Assembly: GCA_022797115.1 (NCBI GenBank) | Contig: JAAWKB010000011.1 | Span: 1 to 38,489 of the forward strand | DNA: 38,489 nt | Source of the DNA: Oscillospiraceae bacterium | GTDB lineage: Bacteria > Bacillota > Clostridia > Oscillospirales > Oscillospiraceae | Reading direction: 5' to 3' | In this document: positions 1 through 38,489 of the stretch, in pieces | Layout of the letters: every line of letters starts with the position of its first letter | Numbering within the stretch: position 1 is the stretch's first letter | Program-made: the position numbers and the translations under genes | The notes under the pieces: model-generated | Databases searched by the model: none | Told to the model about the DNA's origin: nothing | Seen by the model: the letters and a program-made list of their open reading frames with translations, nothing else

Positions 1-193
1 CCTGTCGATATTCTATTGTGCGTTCCCTATACCTTTTTGAATAGCTCATGCCATTATTCTACTCGTTACCATACCTTTTTTCAACTGTTTTTACTATATC
101 TCTCATAAAATTCAGTCATTCATGCGAAAATTGCAGCATCATCCGCCTCTCGTGTCCTGCTTTTTCCTCCACCCGGCGCTTTCCTATCTTTAG

Positions 194-435
194 CTACGGA
201 AGTAATAATACCAACTCAAGAAGTTCTTGCGTAGTCAATGAATCTAAAACAGATTCTGGGATTTGTAATAAATATAGCCGTTCTTGCTTCGTATCAAGTG
301 TATTCCATACATCATCACCGGGCAATATGGGATAGATATAGGGAGTTTCAGCAATAGAACCATCTTTAAAAGCTGACACAGAAAAAGTTGAGAGGACCAG
401 CAGCGCAACTAGAAACAGACGAATCTTTTTTTCAT
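194..435 (-). pseudogene. Frameshifted remnant of a small exported protein
   Basis: An ATG at 433-435 follows a strong Shine-Dalgarno (AGGAAAGG, minus strand, about 443-452). The ATG frame reads Met-Lys-Lys-Arg and stops after eight codons, while the shifted frame gives a clean signal peptide (KIRLFLVALLVLSTFSVSA) and a mature part with the motifs PILPGDDVW, LLQIPESVLDSLTTQEL and a final ELVLLLP before a stop. The shift lies in a run of seven A right after the ATG; one more A would restore the frame. The mature segment resembles a family of small secreted clostridial proteins of unknown function containing an IPE-x-L-x-x-(M/L)-TT-x-x-L motif (recalled, not searched). The protein also ends early, so I read it as a decayed gene, although a homopolymer sequencing error at the start cannot be excluded. 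The surrounding DNA is AT-richer than the rest of the window. Confidence 0.55.
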
Positions 436-767
436 ATGCATACCCCTTTCCTGTTATATCTATTTTCCCTGTTCTGCCGTGATCCTTCACTCTGGTCACA
501 AAATTGGTCAGTTCCCCTGGAGAAATGCTCGAAATAGAGAGAAATATCCTCCAGCTTGCTTTTGATTTTGCTAGTTCCATATTTCTGATTATATCTCTTT
601 TTCGGAAAATTTCAATTGCTGTTGCCCTGGCACCGCGCAGTCTTGAAACCTTTTTTAAGATGCGGATTCTCCGTTTACATTTTTCCGCCGGTGTGGTATC
701 CTGTTTTTATCGAGGCCCTGTGGGTATACGCGGGGAGGCGGTGCAATGAATGATGGAGGAATTACAT
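436..767. other. Intergenic stretch without a convincing gene
   Basis: Open frames exist here on both strands, but none has a good ribosome binding site or recognisable composition. It holds the ribosome binding site of the remnant to the left and the promoter and leader of the nucleotidyltransferase to the right. GC content is clearly lower than in the genes that follow. Confidence 0.5.
674..702 (+). promoter_or_regulatory. Sigma-A type promoter of the nucleotidyltransferase gene
   Basis: TTTACA (674-679), a 17-bp spacer, then TATCCT (697-702), about 65 bp upstream of the start codon. The spacing is ideal and the -35 is near consensus; the -10 is weaker. Motif match only. Confidence 0.5.
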
Positions 768-1694
768 ATGAAAAAACCTGTTTTGGTCGTCCTGGCCGCC
801 GGGCTGGGCAGCCGGTATGGCGGACTCAAGCAGATGGACCCGGTGGGCGGTTATGGGCAGAGCATCATTGACTACTCGATCTACGACGCCCGGCGGGCCG
901 GGTTTGAAACGGTTGTCTTTGTCATCAAGAAGGAGCTGGAGGAGGATTTCCGTGAAACCGTGGGCGGGCGCGTCAGCCAGGGCATGGAGGTGCGCTACGC
1001 CTTCCAGCGCATGGACGACCTGCCCAAGGGCTACCGCATCCCCTTTGGCCGGCAGAAGCCCTGGGGGACCACCCATGCGGTGCTGTCGGCAAGAGATGTC
1101 ATCGACGGCCCCTTCGCGGTCATCAATGCCGACGACTACTACGGGCCAGAGGCTTTCCGGCTGATTTTTGACTACCTCTCCAACCACCGGGACCGCCCGG
1201 ACTGTTTCCAGTATGCCATGGTGGGCTACCATCTGGGCAAAACCGTGACCGAGCATGGCAGCGTGGCCCGGGGCATCTGCCGCCTCAACGAGGACGGCCT
1301 GCTGGAGGAAGTGATTGAACACACCCATATTGAGAAGGATGGGGACGGCGGCCGCTCCACCCGCGACGGCGGGGAGAGCTGGGAGCGCCTGCCCGGGGAC
1401 ACGCTGGTGTCCATGAATTTCTGGGGGTTCCAGCAGAGCTTTCTGACAGAGGCCCAGGAGCGGTTCCCCATCTTCCTGGACCGCATCCTGGAGGAAAACC
1501 CGGACAAGGGGGAGTGCTATCTGCCCCTTGTCATCAGCGACATGCTCCACCGGGGCCGCGCCCAGGTGCGGATGCTCTCCACCACCGACAAGTGGTATGG
1601 CGTCACCTACCGGGAGGACAAACCCTCCGTAGTCCAGGCGCTGAAGGAGAAGACGGAGCAGGGGCTCTACCCGGAAAACCTCTGGGGCGTGTAG
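768..1694 (+). CDS. Sugar-nucleotide type nucleotidyltransferase
   Basis: This 308-residue cytosolic protein has the N-terminal signature of NTP transferases (LAAGLGSRYGGLKQ, residues 9-22), which binds the nucleotide triphosphate, and an acidic metal-binding patch NADDYYG at about 120-126. The fold is that of enzymes joining a sugar phosphate to NTP to make NDP-sugar, but the sugar cannot be told from sequence. I chose the ATG at 768 because GGAGGA at 755-760 lies seven bases upstream; two ATGs at 750 and 753 in the same frame overlap that Shine-Dalgarno and are less likely. It has its own promoter and is followed after 133 bp by an EFR1 gene, with no terminator visible between them. Family assignment is confident, substrate unknown. 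Confidence 0.85.
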   Translation: MKKPVLVVLAAGLGSRYGGLKQMDPVGGYGQSIIDYSIYDARRAGFETVVFVIKKELEEDFRETVGGRVSQGMEVRYAFQRMDDLPKGYRIPFGRQKPWGTTHAVLSARDVIDGPFAVINADDYYGPEAFRLIFDYLSNHRDRPDCFQYAMVGYHLGKTVTEHGSVARGICRLNEDGLLEEVIEHTHIEKDGDGGRSTRDGGESWERLPGDTLVSMNFWGFQQSFLTEAQERFPIFLDRILEENPDKGECYLPLVISDMLHRGRAQVRMLSTTDKWYGVTYREDKPSVVQALKEKTEQGLYPENLWGV

Positions 1695-1754
1695 GTTCTT
1701 TTGAAACCGGCGCAAAATAACCGTTTTTTCTGTGGAATCCCCTGCAAAAAAGAG

Positions 1755-1760
1755 TATACT
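1755..1760 (+). promoter_or_regulatory. Possible -10 element for the EFR1 gene
   Basis: TATACT lies 68 bp upstream of the EFR1 start in the 133-bp gap after the nucleotidyltransferase. No convincing -35 is present at 16-18 bp, so this is tentative. Confidence 0.3.
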
Positions 1761-1827
1761 ATGATTCTGACGGCGCGGCCGCGCACCGGCAGCCGCAGAT
1801 AATCTGATATGGAGAGAGGGCTCCCCC

Positions 1828-2595
1828 ATGATTTTTTACTTTTCCGCCACAGGCAACAGCAAATACGCCGCTGAACGCATCGCCGAAGCCACGGATGACC
1901 GCCTGATCTTCCTGCGGGACGCCATCCGGGGCCGCAGCTACCGCTACGAGGCCGGCCGCGATGAGCGCATCGGCTTTGTCGTCCCCACCTACTTTTTCGG
2001 GCTGCCCAGCATACTGAACTTTTTCCTGGAGAAGCTCCAGCTGTCCGGCTACCAGGACCAGTATATCTATCTGGTCCTCACCTGCGGCGGCAGCACCGGC
2101 AATGCAGCGGAGCAGATGGCAAAGCTGCTGAAGAAGAAGGGGATGGTCCTTTCAGCCCAGTTCGGCATCCCCATGGTGGACAACTACGTCCCTCTGGGAC
2201 GGATCGCGGACAAGGAATCCGCCGCACGGAAGCTGGACGAGGCGGAGGAATACATTGAGGAGGCGCGCCGGGCAATCCGCACGCGGGGGCTGGGCGACTA
2301 CAACCGCTGCAAGGGCAGCGCGCCGGCGGTGATGACTGCGGCGGCATATCCCCTGTATGTCCACGGCCGGTCCACCAGGCCATTTGTTGTAACGGACCAG
2401 TGCATCGGCTGCGGGCTGTGCCAGGAGATCTGCCCCTGCGGGGCCATCTCCCTCTCCGGCGGCCAGCCGGTGTGGGCAAAGCGCACCTGCGTGCAGTGCT
2501 TAGGGTGCCTGCACCGCTGCCCGGTCGAGGCCATCCACTGGAAGAAGGCGGACGAGGAGCGTGGGCGGTACTACAATCCCCGGGTGGAGCCTTAA
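1828..2595 (+). CDS. EFR1-family flavodoxin-ferredoxin fusion protein
   Basis: This is a 255-residue redox protein. The N-terminus (IFYFSATGNSKYAAERIA) is a flavodoxin-like FMN phosphate-binding loop, and the middle keeps the flavodoxin fold, with PTYFFGLP near residue 55. The C-terminal quarter carries two 4Fe-4S motifs, CIGCGLCQEICPCGAI and CVQCLGCLHRCP. This order is the EFR1 architecture common in anaerobic Firmicutes; such proteins are thought to shuttle low-potential electrons in the cytosol, but partners are generally unknown. The ATG follows GGAGAGAGGG. A strong bidirectional hairpin terminator begins 15 bp after the stop, separating it from the convergent gene. Confidence 0.88.
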   Translation: MIFYFSATGNSKYAAERIAEATDDRLIFLRDAIRGRSYRYEAGRDERIGFVVPTYFFGLPSILNFFLEKLQLSGYQDQYIYLVLTCGGSTGNAAEQMAKLLKKKGMVLSAQFGIPMVDNYVPLGRIADKESAARKLDEAEEYIEEARRAIRTRGLGDYNRCKGSAPAVMTAAAYPLYVHGRSTRPFVVTDQCIGCGLCQEICPCGAISLSGGQPVWAKRTCVQCLGCLHRCPVEAIHWKKADEERGRYYNPRVEP

Positions 2596-2609
2596 AAAAC
2601 AAGAGAAGA

Positions 2610-2641
2610 AGAGCGGGAGGACTGCCTCCCGCTCTCTTTTT
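2610..2641. terminator. Bidirectional intrinsic terminator
   Basis: An 11-bp perfect stem (AGAGCGGGAGG / CCTCCCGCTCT) with an ACTG loop is followed by CTTTTT on the plus strand. On the minus strand the stem is followed by TCTTCTCTTGTTTTTT, so it can serve both the EFR1 gene and the convergent membrane protein gene, whose stop codon overlaps its T tract. Confidence 0.85.
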
Positions 2642-4364
2642 AACGCTTCTCCAGCGTCACGCTGTTCAGGATTCCCGATTCCCCCGGGTGGTAGGTGATA
2701 GACACCTGGTCCCCGTTGCTGAGGATCACCGCCAAGGGCTGCTCCACGGCGCTGATGGAGTAATACACGTCGCTGCCAATGAGTCGGATGAAGTAGTAGC
2801 TGTTGCCGTCCAGCACGGCGGAGCGGATGTCGGCAATCGTTCCCTCCACTGTCTCCGTCCCGGACAGGTTGATATTGCCGTCCAGAATCCCATTCTGGCC
2901 GAGCATCGCCAGGTAGTTCTGCTCACACTCGGCCACGGTGTCGCCGGTGGCCACCACCTGGTACTGCTGGACGTTGACCATGGCGTACTTCTTCACCAGC
3001 TGGGAGACGTCCTTCATGGCCATGAAATAGGTGGGCTGGCCGCCCACGTTCAGCAGCAGGGGGAAGGTGGCGGTGTAGCGCAGGTGCTGGAGCTCACCCA
3101 TGGCGCTGTCCATGGCGGAATACTCCGTCGCACCGGCGCAGGAATAGAACTTGGTCTCCTTGGTGCGCAGGTTGGTGAGGATAAAGCCGATGTTGGACTG
3201 GTCGCCGCCGGCGGATGTGATGCCGGTGTAGGCGCACACGTCGTCGCCCATGGCGATATAGTTGTAGTCGTCCGTGGTGATGGTCACGTCCCGCTGGCCG
3301 AACAGGGAGTTCAGAAAGCCGTTGTGGTACATGCCGTAGTAGTCATACTGCTGGATGATGAGGTCTGCGGAGTAGAAGTTGTCCACCCAGGCGGGGACCT
3401 CCTCCAGGTATTCACACTCCCCGGTGATGGCGTTCACCAGCACCGCGCCCTCCACATCCGTCCCGCCGAAGAGGCCGATGGTCTTCACCAGGCGGGGGCA
3501 GATCCAGTAGGGCGTCCCCTCCTCATCCACCTCCATGACCGGCTGGTCAAAGAGGTAGGTGGGGTAATGGAAACGGAGGTGGCGGTAGAGGTTGCGGCCA
3601 AAGTGCTCGGCGGTGGTGTACTTGATGCCCTCGCTCAGCCGCACCAGCTCCACATTCTGCGTCACCATGTCGATGACCAGATAGGCGGGCAGGCCGTCGG
3701 AGCGGTTGGTGAACCACTTGATGATATCGCCGTACAGGAGCGTGGCGATCCGGACCGGCCGGCCCCGGTAGTTGATCTGGGTATAGTCGTCGGCTACCTC
3801 AAACTGGCTGACCATGTCGCTGAGCTCGCCCAGCTTCCGGTCCCCCAGGCGTTCGGCGGACTGCCTGTCCAGCATGGGGATCTGGTCATAGGAGATCTCG
3901 TCCACCTCGGCGGCAAAGTCGCCGGGCTCGATGGTGAGCAGCTGGGCGTAGGACTTGGCCCGGAAGATGACGCTGCCCGCCAGGCTGCCCACAACCGCAA
4001 TGACCAGCAGTATCACAGCAACCGCCACCGGGATCAGGCACTGCTTCTTCAAAAAGTGGAAATACCCCTTGGCCCCCTGGCCCTGGAAACCGCTGGTCAG
4101 CACGGCGCACCCGCAGTACACGATGCACAGCAGCAGCGCGAAGGTGTGGAATTCCGGCGATTGCAGATTGATCGGCGGCAAGTTCATGTAGAAGTAGACA
4201 AAGCCTACCGCCAGCGTCACCACCAGGTTGATCATCACCCGGGTGAAGGGGCTTTTTACCGCACGGCGGGGTTTCTTCTGCTTGGCCGGCTTTGCCTGGG
4301 AGGGTGCGCCGCTGTTAAAGCCTTCAAACTGGAAACCGCCGAAATCTGATCCTGAAAATGGCAT
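2640..4364 (-). CDS. Membrane protein of unknown function with large extracytoplasmic domain
   Basis: A 574-residue protein I cannot assign to a named family. It starts with a Gly/Ser/Phe-rich stretch, then a basic linker (KPAKQKKPRR), then three hydrophobic segments at about 45-62, 76-95 and 111-132, followed by a long soluble region of about 440 residues probably outside the membrane. That region contains aromatic-rich stretches (NFYSADLIIQQYDYYGMYHNG), and its C-terminal part (about 490-574) looks like a small OB/SH3-type beta domain (VEGTIADIRSA...YYFIRL...VYYSI). The ATG follows AAAGGAG at good spacing. A 236-bp gap separates it from clpC upstream on the same strand; I see no clear terminator or promoter there, so co-transcription with clpC is possible but unproven. 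Confidence 0.75.
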   Translation of the reverse strand: MPFSGSDFGGFQFEGFNSGAPSQAKPAKQKKPRRAVKSPFTRVMINLVVTLAVGFVYFYMNLPPINLQSPEFHTFALLLCIVYCGCAVLTSGFQGQGAKGYFHFLKKQCLIPVAVAVILLVIAVVGSLAGSVIFRAKSYAQLLTIEPGDFAAEVDEISYDQIPMLDRQSAERLGDRKLGELSDMVSQFEVADDYTQINYRGRPVRIATLLYGDIIKWFTNRSDGLPAYLVIDMVTQNVELVRLSEGIKYTTAEHFGRNLYRHLRFHYPTYLFDQPVMEVDEEGTPYWICPRLVKTIGLFGGTDVEGAVLVNAITGECEYLEEVPAWVDNFYSADLIIQQYDYYGMYHNGFLNSLFGQRDVTITTDDYNYIAMGDDVCAYTGITSAGGDQSNIGFILTNLRTKETKFYSCAGATEYSAMDSAMGELQHLRYTATFPLLLNVGGQPTYFMAMKDVSQLVKKYAMVNVQQYQVVATGDTVAECEQNYLAMLGQNGILDGNINLSGTETVEGTIADIRSAVLDGNSYYFIRLIGSDVYYSISAVEQPLAVILSNGDQVSITYHPGESGILNSVTLEKR

Positions 4365-4600
4365 ATTGGGCTCCTTTCTTCGCGCCGCTGCGGGGCGCGA
4401 GGCGCAATGTCCTGAACGGTGGCTGCGGGCTTTTCAGGTATCCCTTGCACGGGTAAGCGGCGCCCCAAGGGCCGCCGCCCAACCGGGGGCGCGGAGAGCC
4501 ATCGTTTTGAACATCGTTTGGGGGATTCCCACGGAGGGCTCCCCTTGGACGGTTTTTCTGATCCCCTTTTGTCCACATAAAAAGGGCTGCTTTTTTCATT

Positions 4601-7057
4601 TTACTCCATTTCCTTCTCAATAGCAAGCACCTTTTCCCGGGCTGTCAGGATCAGGATATCCCCGCTGTGGAAACGTCCCGCCAAAACGCCGTCCGCCACC
4701 GGGTCCTCCACCTGCCGGTGCAGCCGCCGCCGCAGGGGCCGCGCACCGCTGGCAGCGTCGAACCCCTCCCGGGCCAGCTGCTCCACAGCCGCCTCCTCCA
4801 CCCGCAGCGTCATCCCCAGGGCGGCGACCCGCCGGCCGCTCTGCTCCAGCAGCCGCCGGGCAATCTCCCGCAGGTCCTCCTCCGCCAGCTGGCGGAAAAC
4901 AATGGTCTCATCAATCCGGTTGAGCAGCTCCGGGCGGAAGGTGCGCCGCAGCTCCTCCGTCACGGACCGGCGGATGCGCTCCTGACGGCCGTCCTCGCCG
5001 TCCTCATCCCCGGCAAAGCCCAGGGGCCCCCGGCTGGTGATCTGCTGGGCCCCCACGTTGCTGGTCATCACTACCACCGTGTTTCGGAAATCCGCCCGGC
5101 GGCCCTGGCTGTCGGTGAGGCAGCCGTCCTCGAGGATTTGCAGCAAAAGGTTCCATACGTCCGGATGGGCTTTCTCAATCTCATCAAAGAGTACCACCGA
5201 ATAGGGCCGCTGGCGGACCTTCTCTGTGAGCTGGCCCCCCTCATCGTGGCCCACATAGCCCGGCGGCGAGCCCACCAGACGGCTGGCGGCGTGGCCCTCG
5301 GCGTACTCGGACATGTCCATGCGGATCATGGCGTCCTCCTGGCCGAACAGGGCCTCCGACAGCGCCCGGCACAGCTCCGTCTTGCCCACGCCCGTGGGGC
5401 CCAGCAGCAGAAAGCTCCCGATGGGCCTGCCCGGCTCCTTCAGCCCCAGCCGCCCCCGGCGGATGGCCCGGGCGATGGCCTCCACCGCCTGGTCCTGGCC
5501 TACAACCCGCTTTTTCAGCTCATCCTCCAGGCGCAGCAGGCGGATGCCCTCATCCTCGGTGATCCGCCGCACCGGGATGCCCGTCCACTCCGCCGCCACG
5601 GCGGCCACGTCGTCCCCGGTCACGGCAATCAGGTCGTCTGTGCGGCCGTTGAGCCACTTTGCCTTTTCCTCCCGCAGCTGCCGGGCAAAGTCGTCCTCCA
5701 CGTCCCGCAGGCGGGCCGCCGCCTCGAAGTCCTCCCCGGCGATGGCCTCCGCCTTCTCCCGGCGCACCGCCTCCAGGCGGTCCTCTAGGCGTTTGAGGTC
5801 CGGCGTGCGGGTCTCACACTCCATCCGCACCCGGCTGCACGCCTCGTCCATCAGGTCAATTGCCTTGTCCGGCAGGTACCGGTCCGGCAGGTATCTCCGG
5901 CTCAGCTCCACGGAGGCCCGGATGGCCTCGTCACTGATGGCCAGCTTGTGGTGGGCCTCGTACTTGTCCCGCAGGCCCAGCAGGATCTCGATGGCGACGT
6001 CCGCCGCAGGCTCCTCCACTGTCACCGGCTGAAACCGGCGCTCCAGGGCCGCGTCCTTCTCAATATACCGGCGGTACTCGTCCCGGGTCGTGGCCCCGAT
6101 GACCCGGATCTCCGCCCGGCTCAGGGCGGGCTTGAGAATGTTGGCCGCATCCACCGCCCCCTCGGCGCTGCCCGCCCCGACGATGGTGTGGAGCTCGTCA
6201 ATGAAGAGGATGACATTGCCCATGCGGCGGATCTCCGCCAGGGCGTTTTTCACCCGCTCCTCAAACTCCCCCCGGTACTTGGTCCCGGCCAGCATGGCGG
6301 ACAGGTCGATGGATAAAATGGTCTTCTCCAGCAGCTCCTCCGGCACGTCCCCGGCCACAATCCGCTGGGCAAGCCCCTCCGCCACGGCGGTTTTGCCCAC
6401 GCCGGGCTCTCCGATGAGGACAGGGTTGTTCTTGGTCCGGCGGCTGAGGATACGGATGGTCCGGGCGATCTCCCGCTCCCGGCCCACTACCGGGTCCAGG
6501 CGGCCCTCCCGGGCCAGGGCGTTGAGGCTGCGGGTGAACTGCTCCAGGGCCTTTGACCGGGGGGCCTCCTCCCGGCGGGGGGCTGCCAGCCGGGTAGGGG
6601 CCTCCCGGGGGAGGCGCTGTACCACGCTCATGCGCTCCAGCAGGGCGGTTTGCAGCTTTTTCGGGTCCGCCCCCATGGTCAGCAGCACCCGCATCGCCAT
6701 GGTGCCGCTCTCCCGCAGGATACCCAGGAGCAGGTGCTCCGTGCCCACATAGCCGCTGCCGCCCCGGCTGGACTCCCCCACGGCGTTTTCAATCACCCGC
6801 TTGGCCCGGGGCGTCAGCCCCTGGGGCGGGGCCAGGCCCGGCAGGCCCGCGCCGACAATGCGCACAATCGTATCGCGGGTCCGCTCCTGGGTGACGGCCT
6901 GCTCCGCCAGGCACCGGTGGGCCGCGCCCGCCTCCTCCCGCAGCAGGCCCAGAAGCAGGTGCTCGCTGCCCACATAGCTGTGCCCCAGCTCCTCCGCCGC
7001 CGCCTGGGCCAGCCGCAGGGCGCTCTGCGCCCGGGGTGTAAAATGGTTGTCGTACAT
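4601..7057 (-). CDS. clpC: ClpC-type AAA+ unfoldase of the Clp protease
   Basis: An 818-residue Class I Clp/Hsp100 ATPase that unfolds substrates and threads them into ClpP. Two Clp_N repeats occupy residues 1-145 (SEHLLLGLLREE and TEHLLLGILRES), D1 has Walker A GEPGVGKT at 216-223 and Walker B at about 282-288, a ClpC-type middle domain with a UVR-like motif (about 435-455) follows, and D2 has Walker A GPTGVGKT at 553-560 and Walker B at 621-626. GPLGF in D2 supplies the (I/V/L)GF tripeptide loop that docks onto ClpP. Length and order are normal for ClpC. The usual Bacillus partners ctsR, mcsA and mcsB are not adjacent, and I find no CtsR heptad repeat (GGTCAAA) upstream. The short leader holds AAGGATGGTGG before the ATG. 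Confidence 0.95.
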   Translation of the reverse strand: MYDNHFTPRAQSALRLAQAAAEELGHSYVGSEHLLLGLLREEAGAAHRCLAEQAVTQERTRDTIVRIVGAGLPGLAPPQGLTPRAKRVIENAVGESSRGGSGYVGTEHLLLGILRESGTMAMRVLLTMGADPKKLQTALLERMSVVQRLPREAPTRLAAPRREEAPRSKALEQFTRSLNALAREGRLDPVVGREREIARTIRILSRRTKNNPVLIGEPGVGKTAVAEGLAQRIVAGDVPEELLEKTILSIDLSAMLAGTKYRGEFEERVKNALAEIRRMGNVILFIDELHTIVGAGSAEGAVDAANILKPALSRAEIRVIGATTRDEYRRYIEKDAALERRFQPVTVEEPAADVAIEILLGLRDKYEAHHKLAISDEAIRASVELSRRYLPDRYLPDKAIDLMDEACSRVRMECETRTPDLKRLEDRLEAVRREKAEAIAGEDFEAAARLRDVEDDFARQLREEKAKWLNGRTDDLIAVTGDDVAAVAAEWTGIPVRRITEDEGIRLLRLEDELKKRVVGQDQAVEAIARAIRRGRLGLKEPGRPIGSFLLLGPTGVGKTELCRALSEALFGQEDAMIRMDMSEYAEGHAASRLVGSPPGYVGHDEGGQLTEKVRQRPYSVVLFDEIEKAHPDVWNLLLQILEDGCLTDSQGRRADFRNTVVVMTSNVGAQQITSRGPLGFAGDEDGEDGRQERIRRSVTEELRRTFRPELLNRIDETIVFRQLAEEDLREIARRLLEQSGRRVAALGMTLRVEEAAVEQLAREGFDAASGARPLRRRLHRQVEDPVADGVLAGRFHSGDILILTAREKVLAIEKEME

Positions 7058-7149
7058 GCTTCCACCATCCTTGTTTGTCGTTTGCCCTGTTCAGTATTCC
7101 CCCCGCAGGGGGTTTTACACATTTCTTCCCCAAGACGCAGATTTTACCC

Positions 7150-7177
7150 TTGCAATTTTGAAAGTTCATGTTACAAT
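7150..7177 (+). promoter_or_regulatory. Promoter of the ferredoxin gene
   Basis: TTGCAA (7150-7155), 16-bp spacer, TACAAT (7172-7177), followed by the Shine-Dalgarno AGGGAGG at 7194-7200. It diverges from clpC. Confidence 0.6.
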
Positions 7178-7209
7178 GGGAGTACCATTCTATAGGGAGG
7201 TCATTCACT

Positions 7210-7380
7210 ATGGCTCACAAAATTACCGACGCCTGCGTCAGCTGCGGCTCCTGCGCCGAGAACTGCCCCGTTGAGGCTATCTCCCAGGGCGATTCCCAGT
7301 ACGTGATCGACGCTGATGCCTGCGTGGACTGCGGCGCCTGCGCTGCTAACTGCCCCACCGAAGCCATTGTCGCTGAGTAA
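7210..7380 (+). CDS. 2[4Fe-4S] clostridial-type ferredoxin
   Basis: A 56-residue ferredoxin with two CxxCxxCxxxCP motifs: Cys 9, 12, 15, 19 and Cys 38, 41, 44, 48, arranged in the pseudo-twofold pattern typical of clostridial ferredoxins. It carries two low-potential electrons in the cytosol for enzymes such as pyruvate:ferredoxin oxidoreductase or hydrogenase. The ATG at 7210 has AGGGAGG nine bases upstream; an in-frame ATG at 7168 lies inside the promoter and is rejected. It has its own promoter and a downstream hairpin, so it is probably monocistronic and highly expressed. Confidence 0.95.
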   Translation: MAHKITDACVSCGSCAENCPVEAISQGDSQYVIDADACVDCGACAANCPTEAIVAE

Positions 7381-7395
7381 GCTACATATGGGCAG

Positions 7396-7430
7396 GAAGT
7401 CCCCCGCTCTCCGAGAGGGCGGGGGACTTC
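7396..7430 (+). terminator. Hairpin terminator after the ferredoxin gene
   Basis: A 12-bp perfect stem (GAAGTCCCCCGC / GCGGGGGACTTC) starts 15 bp after the ferredoxin stop. It is followed by TGTACATGTA rather than a run of T, so it is a strong RNA structure with only a weak classical U tail. Confidence 0.6.
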
Positions 7431-7606
7431 TGTACATGTATGGGGCGGCGGGCCAGGGGACGCTTTACAGGAAGAGGAAAATAACTGGCTGCTTGTTACA
7501 AAATTGTAAATCTTTTTTTCTCGCTGTGTGGTATATTGATATCTCCAGGAGTGGAGTATCCCAACAGAAAAGCTTCTTCCCCCAGGGGAGGAAGGAGGAG
7601 GTTGCC

Positions 7607-9373
7607 ATGGAAGGGAAACGGGTCTCCCGTTCGGATGTATTGGAACAGGCCAAGGTCCGCAGGGGCGGGAACGCCGGCTGGATTGCGGCCCTGGCAGCGG
7701 TGCTGCTGGCGGCGGCCTGCGCCGCCGGCCTGGGCGTCTACGCCAACGCCTATGAGGGCGTGTTCCCCGGCGTCGCCATGGGGAGCGAGGCCCTCTCCGG
7801 CCTGACCCGGGAGGAACTGGACGGCCGGCTGTCGCCGGACGCGCTGCTGGTGGGCGAGGTGACGGTCAGCGCGAACGGCGTGGAGCTGGGGAGCTATACC
7901 CAGCAGGAGCTGGGCGCGCATATCGACACCGACGCCCTGGCGGAGTCCGTCTGGAGCGTGGGCCGGGAGGAAGGCGCGCTGGGCTGGCTGAAAAACGGCT
8001 GGACCATGCTCTGGGGCCGCCTGGGCGGCAGAACCGACGTGGAGGCGGCGGTCAGCGGCTATGATGAGGCCATCCTGCGCCGCACGGCGGCCGAGCTGGC
8101 CCAGGATTTTGACCGGGAGCCGGTCCACGGCAGCTATGAGCTGAGCCGTGAGGGCCTCTTTGCCACCAAGCCCGCCGCCGGGCAGCGGCTGGACCAGGAG
8201 GGGCTGGTGGAGGAGCTGGCCGCGTTGGAAGGGGCCCCCGGGGACATCGAGGCCCCCTGGGAGGAGGTCCCCGCCCAGCAGCTGGATCTCCAGGCGGTGG
8301 CCCAGGAGCTCAACGCCGAGCCCAGCGCCGCCCGGTATGATATTGAGAGCGGCAAGGTGGTGGACGGCGACGTGGGCGTCAGCCTGGACCCCGAGGCGGC
8401 GTCCTTTGCCCTGGAGAACGCCGTGCCCGGCGAGACCGTGCAGCTGCCCGCCAGCGTCTCCTACCCGGAGATGACAGCGGAGGAGCTGGAGGCGGTGCTC
8501 TTCCGGGATGTGCTCGCCACCACCACCACCGACGTCAGCGGCTCCAGCGCCCGCAGGGGCAACATCCGTCTGGCCGGGGAGTCGGTGAACGGCACAATCC
8601 TCAATGACGGCGACATTTTCGACTACAACAAGGTGGTGGGAAAGCGCACAGCGGAGCGGGGCTTCGGCGCTGCGGCCACCTATGTCAACGGAGAGACGGT
8701 GGACACCATCGGCGGCGGCATCTGCCAGGTGTCCAGCACGATCTACTTAGCCACCCTGCTGGCCAATCTGGAAATTGTGGAGCGGTACGCCCACCGCTTC
8801 TACCCCGGATACATCACCATGGGTATGGATGCCACCGTCAGCTGGGGCGGGCCGGAGTTCCGTTTCAAAAACAACACCGGCTATCCCATCCGCATCGACG
8901 TGTCCTATGCCAACAGCCAGCTGACTGTCACCATCGTCGGGACCAAGGTAGACGATTCCTATGTGAAGATGACCTACGACGTGCTCAGCAAGACCGGCTA
9001 TGAGACCGAGTACGTGGAGTCGGCGGACCTGGCCTGGGGAACCCAGAAGCAGAAGCAGAACGGCTACACCGGCTATCAGGTGGTATCCTACCGCAATGTC
9101 TACAGCGGGGACGGGACGCTGCTGTCCCGATCGGTGGAGGCCAAGAGCAATTACAAGAGCCGCAACCGGATCATCCTCACCGGCATAGCCGGCCAGCCAT
9201 CACAGCCGTCGCAGCCCGGCTCCGGCGAACCGGTGGTCGGGGATGCCGGCATCCCTGTGCCGCCGCCCATGCCGGGGAGCCCCGCAGAGGAACCTGCCCC
9301 GCCGCCGGCACAGCCGGTCCAACCCGAGCCGGAGCCGCCCCTGGATACGGAGCCGCCGGGCTGGCTGCAATAG
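7607..9373 (+). CDS. VanW-family cell wall protein
   Basis: A 588-residue membrane-anchored protein. A short basic cytoplasmic start is followed by one hydrophobic segment (about 23-45), an extracytoplasmic region resembling the putative peptidoglycan-binding domain found with VanW (about 50-300), and the VanW domain at about 320-450, including GDIFDYNKVVGKRT and TIGGGICQVSST. The last 50 or so residues are Pro/Gln/Glu-rich and probably disordered. VanW proteins occur in glycopeptide-resistance clusters but most, like this one, are unlinked to resistance genes and have an unknown cell-wall role. I chose the ATG at 7607 because GAAGGAGGAGG lies just upstream and the signal anchor falls at a normal distance; the frame is open further upstream but without a ribosome site. 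Confidence 0.88.
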   Translation: MEGKRVSRSDVLEQAKVRRGGNAGWIAALAAVLLAAACAAGLGVYANAYEGVFPGVAMGSEALSGLTREELDGRLSPDALLVGEVTVSANGVELGSYTQQELGAHIDTDALAESVWSVGREEGALGWLKNGWTMLWGRLGGRTDVEAAVSGYDEAILRRTAAELAQDFDREPVHGSYELSREGLFATKPAAGQRLDQEGLVEELAALEGAPGDIEAPWEEVPAQQLDLQAVAQELNAEPSAARYDIESGKVVDGDVGVSLDPEAASFALENAVPGETVQLPASVSYPEMTAEELEAVLFRDVLATTTTDVSGSSARRGNIRLAGESVNGTILNDGDIFDYNKVVGKRTAERGFGAAATYVNGETVDTIGGGICQVSSTIYLATLLANLEIVERYAHRFYPGYITMGMDATVSWGGPEFRFKNNTGYPIRIDVSYANSQLTVTIVGTKVDDSYVKMTYDVLSKTGYETEYVESADLAWGTQKQKQNGYTGYQVVSYRNVYSGDGTLLSRSVEAKSNYKSRNRIILTGIAGQPSQPSQPGSGEPVVGDAGIPVPPPMPGSPAEEPAPPPAQPVQPEPEPPLDTEPPGWLQ

Positions 9374-9460
9374 GCGGCGCCTGCAAAATGCCCTGCCTGG
9401 TGATTCCCACCAATCCCCCCTTTGCAGGGGGCGAATGCTGCGACTGAAACCTGCATCATG

Positions 9461-9494
9461 AGACAGCCGGACTCGTCGGTCCGGCTGTCTATTT
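9461..9494 (+). terminator. Intrinsic terminator after the VanW gene
   Basis: A 12-bp perfect stem (AGACAGCCGGAC / GTCCGGCTGTCT) with loop TCGTCG is followed by ATTTT. It ends the VanW transcript before the next promoter at 9539. Confidence 0.75.
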
Positions 9495-9538
9495 TCATGA
9501 TGAACGCCTGCCGGCCCCTGATTTTCCCATTTCTTTTG

Positions 9539-9567
9539 TTGACGGTTGCCCGCCGCTAGTATATAAT
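9539..9567 (+). promoter_or_regulatory. Near-consensus sigma-A promoter
   Basis: TTGACG (9539-9544), 17-bp spacer, TATAAT (9562-9567). This is the best vegetative promoter in the window and drives the methyltransferase gene; the Shine-Dalgarno GGAGGAGG follows about 22 bp later. Confidence 0.8.
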
Positions 9568-9607
9568 GAAATGACTTTTATGCGGACAAGCGGAGGAGGA
9601 ACAGCGC

Positions 9608-10474
9608 ATGTGGACTGCGTGTGGGTGGAAGGATTATGAGCTGCTCGACTGCGGAGGCGGGGAGAAGCTGGAGCGTTGGGGGGACAAGCTCCTGGTGCGT
9701 CCGGACCCCCAGGCCATCTGGGCCACGCCGCGCAGCCACGCCGGGTGGAAACACCCGGACGGACGGTATCTCCGCTCCAGCGCCGGCGGCGGCAGCTGGG
9801 AGAAGGCAAGGCTGCCTGCCCAGTGGCTTGTCCGCTGGCAAAGCCTGACATTCCAGGTCAAGCCGATGAATTTCAAGCATACGGGCCTCTTCCCGGAGCA
9901 GGCGGTCAACTGGGCGTTTGCCCAGGAGCAGATCCGCAGCGCGGGCCGGCCGGTGAATGTGCTGAATCTGTTCGCCTACACCGGGGCCGCCAGCGTGGCC
10001 TGCGCCGCAGCCGGGGCCAGCGTGTGCCATGTGGACGCGGCAAAGGGGATGGTCCAGTGGGCGCGGGAGAACGCACGGGCCTCCGGCCTGGAGGCCGCCC
10101 CCATCCGCTGGATTGTGGACGACTGCGCCAAGTTCGTGGAGCGGGAGATCCGCCGGGGACGGCGTTACGACGCCATCATTATGGACCCGCCCAGCTATGG
10201 CCGCGGGCCCACCGGCGAGGTATGGAAACTGGAGGACAGCCTGTACCCCTTCGTGGAGCTGTGCGCCGGGGTTCTCTCGGACGAGCCGCTGTTTGTCATC
10301 ATCAATTCCTATACCACGGGGCTGGCCCCCAGCGTACTGACCTATCTCCTGGAGACGGTGGTGTCCCGCAGGTTCGGCGGCCGCACGGTCAGCGATGAGA
10401 TCGGCCTGCCGGTGACGGAAACCGGACTCACCCTGCCCTGCGGGGCGACCGGGCGGTGGACCGGGGACCGGTAA
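9608..10474 (+). CDS. Class I SAM-dependent methyltransferase, RlmI/RlmL-like
   Basis: A 288-residue protein with a Rossmann-fold methyltransferase core. The SAM-binding motif I is NLFAYTGAAS near residue 118, an acidic motif II follows (CHVDAAKGMV), and the catalytic motif DPPSYG sits near residue 193. These features and the N-terminal region match the family that includes 23S rRNA cytosine-C5 and guanine-N2 methyltransferases (RlmI, RlmK), so RNA modification is likely, but the target base is not decided by sequence. The N-terminal PUA domain of classic RlmI is not evident. The ATG follows GGAGGAGG and a near-consensus promoter. A 53-bp gap with a small hairpin (ATCCCG / CGGGAT, 10485-10502) separates it from ecfA1. 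Confidence 0.82.
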   Translation: MWTACGWKDYELLDCGGGEKLERWGDKLLVRPDPQAIWATPRSHAGWKHPDGRYLRSSAGGGSWEKARLPAQWLVRWQSLTFQVKPMNFKHTGLFPEQAVNWAFAQEQIRSAGRPVNVLNLFAYTGAASVACAAAGASVCHVDAAKGMVQWARENARASGLEAAPIRWIVDDCAKFVEREIRRGRRYDAIIMDPPSYGRGPTGEVWKLEDSLYPFVELCAGVLSDEPLFVIINSYTTGLAPSVLTYLLETVVSRRFGGRTVSDEIGLPVTETGLTLPCGATGRWTGDR

Positions 10475-10527
10475 ATGCGGCATCATCCCGCAAGACCGGG
10501 ATTACCTTATTATAGCGAGGAACACAC

Positions 10528-11370
10528 ATGAGCGAAATTATCAAAACGGAACAGCTCACCTTCTCCTATCCCCCCGACGAGGGGAAGGAGCCGGTGCAGG
10601 CCCTGCACGGCATTGATCTCACCATTGCGCAGGGTGCCTTCGTGGCGGTGCTGGGCCACAACGGCTCGGGCAAATCCACCCTGGCCAAGCACATGAACGC
10701 AGTCCTTCTGCCCGGGGGCGGCAAGGTCTGGGTGTCCGGCATGGACACGTCGGACGAAGCCCTCCTGCTGGAGATCCGCCGCCGGGTGGGGATGGTGTTC
10801 CAGAACCCGGACAACCAGATCGTTGCCAATGTGGTGGAGGAGGACGTGGCCTTCGGCCCGGAAAACCTGGGCGTGCCCACAGATGAGATCCAGCGGCGGG
10901 TGGCCGCCGCGCTGAAGGCGGTGGGGATGGAGGAATTCACCCTCCACGCGCCCCACCACCTCTCCGGCGGGCAGAAGCAGCGCATTGCCATTGCGGGCGT
11001 GATCGCCATGGAGCCGGCCTGCATTGTCATGGACGAGTCCACGGCCATGCTGGACCCCTGCGGGCGGCGGGAGGTGCTGGACACTGTGAAGCGGCTGAAC
11101 CGGGAGAAGGGCATCACCATCGTGCTGATCACCCACCATATGGACGAGGCCGCCATGGCGGACCGGGTGGTGGTGATGGACAGCGGCAATGTGGTCATGG
11201 ACGGCCCGCCCCGGGAAATCCTGGTGCGGACGGAGGAGCTGCACGCCATCGGGCTGGCCGCGCCCCATACGGTGGAGCTGCTCCACGGCCTGCGGGAGGA
11301 CGGCTTTGACGTGCCCCTGGATGCGCTGGGTATCCAGGAGTGCGCGGAGGCGATTGCGCGGGCGCTTTAG
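10528..11370 (+). CDS. ecfA1: ECF transporter ATPase EcfA1
   Basis: A 280-residue ABC ATPase of the energy-coupling factor module, which powers uptake of vitamins or metals via exchangeable membrane S-components. Walker A is GHNGSGKST (43-51), the Q-loop FQNPDNQIV (91-99), the signature LSGGQ (145-149), Walker B CIVMDE (165-170), and the switch His lies in ITHHMDEA. The Walker B region followed by STAMLDP is typical of the EcfA1/CbiO1 partner. It heads a run with ecfA2 and ecfT. A TTATTATAG stretch (about 10506-10514) just upstream may be a -10, but no clear -35 goes with it. No S-component gene is in the window, so this is probably a group II (shared) ECF module. Confidence 0.93.
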   Translation: MSEIIKTEQLTFSYPPDEGKEPVQALHGIDLTIAQGAFVAVLGHNGSGKSTLAKHMNAVLLPGGGKVWVSGMDTSDEALLLEIRRRVGMVFQNPDNQIVANVVEEDVAFGPENLGVPTDEIQRRVAAALKAVGMEEFTLHAPHHLSGGQKQRIAIAGVIAMEPACIVMDESTAMLDPCGRREVLDTVKRLNREKGITIVLITHHMDEAAMADRVVVMDSGNVVMDGPPREILVRTEELHAIGLAAPHTVELLHGLREDGFDVPLDALGIQECAEAIARAL

Positions 11371-11467
11371 AAACCATTCCGTTTCTTTCCACGGAAAAGA
11401 ATGAAACATGCTTTCCTTTTGTTCACAGAAGAAAAGGATGGATGCCTGAACACGGAGGAAATAGAGC

Positions 11468-12328
11468 TTGAAACCCATTATTCGTGTGGAGAACCTGACC
11501 CACACCTACGGCGAGAATACGCCGTTCTGCCGCAGCGCGGTAAAAAATGTCAATATGGAGATCCTGGAGGGGGAGTTCTTGGGGATCATCGGGCACACGG
11601 GCTCGGGAAAGTCCACCCTGATCCAGCACCTCAACGGGCTGCTGCGGCCCACCAGCGGGAGAATCTACCTGGGGGACCGGGATATCTGGGCGGACCCGAA
11701 AAAGATCCGAGATGTGCGTTTCCGGGTGGGGCTGGTATTCCAGTACCCGGAGTACCAGCTCTTTGAGGAGACGGTATATAAGGACATCGCCTTTGGCCCG
11801 AAAAACATGGGCCTGGACGGGAAGGAGATTGACCGGCGGGTCCGTTCCGCCCTGGCCTTTGCCGGGCTGGGGGAGGATTTGCTGGAGAAATCCCCCTTCG
11901 ACCTCTCCGGCGGCCAAAAGCGGCGGGTCGCCATCGCGGGCGTGATCGCCATGGAGCCGGAGGTGCTGATTCTGGACGAGCCCTCCGCGGGCCTGGACCC
12001 CGCGGGGCGGCGCAGTATGCTGGAGAATATCCGCGCCTACCACCAGCAGAAGGGGACCACCGTAGTCATGGTCAGCCACAGCATGGACGAGGTGGCGGAG
12101 AACGTGGAGCGCATTGTGGTGCTGGCGGACGCCGGCGTAGTCATGAGCGGCACACCCCATGAGGTCTTCAGCCGGGCCCAGGAGCTGCTGGACGTGGGGC
12201 TGAACGTGCCCCAGGTGACCCAGGTGGCCATGGCGCTCCAGCGGCAGGGCGTGGCGGTGGACCCCGCCGTATACACGGTCTCTGCGCTGCGCGCCCAGCT
12301 CGCCGCGCTGAAAGGGGGGCGGGCCTGA
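11468..12328 (+). CDS. ecfA2: ECF transporter ATPase EcfA2
   Basis: A 286-residue ABC ATPase, second ATPase of the ECF module, expected to form a heterodimer with EcfA1. Walker A is GHTGSGKST (42-50), the Q-loop FQYPEYQLFEE (91-101), the signature LSGGQ (146-150), and Walker B VLILDE (166-171) with PSAGLDP after it. The start is a TTG at 11468, supported by GGAGGAAA ending nine bases upstream and by homology of the first residues; no ATG fits. The stop overlaps the ecfT start by one base (TGATG), implying translational coupling. The 97-bp gap after ecfA1 contains a short hairpin (TTCCGT / ACGGAA). Confidence 0.93.
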   Translation: MKPIIRVENLTHTYGENTPFCRSAVKNVNMEILEGEFLGIIGHTGSGKSTLIQHLNGLLRPTSGRIYLGDRDIWADPKKIRDVRFRVGLVFQYPEYQLFEETVYKDIAFGPKNMGLDGKEIDRRVRSALAFAGLGEDLLEKSPFDLSGGQKRRVAIAGVIAMEPEVLILDEPSAGLDPAGRRSMLENIRAYHQQKGTTVVMVSHSMDEVAENVERIVVLADAGVVMSGTPHEVFSRAQELLDVGLNVPQVTQVAMALQRQGVAVDPAVYTVSALRAQLAALKGGRA

Positions 12329-13131
12329 TGCTCAAGGATATCACCCTGGGCCAGTACTTCCCCGGCAGCTCCCTGGCCCACCGGCTGGACCCCCGCACAA
12401 AGCTGATGCTGACGGTGCTGTATATCGTTATCCTGTTTTGCGCGACGTCCTTTGTCTCCTATGGCCTGGTGGCGGCGCTGCTGGCGGTGGGGGTCAAGGT
12501 CTCCGGCGTGGCGCCCAAGGCGCTGGTGCGGGGGCTGAAGCCGATTTTGTTCATCATTTGCTTCACCGCAGTGCTGAACCTGTTCTACACCCCCGGCGAC
12601 GAGCTGGCCTCCTTCTGGATTTTCACTATCACCCGGCAGGGCGTGGCAACGGCTTTCTTCATGGTGCTGCGCATCACGATGCTGATTATGGGCACCTTCC
12701 TGTTGACCTACACCACCAGCCCCATCGCCCTGACGGACGGGCTGGAGAGCCTGCTGGGGCCGCTGAAAAAGCTCAAGGTCCCGGTCCATGAGCTGGCGAT
12801 GATTATGTCCATCGCCCTGCGGTTTATCCCCACCCTCATTGAGGAGACGGACAAGATCATGTCCGCCCAGAAGGCCCGTGGGGCCGACTTTGAGAGCGGG
12901 AGCCTGCTGGACCGGGCGAGGGCGTTGGTGCCGGTGCTGGTGCCCCTGTTTATCTCGGCGTTCCGCCGGGCGGACGAGCTGGCGGTGGCCATGGAGTGCC
13001 GCTGCTACCACGGCGGCCAGGGCCGCACCAAGCTCCATGTGCTCCGCTACCAGGCGCGGGACTACCTGGTCCTGCTGGCCTACGCTGCCGTGCTGGCGGC
13101 GGTGCTGGTTTTGGGCAGGTTCGGCCTGTGA
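12328..13131 (+). CDS. ecfT: ECF transporter transmembrane subunit EcfT
   Basis: A 267-residue polytopic membrane protein, the scaffold that connects the two ATPases to the substrate-binding S-component. The start LGQYFPGSSLAHRLDPRTK is characteristic of EcfT, followed by four to five hydrophobic segments (about 30-55, 65-80, 92-130 and the C-terminal 245-263). The coupling helices carry the Ala-Arg-Gly motif (QKARGADFES) and a second Arg motif (MECRCYHGG) that docks on the ATPases. It overlaps ecfA2 by one base and the following phosphoesterase by four bases. Confidence 0.92.
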   Translation: MLKDITLGQYFPGSSLAHRLDPRTKLMLTVLYIVILFCATSFVSYGLVAALLAVGVKVSGVAPKALVRGLKPILFIICFTAVLNLFYTPGDELASFWIFTITRQGVATAFFMVLRITMLIMGTFLLTYTTSPIALTDGLESLLGPLKKLKVPVHELAMIMSIALRFIPTLIEETDKIMSAQKARGADFESGSLLDRARALVPVLVPLFISAFRRADELAVAMECRCYHGGQGRTKLHVLRYQARDYLVLLAYAAVLAAVLVLGRFGL

Positions 13132-13961
13132 GCGGCGGGAAACAAAAGAGAAATAGGACGATACGGGTGGGGCTTGGCCTGCTGCTTCTGGCGGCCTTCC
13201 TCGCAATTGCCTGCGACGCGCGCCTGTGCGTGCGGTATTACCAGATAGAAAGTGATAAGATAGCTGCGCCGGTCCGGCTGGCTGTGGTGGCGGATCTCCA
13301 CAGCTGCGCCTATGGGGCCGGGCAGCGGGCGCTGACAGATGCGGTGCTGGCCTTGGAGCCGGACGCGGTGGCCCTGGTGGGGGACATCGTGGACGACGTC
13401 CTGCCGGAGAAAAACGCCTGGGACACGGTTTCCTTCCTGGCGGAGCGGCTCCCCTGCTTCTACGTCACGGGGAACCACGAGTACATGAGCGGGGAGGCGG
13501 AGCGCATCTGCCGGGAGATGGAGGCGGCCGGGGTTGAGGTCCTGCGGGGCAGCTCCGTCCGGATCACCACAGCGGCCGGGCAGACGCTCCGGCTGAGCGG
13601 GATCGACGACCCGAAATCCGGCAGGAGCGGCCGGCAGCTGGCCCAGGTGGGCGCGGCGTTGGACCCGGGGGAGCTGAATGTCCTGCTGGCCCACCGCCCG
13701 GAGGACATCCGCGCCTATCTGGCGTACCCCTTTGACCTGGTCCTCTCCGGCCACGCCCACGGCGGGCAATGGCGTGTCCCCGGCCTCATTAACGGGCTGT
13801 ACGCCCCCAATCAGGGTCTGTTCCCCCGGTATGCCGGCGGCTGGTACACGTTCCCGGAGGCGGGGTTTGCCGTCAGCCGGGGGCTGGCAAGGGAGAGTAC
13901 GCGCATTCCCCGGCTGTTCAACCGCCCGGAGCTGGTGGCGGTGGATGTGACGCCCCCATGA
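13128..13961 (+). CDS. Membrane-anchored metallophosphoesterase, YkuE-like
   Basis: A 277-residue calcineurin-like phosphoesterase. A hydrophobic N-terminal segment (about 13-30) anchors it, then come the five metal-binding blocks: DLHS (D56, H58), GDIVDD (85-90), GNHEYM (115-120), LLAHRPE and SGHAHGGQW. The overall pattern is that of the YkuE-type enzymes thought to act on phosphorylated lipids or cell-wall intermediates at the membrane; the substrate is not known. The start is a GTG at 13128 inside the ecfT stop (GTGA overlap), giving coupling; a longer in-frame extension upstream lies wholly within ecfT and is rejected. Its place between ecfT and truA interrupts an otherwise conserved order. 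Confidence 0.88.
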   Translation: MSGGKQKRNRTIRVGLGLLLLAAFLAIACDARLCVRYYQIESDKIAAPVRLAVVADLHSCAYGAGQRALTDAVLALEPDAVALVGDIVDDVLPEKNAWDTVSFLAERLPCFYVTGNHEYMSGEAERICREMEAAGVEVLRGSSVRITTAAGQTLRLSGIDDPKSGRSGRQLAQVGAALDPGELNVLLAHRPEDIRAYLAYPFDLVLSGHAHGGQWRVPGLINGLYAPNQGLFPRYAGGWYTFPEAGFAVSRGLARESTRIPRLFNRPELVAVDVTPP

Positions 13962-13977
13962 CGGGAGGGAGGACGCT

Positions 13978-14733
13978 ATGCGGAATATAGCTCTGAAACT
14001 GATGTATAACGGGACCGCCTACCACGGCTGGCAGGTCCAGAAGACCCAGGTAACTGTGGCAGAGACCCTGGAGAAGGCGCTGGCCTCCATCTGCTGCCAT
14101 CCGGTCAAGGTGACGGGCTGCGGACGGACGGACGCGGGCGTCCACGCGGAGCGGTATGTGGCGAATTTCCGGACCGCCTCCACCATCCCCTGCGACCGGC
14201 TGCCGCTGGCTGTGAACTCCCGGCTGCCGGAGGATATCGTGGTCTGCCGCGCCTTTGACGTGGCGGAGGAGTTCAATGCCATCGGCTCCTGCCAAAGGAA
14301 GGAGTATACCTACCGGATTTTTAACTCCCGCATCCGCAACCCCTTCTACGTCCACCGGGCCTACTTCTACCCCAAGCGGCTGGACGAGGCGGTGATGGAC
14401 CGGGCGGCCCGGGCCTTCGAGGGGACCCACGACTTCCGGGCCGTGCGCAGCGTGGGGACCGAGACCCGGACCACCGTGCGCACCATCTACTACTGCTATG
14501 TCACCCGCGGCGGGGAGCTTTTAGAATTGAAGGTATGCGCCAACGGTTTCCTGTATAATATGGTACGAGCCATTACCGGCACAGTGCTGTACGCCGCGGA
14601 GGGGAAGCTGTCGGCGGAGGACATCCCGGCGATCCTGGACAGCGGGAACCGGACCCTGGCAGGGCCCACCGTCCCGCCGGGGGGGCTGTACCTGACCAGG
14701 CTTTGGTATGAGGATGAACGGTTGAATGACTAG
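13978..14733 (+). CDS. truA: tRNA pseudouridine synthase A
   Basis: A 251-residue cytosolic enzyme that isomerises uridines 38-40 in the tRNA anticodon arm. The catalytic motif GCGRTDAGVHA (48-58) contains the nucleophilic Asp52; other family blocks visible are YNGTAYHGWQ near the start, EFNAIGSCQRKEYTYRI and LYNMVRAITG near residue 195. Length is normal. GGGAGGGAGG precedes the ATG. It lies downstream of ecfT as in many Firmicutes, and its end overlaps the next gene by eight bases. Confidence 0.95.
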   Translation: MRNIALKLMYNGTAYHGWQVQKTQVTVAETLEKALASICCHPVKVTGCGRTDAGVHAERYVANFRTASTIPCDRLPLAVNSRLPEDIVVCRAFDVAEEFNAIGSCQRKEYTYRIFNSRIRNPFYVHRAYFYPKRLDEAVMDRAARAFEGTHDFRAVRSVGTETRTTVRTIYYCYVTRGGELLELKVCANGFLYNMVRAITGTVLYAAEGKLSAEDIPAILDSGNRTLAGPTVPPGGLYLTRLWYEDERLND

Positions 14734-15883
14734 CAAGCAAAGCAAAAAAACGCAGGGGAAAAAGGGCGGCTTCTTCAAACGGCTGCTGACGCTGCTGGCG
14801 GTTTTATGCGCGGTTTTGGCAGTGGTGGTGCTGACCACCATGGAGGATGGGCAGCACTTCGCCGCCCTGCGCCGATGGCTCATGTATGGGGAGAGCACGG
14901 CCACCCAGGATATCTACGCCTACGCCGCCGACCCGGCGAACCTATACAGTCGCCTGGGGGACAGCCTGCTGGTGGTCAGCCCCAACACCGCCCAGCTGCT
15001 CCGGGATGACGGCGCAATCCTCTACAGCCTCCAGCTGAACCTGGAGAGCCCTCAGCTCTCCGTGGGCACACGGCAGGCCGCCGTCTGCGACGTCGGAGGC
15101 GGGACGCTGTACCTGCTGGACCAGAACGGCATCCAGCGCACGATGAAGACAGAGCGGGGCCTGAGCTACTACGCCGCCCGGCTCAACAGCGGGGACTATC
15201 TGGCGGTGACGGAGCAGAAGGGCGGCTATAAGGCCCGGGTGTCCGTCTACAGCCCCGCCGGGGCGCCTGTGTTCCACTTCGATTCCTATGACAACTATAT
15301 CAGCGACGCGGTGGTAACAGAGGACTGCCGCAGCGTAGTGATGGTAAGCCTGGAGTCCTACGACGGGGCCTTTGCCAGCAAGCTGCTCACCTACGACCTG
15401 GACAGCGCGGAGCGCACAGGGGAGCACCCCATCCGGGACGGCCTGGTCATGGACCTGGCCTGCCACGGGGACCGGGTCCTGGCCCTGTGCGACAAGCGGT
15501 TCTCCATCACCACCCTGGCGGGGGAGCCCCTGCTGGACCGCGCCTATGGGAACCTGTACCTTCACGACTATGCGCTGGGCGGGGACAGCTTCTGTGCGCT
15601 TCTGCTGGGCCGCTATCAGGCGGGCAATATCTGCACGCTGACGACATACAGCCTGGACGGGGATGAGCTGGCCAGCATGGAGCTGACGGAGGAGGTGCTG
15701 GACCTGTCCGCCGCCGGGGAGTATCTGGCGGTGCTCTACGGGGACAGCCTGGCTGTCTATGACCGGACGCTGACAGAGCGCGCCCGGCTGGAAGGCACAG
15801 ATTACGCCGGGCAGATCCAGATGGGGGATGACGGAACGGTGCTGCTTATCTCCGGGACCTCCGCCTGGAGATTCCTGCCCTAA
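14726..15883 (+). CDS. DUF5711 family membrane-anchored protein
   Basis: A 385-residue protein with a basic start, one hydrophobic anchor at about 17-36, and a long beta-rich outer domain. The repeating short strands with Asp/Gly turns (LLDQNGIQRT, YSPAGAPVFHFD, TYDLDSAERTGE, TYSLDGDELAS, VYDRTLTERARLEGTD) suggest a WD40/PQQ-like beta-propeller. It matches what I recall of DUF5711, a Clostridia family of unknown role. It starts inside the end of truA (eight-base overlap) and is followed after 38 bp by a CvpA gene, so the three are probably one transcript. No catalytic residues are evident; a scaffold or sensor role at the cell surface is only a guess. Confidence 0.8.
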   Translation: MTSKQSKKTQGKKGGFFKRLLTLLAVLCAVLAVVVLTTMEDGQHFAALRRWLMYGESTATQDIYAYAADPANLYSRLGDSLLVVSPNTAQLLRDDGAILYSLQLNLESPQLSVGTRQAAVCDVGGGTLYLLDQNGIQRTMKTERGLSYYAARLNSGDYLAVTEQKGGYKARVSVYSPAGAPVFHFDSYDNYISDAVVTEDCRSVVMVSLESYDGAFASKLLTYDLDSAERTGEHPIRDGLVMDLACHGDRVLALCDKRFSITTLAGEPLLDRAYGNLYLHDYALGGDSFCALLLGRYQAGNICTLTTYSLDGDELASMELTEEVLDLSAAGEYLAVLYGDSLAVYDRTLTERARLEGTDYAGQIQMGDDGTVLLISGTSAWRFLP

Positions 15884-15921
15884 CCATTTTCCATTTTGCC
15901 ATAGAAAGGGGATGGCCTTTT

Positions 15922-16641
15922 GTGCCTGTTTCTGTTATGATAGACCTTGTGATTGCGGCATTACTGCTGCTGTGCGCCGTGATGGGCTGGCGGCGGGGGC
16001 TCTTCCGCAGCCTGGCGGAGCTGGCTGCAATGCTCCTGGCGCTGGTCCTCTCGGCCCAGATTGCCAATGTTGCCGCGCCAATGGCGGTGGACCGGTTCCT
16101 CCGCCCCGCCACCCATGCGGCGATTGCGCAGCGGGTGGATGAGCTGGCGGCAGAGGGGAGCCTTGCCGCCTCGCCCCTGGAGGGGCTGGAGGCGGCGGTG
16201 GAGGCCATCCCCAACGGCTTCGTCCGCTCCCGGGCCCAGGACCTTCTGGAGGGGCTGGATCTGCCGGCCCGGGAGGAGGCGCTGGGTGAAGCCGCCCGGG
16301 ACGCCCTTGTGGGAATGGGGACCCAGGTGGCGGATACCGTGCTGGACACCATGGCCTACCGCCTTCTGCACTCCATGGTGTGCGCGGCAAGCTTTTTGGT
16401 GCTCTCCTTCCTGCTCCGTCTGGCGGTGCGGGCGCTGGGTGTGGTGATGAAGCTGCCGGTCCTGCGCCAGCTCAACGAGGCGGGCGGCCTGCTGGTCGGC
16501 GTGGGAAAGGGCGTGCTCCTTGTCTTCCTGGGCGTATGGGTCCTGGGCCGGACGGGGGTGCTGGCCCCGGAGATGGCCGAGGGGTCATGGCTGCTGGGCC
16601 CTATTGCGGAATGGACCGGCGCATTTGCGGGAACCCTTTAG
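15922..16641 (+). CDS. CvpA family membrane protein
   Basis: A 239-residue protein with an N-terminal hydrophobic pair containing the CvpA-type motif VMGWRRGLFRSLAELAAMLLA (about 19-39), a soluble, partly helical middle (about 60-145), and two more hydrophobic segments at about 150-170 and 195-212. CvpA proteins were first linked to colicin V production in E. coli but their general function is unsettled. The start is a GTG at 15922 with AGAAAGGGG about ten bases upstream; an internal ATG at 15937 is an alternative. It closes the ecf-truA run; 188 bp later the ClpE-like gene begins. Confidence 0.82.
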   Translation: MPVSVMIDLVIAALLLLCAVMGWRRGLFRSLAELAAMLLALVLSAQIANVAAPMAVDRFLRPATHAAIAQRVDELAAEGSLAASPLEGLEAAVEAIPNGFVRSRAQDLLEGLDLPAREEALGEAARDALVGMGTQVADTVLDTMAYRLLHSMVCAASFLVLSFLLRLAVRALGVVMKLPVLRQLNEAGGLLVGVGKGVLLVFLGVWVLGRTGVLAPEMAEGSWLLGPIAEWTGAFAGTL

Positions 16642-16829
16642 GCGTCGCCTGAACATGGCAAAACGACCAGCCGGCGGCCCCTTCCGCCATGTAACAGGCG
16701 GGCCCTTAAAATATCTTCCAGCACCAGAAAATTTTCAATTTGTTCATGCTAACGCCCCCGCGTTTTGATATAAAGGATATTATGCAGAAATGTAGGCCGG
16801 CCGCGCGCCGGATATGGAGGTAGAAAGCT

Positions 16830-19124
16830 ATGCAACCGACCCTGTGCACGAGATGTAAGAAACGGGTGGCCGTGGTCTTTATCTCAAAGATTGAAAAAGG
16901 CGAGACGGTCAACGAGGGCTTGTGCCTGAAATGCGCCAAGGACCTGGGACTCCCCCAGGTAAACGATATGATGCGCCGCATGGGCATCACAGACGAGGAT
17001 CTGGACACCATTTCCGATGAGATGATGCACGCGTTCGGCGGCGCGGAGAGTATGGAGGGCCTCATCCCCCGGGAGGACGAGGACGACGACAGCGAGGACG
17101 GGAAGACGGCAACCTTCCCCTTCCTCAACCGCCTCTTCGGCGGAGGCGGCGAGCCCGCCGCCCCCAGCGAGGGCAGGAGCCATGAGGGCAAGGAGCGGAA
17201 GGCGGAGAAGACGCCCAAGCGGAAATACCTGGACAGCTACTGCATCAACCTGACCGAGCGGGCCCGCTCCGGCAAGCTGGATAAGCTGGTGGGCCGGGAG
17301 CAGGAGATCGAGCGGGTGATCCAGATCCTCAACCGCCGCCAGAAGAACAACCCCTGCCTCATCGGCGAGCCCGGCGTGGGCAAAACCGCCATTGCCGAGG
17401 GGCTGGCCCAGCGCATTGCCAACCGTGAGGTCCCCTTCAAGCTGCGGGACAAGGAGGTCTACCTGCTGGACCTGACGGCCCTGGTGGCGGGCACCCAGTT
17501 CCGCGGCCAGTTCGAGAGCCGGATGAAGGGCCTCATTGAGGAAATCCGCAAGTGCGGCAATGTCATCCTGGTCATTGACGAGGTACACAATATTGTCGGC
17601 GCGGGGGACGCCGAGGGCAGCATGAACGCGGCCAACATCCTCAAGCCCGCCCTGAGCCGTGGGGAAATCCAGGTCATCGGCGCCACCACCTTCACTGAAT
17701 ACCGCAAGCACATTGAGAAGGACACCGCCCTGGAGCGGCGTTTCCAGCCGGTGACGGTGAACGAGCCCAATGTGGAGGACACCATGGCCATCCTGCGGGG
17801 GATTGCCCACTACTATGAGACCTTCCACGGGGTAAAGATCCCCGAGGGCATCCTGCGCCAGGCGGTGCTCCTCAGCGAGCGGTATATCACCGACCGTTTC
17901 CTGCCGGACAAGGCCATCGACCTGATCGACGAGGCCTGCTCGGACATGAACCTGAAGGACGCCAACATCAACCGGCGGCAGGAGATCAGCCGGGAAATTT
18001 CGGACTACGCCAAGGAGCAGGAGCTCCTGGAGGCCGCCGAGGAACCCAATTTTGAGCGTCTGGCGGAGATCAAGAGCCGCCAGCTCCAGCTCCAGACCGA
18101 GCAGGATGCGCTCAGCGCCCAAGGGGAACCCCAGCTGACCATGGACAACCTGGCCCGGGTCATCGAGCTGTGGACCAAGATCCCGGCCAGCAAAATCCGG
18201 GAGGAGGAATTCAAGCGCCTGAGCGAGCTGGACCAGCGGCTGCGCGAGAAGATCGTGGGACAGGACGAGGCGATTGCCGCCGTCTCCGCCGCGATCCGCC
18301 GCAACCGGGTGGGCATCTCCCCCAAGCACAAGCCGGTAAGCTTCATCTTCGTAGGCAGCACCGGCGTGGGCAAAACGGAGCTGGTCAAGCAGCTGGCCGA
18401 GGACCTGTTCAACGCGCCGGAGAGCCTGATCCGTCTGGATATGTCCGAGTTTATGGAGAAGCATTCCGTCTCCCGCATCATCGGCTCGCCCCCGGGCTAT
18501 GTGGGCTACGACGAGGCGGGGCAGCTGACAGAGAAGATCCGCCGCAAGCCCTACTCCGTGGTCCTCTTTGACGAGATTGAAAAGGCCCATCCAGACGTGC
18601 TCAACGTCCTGCTCCAGATCCTGGATGACGGCCAGATCACCGACGCCCACGGGCGGAAGGTGAACTTTGAGAATACCGTCATTGTCATGACCTCCAACGC
18701 TGGCAGCGACCGGAAGGAGGGGACGGTGGGCTTCAATAAGAGCGTCAACGAGCAGGGGAAGGACCGGGCGATGAAAGCCCTCCAGCAGTTCTTACGGCCG
18801 GAGTTCATCAACCGCGTGGACGAAATCGTCTACTTCAACAAGCTCACCGAGGAAAACTTCCTGCCGATTGCCCGGCTGATGCTCGACGAGCTGAAGGCCA
18901 GCATGAAGGAGAAGGGGCTCAACCTGAGCTACGACGACGAGCTGGTGAAATACCTGGTGAATCAGTCCTACTCCGCCACCTATGGTGCGCGGAACCTGCG
19001 CCGCACCATCCAGAAAGAGGTGGAGGATGCGCTGGCTGCGGAGATCATCAACAGCTTTGACCACCCCATCAGCCAGATTGCCGCGACGGCCGAGGATGGG
19101 AAAGTGGTGCTGCGCTCCCTGTAG
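16830..19124 (+). CDS. clpE: ClpE-like AAA+ unfoldase with N-terminal zinc finger
   Basis: A 764-residue Class I Clp ATPase. Instead of Clp_N repeats it begins with a four-cysteine zinc finger, CTRC at 6-9 and CLKC at 32-35, the hallmark of ClpE. An acidic, Gly-rich linker (80-130) leads to D1 (Walker A GEPGVGKT 179-186, Walker B 245-251), a short middle region with a UVR-like stretch (about 400-425), and D2 (Walker A GSTGVGKT 509-516, Walker B about 577-582). TVGF near 632-635 is the ClpP-docking loop. In Bacillus ClpE is heat-induced under CtsR and helps disaggregate and degrade proteins; here no CtsR heptads are seen, though an AT-rich palindrome (GAAAATTTTC, 16727-16736) lies upstream. 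GGAGG precedes the ATG. It runs opposite to clpC about 10 kb away. Confidence 0.9.
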
Positions 19125-19161
19125 GCCGCGCTGTGTGAAGGATGTGTGAAGGAGATAAGTC

Positions 19162-19380
19162 ATGCTGACGACGTTGTTCCGCAAGGATATTGAGCCCCGG
19201 TGCGCATACTGCGCCAAGGGCAGTATGATCAATGACCGGGAGGTCATCTGCTCCAGGAAGGGTGTCGTGGCTATGGAGTACCACTGCGGGCGGTTCCGGT
19301 ACGACCCCTTCAAGCGGGTCCCGCCCCGTCCGGTAAAGCTGCAAACCTCCCGCCTGACAGAAGAGGATTTTGCAATCTAG
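19162..19380 (+). CDS. Small four-cysteine protein, probable zinc binder
   Basis: A 72-residue protein with Cys 14, 17, 30 and 42 (CAYC, then IC and HC), probably one zinc site. I do not recognise a named family, but the size, composition and strong AAGGAG-type ribosome site argue it is real. It lies 37 bp after the ClpE-like gene on the same strand and is followed at once by a strong terminator, so it should share the clpE transcript. An adaptor or regulatory role for ClpE is possible by association only. Confidence 0.75.
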   Translation: MLTTLFRKDIEPRCAYCAKGSMINDREVICSRKGVVAMEYHCGRFRYDPFKRVPPRPVKLQTSRLTEEDFAI

Positions 19381-19423
19381 CAAACGGCCAGCCGCCGGCA
19401 TTTTGCCGGCGGCTGGCTGTTTG
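19381..19423 (+). terminator. Terminator ending the clpE transcript
   Basis: A 13-bp perfect stem (GCCAGCCGCCGGC / GCCGGCGGCTGGC) with loop ATTTT, extended by an outer CAAAC / GTTTG pairing, begins right after the stop codon of the small cysteine protein. It lacks a long T run. Confidence 0.75.
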
Positions 19424-19444
19424 TCTGCCTCTGGCGGGGCGGGC

Positions 19445-19472
19445 ACCTCCCGCAGGGCAGATGCATAGGATG
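19445..19472 (+). promoter_or_regulatory. Possible late-sporulation (SigK-like) promoter of cwlJ
   Basis: ACC at 19445-19447, 16 bp, then CATA at 19464-19467. This resembles the mother-cell SigK pattern (AC, 16-17 bp, CATAnnnTA), which would fit spore-coat genes. The element is short and degenerate, so confidence is low. Confidence 0.3.
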
Positions 19473-19495
19473 GTTGTGACCAGGAGTGTGATGTT

Positions 19496-19936
19496 ATGGC
19501 TTATTCTGACAGAGAGCTGCTGGCCCGCCTGATTGAGTGCGAGGCCGGCGGGGAGGGGACGAACGGGATGAAGGCGGTAGCCGGTGTGGTGATGAACCGC
19601 GTCCATGCCCCAGGGGGCGAGTATGCCCGCGTAGGGCAGGGCAGCATCCGCAATATTATTTTCCAGCCTTACCAGTTCGTCTGTGCCAGCGAGACCGAGG
19701 GGGGCGCATACAACCCGCAGAACATCTACAATATGCGGCCCGAGGCAATCCACTATGAGATTGCCGATTGGGCCATTGCGGGCAACCGCCTGCCGGATGT
19801 GGCGGACTCCCTCTGGTTTTACAACCCCTTCAGTCCCGACTGCCGCAGCAGATTCCCCTCCAATGTGGGCTACTGGCAAACCCGCATCGGGGATCATTGC
19901 TTCTACAACCCAACAAACGCCTATTATGACACATGA
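19496..19936 (+). CDS. cwlJ: Spore cortex-lytic hydrolase, CwlJ/SleB catalytic family
   Basis: A 146-residue enzyme made only of the Hydrolase_2 catalytic domain: ARLIECEAGGEG near the start with the conserved Glu, GMKAVAGVVMNRV, NIIFQPYQFVCAS, and the C-terminal VGYWQTRIGDHCFYNP. It has no signal peptide or peptidoglycan-binding domain, which distinguishes CwlJ from SleB. CwlJ degrades the muramic-lactam-containing cortex during spore germination and sits in the spore coat region. The pairing with gerQ directly downstream strengthens the call. AGGAG lies nine bases upstream of the ATG. Confidence 0.9.
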   Translation: MAYSDRELLARLIECEAGGEGTNGMKAVAGVVMNRVHAPGGEYARVGQGSIRNIIFQPYQFVCASETEGGAYNPQNIYNMRPEAIHYEIADWAIAGNRLPDVADSLWFYNPFSPDCRSRFPSNVGYWQTRIGDHCFYNPTNAYYDT

Positions 19937-19964
19937 AACCCAGAACAAGGAGGAGTGGATCGAG

Positions 19965-20567
19965 ATGCATCAGAACGACCAGACCATGCGTATGGCAGCA
20001 AGCGGAGAGCTCCGCCCGCCCATGAGTGCGCCGGACGAGACCGGGATGCGTATGCCGCCGGAGGCCGCCAGTACCATGAATAACAGCTGGGTCTATGGCG
20101 ACCCCAGCCTGGGCTATGCCGGGCAGCTGCCGCCCGGCGGCGCGGAGAGCTTCACCGTATCCGTCAGGGAGCCCGCGCCTATCCAGGGCATGAACAGCGA
20201 GGGCAGGCTGGAGGAGATCTCCAGCGCCGCCGCCCAAAGCCAGCGGATGAAAAACCCCGTCGATATGGAGGGCACCCATATGCCCGCCAATGCCAGCGAA
20301 GCCTACCAGGCGTCACTGCGGAGCCTTCTGAACCGGAATGTAGGCTATTTCGTTGTGGCGACCTTCCAGATCGGGCCGCAGCAGTCCGTGACTTGGCAGG
20401 GAATCCTCCACACCGTAGGCAGCGACTATATCGTGCTCTTCCAGCCAGACTATGAACGCTACATCTCCGGGGACCTGTATTCCCTGAAATTCGTCCAGTT
20501 CCACAATGTCAAGGGCGTCCCCTATTGCGCTGCCGCCCAGAGCTGGCAGGGCCAGAGCAATTTTTAA
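19965..20567 (+). CDS. gerQ: Spore coat protein GerQ
   Basis: A 200-residue protein. Residues 1-105 are Met/Pro/Gly/Ser-rich and look disordered; the C-terminal part (about 110-190) matches the GerQ domain: a helix with LLNRNVGYFVVATF, then short beta strands ending in SGDLYSLKFVQFHN. In Bacillus GerQ is needed to place CwlJ in the coat and becomes cross-linked there. It follows cwlJ by 28 bp, with AAGGAGGAG nine bases before the ATG at 19965; longer in-frame extensions overlap cwlJ and lack a ribosome site. Confidence 0.85.
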   Translation: MHQNDQTMRMAASGELRPPMSAPDETGMRMPPEAASTMNNSWVYGDPSLGYAGQLPPGGAESFTVSVREPAPIQGMNSEGRLEEISSAAAQSQRMKNPVDMEGTHMPANASEAYQASLRSLLNRNVGYFVVATFQIGPQQSVTWQGILHTVGSDYIVLFQPDYERYISGDLYSLKFVQFHNVKGVPYCAAAQSWQGQSNF

Positions 20568-20596
20568 ACATACGCACCCATTGCGGCCATCGCAGA

Positions 20597-20633
20597 GTCT
20601 GGGCCTCCGTGACATTGTCACGGAGGCCCAGAC
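20597..20633. terminator. Long perfect hairpin between convergent gerQ and cls
   Basis: A 17-bp perfect stem (GTCTGGGCCTCCGTGAC / GTCACGGAGGCCCAGAC) with a three-base loop, ATT, lies between two genes that end towards each other. Neither side has a T run, so it is either a U-poor bidirectional terminator or an RNA 3'-end stabiliser. Confidence 0.65.
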
Positions 20634-20675
20634 CATGTGCTCCCGCCTTGGGCAAGCCCATAGGAAGGACGCAGC

Positions 20676-22256
20676 CTACATCAGCGGCGCCAGAGGCCGG
20701 AGCAGCCATCCGAGCAGCCGCCGCCCCAGCCGGTCATGCCGGCAGCTCTCCACGGTCATCCGCTGGCACTTTCCCAGCGTCTGCTGGAAATCCGCCTCCA
20801 CCGCGCCCACCACCGGAGCGCCGTAGAACAGCGCCGCACACTCAAAGTGGAGGTACAGGCTGCGGTAGTCCAGGTTGATGCTCCCCACCACCGCCGTGTC
20901 GCCGTCGCTGACAAAGCTCTTGGCGTGGATGAAGCCGGGGGTGTACTCATAGATCTGCACGCCCCCCTCGATCAGCCCCCGGTAGTACGACTTTGTCACC
21001 GCAAATACCGCCCGCTTGTCCGGCTGGGATGGGACGATCAGCTTTACATCTACCCCCCGCTTGGCGGCAAAGGTCAGGGCGGTGGCCATCTCATGGTCGA
21101 TAATCAGGTAGGGCGTCATGATGTGGACGTACTCCGTGGCCCGGTTGAGGATGTCCATATACACCATTTCCCCCATATTTTCCCGGTGGAAGGGGCTGTC
21201 GCCGTAGGGGATCACCCAGCCGGCCCCCTCTGCCGGGACGGAGGCGTCCAGATAGCGGGCGTAGTCCTCATCCTCCCAGGCGGAGACGTTCCACATCTGT
21301 AAAAACATCAGCGTAAAGCTGCGCACGGCCTCGCCCGTGACCATCACAGCTGTGTCCTTCCAGTGGCCGTGGAGGGTCTTGCGGTTGATATATTCGTCCG
21401 CCAGGTTGATCCCGCCAGTGAACGCGGCTCGCCCGTCCACCACCAGGATTTTCCGGTGATCCCGGTTGTTGTAGTGGGTGGATACCAGGGGCCGCAGGGG
21501 CGCGTACATCTTGCAGCGGATGCCCAGCTTCTCCAGCTTCTTAGGGTACTGGTAGGGCAGACGCCCCACTGCGCAGGTCCCGTCGTACATCACCCGCACC
21601 TCCACGCCCTCCAGCGCCTTCCGCTCCAGCACACTGAGGATGCGGCCCCACATGTAGCCCTCCTCCACAATGAAATATTCCAAAAAGATGAACGACTCCG
21701 CCCCCTCCAGCTGCGCTAGGATCGCCTCCAGGGCAGCCTCCCCGATGGGCAGGTAGGCTGCGTTGGAGTTCTCGTAGGCGGACCAGCCGCCGCTGCGCTC
21801 CATATATGCCGCCAGGCCCGCGAAGCCCGGGTCCCGCTCCCGCAGGCGCTGGAGCATCTCCGGCCTGGGTGGGGCGAACGAGGCGGTCTGGGCAGCGATC
21901 TCCTCCAGCCGCCGCTTGGCCAGCCGGTGGCCCAGCTCCGTCTCCACATAGAGGTAAAAGAGCGCGGCAAACACGGGGAACAGCATAATCAGAAGAATCC
22001 AGGTGATCTTTCCAGCCGGGTTGCCTGGTTTGTTCACCACCATCAACGCCACCACCAGGGACAGCAGCATGGACCCGCCATAATAGATATACTTCCCCAG
22101 CCGAAAGAAGCCGAAAAACAGCAGCGCCACCTGGAGTGCCAGCAGGACGATAATCACCGCCGTGCGGCCAAAGGCCAGATGGAACAGGCCGCGTTTCCCC
22201 TTGTTGAGCAGCAGCACCGTGTCCTTATCCAACGAGCTCATCTTTTCTCCAGCCAT
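20676..22256 (-). CDS. cls: Cardiolipin synthase
   Basis: A 526-residue phospholipase D-family membrane enzyme that joins phosphatidylglycerol molecules to make cardiolipin. Hydrophobic segments at about 31-50, 58-75 and 84-103 anchor it, followed by two HKD catalytic motifs: H267-x-K269-x4-D274 (HRKILVVD) with GGINLADEY, and H444-x-K446-x4-D451 (HAKSFVSD) with GSINLDYRS. Length and order are normal for bacterial Cls. AAAGGAGG lies only four bases from the ATG at 22256, so the ATG five codons later (Met6) may be the true start. A promoter is visible upstream and the gene stands alone. Confidence 0.93.
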   Translation of the reverse strand: MAGEKMSSLDKDTVLLLNKGKRGLFHLAFGRTAVIIVLLALQVALLFFGFFRLGKYIYYGGSMLLSLVVALMVVNKPGNPAGKITWILLIMLFPVFAALFYLYVETELGHRLAKRRLEEIAAQTASFAPPRPEMLQRLRERDPGFAGLAAYMERSGGWSAYENSNAAYLPIGEAALEAILAQLEGAESFIFLEYFIVEEGYMWGRILSVLERKALEGVEVRVMYDGTCAVGRLPYQYPKKLEKLGIRCKMYAPLRPLVSTHYNNRDHRKILVVDGRAAFTGGINLADEYINRKTLHGHWKDTAVMVTGEAVRSFTLMFLQMWNVSAWEDEDYARYLDASVPAEGAGWVIPYGDSPFHRENMGEMVYMDILNRATEYVHIMTPYLIIDHEMATALTFAAKRGVDVKLIVPSQPDKRAVFAVTKSYYRGLIEGGVQIYEYTPGFIHAKSFVSDGDTAVVGSINLDYRSLYLHFECAALFYGAPVVGAVEADFQQTLGKCQRMTVESCRHDRLGRRLLGWLLRPLAPLM

Positions 22257-22301
22257 GGGGCCTCCTTTCTATGCCTGTCCTAACGGTTTCTTTATATGCC
22301 T

Positions 22302-22330
22302 ATCATAGCACAGCTTCCCCGCCGCCGCAA
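22302..22330 (-). promoter_or_regulatory. Promoter of the cardiolipin synthase gene
   Basis: On the minus strand TTGCGG (22330-22325), a 17-bp spacer and TATGAT (22307-22302), about 45 bp upstream of the start codon. Confidence 0.55.
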
Positions 22331-22395
22331 GGCCCTCTCCGGAGCGGGCGCGCACAAGAGCGGCCATCAAGTTGAACAGCCAGGAAAAAGCGGCA

Positions 22396-22434
22396 GAAGG
22401 ATGCGGCCAAAACCGGGATAAGGCCGCATCCTTC
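22396..22434 (-). terminator. Terminator of the MMPL / solenoid protein operon
   Basis: A 13-bp perfect stem (GAAGGATGCGGCC / GGCCGCATCCTTC) about 46 bp past the stop of the minus-strand surface protein gene, followed in that direction by TGCCGCTTTTT. Confidence 0.65.
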
Positions 22435-22480
22435 ATAGATAGAAGAATCCTATATGGGCAAGCCGTGGACACTACAGGTT

Positions 22481-25400
22481 CTAAGCCGCCTTGGGATGCC
22501 TGCGGTGCTTTTTCCGCCATACCAGCACAGCAGCCGCAGCGGCGGCCAGCCCCGCCGGGAACAGTAGAACCAGGGCAGAACGCTCCTGGGCCGGCGCGGT
22601 GCAGTAGATGCCGGACAGGCCATCCATGGACAGCAGCAGGTACTGCCCGTTGGCCTCGGCCGTCACCTTCCGCCACCCGCTGTCCGTGTACTGCCAGACA
22701 GCGCCGCCCTTTCCGGCCAGAAGCCGTAGGGGGACCTGGGCAGAGGCGTCCAGGTCCGTTCCCGTGAGGGAGATTTCCCAGACGGGGCTCCCCTCCGCCG
22801 CCGGGGGCGGCGTCCGGGTACCCTGGTACACATGGAGAACTGCGTCCTCCGTAAACCGGCCCTCGGCCAGAGCCAGGGACAGGCCCGCCTCCGTCGTCTC
22901 CTGGCTGGCCACCAGGGCCGCCCAGGGGGTATAGACAGCCTCCACCGTCACATCAGAGCACAGCCCGGAGGTGTCAAAGGACGGCCAGCGGCCATAGTAC
23001 CCCGCCTTCTCCGGCGGAACCGGCAGGGGGATGCGGCTGAGGTCCTGCCCATACTGGAAGGGGATGGACGCGGCAGCGGCCCCATCGGCCAAAAGGGTCA
23101 GGGTAAAGGAGGTGAACTCCTCCGGGATATTCGCCTCCCCGCAGAGCGCGGCATATTCGATGGGCTCCGCCACACCCGCATAGCTCACCCCGTCAATCCC
23201 GGCTGTGCCGGTGTCTACAAAGCGGTTGCCGGTGATACGGCCGCCTTCCAGATCCGCGCTCCCCGCCACAGCCCCCGTCCGTCCGGAGGCCCCGGTTATC
23301 GTGACAATCGCCCGGCATCCATGCAGGCGGGCCGCCCACCCGGCGATGCCGCCCACGTCGTTCCCGCCGGAGAGGCTGCACTTGGCGAAGCTCTCCCGGA
23401 TGGCGGCATCCGACCACCCGGCAATACCGCCCACATAGCTGCCGCTGGCGCTGGATACGCCGCCGTAGTTCTCGCAGGACGCCAAAGCCCCCAGGTCCAT
23501 CCGGCCCACAACGCCGCCGGCGCAGTCCTTTTTTGCTGTCACAGCGCCCCGGTTCACATTCTCCAGCAGCACAGCCTTCGTCTCATAGGTGCTGCCCAGG
23601 GAAAACCGCTGGATATCGTCCTCCGGGTCCAGATCGTAGTCAATGGCCATAGTCCCCGCCACGCCGCCCACATTCCGGTCCCCGTCCACAGGGCCGGTGT
23701 TGGTACACAGGGTAATCTTGCCCTCCCGGGCATCAGCAATGCTCTGATCCGAGCTGTCGGAGATGACCTCCGGCTCCTGTACGCCCTCGCGCACCTGCTC
23801 CGCCGCATCCAGCAGCAGGTCGGTGATGACGCTGAACTGGCGGGTAATGCCCCGCAGATCCTCCGAAAGGGAGCCCTGCGCGCCGTCCACCTCCGCATGG
23901 AGGCCCTCCATCTCCTTGGAGAGGCTGGTCACGGCGTCATAGAGGCCGTCGCCGTCCTCCCGGAAGCTGTCCCCCAGAGGGCGGAGGGTCACGGGACCGC
24001 CCCGGCGCAGTTCGTCCACGGCCCCGCCCATGGCCTCAAAGGCATTCTCCAACCGCCCGCCGATCCCGGCGGTGATATTGGATGCACCCCGCAGGGCGTC
24101 AAGCGCGTCCCCCATGGGGCCGGAGATCTCCCCCGCCCCTTCGGCGGCACGCCCCAGGGCCTCCATGGCGGCGGAGAAGGACCGGGCGGCGGCACGGAGC
24201 TCCGCCATTGCGTTACCCGTCCCTGCCAGGCTGTCCCGCAGGGCCTCCCAGTGGAATTCCGTATTCTGCGTCAGCACGGCGAGACTCTCCCCCGCCTGGC
24301 CGGCGGCGGCCCCCATAGCGGCCATGGCCGCCTCCAGCTCCTCCATGGCCCGGAGGGCCTCAGTGGAGGTGAGCGCCGCCAAGGCATCCCGGAGGGCCTG
24401 GCTGAAGCCGGAGGGCGTCTCCCAGGGGGCGGGGAGGGTGTCCAGCATCCCCTGGAGGGCATCCCGCAGGATACCCAGCAGTTGTGCGGAGGCCTCCCCC
24501 GCCTGGGACAGGGCCGTCCCAAGGTCGGAGACCGCAGCAGCCAGCTCCGCCAGCGCCTGCCGCTCCGCTGCCGGGTCCCTGTGGACAACAGCATCCTGGA
24601 GGCGGCGGAGCGCGGAGCGCAGTCCGTCCACAGCCCCCTCCATGGCCCCGCCCGCCTGCTCCAGCCGCTGGGCAGCCCGGGCGGCGGCAGCGGCCACATC
24701 CTGCCCGATGGCCCCGGCATCCGCCAGGGCGTCCAGGGCCTCGTCCAGCCGGCCGCACAGGTCGTCAATCCGGCCCGCCGCGTCTGCCAAGTCGTCCAGG
24801 CCAGGGGCGGCCCGGTCCAGTGCGGCGGTGACGGCGGCGCTGAGGGAATTGATTTCCTCTACATTGCCGTCAACAAAGCCAGTGGTCTGCTCTAACAGGG
24901 AGCGGGAGCGATCCCTGGCATCGTCCGTGTAGCTGCCCAGGGCGGTCAGCCGCTGGGAAATCCGGCTGCTGTGGGCATCCGCGCCGTCCAGAGACTGATT
25001 GATAAGGCTGTCCAGCACATCCAGCTCCCGGTCCAGCCGGTCCAGCGTCTCCGTGCCCGGGTTCCAGATCACGTCCGGCTCCGCCTGGCCCGTGATGCCG
25101 CCCACGTCCTTGCGGCCGCAGACTGCGCCGCTGTTGGTACAGCCGGCCATGTAGCCGCTCTGACGGCCCGCCACGCCGCCCACATTGTAGCCCACATGGG
25201 GATAGCCCACCGCGCCGGTATTGGCGCAGCTCTGCACCACGCCATGGCTCAGCCCTACAATACCGCCGGTGTCGCTGTGGCTGGAGAGCAGCCCCTCCCC
25301 GGATTCACTGTCCTCCGATGCAGCCAGCTGCTCCAGCGGGGCCTCCGCCGCCAGATCCTGAAGCCGGATCTGGGCGTCAGGGCTGGCGGTGTTGACGCTG

Positions 25401-26014
25401 GCGGCGTTGGTACACTTGAGCAGGACCCCCAGGTTCTGCCCCGCCACGCCGCCGGCGGCGCTGCTGCCCAGGACCGCTCCGGATACGGCGCAGCCGGAGA
25501 CCTCGCCGCCCTCCCGGTTCAGCCCCACAATGCCGCCCACACTGCTCTCCCCCTGGACCGTGCCCCGGAAGCTGCACCCTTGGATGGAGCCGCTGTTCAC
25601 CCCGGCTACGGCCCCTACCTGGCAGGCGTTCCCAGCGGGGGCCGCCGTGCCGGTGAGATGCAGATCCCGCACCACGGCGCCGGTTTGCAGGTAGCGGAAG
25701 AATCCCACCGCCGGGCCCTCCCCGGCCAGGTGGAGATTGGAAATGGTGTGCCCCTGGCCGTCAAAGGTCCCCCCAAAGGTGGGGATGGGGGCAAAGTCAC
25801 AGCCGGCCAGATCCAGATCCGCAGCCAGCACCACTGTGCGGCCCTGGGACCAGGTGTCCAGGGTGCATTGCTTGCGCAGCGCCAGCAGATCCTCCACCGT
25901 GGAGATGGTCACAGCCTCCCCCTCTGCCCGGGCAATCCGCGTCCCGGGCAGGGCCGCGAGCAGGCAGAGGGCCAGCAGCAGGGCCAACGCCCGGTTTGCC
26001 ATTTGCTTTCTCAT
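22481..26014 (-). CDS. Exported solenoid protein with long helical insertion and C-terminal anchor
   Basis: A 1177-residue protein. A signal peptide (1-30) ends in ARA. Residues about 35-315 contain GLUG-type repeats typical of a beta-solenoid (VGAVAGVNSG, VGGIVGLNREGG, VGGVAGRQSG, VGGITGQ, each near C-x-N-x-G). A segment of about 440 residues (320-757), rich in Ala, Leu, Asp and Glu, then looks wholly alpha-helical and coiled-coil, and the solenoid repeats resume (CTNTGPVDGDRNVGGVAG, VGGIAGWS; about 760-955). A beta-rich region (about 970-1140), a hydrophobic helix (about 1147-1170) and a basic tail (RKKHRRHPK) follow. The ATG overlaps the stop of the MMPL gene (ATGA). The helical part recalls the YhgE/Pip type of long exported coils, but I cannot assign it. 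Function unknown; co-translation suggests a partner of the transporter. A longer in-frame extension upstream lies inside the MMPL gene and is rejected. Confidence 0.8.
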   Translation of the reverse strand: MRKQMANRALALLLALCLLAALPGTRIARAEGEAVTISTVEDLLALRKQCTLDTWSQGRTVVLAADLDLAGCDFAPIPTFGGTFDGQGHTISNLHLAGEGPAVGFFRYLQTGAVVRDLHLTGTAAPAGNACQVGAVAGVNSGSIQGCSFRGTVQGESSVGGIVGLNREGGEVSGCAVSGAVLGSSAAGGVAGQNLGVLLKCTNAASVNTASPDAQIRLQDLAAEAPLEQLAASEDSESGEGLLSSHSDTGGIVGLSHGVVQSCANTGAVGYPHVGYNVGGVAGRQSGYMAGCTNSGAVCGRKDVGGITGQAEPDVIWNPGTETLDRLDRELDVLDSLINQSLDGADAHSSRISQRLTALGSYTDDARDRSRSLLEQTTGFVDGNVEEINSLSAAVTAALDRAAPGLDDLADAAGRIDDLCGRLDEALDALADAGAIGQDVAAAAARAAQRLEQAGGAMEGAVDGLRSALRRLQDAVVHRDPAAERQALAELAAAVSDLGTALSQAGEASAQLLGILRDALQGMLDTLPAPWETPSGFSQALRDALAALTSTEALRAMEELEAAMAAMGAAAGQAGESLAVLTQNTEFHWEALRDSLAGTGNAMAELRAAARSFSAAMEALGRAAEGAGEISGPMGDALDALRGASNITAGIGGRLENAFEAMGGAVDELRRGGPVTLRPLGDSFREDGDGLYDAVTSLSKEMEGLHAEVDGAQGSLSEDLRGITRQFSVITDLLLDAAEQVREGVQEPEVISDSSDQSIADAREGKITLCTNTGPVDGDRNVGGVAGTMAIDYDLDPEDDIQRFSLGSTYETKAVLLENVNRGAVTAKKDCAGGVVGRMDLGALASCENYGGVSSASGSYVGGIAGWSDAAIRESFAKCSLSGGNDVGGIAGWAARLHGCRAIVTITGASGRTGAVAGSADLEGGRITGNRFVDTGTAGIDGVSYAGVAEPIEYAALCGEANIPEEFTSFTLTLLADGAAAASIPFQYGQDLSRIPLPVPPEKAGYYGRWPSFDTSGLCSDVTVEAVYTPWAALVASQETTEAGLSLALAEGRFTEDAVLHVYQGTRTPPPAAEGSPVWEISLTGTDLDASAQVPLRLLAGKGGAVWQYTDSGWRKVTAEANGQYLLLSMDGLSGIYCTAPAQERSALVLLFPAGLAAAAAAVLVWRKKHRRHPKAA

Positions 26015-28458
26015 GCCTGCGCCCCCTCCTGTTCTGTCTGGACAGCCCCGGCCTCCAGGCTGGCGCTGACGGTCCCATGGAGCGTGCCGCTGAAATCGGC
26101 GTCCACCATCCCGGAGACGTAGCCGCGCACATGGCCGTCCAGGCGCATCGTGCCGGTGTGGGTTTGCAGGGGCAGACGGGCTTTCAGCGTAACCGCTGTC
26201 TTGTCGATGATGATGTCCCCCAACAGCAAAATCTGGGGCAGGATGCCCATAACCAGGAAGATGGAGATCAGTGTCCCCCGGCCCAGGCAAACGCCGATGG
26301 AGGCGATGGACGGGTTGGATGAGAGGAACCCGATCAGAATCCCGGCAGAGGCCAGGATGGAACCGGAGGTGATGATGGTGGGGAACGCCTCGTTGAGGGA
26401 CTCCACTACCGCATCCTTGTGGGGCATGGACTGGCGCAGCTCCGTGTAGCGGTTGGCGATGACGATGGCGTAATCGATGTTCGCCCCCATCTGGATGGAG
26501 CTGACCACCAGGTAACTGAGGAAGAACATGTTCTCCCCCATGAGGTAGGGGAAGGAGAAGTTGATCCATACGCTGCCCTGGATGACCAGGATCAGCAGCA
26601 CCGGCAGGCCCGCGGATTTGAAGGTGAACACCAGCACCAGTATGACAAAGACGATGGTCAGGACGCTGATGAGGGTATTGTCGTTGCTGAAGGACGAGGA
26701 CAGGTCAAAATCGCTGGTGGAGTTGCCCACCACCAGTACGCCCTCCGGGTAGTAGTCCGCCGCCGCCTTGTGGAGCACGCCCAGGAAGTCGAAGGTCTCC
26801 TGGCTCTCCTCCGGCAGCCCCAGCTGGAGGACCAGGCGGCTGTAGGTCTCCCCCTTCAGCTGGAGCTGGGCGTCATGGAGCTGGGCGTGGAGGTCCTCGA
26901 TGGACTCCGTCATCTCCTCGTCCAACGTCACGTACCCCGCCTGCATCTGGTCGTAGACGAACAGGAACATGTCCAGCAGGGGCACGCCGTAGCTGTCCAC
27001 TCCGGAGACAAGACGGCCATAGGTCTCCTGGTCTACGGCATAGGCGGAGTAGAGCAGGCGGGCGGCCTCGATATCCAGGTCCGTCAACTCCGCGAACTGG
27101 CGGGGGGTCAGCCGGTCGGTGAGCACATAGCCGTCCACGGCCTCCACGCTGGCCAGCCCCAGCACGGAATCCACCTGGGGCATGGCGTCCAGCCGCCGCA
27201 GCAGGCGGCCCTCCTGCTCATAGTCCCCGGCGGGTACCAGCATGGCGATGGTGTTCACGCCGCCGAAGGTCCCGTCCACCTTCTGCTGGGCGAGCTGGGA
27301 CTCGTTCTGGGAGAAGGTGGTGAGGGTGGTCTGCCCGTAGACGTAGGGGCAGCGGGCGGAGAAGAGGAACCCGCCCACCAGCAGCAGTGCGAAGATGGGC
27401 GGCATGATGAAGCGGGTCTTCACCGCCAAGCGGCCCCAGCCGGAGATGGTGGGGACAAAGCTGCGGTGGTGGGTGCGGTCAATGAGGCCGCTGAAGCTCA
27501 TCAGTAGCCCCGGCATCAGGGTGAATACGCTCAGCAGGCTCAGTACGATGGCCTTCATCAGCACGAACCCCAGGTCCCGGCCAATCCCAAAGCGCATGAA
27601 GCACATGGCGCCCAGGCCGGAGAGGGTGGTCATGGAGCTGCCGGAGATCTCCGGGATCGCCTTGCTCAGGGCCGTCACCACCGCGTCCCGGGCCCCCATG
27701 CGCTCCCGCTCCTCGGTGTAGCGGTGGCAGAGGATAATGGCGTAATCGATGGCCAGGGCCAGCTGCAAGACCACGGCTACGGAGTTGGAGACAAAGGAGA
27801 TCTCCCCAAAGAGGAAGTTGGTCCCCTTGTTCAGCAGCGCCGCCATGCCGAAGGTCATCAGCAGCACGGGGATCTCCATATAGGTGTGGGAGGTGAACAG
27901 CAGCACCAGCAGGATGATGCCAACGGCGATGAGCATTACCAGCTGCATCTCCGCGTCCAGGCTGGCGGAGGCGGAATCGCCGGTGTCTCCGGTGATGTAG
28001 AGGTCATAGGCCCCCAGCTCCTCCCGCACCCGCTCCAGGGCCTCCAGGCTCACCGGGTCCGTGGCCGTGCCGTCGTAGGTGACGGAGAAGAGGGCGGCGC
28101 CGGAGCGGTAGTGGTCCTCCGTGCCGTCGAATTCCACGCTCTTTACGCCCTCAATGGCCTCCAGGCGGCTGGCCAGCCCCTCCGCCTGGGCATAGGAGAC
28201 GTTGTCCACCAGCACGCGGCTGCTGCCGAAGGTGACAAATTCCGCCTCCATGGCGGTCAGCCCCCGCCGGGTCTCTGTCTCCCCGGGCAGATAGCTGGTG
28301 AGGTCGTCGTTGACAGAAACCCATTTCGAGGAGAACACGCAAAAAATGGAGAGCCCTATGTACAGCAGGTAGAATGCCTTCCGCTTGTCGACAATAAAGG
28401 CCGCCGCCCGCTGGATGGGGCTCTGCTTCTCCCCGCCCTCCCGCTGTTCGGTATGCAA
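26011..28458 (-). CDS. MMPL-family RND transporter
   Basis: An 815-residue polytopic membrane protein with two repeats, each one hydrophobic helix, a large outer domain and a five-helix bundle. The paired Asp-Tyr residues that carry protons in MmpL proteins are present in both halves: LAIDYAIILCHRYTEE (D238-Y239) and NIDYAIVIANRYTE (D662-Y663). MMPL proteins export lipids, glycolipids or peptides, or act in envelope assembly; the substrate here is unknown. The last 55 residues form a polar tail after the final helix. The start is a TTG at 28458 with AAGGGAG eight bases upstream. Its stop overlaps the start of the solenoid protein by four bases, so they are one translational unit. Confidence 0.9.
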   Translation of the reverse strand: MHTEQREGGEKQSPIQRAAAFIVDKRKAFYLLYIGLSIFCVFSSKWVSVNDDLTSYLPGETETRRGLTAMEAEFVTFGSSRVLVDNVSYAQAEGLASRLEAIEGVKSVEFDGTEDHYRSGAALFSVTYDGTATDPVSLEALERVREELGAYDLYITGDTGDSASASLDAEMQLVMLIAVGIILLVLLFTSHTYMEIPVLLMTFGMAALLNKGTNFLFGEISFVSNSVAVVLQLALAIDYAIILCHRYTEERERMGARDAVVTALSKAIPEISGSSMTTLSGLGAMCFMRFGIGRDLGFVLMKAIVLSLLSVFTLMPGLLMSFSGLIDRTHHRSFVPTISGWGRLAVKTRFIMPPIFALLLVGGFLFSARCPYVYGQTTLTTFSQNESQLAQQKVDGTFGGVNTIAMLVPAGDYEQEGRLLRRLDAMPQVDSVLGLASVEAVDGYVLTDRLTPRQFAELTDLDIEAARLLYSAYAVDQETYGRLVSGVDSYGVPLLDMFLFVYDQMQAGYVTLDEEMTESIEDLHAQLHDAQLQLKGETYSRLVLQLGLPEESQETFDFLGVLHKAAADYYPEGVLVVGNSTSDFDLSSSFSNDNTLISVLTIVFVILVLVFTFKSAGLPVLLILVIQGSVWINFSFPYLMGENMFFLSYLVVSSIQMGANIDYAIVIANRYTELRQSMPHKDAVVESLNEAFPTIITSGSILASAGILIGFLSSNPSIASIGVCLGRGTLISIFLVMGILPQILLLGDIIIDKTAVTLKARLPLQTHTGTMRLDGHVRGYVSGMVDADFSGTLHGTVSASLEAGAVQTEQEGAQA

Positions 28459-28575
28459 AGCTAAGACTCCCTTCCCATACTTGATGAAATCGTGAGCCTA
28501 TCTTACGCCTCTCCCCCCGCAATGGCAAGGGACACTTGCCTGGTGATTGTGACCCTGGGCGGGGCAGGTATTCTC

Positions 28576-28604
28576 TGGACAAGCCTGGAGGTTTCTGTCA
28601 TAAT
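28576..28604 (+). promoter_or_regulatory. Promoter of larE
   Basis: TGGACA (28576-28581), 17-bp spacer, CATAAT (28599-28604). The short leader that follows contains a GCCCGC / GCGGGC hairpin (about 28613-28637) before the GGGAGGA ribosome site. Confidence 0.55.
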
Positions 28605-28652
28605 AAAAAGCAGCCCGCTGCAGAGCGTGCGGCGGGCAGATGGGAGGAACCA

Positions 28653-29411
28653 ATGACCATACAGGAATTTTTTACACAGAACACGGACGCCGCCGTGGCC
28701 TTCTCCGGCGGCGTGGACTCGGCATGGCTGCTCCATGAGGCCATGCGCTATGCCCGGCGGACGGCGGCCTATTTTGTCCGCACTCCCTTCCAGCCGGATT
28801 TTGAGCTGGAGGACGCCCAGGACACCGCCCGGCGGCTGGGTGCGCCGCTGAAGGTGATCCCCTTTGACATCCTGGCCGTCCCAGCGGCGGCAGCCAACCA
28901 GCCGGACCGCTGCTACCACTGCAAGCGGGCCCTGTTCTCCCGATTGCTGGATGAGGCGGCGGCAGACGGTTTCCCGCTGGTGCTGGATGGCAGCAACGCC
29001 TCCGATGACGCCGGGGACCGGCCCGGTATGCGCGCCCTCCGGGAGCTGGGCGTCCGCTCCCCCCTGCGGGAGTGCGGCATTGCCAAGGCGGAGATCCGCA
29101 CTCTGGCCCGGGCGGCGGGCCTCCCGGTGTGGGACAAGCCCTCCTACGCCTGCCTTGCCACCCGCATCCCCACCGGGACCGCCATCACCGCCGGAGACCT
29201 GGCCCGGGTTGCGCGGGGGGAGGCGGCGCTGCTGGCGATGGGCTTTTCCGACCTCCGCCTCCGCCTGCGGGAGGACGGCGCGCTGCTCCAGGTGCGCCCG
29301 GAGCAGATGGCTATGGCCGGACACCTGCTGCCCCAGGTGCAGGCGCTGCTGGCGAAGGACTTCGCCTTCGTCCGGCTGGACAGCGAGGCCCGGCAGAGCC
29401 GGGAGACCTAG
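28653..29411 (+). CDS. larE: LarE-like ATP-dependent sulfur transferase
   Basis: A 252-residue PP-loop enzyme. The ATP-pyrophosphatase motif SGGVDS is at 18-23, CYHC at 87-90, and the LarE signature PSYACLATRIP at 163-173. LarE activates the carboxylates of a nicotinic-acid-derived precursor with AMP and inserts sulfur to build the nickel-pincer cofactor of lactate racemase. The enzyme has three candidate sulfur/cluster cysteines (C87, C90, C167), a pattern reported for LarE proteins that bind a 4Fe-4S cluster, rather than one sacrificial Cys. No larA, larB or larC is in the window. I chose the ATG at 28653 because GGGAGGA lies seven bases upstream. It converges with the next gene with only eight bases between stops. 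Confidence 0.88.
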   Translation: MTIQEFFTQNTDAAVAFSGGVDSAWLLHEAMRYARRTAAYFVRTPFQPDFELEDAQDTARRLGAPLKVIPFDILAVPAAAANQPDRCYHCKRALFSRLLDEAAADGFPLVLDGSNASDDAGDRPGMRALRELGVRSPLRECGIAKAEIRTLARAAGLPVWDKPSYACLATRIPTGTAITAGDLARVARGEAALLAMGFSDLRLRLREDGALLQVRPEQMAMAGHLLPQVQALLAKDFAFVRLDSEARQSRET

Positions 29412-29419
29412 CGTGCCCC

Positions 29420-29863
29420 TTATGCGGGGATATTCCAGCGTTTGAATACGACGATTTCGGCGTTGGAGCCGTTTTCGCCGTATTCAGCTACCATGAGATA
29501 CTGGTCATCCGCGGCAATGCCATAGCACCGGTCGCCGCCCTTTTTATGGAGCTGGTTCCCCAGATAGATTTTATTGTCATCCCAGAGCTTGACCGTCTGC
29601 CCGCTGGGGAGCGGGTAAGCGATGTTGATAAAGGAGCCCCTGAGCGGGTGAAGCTCTGTGACCTCCTCCATGTCCGCAATCGCAAGCGCACGGAACGCCG
29701 CAAGCAGCTGTTCCTTCAGCGCACAGAGCGCGCCCTCCCCCTTTTGGCAGTACCGCGCCGCTACGCACTCCCCGCCGAAGGGCCGGCCGCCGGTCTCCGC
29801 GCAGCCCTGGCATTCCCCGCTCCAGCCGCATTCCTTACAGTTTACTCCACAAATAGTTTTCAT
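29420..29863 (-). CDS. Cysteine-rich DUF3795-like protein
   Basis: A 147-residue protein with a cluster of eight cysteines in its first 50 residues (CGVNCKECGWSGECQGC, then C33, C39 and C47), the pattern of DUF3795 proteins, followed by an alpha/beta region ending in FKRWNIPA. The cysteines probably bind zinc or an iron-sulfur cluster. Function unknown. The ATG at 29863 has GGAGGGG just upstream; the frame is open 18 codons further but without a ribosome site. It converges tightly on larE with no terminator between them. Confidence 0.8.
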   Translation of the reverse strand: MKTICGVNCKECGWSGECQGCAETGGRPFGGECVAARYCQKGEGALCALKEQLLAAFRALAIADMEEVTELHPLRGSFINIAYPLPSGQTVKLWDDNKIYLGNQLHKKGGDRCYGIAADDQYLMVAEYGENGSNAEIVVFKRWNIPA

Positions 29864-29974
29864 AATTCCCCTCCGTATGTCTGATTTCCCGCCTTGTATC
29901 AGGACAAAGTATAGCATAGCGCCGCTGTCAGATCAACCCTGCCCGGCGGGCCGGACCCCAAAAGCAGAAAGTCC

Positions 29975-30003
29975 TTGCATTTCCCCGATGATTGTGGTAC
30001 ATT
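29975..30003 (+). promoter_or_regulatory. Promoter upstream of the VTT-domain gene
   Basis: TTGCAT (29975-29980), 17-bp spacer, TACATT (29998-30003). Transcription would begin near 30010, only a few bases before an in-frame ATG at 30014. Confidence 0.6.
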
Positions 30004-30017
30004 GTGGAATACGATGA

Positions 30018-30050
30018 GGGGACCAGTGCGCTGGCCCTTTTCCTATTTTT
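30018..30050 (+). terminator. Terminator-like hairpin in the VTT gene leader
   Basis: GGG / CCC and CCAG / CTGG arms around loop TGCG form a stem with one bulged A, followed by TTTTCCTATTTTT. It starts within about ten bases of the predicted transcription start and ends just before the ATG at 30053. It could be an attenuator or chance. Confidence 0.4.
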
Positions 30051-30052
30051 CA

Positions 30053-30718
30053 ATGAAAGGAGCACTTTTTACGAAAGCAAACCGGTTTAAAGCCCTGCCC
30101 GCCGTGGTAATGGCGGTCTGCGCGGTGTTGTTCCTCCTGCTGGGCAGGGACCTGAAGGCCGGCGACCTGCTCAGCTGGTCCCCTGCCAGCCCCTGGCTGG
30201 CGGCGCTGTTTCTCCTTGCGCTGTATGCCTGCAAGAGCATGACTGTATTTTTCCCCCTGGTGGCGCTGTACTTGGCCGGGGGCCTGCTGTTCCCCCTGCC
30301 AGCCGCGCTGGCGGTGAACCTCATTGGGCTGGCGGTGTGCAGCGCGCTCCCCTATCTGGTGGGCCGCTGCTCGGCGGCGGAGACGCTGGACCGGCTGCGG
30401 CAGAAGTACGCCAAGCTGCAAACAGTGGAAAAGCTGCGCCAGGAGAACAACTTCCTGTTCGTACTGCTGGCCCGGGCGGTGGGCATCCTGCCCGGGGACG
30501 TGGTCAGCCTCTATTTTGGCGCGGTGCGGCTGCCCTTTGGGCCCTATTTAGCCGGGAGCCTGCTGGGGCTGTGCCCTACGATGGTGGCAGTTACGATCAT
30601 GGGCGGCAACGTGTCGGACCCGTTCTCTCCGGCGTTCCTGGCCGCGGCAGGGATTGACCTGCTGGTGGTGGCCGTCTCCTTCGTGGTGTGCAAGCGAATC
30701 CTGCGGAAAAAGCAGTAG
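30053..30718 (+). CDS. VTT-domain (TVP38/DedA-like) membrane protein
   Basis: A 221-residue polytopic protein of the VTT/SNARE-associated family, linked in some members to lipid scrambling or transport. It has hydrophobic segments at about 15-30, 46-85, 90-105, 138-160, 165-190 and 195-215, and the family-like core with FPLVALYLAGGLLFPL and GRCSAAETLDRLRQKY, and ARAVGILPGDVVSLYFGA. The start is uncertain: ATG 30053 lacks an upstream Shine-Dalgarno, whereas ATG 30014 in the same frame would give a nearly leaderless mRNA and 13 extra residues. The gene stands between DUF3795 (opposite strand) and the cobalamin riboswitch. Confidence 0.82.
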   Translation: MKGALFTKANRFKALPAVVMAVCAVLFLLLGRDLKAGDLLSWSPASPWLAALFLLALYACKSMTVFFPLVALYLAGGLLFPLPAALAVNLIGLAVCSALPYLVGRCSAAETLDRLRQKYAKLQTVEKLRQENNFLFVLLARAVGILPGDVVSLYFGAVRLPFGPYLAGSLLGLCPTMVAVTIMGGNVSDPFSPAFLAAAGIDLLVVAVSFVVCKRILRKKQ

Positions 30719-30749
30719 GAGCGGCATCCGGAAAATTGCAGGAACCCCC

Positions 30750-30778
30750 TTTACAAACAGAAAGCACTGTGGTATAGT
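30750..30778 (+). promoter_or_regulatory. Promoter of the cobalamin riboswitch RNA
   Basis: TTTACA (30750-30755), 17-bp spacer, TATAGT (30773-30778). The predicted start near 30785 lies about 15 bases before the riboswitch, so the RNA has its own promoter. Confidence 0.7.
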
Positions 30779-30800
30779 AAGGTCAATTCAATCATGTATA

Positions 30801-30911
30801 TGCCAACTGCCGCCGCGCTGCGCGGCACATGGAATAGGGTGGGAATCCCTGCGAGTCGGTCACTGTGATGCCTCCTGGAGAGGATAAGTCAGATACATGG
30901 CAGTTTGGCGG
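30801..30911 (+). ncRNA. Cobalamin (B12) riboswitch aptamer
   Basis: The aptamer is closed by P1 (GCCAACTGCC pairing with GGCAGTTTGGC). Inside are the conserved blocks GGGTGGGAATCCCT, GTCGGTCACTGTGATG and the B12 box AAGTCAGATACATGGC, in the correct order and spacing. At about 110 nt it is compact and lacks the long peripheral arms of classic adenosylcobalamin riboswitches, so it may be a class II type. A covariance-model hit would settle the class. No gene follows on this strand. Confidence 0.85.
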
Positions 30912-30975
30912 CATTCTGCCGAAACCGGAAGTGCGCTTTCTGTTCGGCCTCACCTTAGCCAGGTGGGGCTTTGTG

Positions 30976-31008
30976 CGTTCCGTGTTTTGCACGGAGCGTT
31001 TCTTTTTT
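30976..31008 (+). terminator. Intrinsic terminator of the riboswitch expression platform
   Basis: A 9-bp stem (CGTTCCGTG / CACGGAGCG, one G-U) with loop TTTTG followed by TTTCTTTTTT, the best U tract in the window. It lies 65 nt after the B12 box. A second stem (GCCTCACCT / AGGTGGGGC) just before it could be part of the switching element. Confidence 0.8.
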
Positions 31009-31100
31009 CCGGTTTCCCCCTGTGTGTTTCCTCCAGCGCCGATGGGGCGGCGTTGGGAAACAATATACCTACTCTCTTTGATATCGGCTCTATATGAACG

Positions 31101-31147
31101 GCCAAGGGGCCGCCCAGGTTTCAAGACCGCCTGGGCGGCCCCTTGGC
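31101..31147. terminator. 18-bp perfect hairpin past the yesL-like gene
   Basis: GCCAAGGGGCCGCCCAGG pairs perfectly with CCTGGGCGGCCCCTTGGC across an 11-base loop. It is 26 bp beyond the stop of the minus-strand DUF624 gene and also faces the riboswitch transcript. No T run follows on either strand. Confidence 0.65.
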
Positions 31148-31173
31148 GATTTCGTGTGGGCCGGCCGCCGTCC

Positions 31174-31821
31174 TTACATTGCCCCTCCATACCCCTCCAG
31201 GACCGGGGCGAGGGCGAGCCGTCCCATCAGGCAGGGGATGGAGAAACCGATCAGGAACAGGTATGCGCCGCTCAGCGGGAACCAGAGCAGCGCGGCCAGC
31301 AGCGGCCCGTACCACAGCAGAGCCGCCAGCACCGCCCGCAGGGGTTTCCCGACGCCCAGCACCAACGCCAGGCGCAGCGTCCCCTTTGACAGGGCCCGCC
31401 CGTCCGCCAGAAGGCCGTACAGGTAGGTTGAGGACAGCAGCGTCACCAGGAAGATGGTGGAGCACAGCATGAACGGCAGGTAAAACAGGGGGTTGGACGC
31501 GGCGAAGCGCAGGTAGAACCACATACCGTAGCCCGCCGCCGCCAGCGGCAGGGCGGTGAGCAGGAAGGCGGCGAAGCCGTCCCGCCAGCCCTGCCGGAAA
31601 GCGTCCCAGTAGCGCCGGCGTCCCCCCTCCCCCGCCTCCATCCGGCAGATGGCCCGGTGCAGCGCGAGGCAGGCGGGCGGGAGCGTAACCACGGGGATGC
31701 AGCTGAGCAGGAACATCACATTGAGCCGGAGCAGGGCCGCGCCCTCCTGCTGCAAAAGCTCCAGGAACCGGCGCGGGCCGGACCTCCGGCCATTCCCCTG
31801 GGGGATGCGGTCGTTTGGCAT
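31174..31821 (-). CDS. YesL-like (DUF624) membrane protein
   Basis: A 215-residue polytopic membrane protein of the DUF624/YesL family. After a short basic start come paired hydrophobic segments (about 32-60, 83-108, 110-135) and a C-terminal pair (about 155-195). The typical family feature LLRLNVMFLLSCIPVVTLPPACLALHR is present near residue 30. YesL-type genes usually accompany sugar ABC importers in Firmicutes, and here the gene diverges from such an importer; the function is unknown. GGGAGGAGGAGG precedes the ATG, and an 8-bp hairpin (GCGCCGCC / GGCGGCGC, 31836-31855) lies just upstream. Its -10-like TATATACT falls at the end of the foldback element. Confidence 0.85.
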   Translation of the reverse strand: MPNDRIPQGNGRRSGPRRFLELLQQEGAALLRLNVMFLLSCIPVVTLPPACLALHRAICRMEAGEGGRRRYWDAFRQGWRDGFAAFLLTALPLAAAGYGMWFYLRFAASNPLFYLPFMLCSTIFLVTLLSSTYLYGLLADGRALSKGTLRLALVLGVGKPLRAVLAALLWYGPLLAALLWFPLSGAYLFLIGFSIPCLMGRLALAPVLEGYGGAM

Positions 31822-31875
31822 AGCCTCCTCCTCCCGCGCCGCCTCCGGGCGGCGCTGTTGTATTTGTCCGCCAGT

Positions 31876-32038
31876 ATATAGTCGAAACGGCTGAGAATCG
31901 GTAAAGTTCGGCGGCTCAAGCAGGGCGTGGACTGCGTTGTCGTCCTTGGCGGGCGTCAGCCCGCCTGCGTCCTCCGCCTTGCCACACCCCGTTTTTCCTC
32001 GCCTCCTTTTTACCGTTTCCCAACCGCTTCGACTATAT
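31876..32038. repeat. Foldback (MITE-like) element with imperfect inverted ends
   Basis: The left end (31876-31906) and the reverse complement of the right end (32008-32038) agree over about 31 bases: both start ATATAGTCGAA, then CGG, TG, GAA and CGGTAAA, with about five differences. The exact centre is a GGCGGGC-GTCA-GCCCGCC hairpin (31948-31965), and further arms pair around it, so the whole unit folds back. It carries no ORF. Each end reads outward TTTACC-N19-TATAT(A/C), resembling a promoter. No target duplication is obvious. A paired divergent operator region is the alternative. Confidence 0.6.
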
Positions 32039-32244
32039 CACAAGCTCCTGCCAAATGCAACAGCGGCAGTGGGCGGCAATCCAACATCAGCGTATATGTC
32101 CGGCGGCGTCCCAAGCCCTGCCAGCGCGGCAGATCCGGCAGTTCCGGGATTGGTTCTTGTCATTTTCGCTAAAAAAGCAGGGGTTTCTTCTGTCGAATGC
32201 AACGAATTTGTTTAAAAATATTTAAAAATGCGTGATTACCTTAC

Positions 32245-32260
32245 GAAAAACCGCTTTTTC
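32245..32260. promoter_or_regulatory. Candidate operator upstream of the sugar operon
   Basis: GAAAAACCGCTTTTTC is an inverted repeat with six-base arms, about 35 bp upstream of the -35 box. It is preceded by a direct repeat of TTTAAAAAT (about 32212-32228). The AT-rich arms with a GC centre recall CcpA/LacI-type or activator sites, but it does not match a full cre site. Confidence 0.35.
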
Positions 32261-32294
32261 TGGAATGACCGCATATTTTCCACATACCAAGGCA

Positions 32295-32324
32295 TTTACA
32301 GATATCCACTTTGCGTATTATAGT
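32295..32324 (+). promoter_or_regulatory. Promoter of the alpha-galactoside importer operon
   Basis: TTTACA (32295-32300) and TATAGT (32319-32324) with an 18-bp spacer; an alternative -10 TATTAT lies three bases closer. A hairpin (TGGCTGGCC / GGCCGGCCA, about 32342-32372) sits in the leader before the AGAGGAG ribosome site. Confidence 0.55.
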
Positions 32325-32399
32325 TTCAGCAGGTTCCGTAATGGCTGGCCTTGAGCGGAAGGGGGCCGGCCAGGAAAACGAAAAAGAGGAGTGGTGTTT

Positions 32400-33689
32400 A
32401 TGAAAAGAAGATTCCCCCGCATGATAGCGGCGGCGTTGGCGCTCACGCTGCTGCTGTCGGTCACTGGGTGCGGCTCGTCAGACGGCAAGACCCACCTGAC
32501 CTTCCAGATCTGGGACATCGCCCAGCGGGACGGGATGCAGGCCATGTGCGACGCCTACACAGCCCAGCACCCAGATGTGGTCATTGAGGTGCAGGTCACC
32601 AGCTGGAGCGAATATTGGACCAAGCTGGAGGCCGCCGCCGAGAGCAATACCATGCCCGACATCTATTGGATGCATACCGACCAGATCCTGTACTACGCGG
32701 ACTTCGGCATCCTGGCGGATCTGACAGACCTCTACGATGCAGAGGACCCCAATTTCTATGCGGACCACTATTCCGAGATCTCCCTGAGCAACGCCAGCGG
32801 CACGGACGGCAAGCTCTACGGCGTGCCAAAGGACAAGGATAACGTCCTGCTGGTCTACAACAAGGAGATGTTCGACGCGGCCGGGGTGGCCTACCCCGAC
32901 GAGAGCTGGACCTGGGACGACATGGAGGCCGCCTCCGCCCAGATCTACCAGAAAACCGGCAAGTACGGCTATATGGCCTACAGCGACGAGCAGCTGGGCT
33001 ACTGGAATTTTGTCTATCAGAACGGCGGCTACATCCTCGATGAAAACAACGTCTACGCTGGCTACACCCAGCCCGCCACGGCGGAGGCGATCAAGTATTA
33101 CGTCGGCCTCCAGCAAAACGACTGGTGCCCCAACCAGGCCTACTTTGCTGAGACAACCCCCGGCACCGCTTTCTTCTCCGAGCAGGGCGCCATGTTCCTG
33201 GAGGGCAACTGGAACCTGCTCAACGAGCTGAAGAACTACCCGGAAATGGTGGGCAAGTGGGATATCGCCGTGCTGCCCAAGTGCCCCAACCCCGTCAGCG
33301 GCGACGGGCGGGCCACCATCTCCAACGGCCTGTGCTACTCCACCGCCGCCAAGGGGAAGAACCTGGAGGTTGTCAAGGACGTGCTCCGCTTCTTCGGCAG
33401 CGAGGAGGGCCAGCGCATCCAGGGCGAGTCCGGCGCGGCCATCCCCGCCTATAACGGCCTGGAGGACACCTGGTCCACCGTGTTCCAGCAGTTTGACTAC
33501 ATGATTGACGTGCAGAAGTGCTACGACCAGTTCGACTATGTGGTGCAGTACATCAACAACGCCACCCGGCGCAAGTGGAAGTCCACGGTTGCCGACGAGA
33601 TGGTGCGCATCTACAACGGCGCGGACATCGACCAGAGCCTTGCACATATGCAGGAGATCGCGGACAGCTATGTCGAGTCCGCGTCCTGA
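32400..33689 (+). CDS. Sugar ABC transporter substrate-binding lipoprotein
   Basis: A 429-residue extracellular binding protein of the CUT1 type (family 1). The signal peptide ends in a lipobox LSVTGC with the lipidated Cys24, so it is tethered to the outer face of the membrane. The mature part has the usual features of the fold: HLTFQIWDI near the start, SWSEYWTKLEAAAESNTMPD near residue 65, and KDKDNVLLVYNKEMFDAAGV near 145. It captures an oligosaccharide, probably an alpha-galactoside given the alpha-galactosidase downstream. The ATG at 32400 has AGAGGAG nine bases upstream. It is first of a three-gene transporter run with short spacers. Confidence 0.93.
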   Translation: MKRRFPRMIAAALALTLLLSVTGCGSSDGKTHLTFQIWDIAQRDGMQAMCDAYTAQHPDVVIEVQVTSWSEYWTKLEAAAESNTMPDIYWMHTDQILYYADFGILADLTDLYDAEDPNFYADHYSEISLSNASGTDGKLYGVPKDKDNVLLVYNKEMFDAAGVAYPDESWTWDDMEAASAQIYQKTGKYGYMAYSDEQLGYWNFVYQNGGYILDENNVYAGYTQPATAEAIKYYVGLQQNDWCPNQAYFAETTPGTAFFSEQGAMFLEGNWNLLNELKNYPEMVGKWDIAVLPKCPNPVSGDGRATISNGLCYSTAAKGKNLEVVKDVLRFFGSEEGQRIQGESGAAIPAYNGLEDTWSTVFQQFDYMIDVQKCYDQFDYVVQYINNATRRKWKSTVADEMVRIYNGADIDQSLAHMQEIADSYVESAS

Positions 33690-33717
33690 TAGGGATATTC
33701 GAGAGGAGGGTATTGCT

Positions 33718-34608
33718 TTGCATACAAATAAACTGTCCCGGGCCGCCCGCATTGAGCAGAATTGGGGCTGGTTCATGGTGGCTCCCACCATCATCGGCCT
33801 GCTGGTGCTGAACGTGTGGCCCTTTATCCAGACCATCTACGCCAGCTTCTGTGAGCACCTGGGCTTCGGCCATTACAAGTTCATCGGCCTAGGCAATTAC
33901 ATCAACATGTTCCAGAACGCCGAGTTCTGGAAAGCCACCGGCAACACGCTGCTCTTTTGTGTGCTGACGGTGCCGGTGGGCATCTTCCTGTCGCTGCTGG
34001 TGGCGGTGATGCTCAACGCCAAGGTGAAGTTCAAGGGCGGCTTCCGCACCATCTTCTTCCTGCCCATGGTCTGCGCCCCCGCCGCCGTAACCATGGTCTG
34101 GCGCTGGATCTTCAACGCGGACTACGGCGTCCTCAACCAGATTTTCGGCACCCATGTCAAGTGGATCACCGACCCCAACGTAGCCCTCATCTCCTGCGCC
34201 ATTGTGGCCATCTGGAGCTCCATCGGCTATGACGCGGTGCTGCTGCTCTCCGGCCTCCAGAACATCTCCAAGTCCTACTACGAGGCCGCCTCCATCGATG
34301 GGGCCAGCAAGATCACGCAGTTTTTCAAGATCACCCTGCCCATGGTCTCCCCCACCCTGTTCGTCACCATGATTATGCGCCTGATGGCCTCCATCAAGGT
34401 CTACGACCTGATCTATATGATGGTGGAGGAGACCAACCCGGCGCTGACCAACGTGCAGAGCCTCATCTACCTGTTCTACCGTGAGTCCTTCGTGGCCGGC
34501 AGCCGCGGCTCCGGCTCGGCCATCGCAGTATGGACGGTGCTGATTATCGGCATTGCCACCCTCTTCCAGTTCTGGGGCCAGAAGAAGTGGGTTAACTACG
34601 AGATTTAA
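33718..34608 (+). CDS. Sugar ABC transporter permease (MalF/MsmF-like)
   Basis: A 296-residue inner-membrane permease with six hydrophobic segments (first about 17-42, then 74-100, 110-133, 155-180, 205-228 and 262-288). The EAA loop that contacts the ATPase is at about 189-209 (EAASIDGASKITQFFKITLP). The start is a TTG at 33718: GAGAGGAGGG lies just upstream and no ATG fits. It is 28 bp after the binding protein gene and 13 bp before the second permease. Confidence 0.93.
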   Translation: MHTNKLSRAARIEQNWGWFMVAPTIIGLLVLNVWPFIQTIYASFCEHLGFGHYKFIGLGNYINMFQNAEFWKATGNTLLFCVLTVPVGIFLSLLVAVMLNAKVKFKGGFRTIFFLPMVCAPAAVTMVWRWIFNADYGVLNQIFGTHVKWITDPNVALISCAIVAIWSSIGYDAVLLLSGLQNISKSYYEAASIDGASKITQFFKITLPMVSPTLFVTMIMRLMASIKVYDLIYMMVEETNPALTNVQSLIYLFYRESFVAGSRGSGSAIAVWTVLIIGIATLFQFWGQKKWVNYEI

Positions 34609-34621
34609 GGAGGGATTACAG

Positions 34622-35461
34622 ATGAACACAAAATCCTTGGAACGCTCCCAAAAGACCGGGAAAATCGTCACCTATGCGGCGCTGGTGATCGGTTCCATCA
34701 TCATGGTCTTCCCCTTTATGTGGATGATCCTCACCAGCTCCAAGACTGTGTCGGAGAGTATGCAGGTGCCCCCCACCATCTTCCCCAACACGATCATGCT
34801 GGACAACTTCTTTGAGGCGGTCAAGAGCCTGCCCTTCGTGAGCATGTATGCCAACACGATCCTGATGATTGTCTTCCGTGTGGTATTCGCGGTGCTCTTC
34901 AGCTCCATGGCTGGCTACGCCTTTGCCAAGCTGCACTTCAAGGGCAAGAACCTCCTGTTCGGCATTGTGCTGATGCAGATGATGCTGCCCAGCCAGATCT
35001 TCATCATCCCCCAGTATCAGATGGTGGCCAAGCTGGGCATCGCCAACTCCATCGCGGCCCTGGTCTTCCCCGGCCTGGTCAGCGCCTTCGGTACCTTCTT
35101 CCTGCGCCAGGCCTACCTGGGCATCCCCAATGAGGTGGCGGAGGCGGCCTTCCTGGACGGCTGCAACCAGTGGCAGACCTTCACCAAGGTCATGTTCCCC
35201 CTGACCAGCTCCTCGGTGGCGGCCCTGACCGTGTTCACGGCAGTGTTTGCCTACAGCGACCTGATGTGGCCGTTGGTCGTCAACTCCGACCTGAAGATGA
35301 TGACCCTGTCCTCCGGCCTTGCCACCCTGCGCGGCCAGTTCTCCACCAACTTCCCGGTCCTGATGGCCGGTTCCCTGCTGGCTATGCTCCCCATGGTCAT
35401 CCTCTACCTCTTCTTCCAGAAGCAGTTCATTGAGGGCATCGCCATGACCGGCGGGAAGTAA
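34622..35461 (+). CDS. Sugar ABC transporter permease (MalG/MsmG-like)
   Basis: A 279-residue partner permease. Hydrophobic segments lie at about 15-37, 78-100, 109-130, 140-162, 197-217 and 245-268, and the EAA loop is at about 171-193 (EVAEAAFLDGCNQWQTFTKV). It ends in FIEGIAMTGGK, the usual C-terminus of this family. AAGGAGGG precedes the ATG. No ATPase gene follows, so the importer must use a shared MsmX/MsmK-type ATPase encoded elsewhere. Confidence 0.93.
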   Translation: MNTKSLERSQKTGKIVTYAALVIGSIIMVFPFMWMILTSSKTVSESMQVPPTIFPNTIMLDNFFEAVKSLPFVSMYANTILMIVFRVVFAVLFSSMAGYAFAKLHFKGKNLLFGIVLMQMMLPSQIFIIPQYQMVAKLGIANSIAALVFPGLVSAFGTFFLRQAYLGIPNEVAEAAFLDGCNQWQTFTKVMFPLTSSSVAALTVFTAVFAYSDLMWPLVVNSDLKMMTLSSGLATLRGQFSTNFPVLMAGSLLAMLPMVILYLFFQKQFIEGIAMTGGK

Positions 35462-35505
35462 GCGCCCGGCAGACTGCCGAATGGCATCCCCAATCCTCCA
35501 TCCGG

Positions 35506-35540
35506 ACAGCCCCGGCCTGGTTTTGCCGCGCCGGGGCTGT
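35506..35540 (+). terminator. Hairpin between permease and alpha-galactosidase genes
   Basis: An 11-bp perfect stem (ACAGCCCCGGC / GCCGGGGCTGT) around a 13-base loop, followed by TATACCAGAC. With little T tract it may only partly terminate, lowering alpha-galactosidase expression relative to the importer. Confidence 0.55.
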
Positions 35541-35595
35541 TATACCAGACAACAACAGATGGGATTCCCGCCGCAGATTTGTCACATTCAGCCAA

Positions 35596-35624
35596 TTGCG
35601 CCGCGAGGAAAAATCCATTAGAAT
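35596..35624 (+). promoter_or_regulatory. Possible separate promoter of the alpha-galactosidase gene
   Basis: TTGCGC (35596-35601), 17-bp spacer, TAGAAT (35619-35624), 35 bp upstream of the start codon. The AAGGAGG ribosome site follows. Confidence 0.45.
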
Positions 35625-35658
35625 TGCCGCAGAAATACGAGTATAAGGAGGCGTCCAG

Positions 35659-37893
35659 ATGATAACGCATGATGAACGCTCCCACACCCTGACCCTGCAC
35701 ACCCGCCGCACCACCTACCAGATGAAGGTGGACGAGTACCGGGCGCTGCTCCACTGCTACTACGGCCCCCGGGTGGGGGAGGGCGATCTGTCCTACCTGA
35801 TCCAGTACGCCGACCGGGGCTTCTCCCCCAACCCCAACGAAGCCGGGAACCGCCGGGACTACTCCTTAGACACCCTGCCCCAGGAGTATTCCGGCTGCGG
35901 CGTGGGGGATTTCCGCCTGCCTGCGGCTGAGGTGGAGCTCCCGGACGGCAGCCGCCTGCTGGACCTGCGCTATGCGGGCCATGAGATCCGGCAGGGAAAG
36001 TACGCCCTGCCGGGCCTGCCGGCCTTCCACGGCGAGGGGGGCGAGACCCTGTCGGTGCGCCTGCGGGACGCCGCCTCCGGCGTGGAGGTGGAGCTGCTCT
36101 ACGGCGTCTTCGAGGACTTCGACCTCATCACCCGGGCCGCCCGGATCACCAACGGCGGGGCAGCGGCCGTGTCCCTGTGCCGGGCCATGTCCCTGTGCCT
36201 GGACTTTAGCCGGGCAGATCTGGACCTGATCACCTTTGACGGCGGACATGCCCAGGAGCGGAACCTGAACCGCGCCCCGCTGCGCCCCGGCGTGCAGGGC
36301 GTGGGCAGCACGCGGGGCATGTCCAGCCATCAGCACAACCCCTTCGTCATCCTCTGCGAGCGGGACGCCGGGGAGGACCACGGCCTGTGCTACGGCGCTG
36401 CCCTGCTCTACAGCGGGGATTTCCTGGCAGAGGCCGAGCGCAGCCAGTTTGATGATACCCGGCTGATCCTGGGCATCCATCCCCGGAACTTCCGCTGGCC
36501 CCTGGCGCCGGGGGAGTCCTTCTCCACCCCGGAAACGGCGCTGGCCTGCTCCCCTGACGGGCTTGCCCGCCTGACCCACTGCCTCCACCGGGCAGTCCGG
36601 GAGCGCCTGGTCCGCGACCCCTACCGGGGACGCCGCCGCCCGGTGCTGGTGAACAACTGGGAGGCCACTTATTTCGACTTCAATGAGGAGAAGCTGGCCG
36701 CCCTGGCGGAGGTGTCCGCCGGGCTGGGCGCGGAGCTGTTCGTCATGGATGACGGCTGGTTCGGGCAGCGCAGCGACGATATGCGGGGCCTGGGGGACTG
36801 GACTGTCAACCGGGAAAAGCTCCCCAGCGGGCTGGAGGGGCTTGTCCCCCGTATCCAGAAGCTGGGGATGCAGTTCGGCATCTGGGTGGAGCCGGAGATG
36901 GTCAGCGAGGACAGCCAGCTCTACCGCCAGCACCCCGACTGGGCCTTGGCTGTGCCGGGACGGCCGCCGGCGCGCGGGCGTTCCCAGCTGACGCTGGACT
37001 TCGGCCGGCAGGAGGTGCGGGAGTATATCTACGCTGCGCTGCGGAAGGTTCTGGACAGCGCGGAGATCTCTTATGTCAAGTGGGATATGAACCGGTCCCT
37101 GACGGACCTCTGGTCCGCCGCCCTGCCCCCCCAGCGGCAGGGGGAGGTGTGCCACCGGTACACGCTGGGGGTTTATGAGCTGCTGGAGCGGCTGCGCATG
37201 GATTACCCGGGGCTGCTGATTGAGGGCTGCGCCGGAGGCGGCGGGCGGTTTGACCTGGGGATGCTCTATTACACGCCGCAGATCTGGTGCAGCGACAACA
37301 CCGATGCCATCGACCGCCTGCGCATCCAATACGGCACGTCCTTCTGCTATCCGGCAGGCTGCATGGGCTCCCATGTGTCTGTCTCCCCCAACGAGCAGAA
37401 CGGCCGCATCACGCCCCTGGAGACCCGGGGGGTTGTGGCCATGAGCGGTGCCTTTGGCTATGAAATGGACCTGGGGAAGTGCTCCGAGGCAGAAAAATCG
37501 CTCATCAAGGAGCAGATTTCCACCTTCAAGCGGCACTGGCAGCTCATCCAGGAGGGCGACTACTACCGCCTGACAGACCCCTTCCAGGCCCCGGACTGCA
37601 CCGCCTGGCAGTATGTTTCCCAGGATCAGCGGCAGTCCCTGGTCTCCCTGGTCACTGGGAGCGCCCGGGCCTCCCTGCCCTTCCGCACCCTGCGCCTGAA
37701 GGGCCTGGACCCGGCGCGGAAATACCGGGTGAACGGCGGCGAGGCCCTGTATGGCGGGGACCAGCTGCTCTATGGCGGGTATCCCATACCGCCCCTCTGG
37801 GGGGACTACCAGTCCATGCAGCTGTATCTGGAGGCCGCCGAATCATTGTTAACGGAGCGGATAACGGGGTGTCAACCGATCCGCACAATCTGA
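35659..37893 (+). CDS. GH36 alpha-galactosidase
   Basis: A 744-residue cytosolic glycoside hydrolase that removes terminal alpha-1,6-galactose from raffinose, melibiose and related sugars. An N-terminal beta-sandwich (about 1-310) precedes the (beta/alpha)8 catalytic domain, which has MDDGWFG (363-369), the nucleophile Asp476 in YVKWDMNR, and the acid/base Asp546 in CSDNTDAIDR. The 70-residue spacing between the two matches characterised GH36 enzymes. A C-terminal beta domain ends with YQSMQLYLE. There is no signal peptide, so sugars must be imported first, which fits the ABC importer upstream. A hairpin terminator follows eight bases after the stop. Confidence 0.95.
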   Translation: MITHDERSHTLTLHTRRTTYQMKVDEYRALLHCYYGPRVGEGDLSYLIQYADRGFSPNPNEAGNRRDYSLDTLPQEYSGCGVGDFRLPAAEVELPDGSRLLDLRYAGHEIRQGKYALPGLPAFHGEGGETLSVRLRDAASGVEVELLYGVFEDFDLITRAARITNGGAAAVSLCRAMSLCLDFSRADLDLITFDGGHAQERNLNRAPLRPGVQGVGSTRGMSSHQHNPFVILCERDAGEDHGLCYGAALLYSGDFLAEAERSQFDDTRLILGIHPRNFRWPLAPGESFSTPETALACSPDGLARLTHCLHRAVRERLVRDPYRGRRRPVLVNNWEATYFDFNEEKLAALAEVSAGLGAELFVMDDGWFGQRSDDMRGLGDWTVNREKLPSGLEGLVPRIQKLGMQFGIWVEPEMVSEDSQLYRQHPDWALAVPGRPPARGRSQLTLDFGRQEVREYIYAALRKVLDSAEISYVKWDMNRSLTDLWSAALPPQRQGEVCHRYTLGVYELLERLRMDYPGLLIEGCAGGGGRFDLGMLYYTPQIWCSDNTDAIDRLRIQYGTSFCYPAGCMGSHVSVSPNEQNGRITPLETRGVVAMSGAFGYEMDLGKCSEAEKSLIKEQISTFKRHWQLIQEGDYYRLTDPFQAPDCTAWQYVSQDQRQSLVSLVTGSARASLPFRTLRLKGLDPARKYRVNGGEALYGGDQLLYGGYPIPPLWGDYQSMQLYLEAAESLLTERITGCQPIRTI

Positions 37894-37900
37894 ATACGAC

Positions 37901-37943
37901 GCGGCATTCCTCTATCCCGCAGCAGGGAGAAGAGGAATGCCGC
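37901..37943 (+). terminator. Terminator of the alpha-galactosidase gene
   Basis: A 13-bp perfect stem (GCGGCATTCCTCT / AGAGGAATGCCGC) with a 17-base loop, followed by CTTTGTATG, starting eight bases after the stop. Confidence 0.7.
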
Positions 37944-37949
37944 CTTTGT

Positions 37950-38256
37950 ATGCCCCCAGATTTCGCACCAGGGACGAAAAAAGCCCTGTCCTATGCGGCT
38001 GACCGCAGCGCCTATTTCTCCACCCTGGCCACGCACATGAGCGAGCGCGCCTTGGAGGGGTGGCTCGAAAGGGCGAAAGAGGACGAAAATTGGACCTTCC
38101 AATCTATACTGTTCCAGGCGCTGGGCAGGGGCGGGAGAATTTGACGAACTGGAGGAACAGCAGGAGAGGGAATGGGCCGAAGCGCAGGTGTTACAATGGC
38201 TGACAAGGATTATTCCTATCAGGTCCAATAAGTCCTTTTACACATTGAAAAGGTGA
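37950..38256 (+). pseudogene. Frameshifted small hypothetical gene, 5' end unclear
   Basis: From about 37950 one frame codes for an amphipathic helical protein (LSYAADRSAYFSTLATH, then WLERAKEDENWTFQSILFQALG) and hits a stop at 38142-38144. The +1 frame continues in the same style (GEFDELEEQQEREWAEAQVL, then WLTRIIPIRSN) to a stop at 38254-38256. The break lies in a G-rich run near 38122-38134, so one extra base there explains both halves. No ribosome site precedes the first ATG, so the start may be lost too. I do not recognise the family. GC content is lower than in the sugar operon. It is bracketed by two terminators. Confidence 0.5.
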
Positions 38257-38264
38257 TCCATATG

Positions 38265-38308
38265 ATGCGGCGGCTTTGAACGATCAAACGCAAAGCCGCC
38301 GCATTTTT
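38265..38308 (+). terminator. Strong intrinsic terminator
   Basis: A 14-bp perfect stem (ATGCGGCGGCTTTG / CAAAGCCGCCGCAT) with a 12-base loop, ending in TTTTTATT, just after the frameshifted gene. Confidence 0.85.
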
Positions 38309-38408
38309 ATTACTCCCGAATTAGAACATAGGAAATCTGGCTATGTTGAAAGAAAGCGGAGACCTTATCAGGGCAATGTTGTAAGGATCACATAAAAGAA
38401 GCTGTTTT

Positions 38409-38489
38409 ATGGCGGATATCGCGTTTGGTCTGAGGCAAGCTGCCAGAATGGACCGAGAGCTTGAGCGCGTGGTTGAGATATTCATCCGG
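38409..38489 (+). CDS. Possible start of an unidentified gene cut by the window edge
   Basis: An ATG opens a frame of 27 codons (MADIAFGLRQAARMDREL, continuing) that runs off the end. The composition is protein-like, but the upstream AAAAGAAG is a weak ribosome site and nothing identifies the product. The 100 bases before it hold no other feature I can name. Confidence 0.25.
   Translation, partial: MADIAFGLRQAARMDRELERVVEIFIR

Follow-up and report, generated by a model that had tools for sequence, protein, structure and literature searches.

A recurrent cobalamin-type riboswitch unit without a gene in Oscillospiraceae, and its probable noncoding RNA output

What does a B12 riboswitch control when no gene follows it? 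The window, i.e., the whole 38,489-nucleotide stretch of DNA analyzed here (contig C14 of a 2.27 Mb genome that is 75% complete), contains such a case. A sequence-only reading had described a promoter, a compact B12 aptamer, and a U-tract terminator in that order, and all three were located in that order (Table 1). It had also seen no gene on that strand for 1.4 kb, and codon-score gene calls agree, as the first + strand gene downstream, a Pfam SBP_bac_1 match, begins only at 32391. The extent then proposed, 30750 to 31012, correctly takes in the promoter, aptamer, and first terminator (T1) but ends too early, missing a second conserved module, here called X and T2, at 31024–31147. This module lies ~15 bases behind the T-run of T1; in many copies elsewhere, X begins right at that T-run.

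Table 1. Features of the unit and its convergent neighbor (positions in the window).
Feature	Position	Strand	Basis
Promoter, TTTACA-17-TATAGT with TG before the -10	30750..30778	+	Promoter scan
Cobalamin-type aptamer, closing stem P1 (GCCAACTGCC / GGCAGTTTGGC)	30802..30909	+	RF01482 below threshold, covariation, model R2
P13-like hairpin, loop CTGCCGAAACC (presumed structural role)	30911..30934	+	Conserved in alignment
Putative antiterminator arms, GCCGAA (30918-30923) / TTCGGC (30943-30948)	30918..30948	+	Alignment listing
T1, intrinsic terminator of the riboswitch: 11-pair stem (30975-30999) and T-run	30975..31009	+	Terminator scan, fold
X hairpin, GUGUUUCC...GGGAAAC, loop AUGGGG	31024..31061	+	Alignments, fold, model R1
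Conserved linker: pyrimidine tract and GGCUCUAUAUG	31068..31096	+	Alignments
T2, long second hairpin, conserved apex GGUUUCAAGACCGCC, presumed RNA end	31101..31147	+	Fold, covariation
DUF624 (YesL-like) gene, convergent neighbor outside the RNA	31174..31821	-	Pfam

The identity of the aptamer was approached with covariance models, a check that had been proposed along with the sequence-only reading. An Rfam scan of the window at gathering scores gave no aptamer match; with relaxed thresholds over 601 bases, the AdoCbl family RF01482 matched 30828–30899 below its cut-off (22.2 bits against a gathering score of 50; E 0.096 over 4227 families), and the core elements UGGAA, GGUG..AAUCC, CACUGUGA, and AAGUCAG align with the RF01482 consensus. 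A dedicated model, R2, built from 28 relatives with the window among its training rows, places the aptamer at 30798–30914 with 127.6 bits and has 41 matches below 1e-20, in 23 of the 25 genomes of the genus. The 28 aligned rows share 40 invariant columns; 94.4% of pair cells are standard and 17/29 pairs change on both sides, either value being reached by 0/500 shuffles, with the structure derived from the same alignment on which it was scored. Same-genus copies precede genes for CbiD (L037), CobT (L053), and a protein designated SLH-CbiK (L041, L042, L046, L064, L067, and L070), which points to a B12 riboswitch that would bind cobalamin and control the genes downstream. The other B12 riboswitch in the genome of the window, matching RF00174 with 33.4 bits (C4:23695), precedes a tetrapyrrole methylase gene (L077). 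The SLH-CbiK genes, found behind a B12 riboswitch at L041 (3418–5316) and in five relatives, join S-layer homology domains to a CbiK cobalt chelatase domain, to our knowledge an unusual pairing; at L041, a periplasmic binding protein gene comes next. Downstream at L062 is a DUF4430 match just below the cut-off, and L065 is similar by sequence.

Between the aptamer and T1 lies a hairpin that we presume, by analogy, to be P13-like. Its loop could pair, as GCCGRA/YYCGGC, with the region before T1: by eye, all six pairs are possible in 17 of 21 rows (L053 and L087 included; L039, L061, L095, and L133 left out), and compensatory changes (GCCGGA/TCCGGC) were seen. Over 2.6 kb of the window, the promoter scan listed three sites versus 0.8 in shuffles; the terminator scan listed four versus 3.2 and, taken by itself, does not exceed chance.

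The 316-base region was used for a DNA search of 149 genomes, that of the window included. Of the 24 other genomes in the genus, 22 gave matches below 1e-20, and many of these have several copies; 40 flanks from relatives and four from the genome itself were then compared. These same-genus loci are titled mostly Oscillibacter or Oscillospiraceae MAGs. For X, a covariance model (R1) was trained on 23 copies. It matches at 30 places with E 1.7e-4 or lower, namely the 23 training rows and seven new ones, spread over 21 of the 25 genus genomes; five weaker matches (E 0.2–0.8, one in the window's own genome) were left out of all counts. X always lies 150–205 nt behind an aptamer core (30/30 strong matches, 23 of which trained the model and seven did not). 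An X DNA pattern run over one genome per species (84,980 species) matched 20 stretches: 16 are titled Oscillibacter or Oscillospiraceae, one is an uncultured Clostridia, one is L087 from an uncultured bacterium, which carries the full unit, and two, in the unrelated Sphingorhabdus and Actinoplanes, were taken as chance. Under stricter filters, R1 over 200 family genomes matched the four same-genus genomes among those listed, G167 and G237 of another genus, and a weak match in G257 lacking an aptamer. Both second-genus genomes, which lie outside the training set, have the aptamer, X, a T2-like hairpin, and a convergent gene.

Gene calls by the codon-score finder, read together with Pfam and tblastn, divide the 30 X sites into 23 orphans, with no close codirectional gene, and seven gene-linked sites, of which six precede SLH-CbiK genes (L041, L042, L046, L064, the second copy of L067, and L070) and one, L053, precedes cobT behind a T2-like hairpin. 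Relatives with a B12 gene directly downstream, simply deleted here, had been named as counting against the sequence-only reading; such genes do occur, but only at a minority of the 30 sites, the seven gene-linked ones, which are separate loci. Orphans are found in 19 of the 25 genomes, the exceptions being G003 (where the contig ends inside the element), G005, G013, G015, G020, and G022, and five of the six genomes with an SLH-CbiK-type site also hold an orphan. The orphan is the sole aptamer match below 1e-20 in 12/25 genomes (G000, G001, G002, G004, G008, G009, G010, G012, G014, G016, G019, and G021), several of which are only 67–83% complete. The next gene is convergent at 15 of the 23 orphans (the window, L040, L043, L045, L047, L051, L058, L059, L060, L061, L063, L066, L069, L072, and L133); L043 is so called from a weak 127-aa gene with a Pfam match below the cut-off, and at L058 the finder called a + strand ORF, but by tblastn the gene there is SIR2-like and lies on the other strand. 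Three orphans have a codirectional gene about 440–610 nt past T2, for a response regulator by Pfam (L038) or a purine-type permease that clusters with the Xan_ur_permease of L043 (L050 and L052). Another riboswitch comes next at two (the first copy of L067, and L068), and the contig ends after three (L039, L044, and L095). At L068 (1595–2550; G007:C44), three B12-type aptamers stand in a row: the first is that of the orphan unit, the second is degenerate, and the third appears canonical on visual inspection.

A promoter with TTTACA or TTGACA as its -35 and a spacing of 17–18 was found upstream in 22 of 23 orphan copies (18 TTTACA, 4 TTGACA) and also at five of the seven gene-linked copies. The two sets differ in kind: 18/22 orphan promoters have TTTACA, mostly with a TATA-type -10, and 4/5 gene-linked promoters are of the TTGACA-17-TAG type.

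Across the copies, the order of the second module is GUGUUUCC, stem, (N)UGGGG, stem, GGAAAC, AAUA, pyrimidine tract, GGCUCUAUAUG, and T2. The arms of the X hairpin pair in 177/184 cells, against a shuffled mean of 112 and maximum of 136; in row L066 the anchor fell on a wrong GGGG, the row being counted as such, and the contrast is flattered because arm offsets were fitted for each row and the shuffles were not refitted. The loop is AUGGGG in 14 of 23 rows and varies in its first base or size in the others (GUGGGG, UUGGGG, and UCGGGG were seen). By eye, its CCGAU could pair with a downstream AUCGG, with a compensatory change in L059; this pairing is absent from, e.g., the first copy of L067, L068, and L072. 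The T2 stem is 98.0% paired, and 12/14 pairs change on both sides (0/500 shuffles for both) in an alignment of 18 rows, comprising 17 of the 23 orphans and L053 and leaving out L039 (contig end), L058 and L059 (changed apex), L061 (insertion), L095, and L133. The consensus of its apex is GGUYUCAAGACCGCC. The apex CAAGACCG is present at T2 in 18/23 orphans and at none of the seven gene-linked sites, where two CAAGACCG matches sit further on, within the gene; among the remaining orphans, it is changed in L058, L059, L060, and L133 and cut in L039. The sequence GGTYTCAAGACCGCC occurs once in the genome of the window, at T2. X and T2 of the window fold together at -68.8 kcal/mol (z -6.1 versus shuffles), whereas X alone, in seven rows, folds only 0.8–2.6 sd below shuffles. 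T2 of the window lacks a distinct T-run, and the terminator scan did not list it. No Rfam family matched X in the gathering or relaxed scans. L061 (G023:C141) has a 129-base insertion inside X, flanked by the inverted repeat AGAACCTGTATTCA...TGAATGCAGGTTCT; the linker and T2 apex continue beyond it, and the insertion looks like a small mobile element.

That the product might itself be an RNA had already been proposed, and the proposal gained ground: the gene-less layout recurs in 19 of 25 genus genomes and in two of another genus, so that a single accidental gene loss fails to explain the window. Taken together, the recurrence of orphans, the T2 apex in orphans, the second-genus units, and the differing neighbors make an RNA the most likely product, most likely one made when B12 is scarce, and the locus is probably a noncoding RNA gene that stands alone under the control of a B12 riboswitch. 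The transcript would begin just after 30778. When B12 is bound, T1 would form and only a short leader of about 220 nt would be made; B12 is expected to favor T1 by analogy with known B12 transcription switches. When B12 is scarce, the antiterminator GCCGAA/TTCGGC would form instead and the polymerase would continue as far as T2; the product would be an RNA of roughly 365 nt with both X and T2. These two elements would be the output, most likely acting in trans, either by holding a protein at the UGGGG loop and the apex of T2 or through base pairs made by the pyrimidine tract or the loops.

The X-type hairpins in the 5' leaders of the six SLH-CbiK genes, and X before cobT with a T2-like hairpin at L053, are what would be expected if the unit were a decayed leader, i.e., the ordinary leader of a B12 gene since lost, with X and T2 as remnants. 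The aptamer tree can be read both ways: it is short and weakly supported, and two gene-type copies fall inside an orphan group, but orphan labels cluster on it beyond shuffled labels (8 changes versus a shuffled mean of 15.8; 0/500 shuffles). Decay is also at odds with promoter, aptamer, T1, X, and T2 occurring together in most of the 23 orphans, across 19/25 genomes, and with an apex that is kept while its stem covaries and yet is missing at all gene-linked sites. We consider decay unlikely.

X precedes real B12 genes at 7/30 sites, and part of X could thus be a leader element. Slightly less probable still than decay is that X and T2 are a second regulatory element that serves a more distant codirectional gene, as a leader or tandem attenuator. 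The T2-like hairpin of L053 lies directly before cobT, as this would predict, and in G011:C30 (L067, 3967–6705) a second riboswitch bearing X, with an SLH-CbiK gene behind it, directly follows an orphan unit; however, the majority of orphans (15/23) have a convergent gene next, and the three distant codirectional genes are without an evident B12 link.

A stand-alone RNA remains our preferred reading over antisense control as well. The sequence-only reading had considered a B12-gated transcript antisense to yesL and had proposed examining whether that arrangement is conserved in relatives; it is not a conserved feature, as the neighbors differ between species. Convergent neighbors are indeed common (15/23), and because T2 of the window has no clear T-run, read-through into the DUF624 gene, which we take to be linked to YesL, is possible; nevertheless, the strong T2 hairpin precedes the DUF624 stop codon, and elsewhere the convergent genes are unrelated across species, save for SIR2 in three, an Rce1-like gene in two, and an unnamed pair at L063/L069. 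The ten that were scanned encode DUF4914, isocitrate dehydrogenase, 5-FTHF cyclo-ligase, GNAT, SIR2, Rce1-like (two), and GH32 proteins, with two matching no family, and three orphan copies have codirectional neighbors instead. In several ortholog sets, though not in all, sequence identity declines beyond T2. It is high from aptamer to T2 and lower after T2 in L067 versus L072 and in L043 versus L050/L052 (T1 region 91–93%, X 70–80%, T2 82%, past T2 42–53%), the latter three sharing an ATP-synthase-type gene upstream (seen in L043 and L050) and a permease downstream. The drop is less marked in L063 versus L069; L045 and L087 show none, being 91–98% identical past T2; L058 and L060 are 82% identical after T2, where the SIR2 gene begins, versus 49% in T2; and the comparison of L061 with L066 is broken by the insertion in X of L061. 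Upstream flanks are dissimilar (28–38% identity) in 4/9 comparisons, which argues against recent transposition of the unit. Overall, it is very improbable that the unit regulates its convergent neighbor, yesL here, in a B12-gated manner by antisense or 3' overlap. A small B12-regulated peptide encoded between T1 and T2 can practically be set aside, since an ORF with a start codon, an SD-like match of at least 4 bases, and at least 12 codons is present there in seven orphans but missing from 16/23, the frame that the ATG of UAUAUG opens across the T2 apex changes between close relatives, and the loops are conserved while the stems covary.

Two specific targets of the proposed RNA were considered and rejected. 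EutX of Enterococcus and Rli55 of Listeria sequester ANTAR proteins; this mechanism was rejected for X on the form and loop of its hairpin together with the lack of ANTAR proteins in most X-bearing genomes. No ANTAR match was found in the 75% complete genome of the window, and such matches occur in only 6/25 genus genomes, including two of the nine near-complete ones, eight of which have X. The only B12-binding-domain match of that genome by Pfam is a candidate glmS (AdoCbl glutamate mutase), named from its sequence and neighbors. Complementarity of the X loop to glmS is weak (11/300 shuffles as good; 56/300 and 259/300 for two other segments), and the duplex of the whole of X and T2 with glmS, equalled by 1/200 shuffles, spans long G+C-rich stretches; since a close homolog occurs in only 7/25 genomes, glmS was discarded as a general target. 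When orphan RNAs were compared with the leaders of B12 genes in their own genome, the longest pairing runs were 10–13, within the shuffled range in 14/14 comparisons. Separately, at L170 (1–2945; G000:C124), glutamate-mutase-like genes, for a B12-binding small subunit and a MutL-like protein, follow a GntR-like regulator, from which a promoter-like sequence separates them; these names were read from the sequence.

No description of a B12-gated RNA with X and T2 was found in the open-licence literature, by titles and abstract openings among the matches listed, nor was any cobalamin riboswitch paper on Oscillibacter found there. The layout is already known, and the effector module appears to be new. 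One might go further and propose a genus-wide, trans-acting RNA of a new kind. Its X and T2 would be an undescribed protein sponge, or a base-pairing regulator, through which gut Oscillospiraceae adjust their metabolism when B12 is scarce; we would give this slightly less than an even chance. A conserved B12-gated RNA would also disclose, in gut bacteria that have been little studied, a response to B12 that downstream-gene searches or Rfam cut-offs would miss.

Among known families, the AdoCbl and Cobalamin riboswitches (RF01482 and RF00174, clan CL00101) share the core and covarying helices and likewise have relatives before B12 genes; the window aptamer differs in scoring below gathering, in being a compact variant, and in its probable RNA output. 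The ftsZ-DE RNA (RF02985) matches T2 weakly on both strands (window 31103–31173; 27.8 bits versus a gathering score of 72.2), its terminator hairpin resembling T2, but on the + strand nothing beyond the hairpin part matches. Regulatory RNAs as riboswitch outputs are described in the available text of PMC8079631 and PMC5821096 for EutX/Rli55 and AspocR. According to the same passages, EutX/Rli55 has its own promoter, an AdoCbl aptamer, a B12-dependent terminator, and an effector module with a terminator, lacks a gene, works in trans, and could "in theory" sit anywhere in the genome; its effector is an ANTAR-binding dual hairpin with hexaloops in which positions 1 and 4 are important (PMC3369931, in the part available). 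The window has in common with it the aptamer, terminator, effector module, second hairpin, and absence of a gene, as judged from DNA alone and with a T2 that has no clear T-run; in contrast to dual small hairpins with A1 and G4 hexaloops, it has one long hairpin, mostly with an AUGGGG loop, plus the T2 apex. AspocR of Listeria, in the available text of PMC8079631, is likewise a noncoding RNA under a B12 riboswitch, but it is a 1,400-nt antisense RNA overlapping pocR, whereas the window RNA most likely ends at T2, before the stop codon of its neighbor, and the neighbors vary. Should the unit prove to be a conserved RNA gated by B12 whose effector domain is of another type, the riboswitch-RNA layout would be more general than EutX/Rli55 and AspocR.
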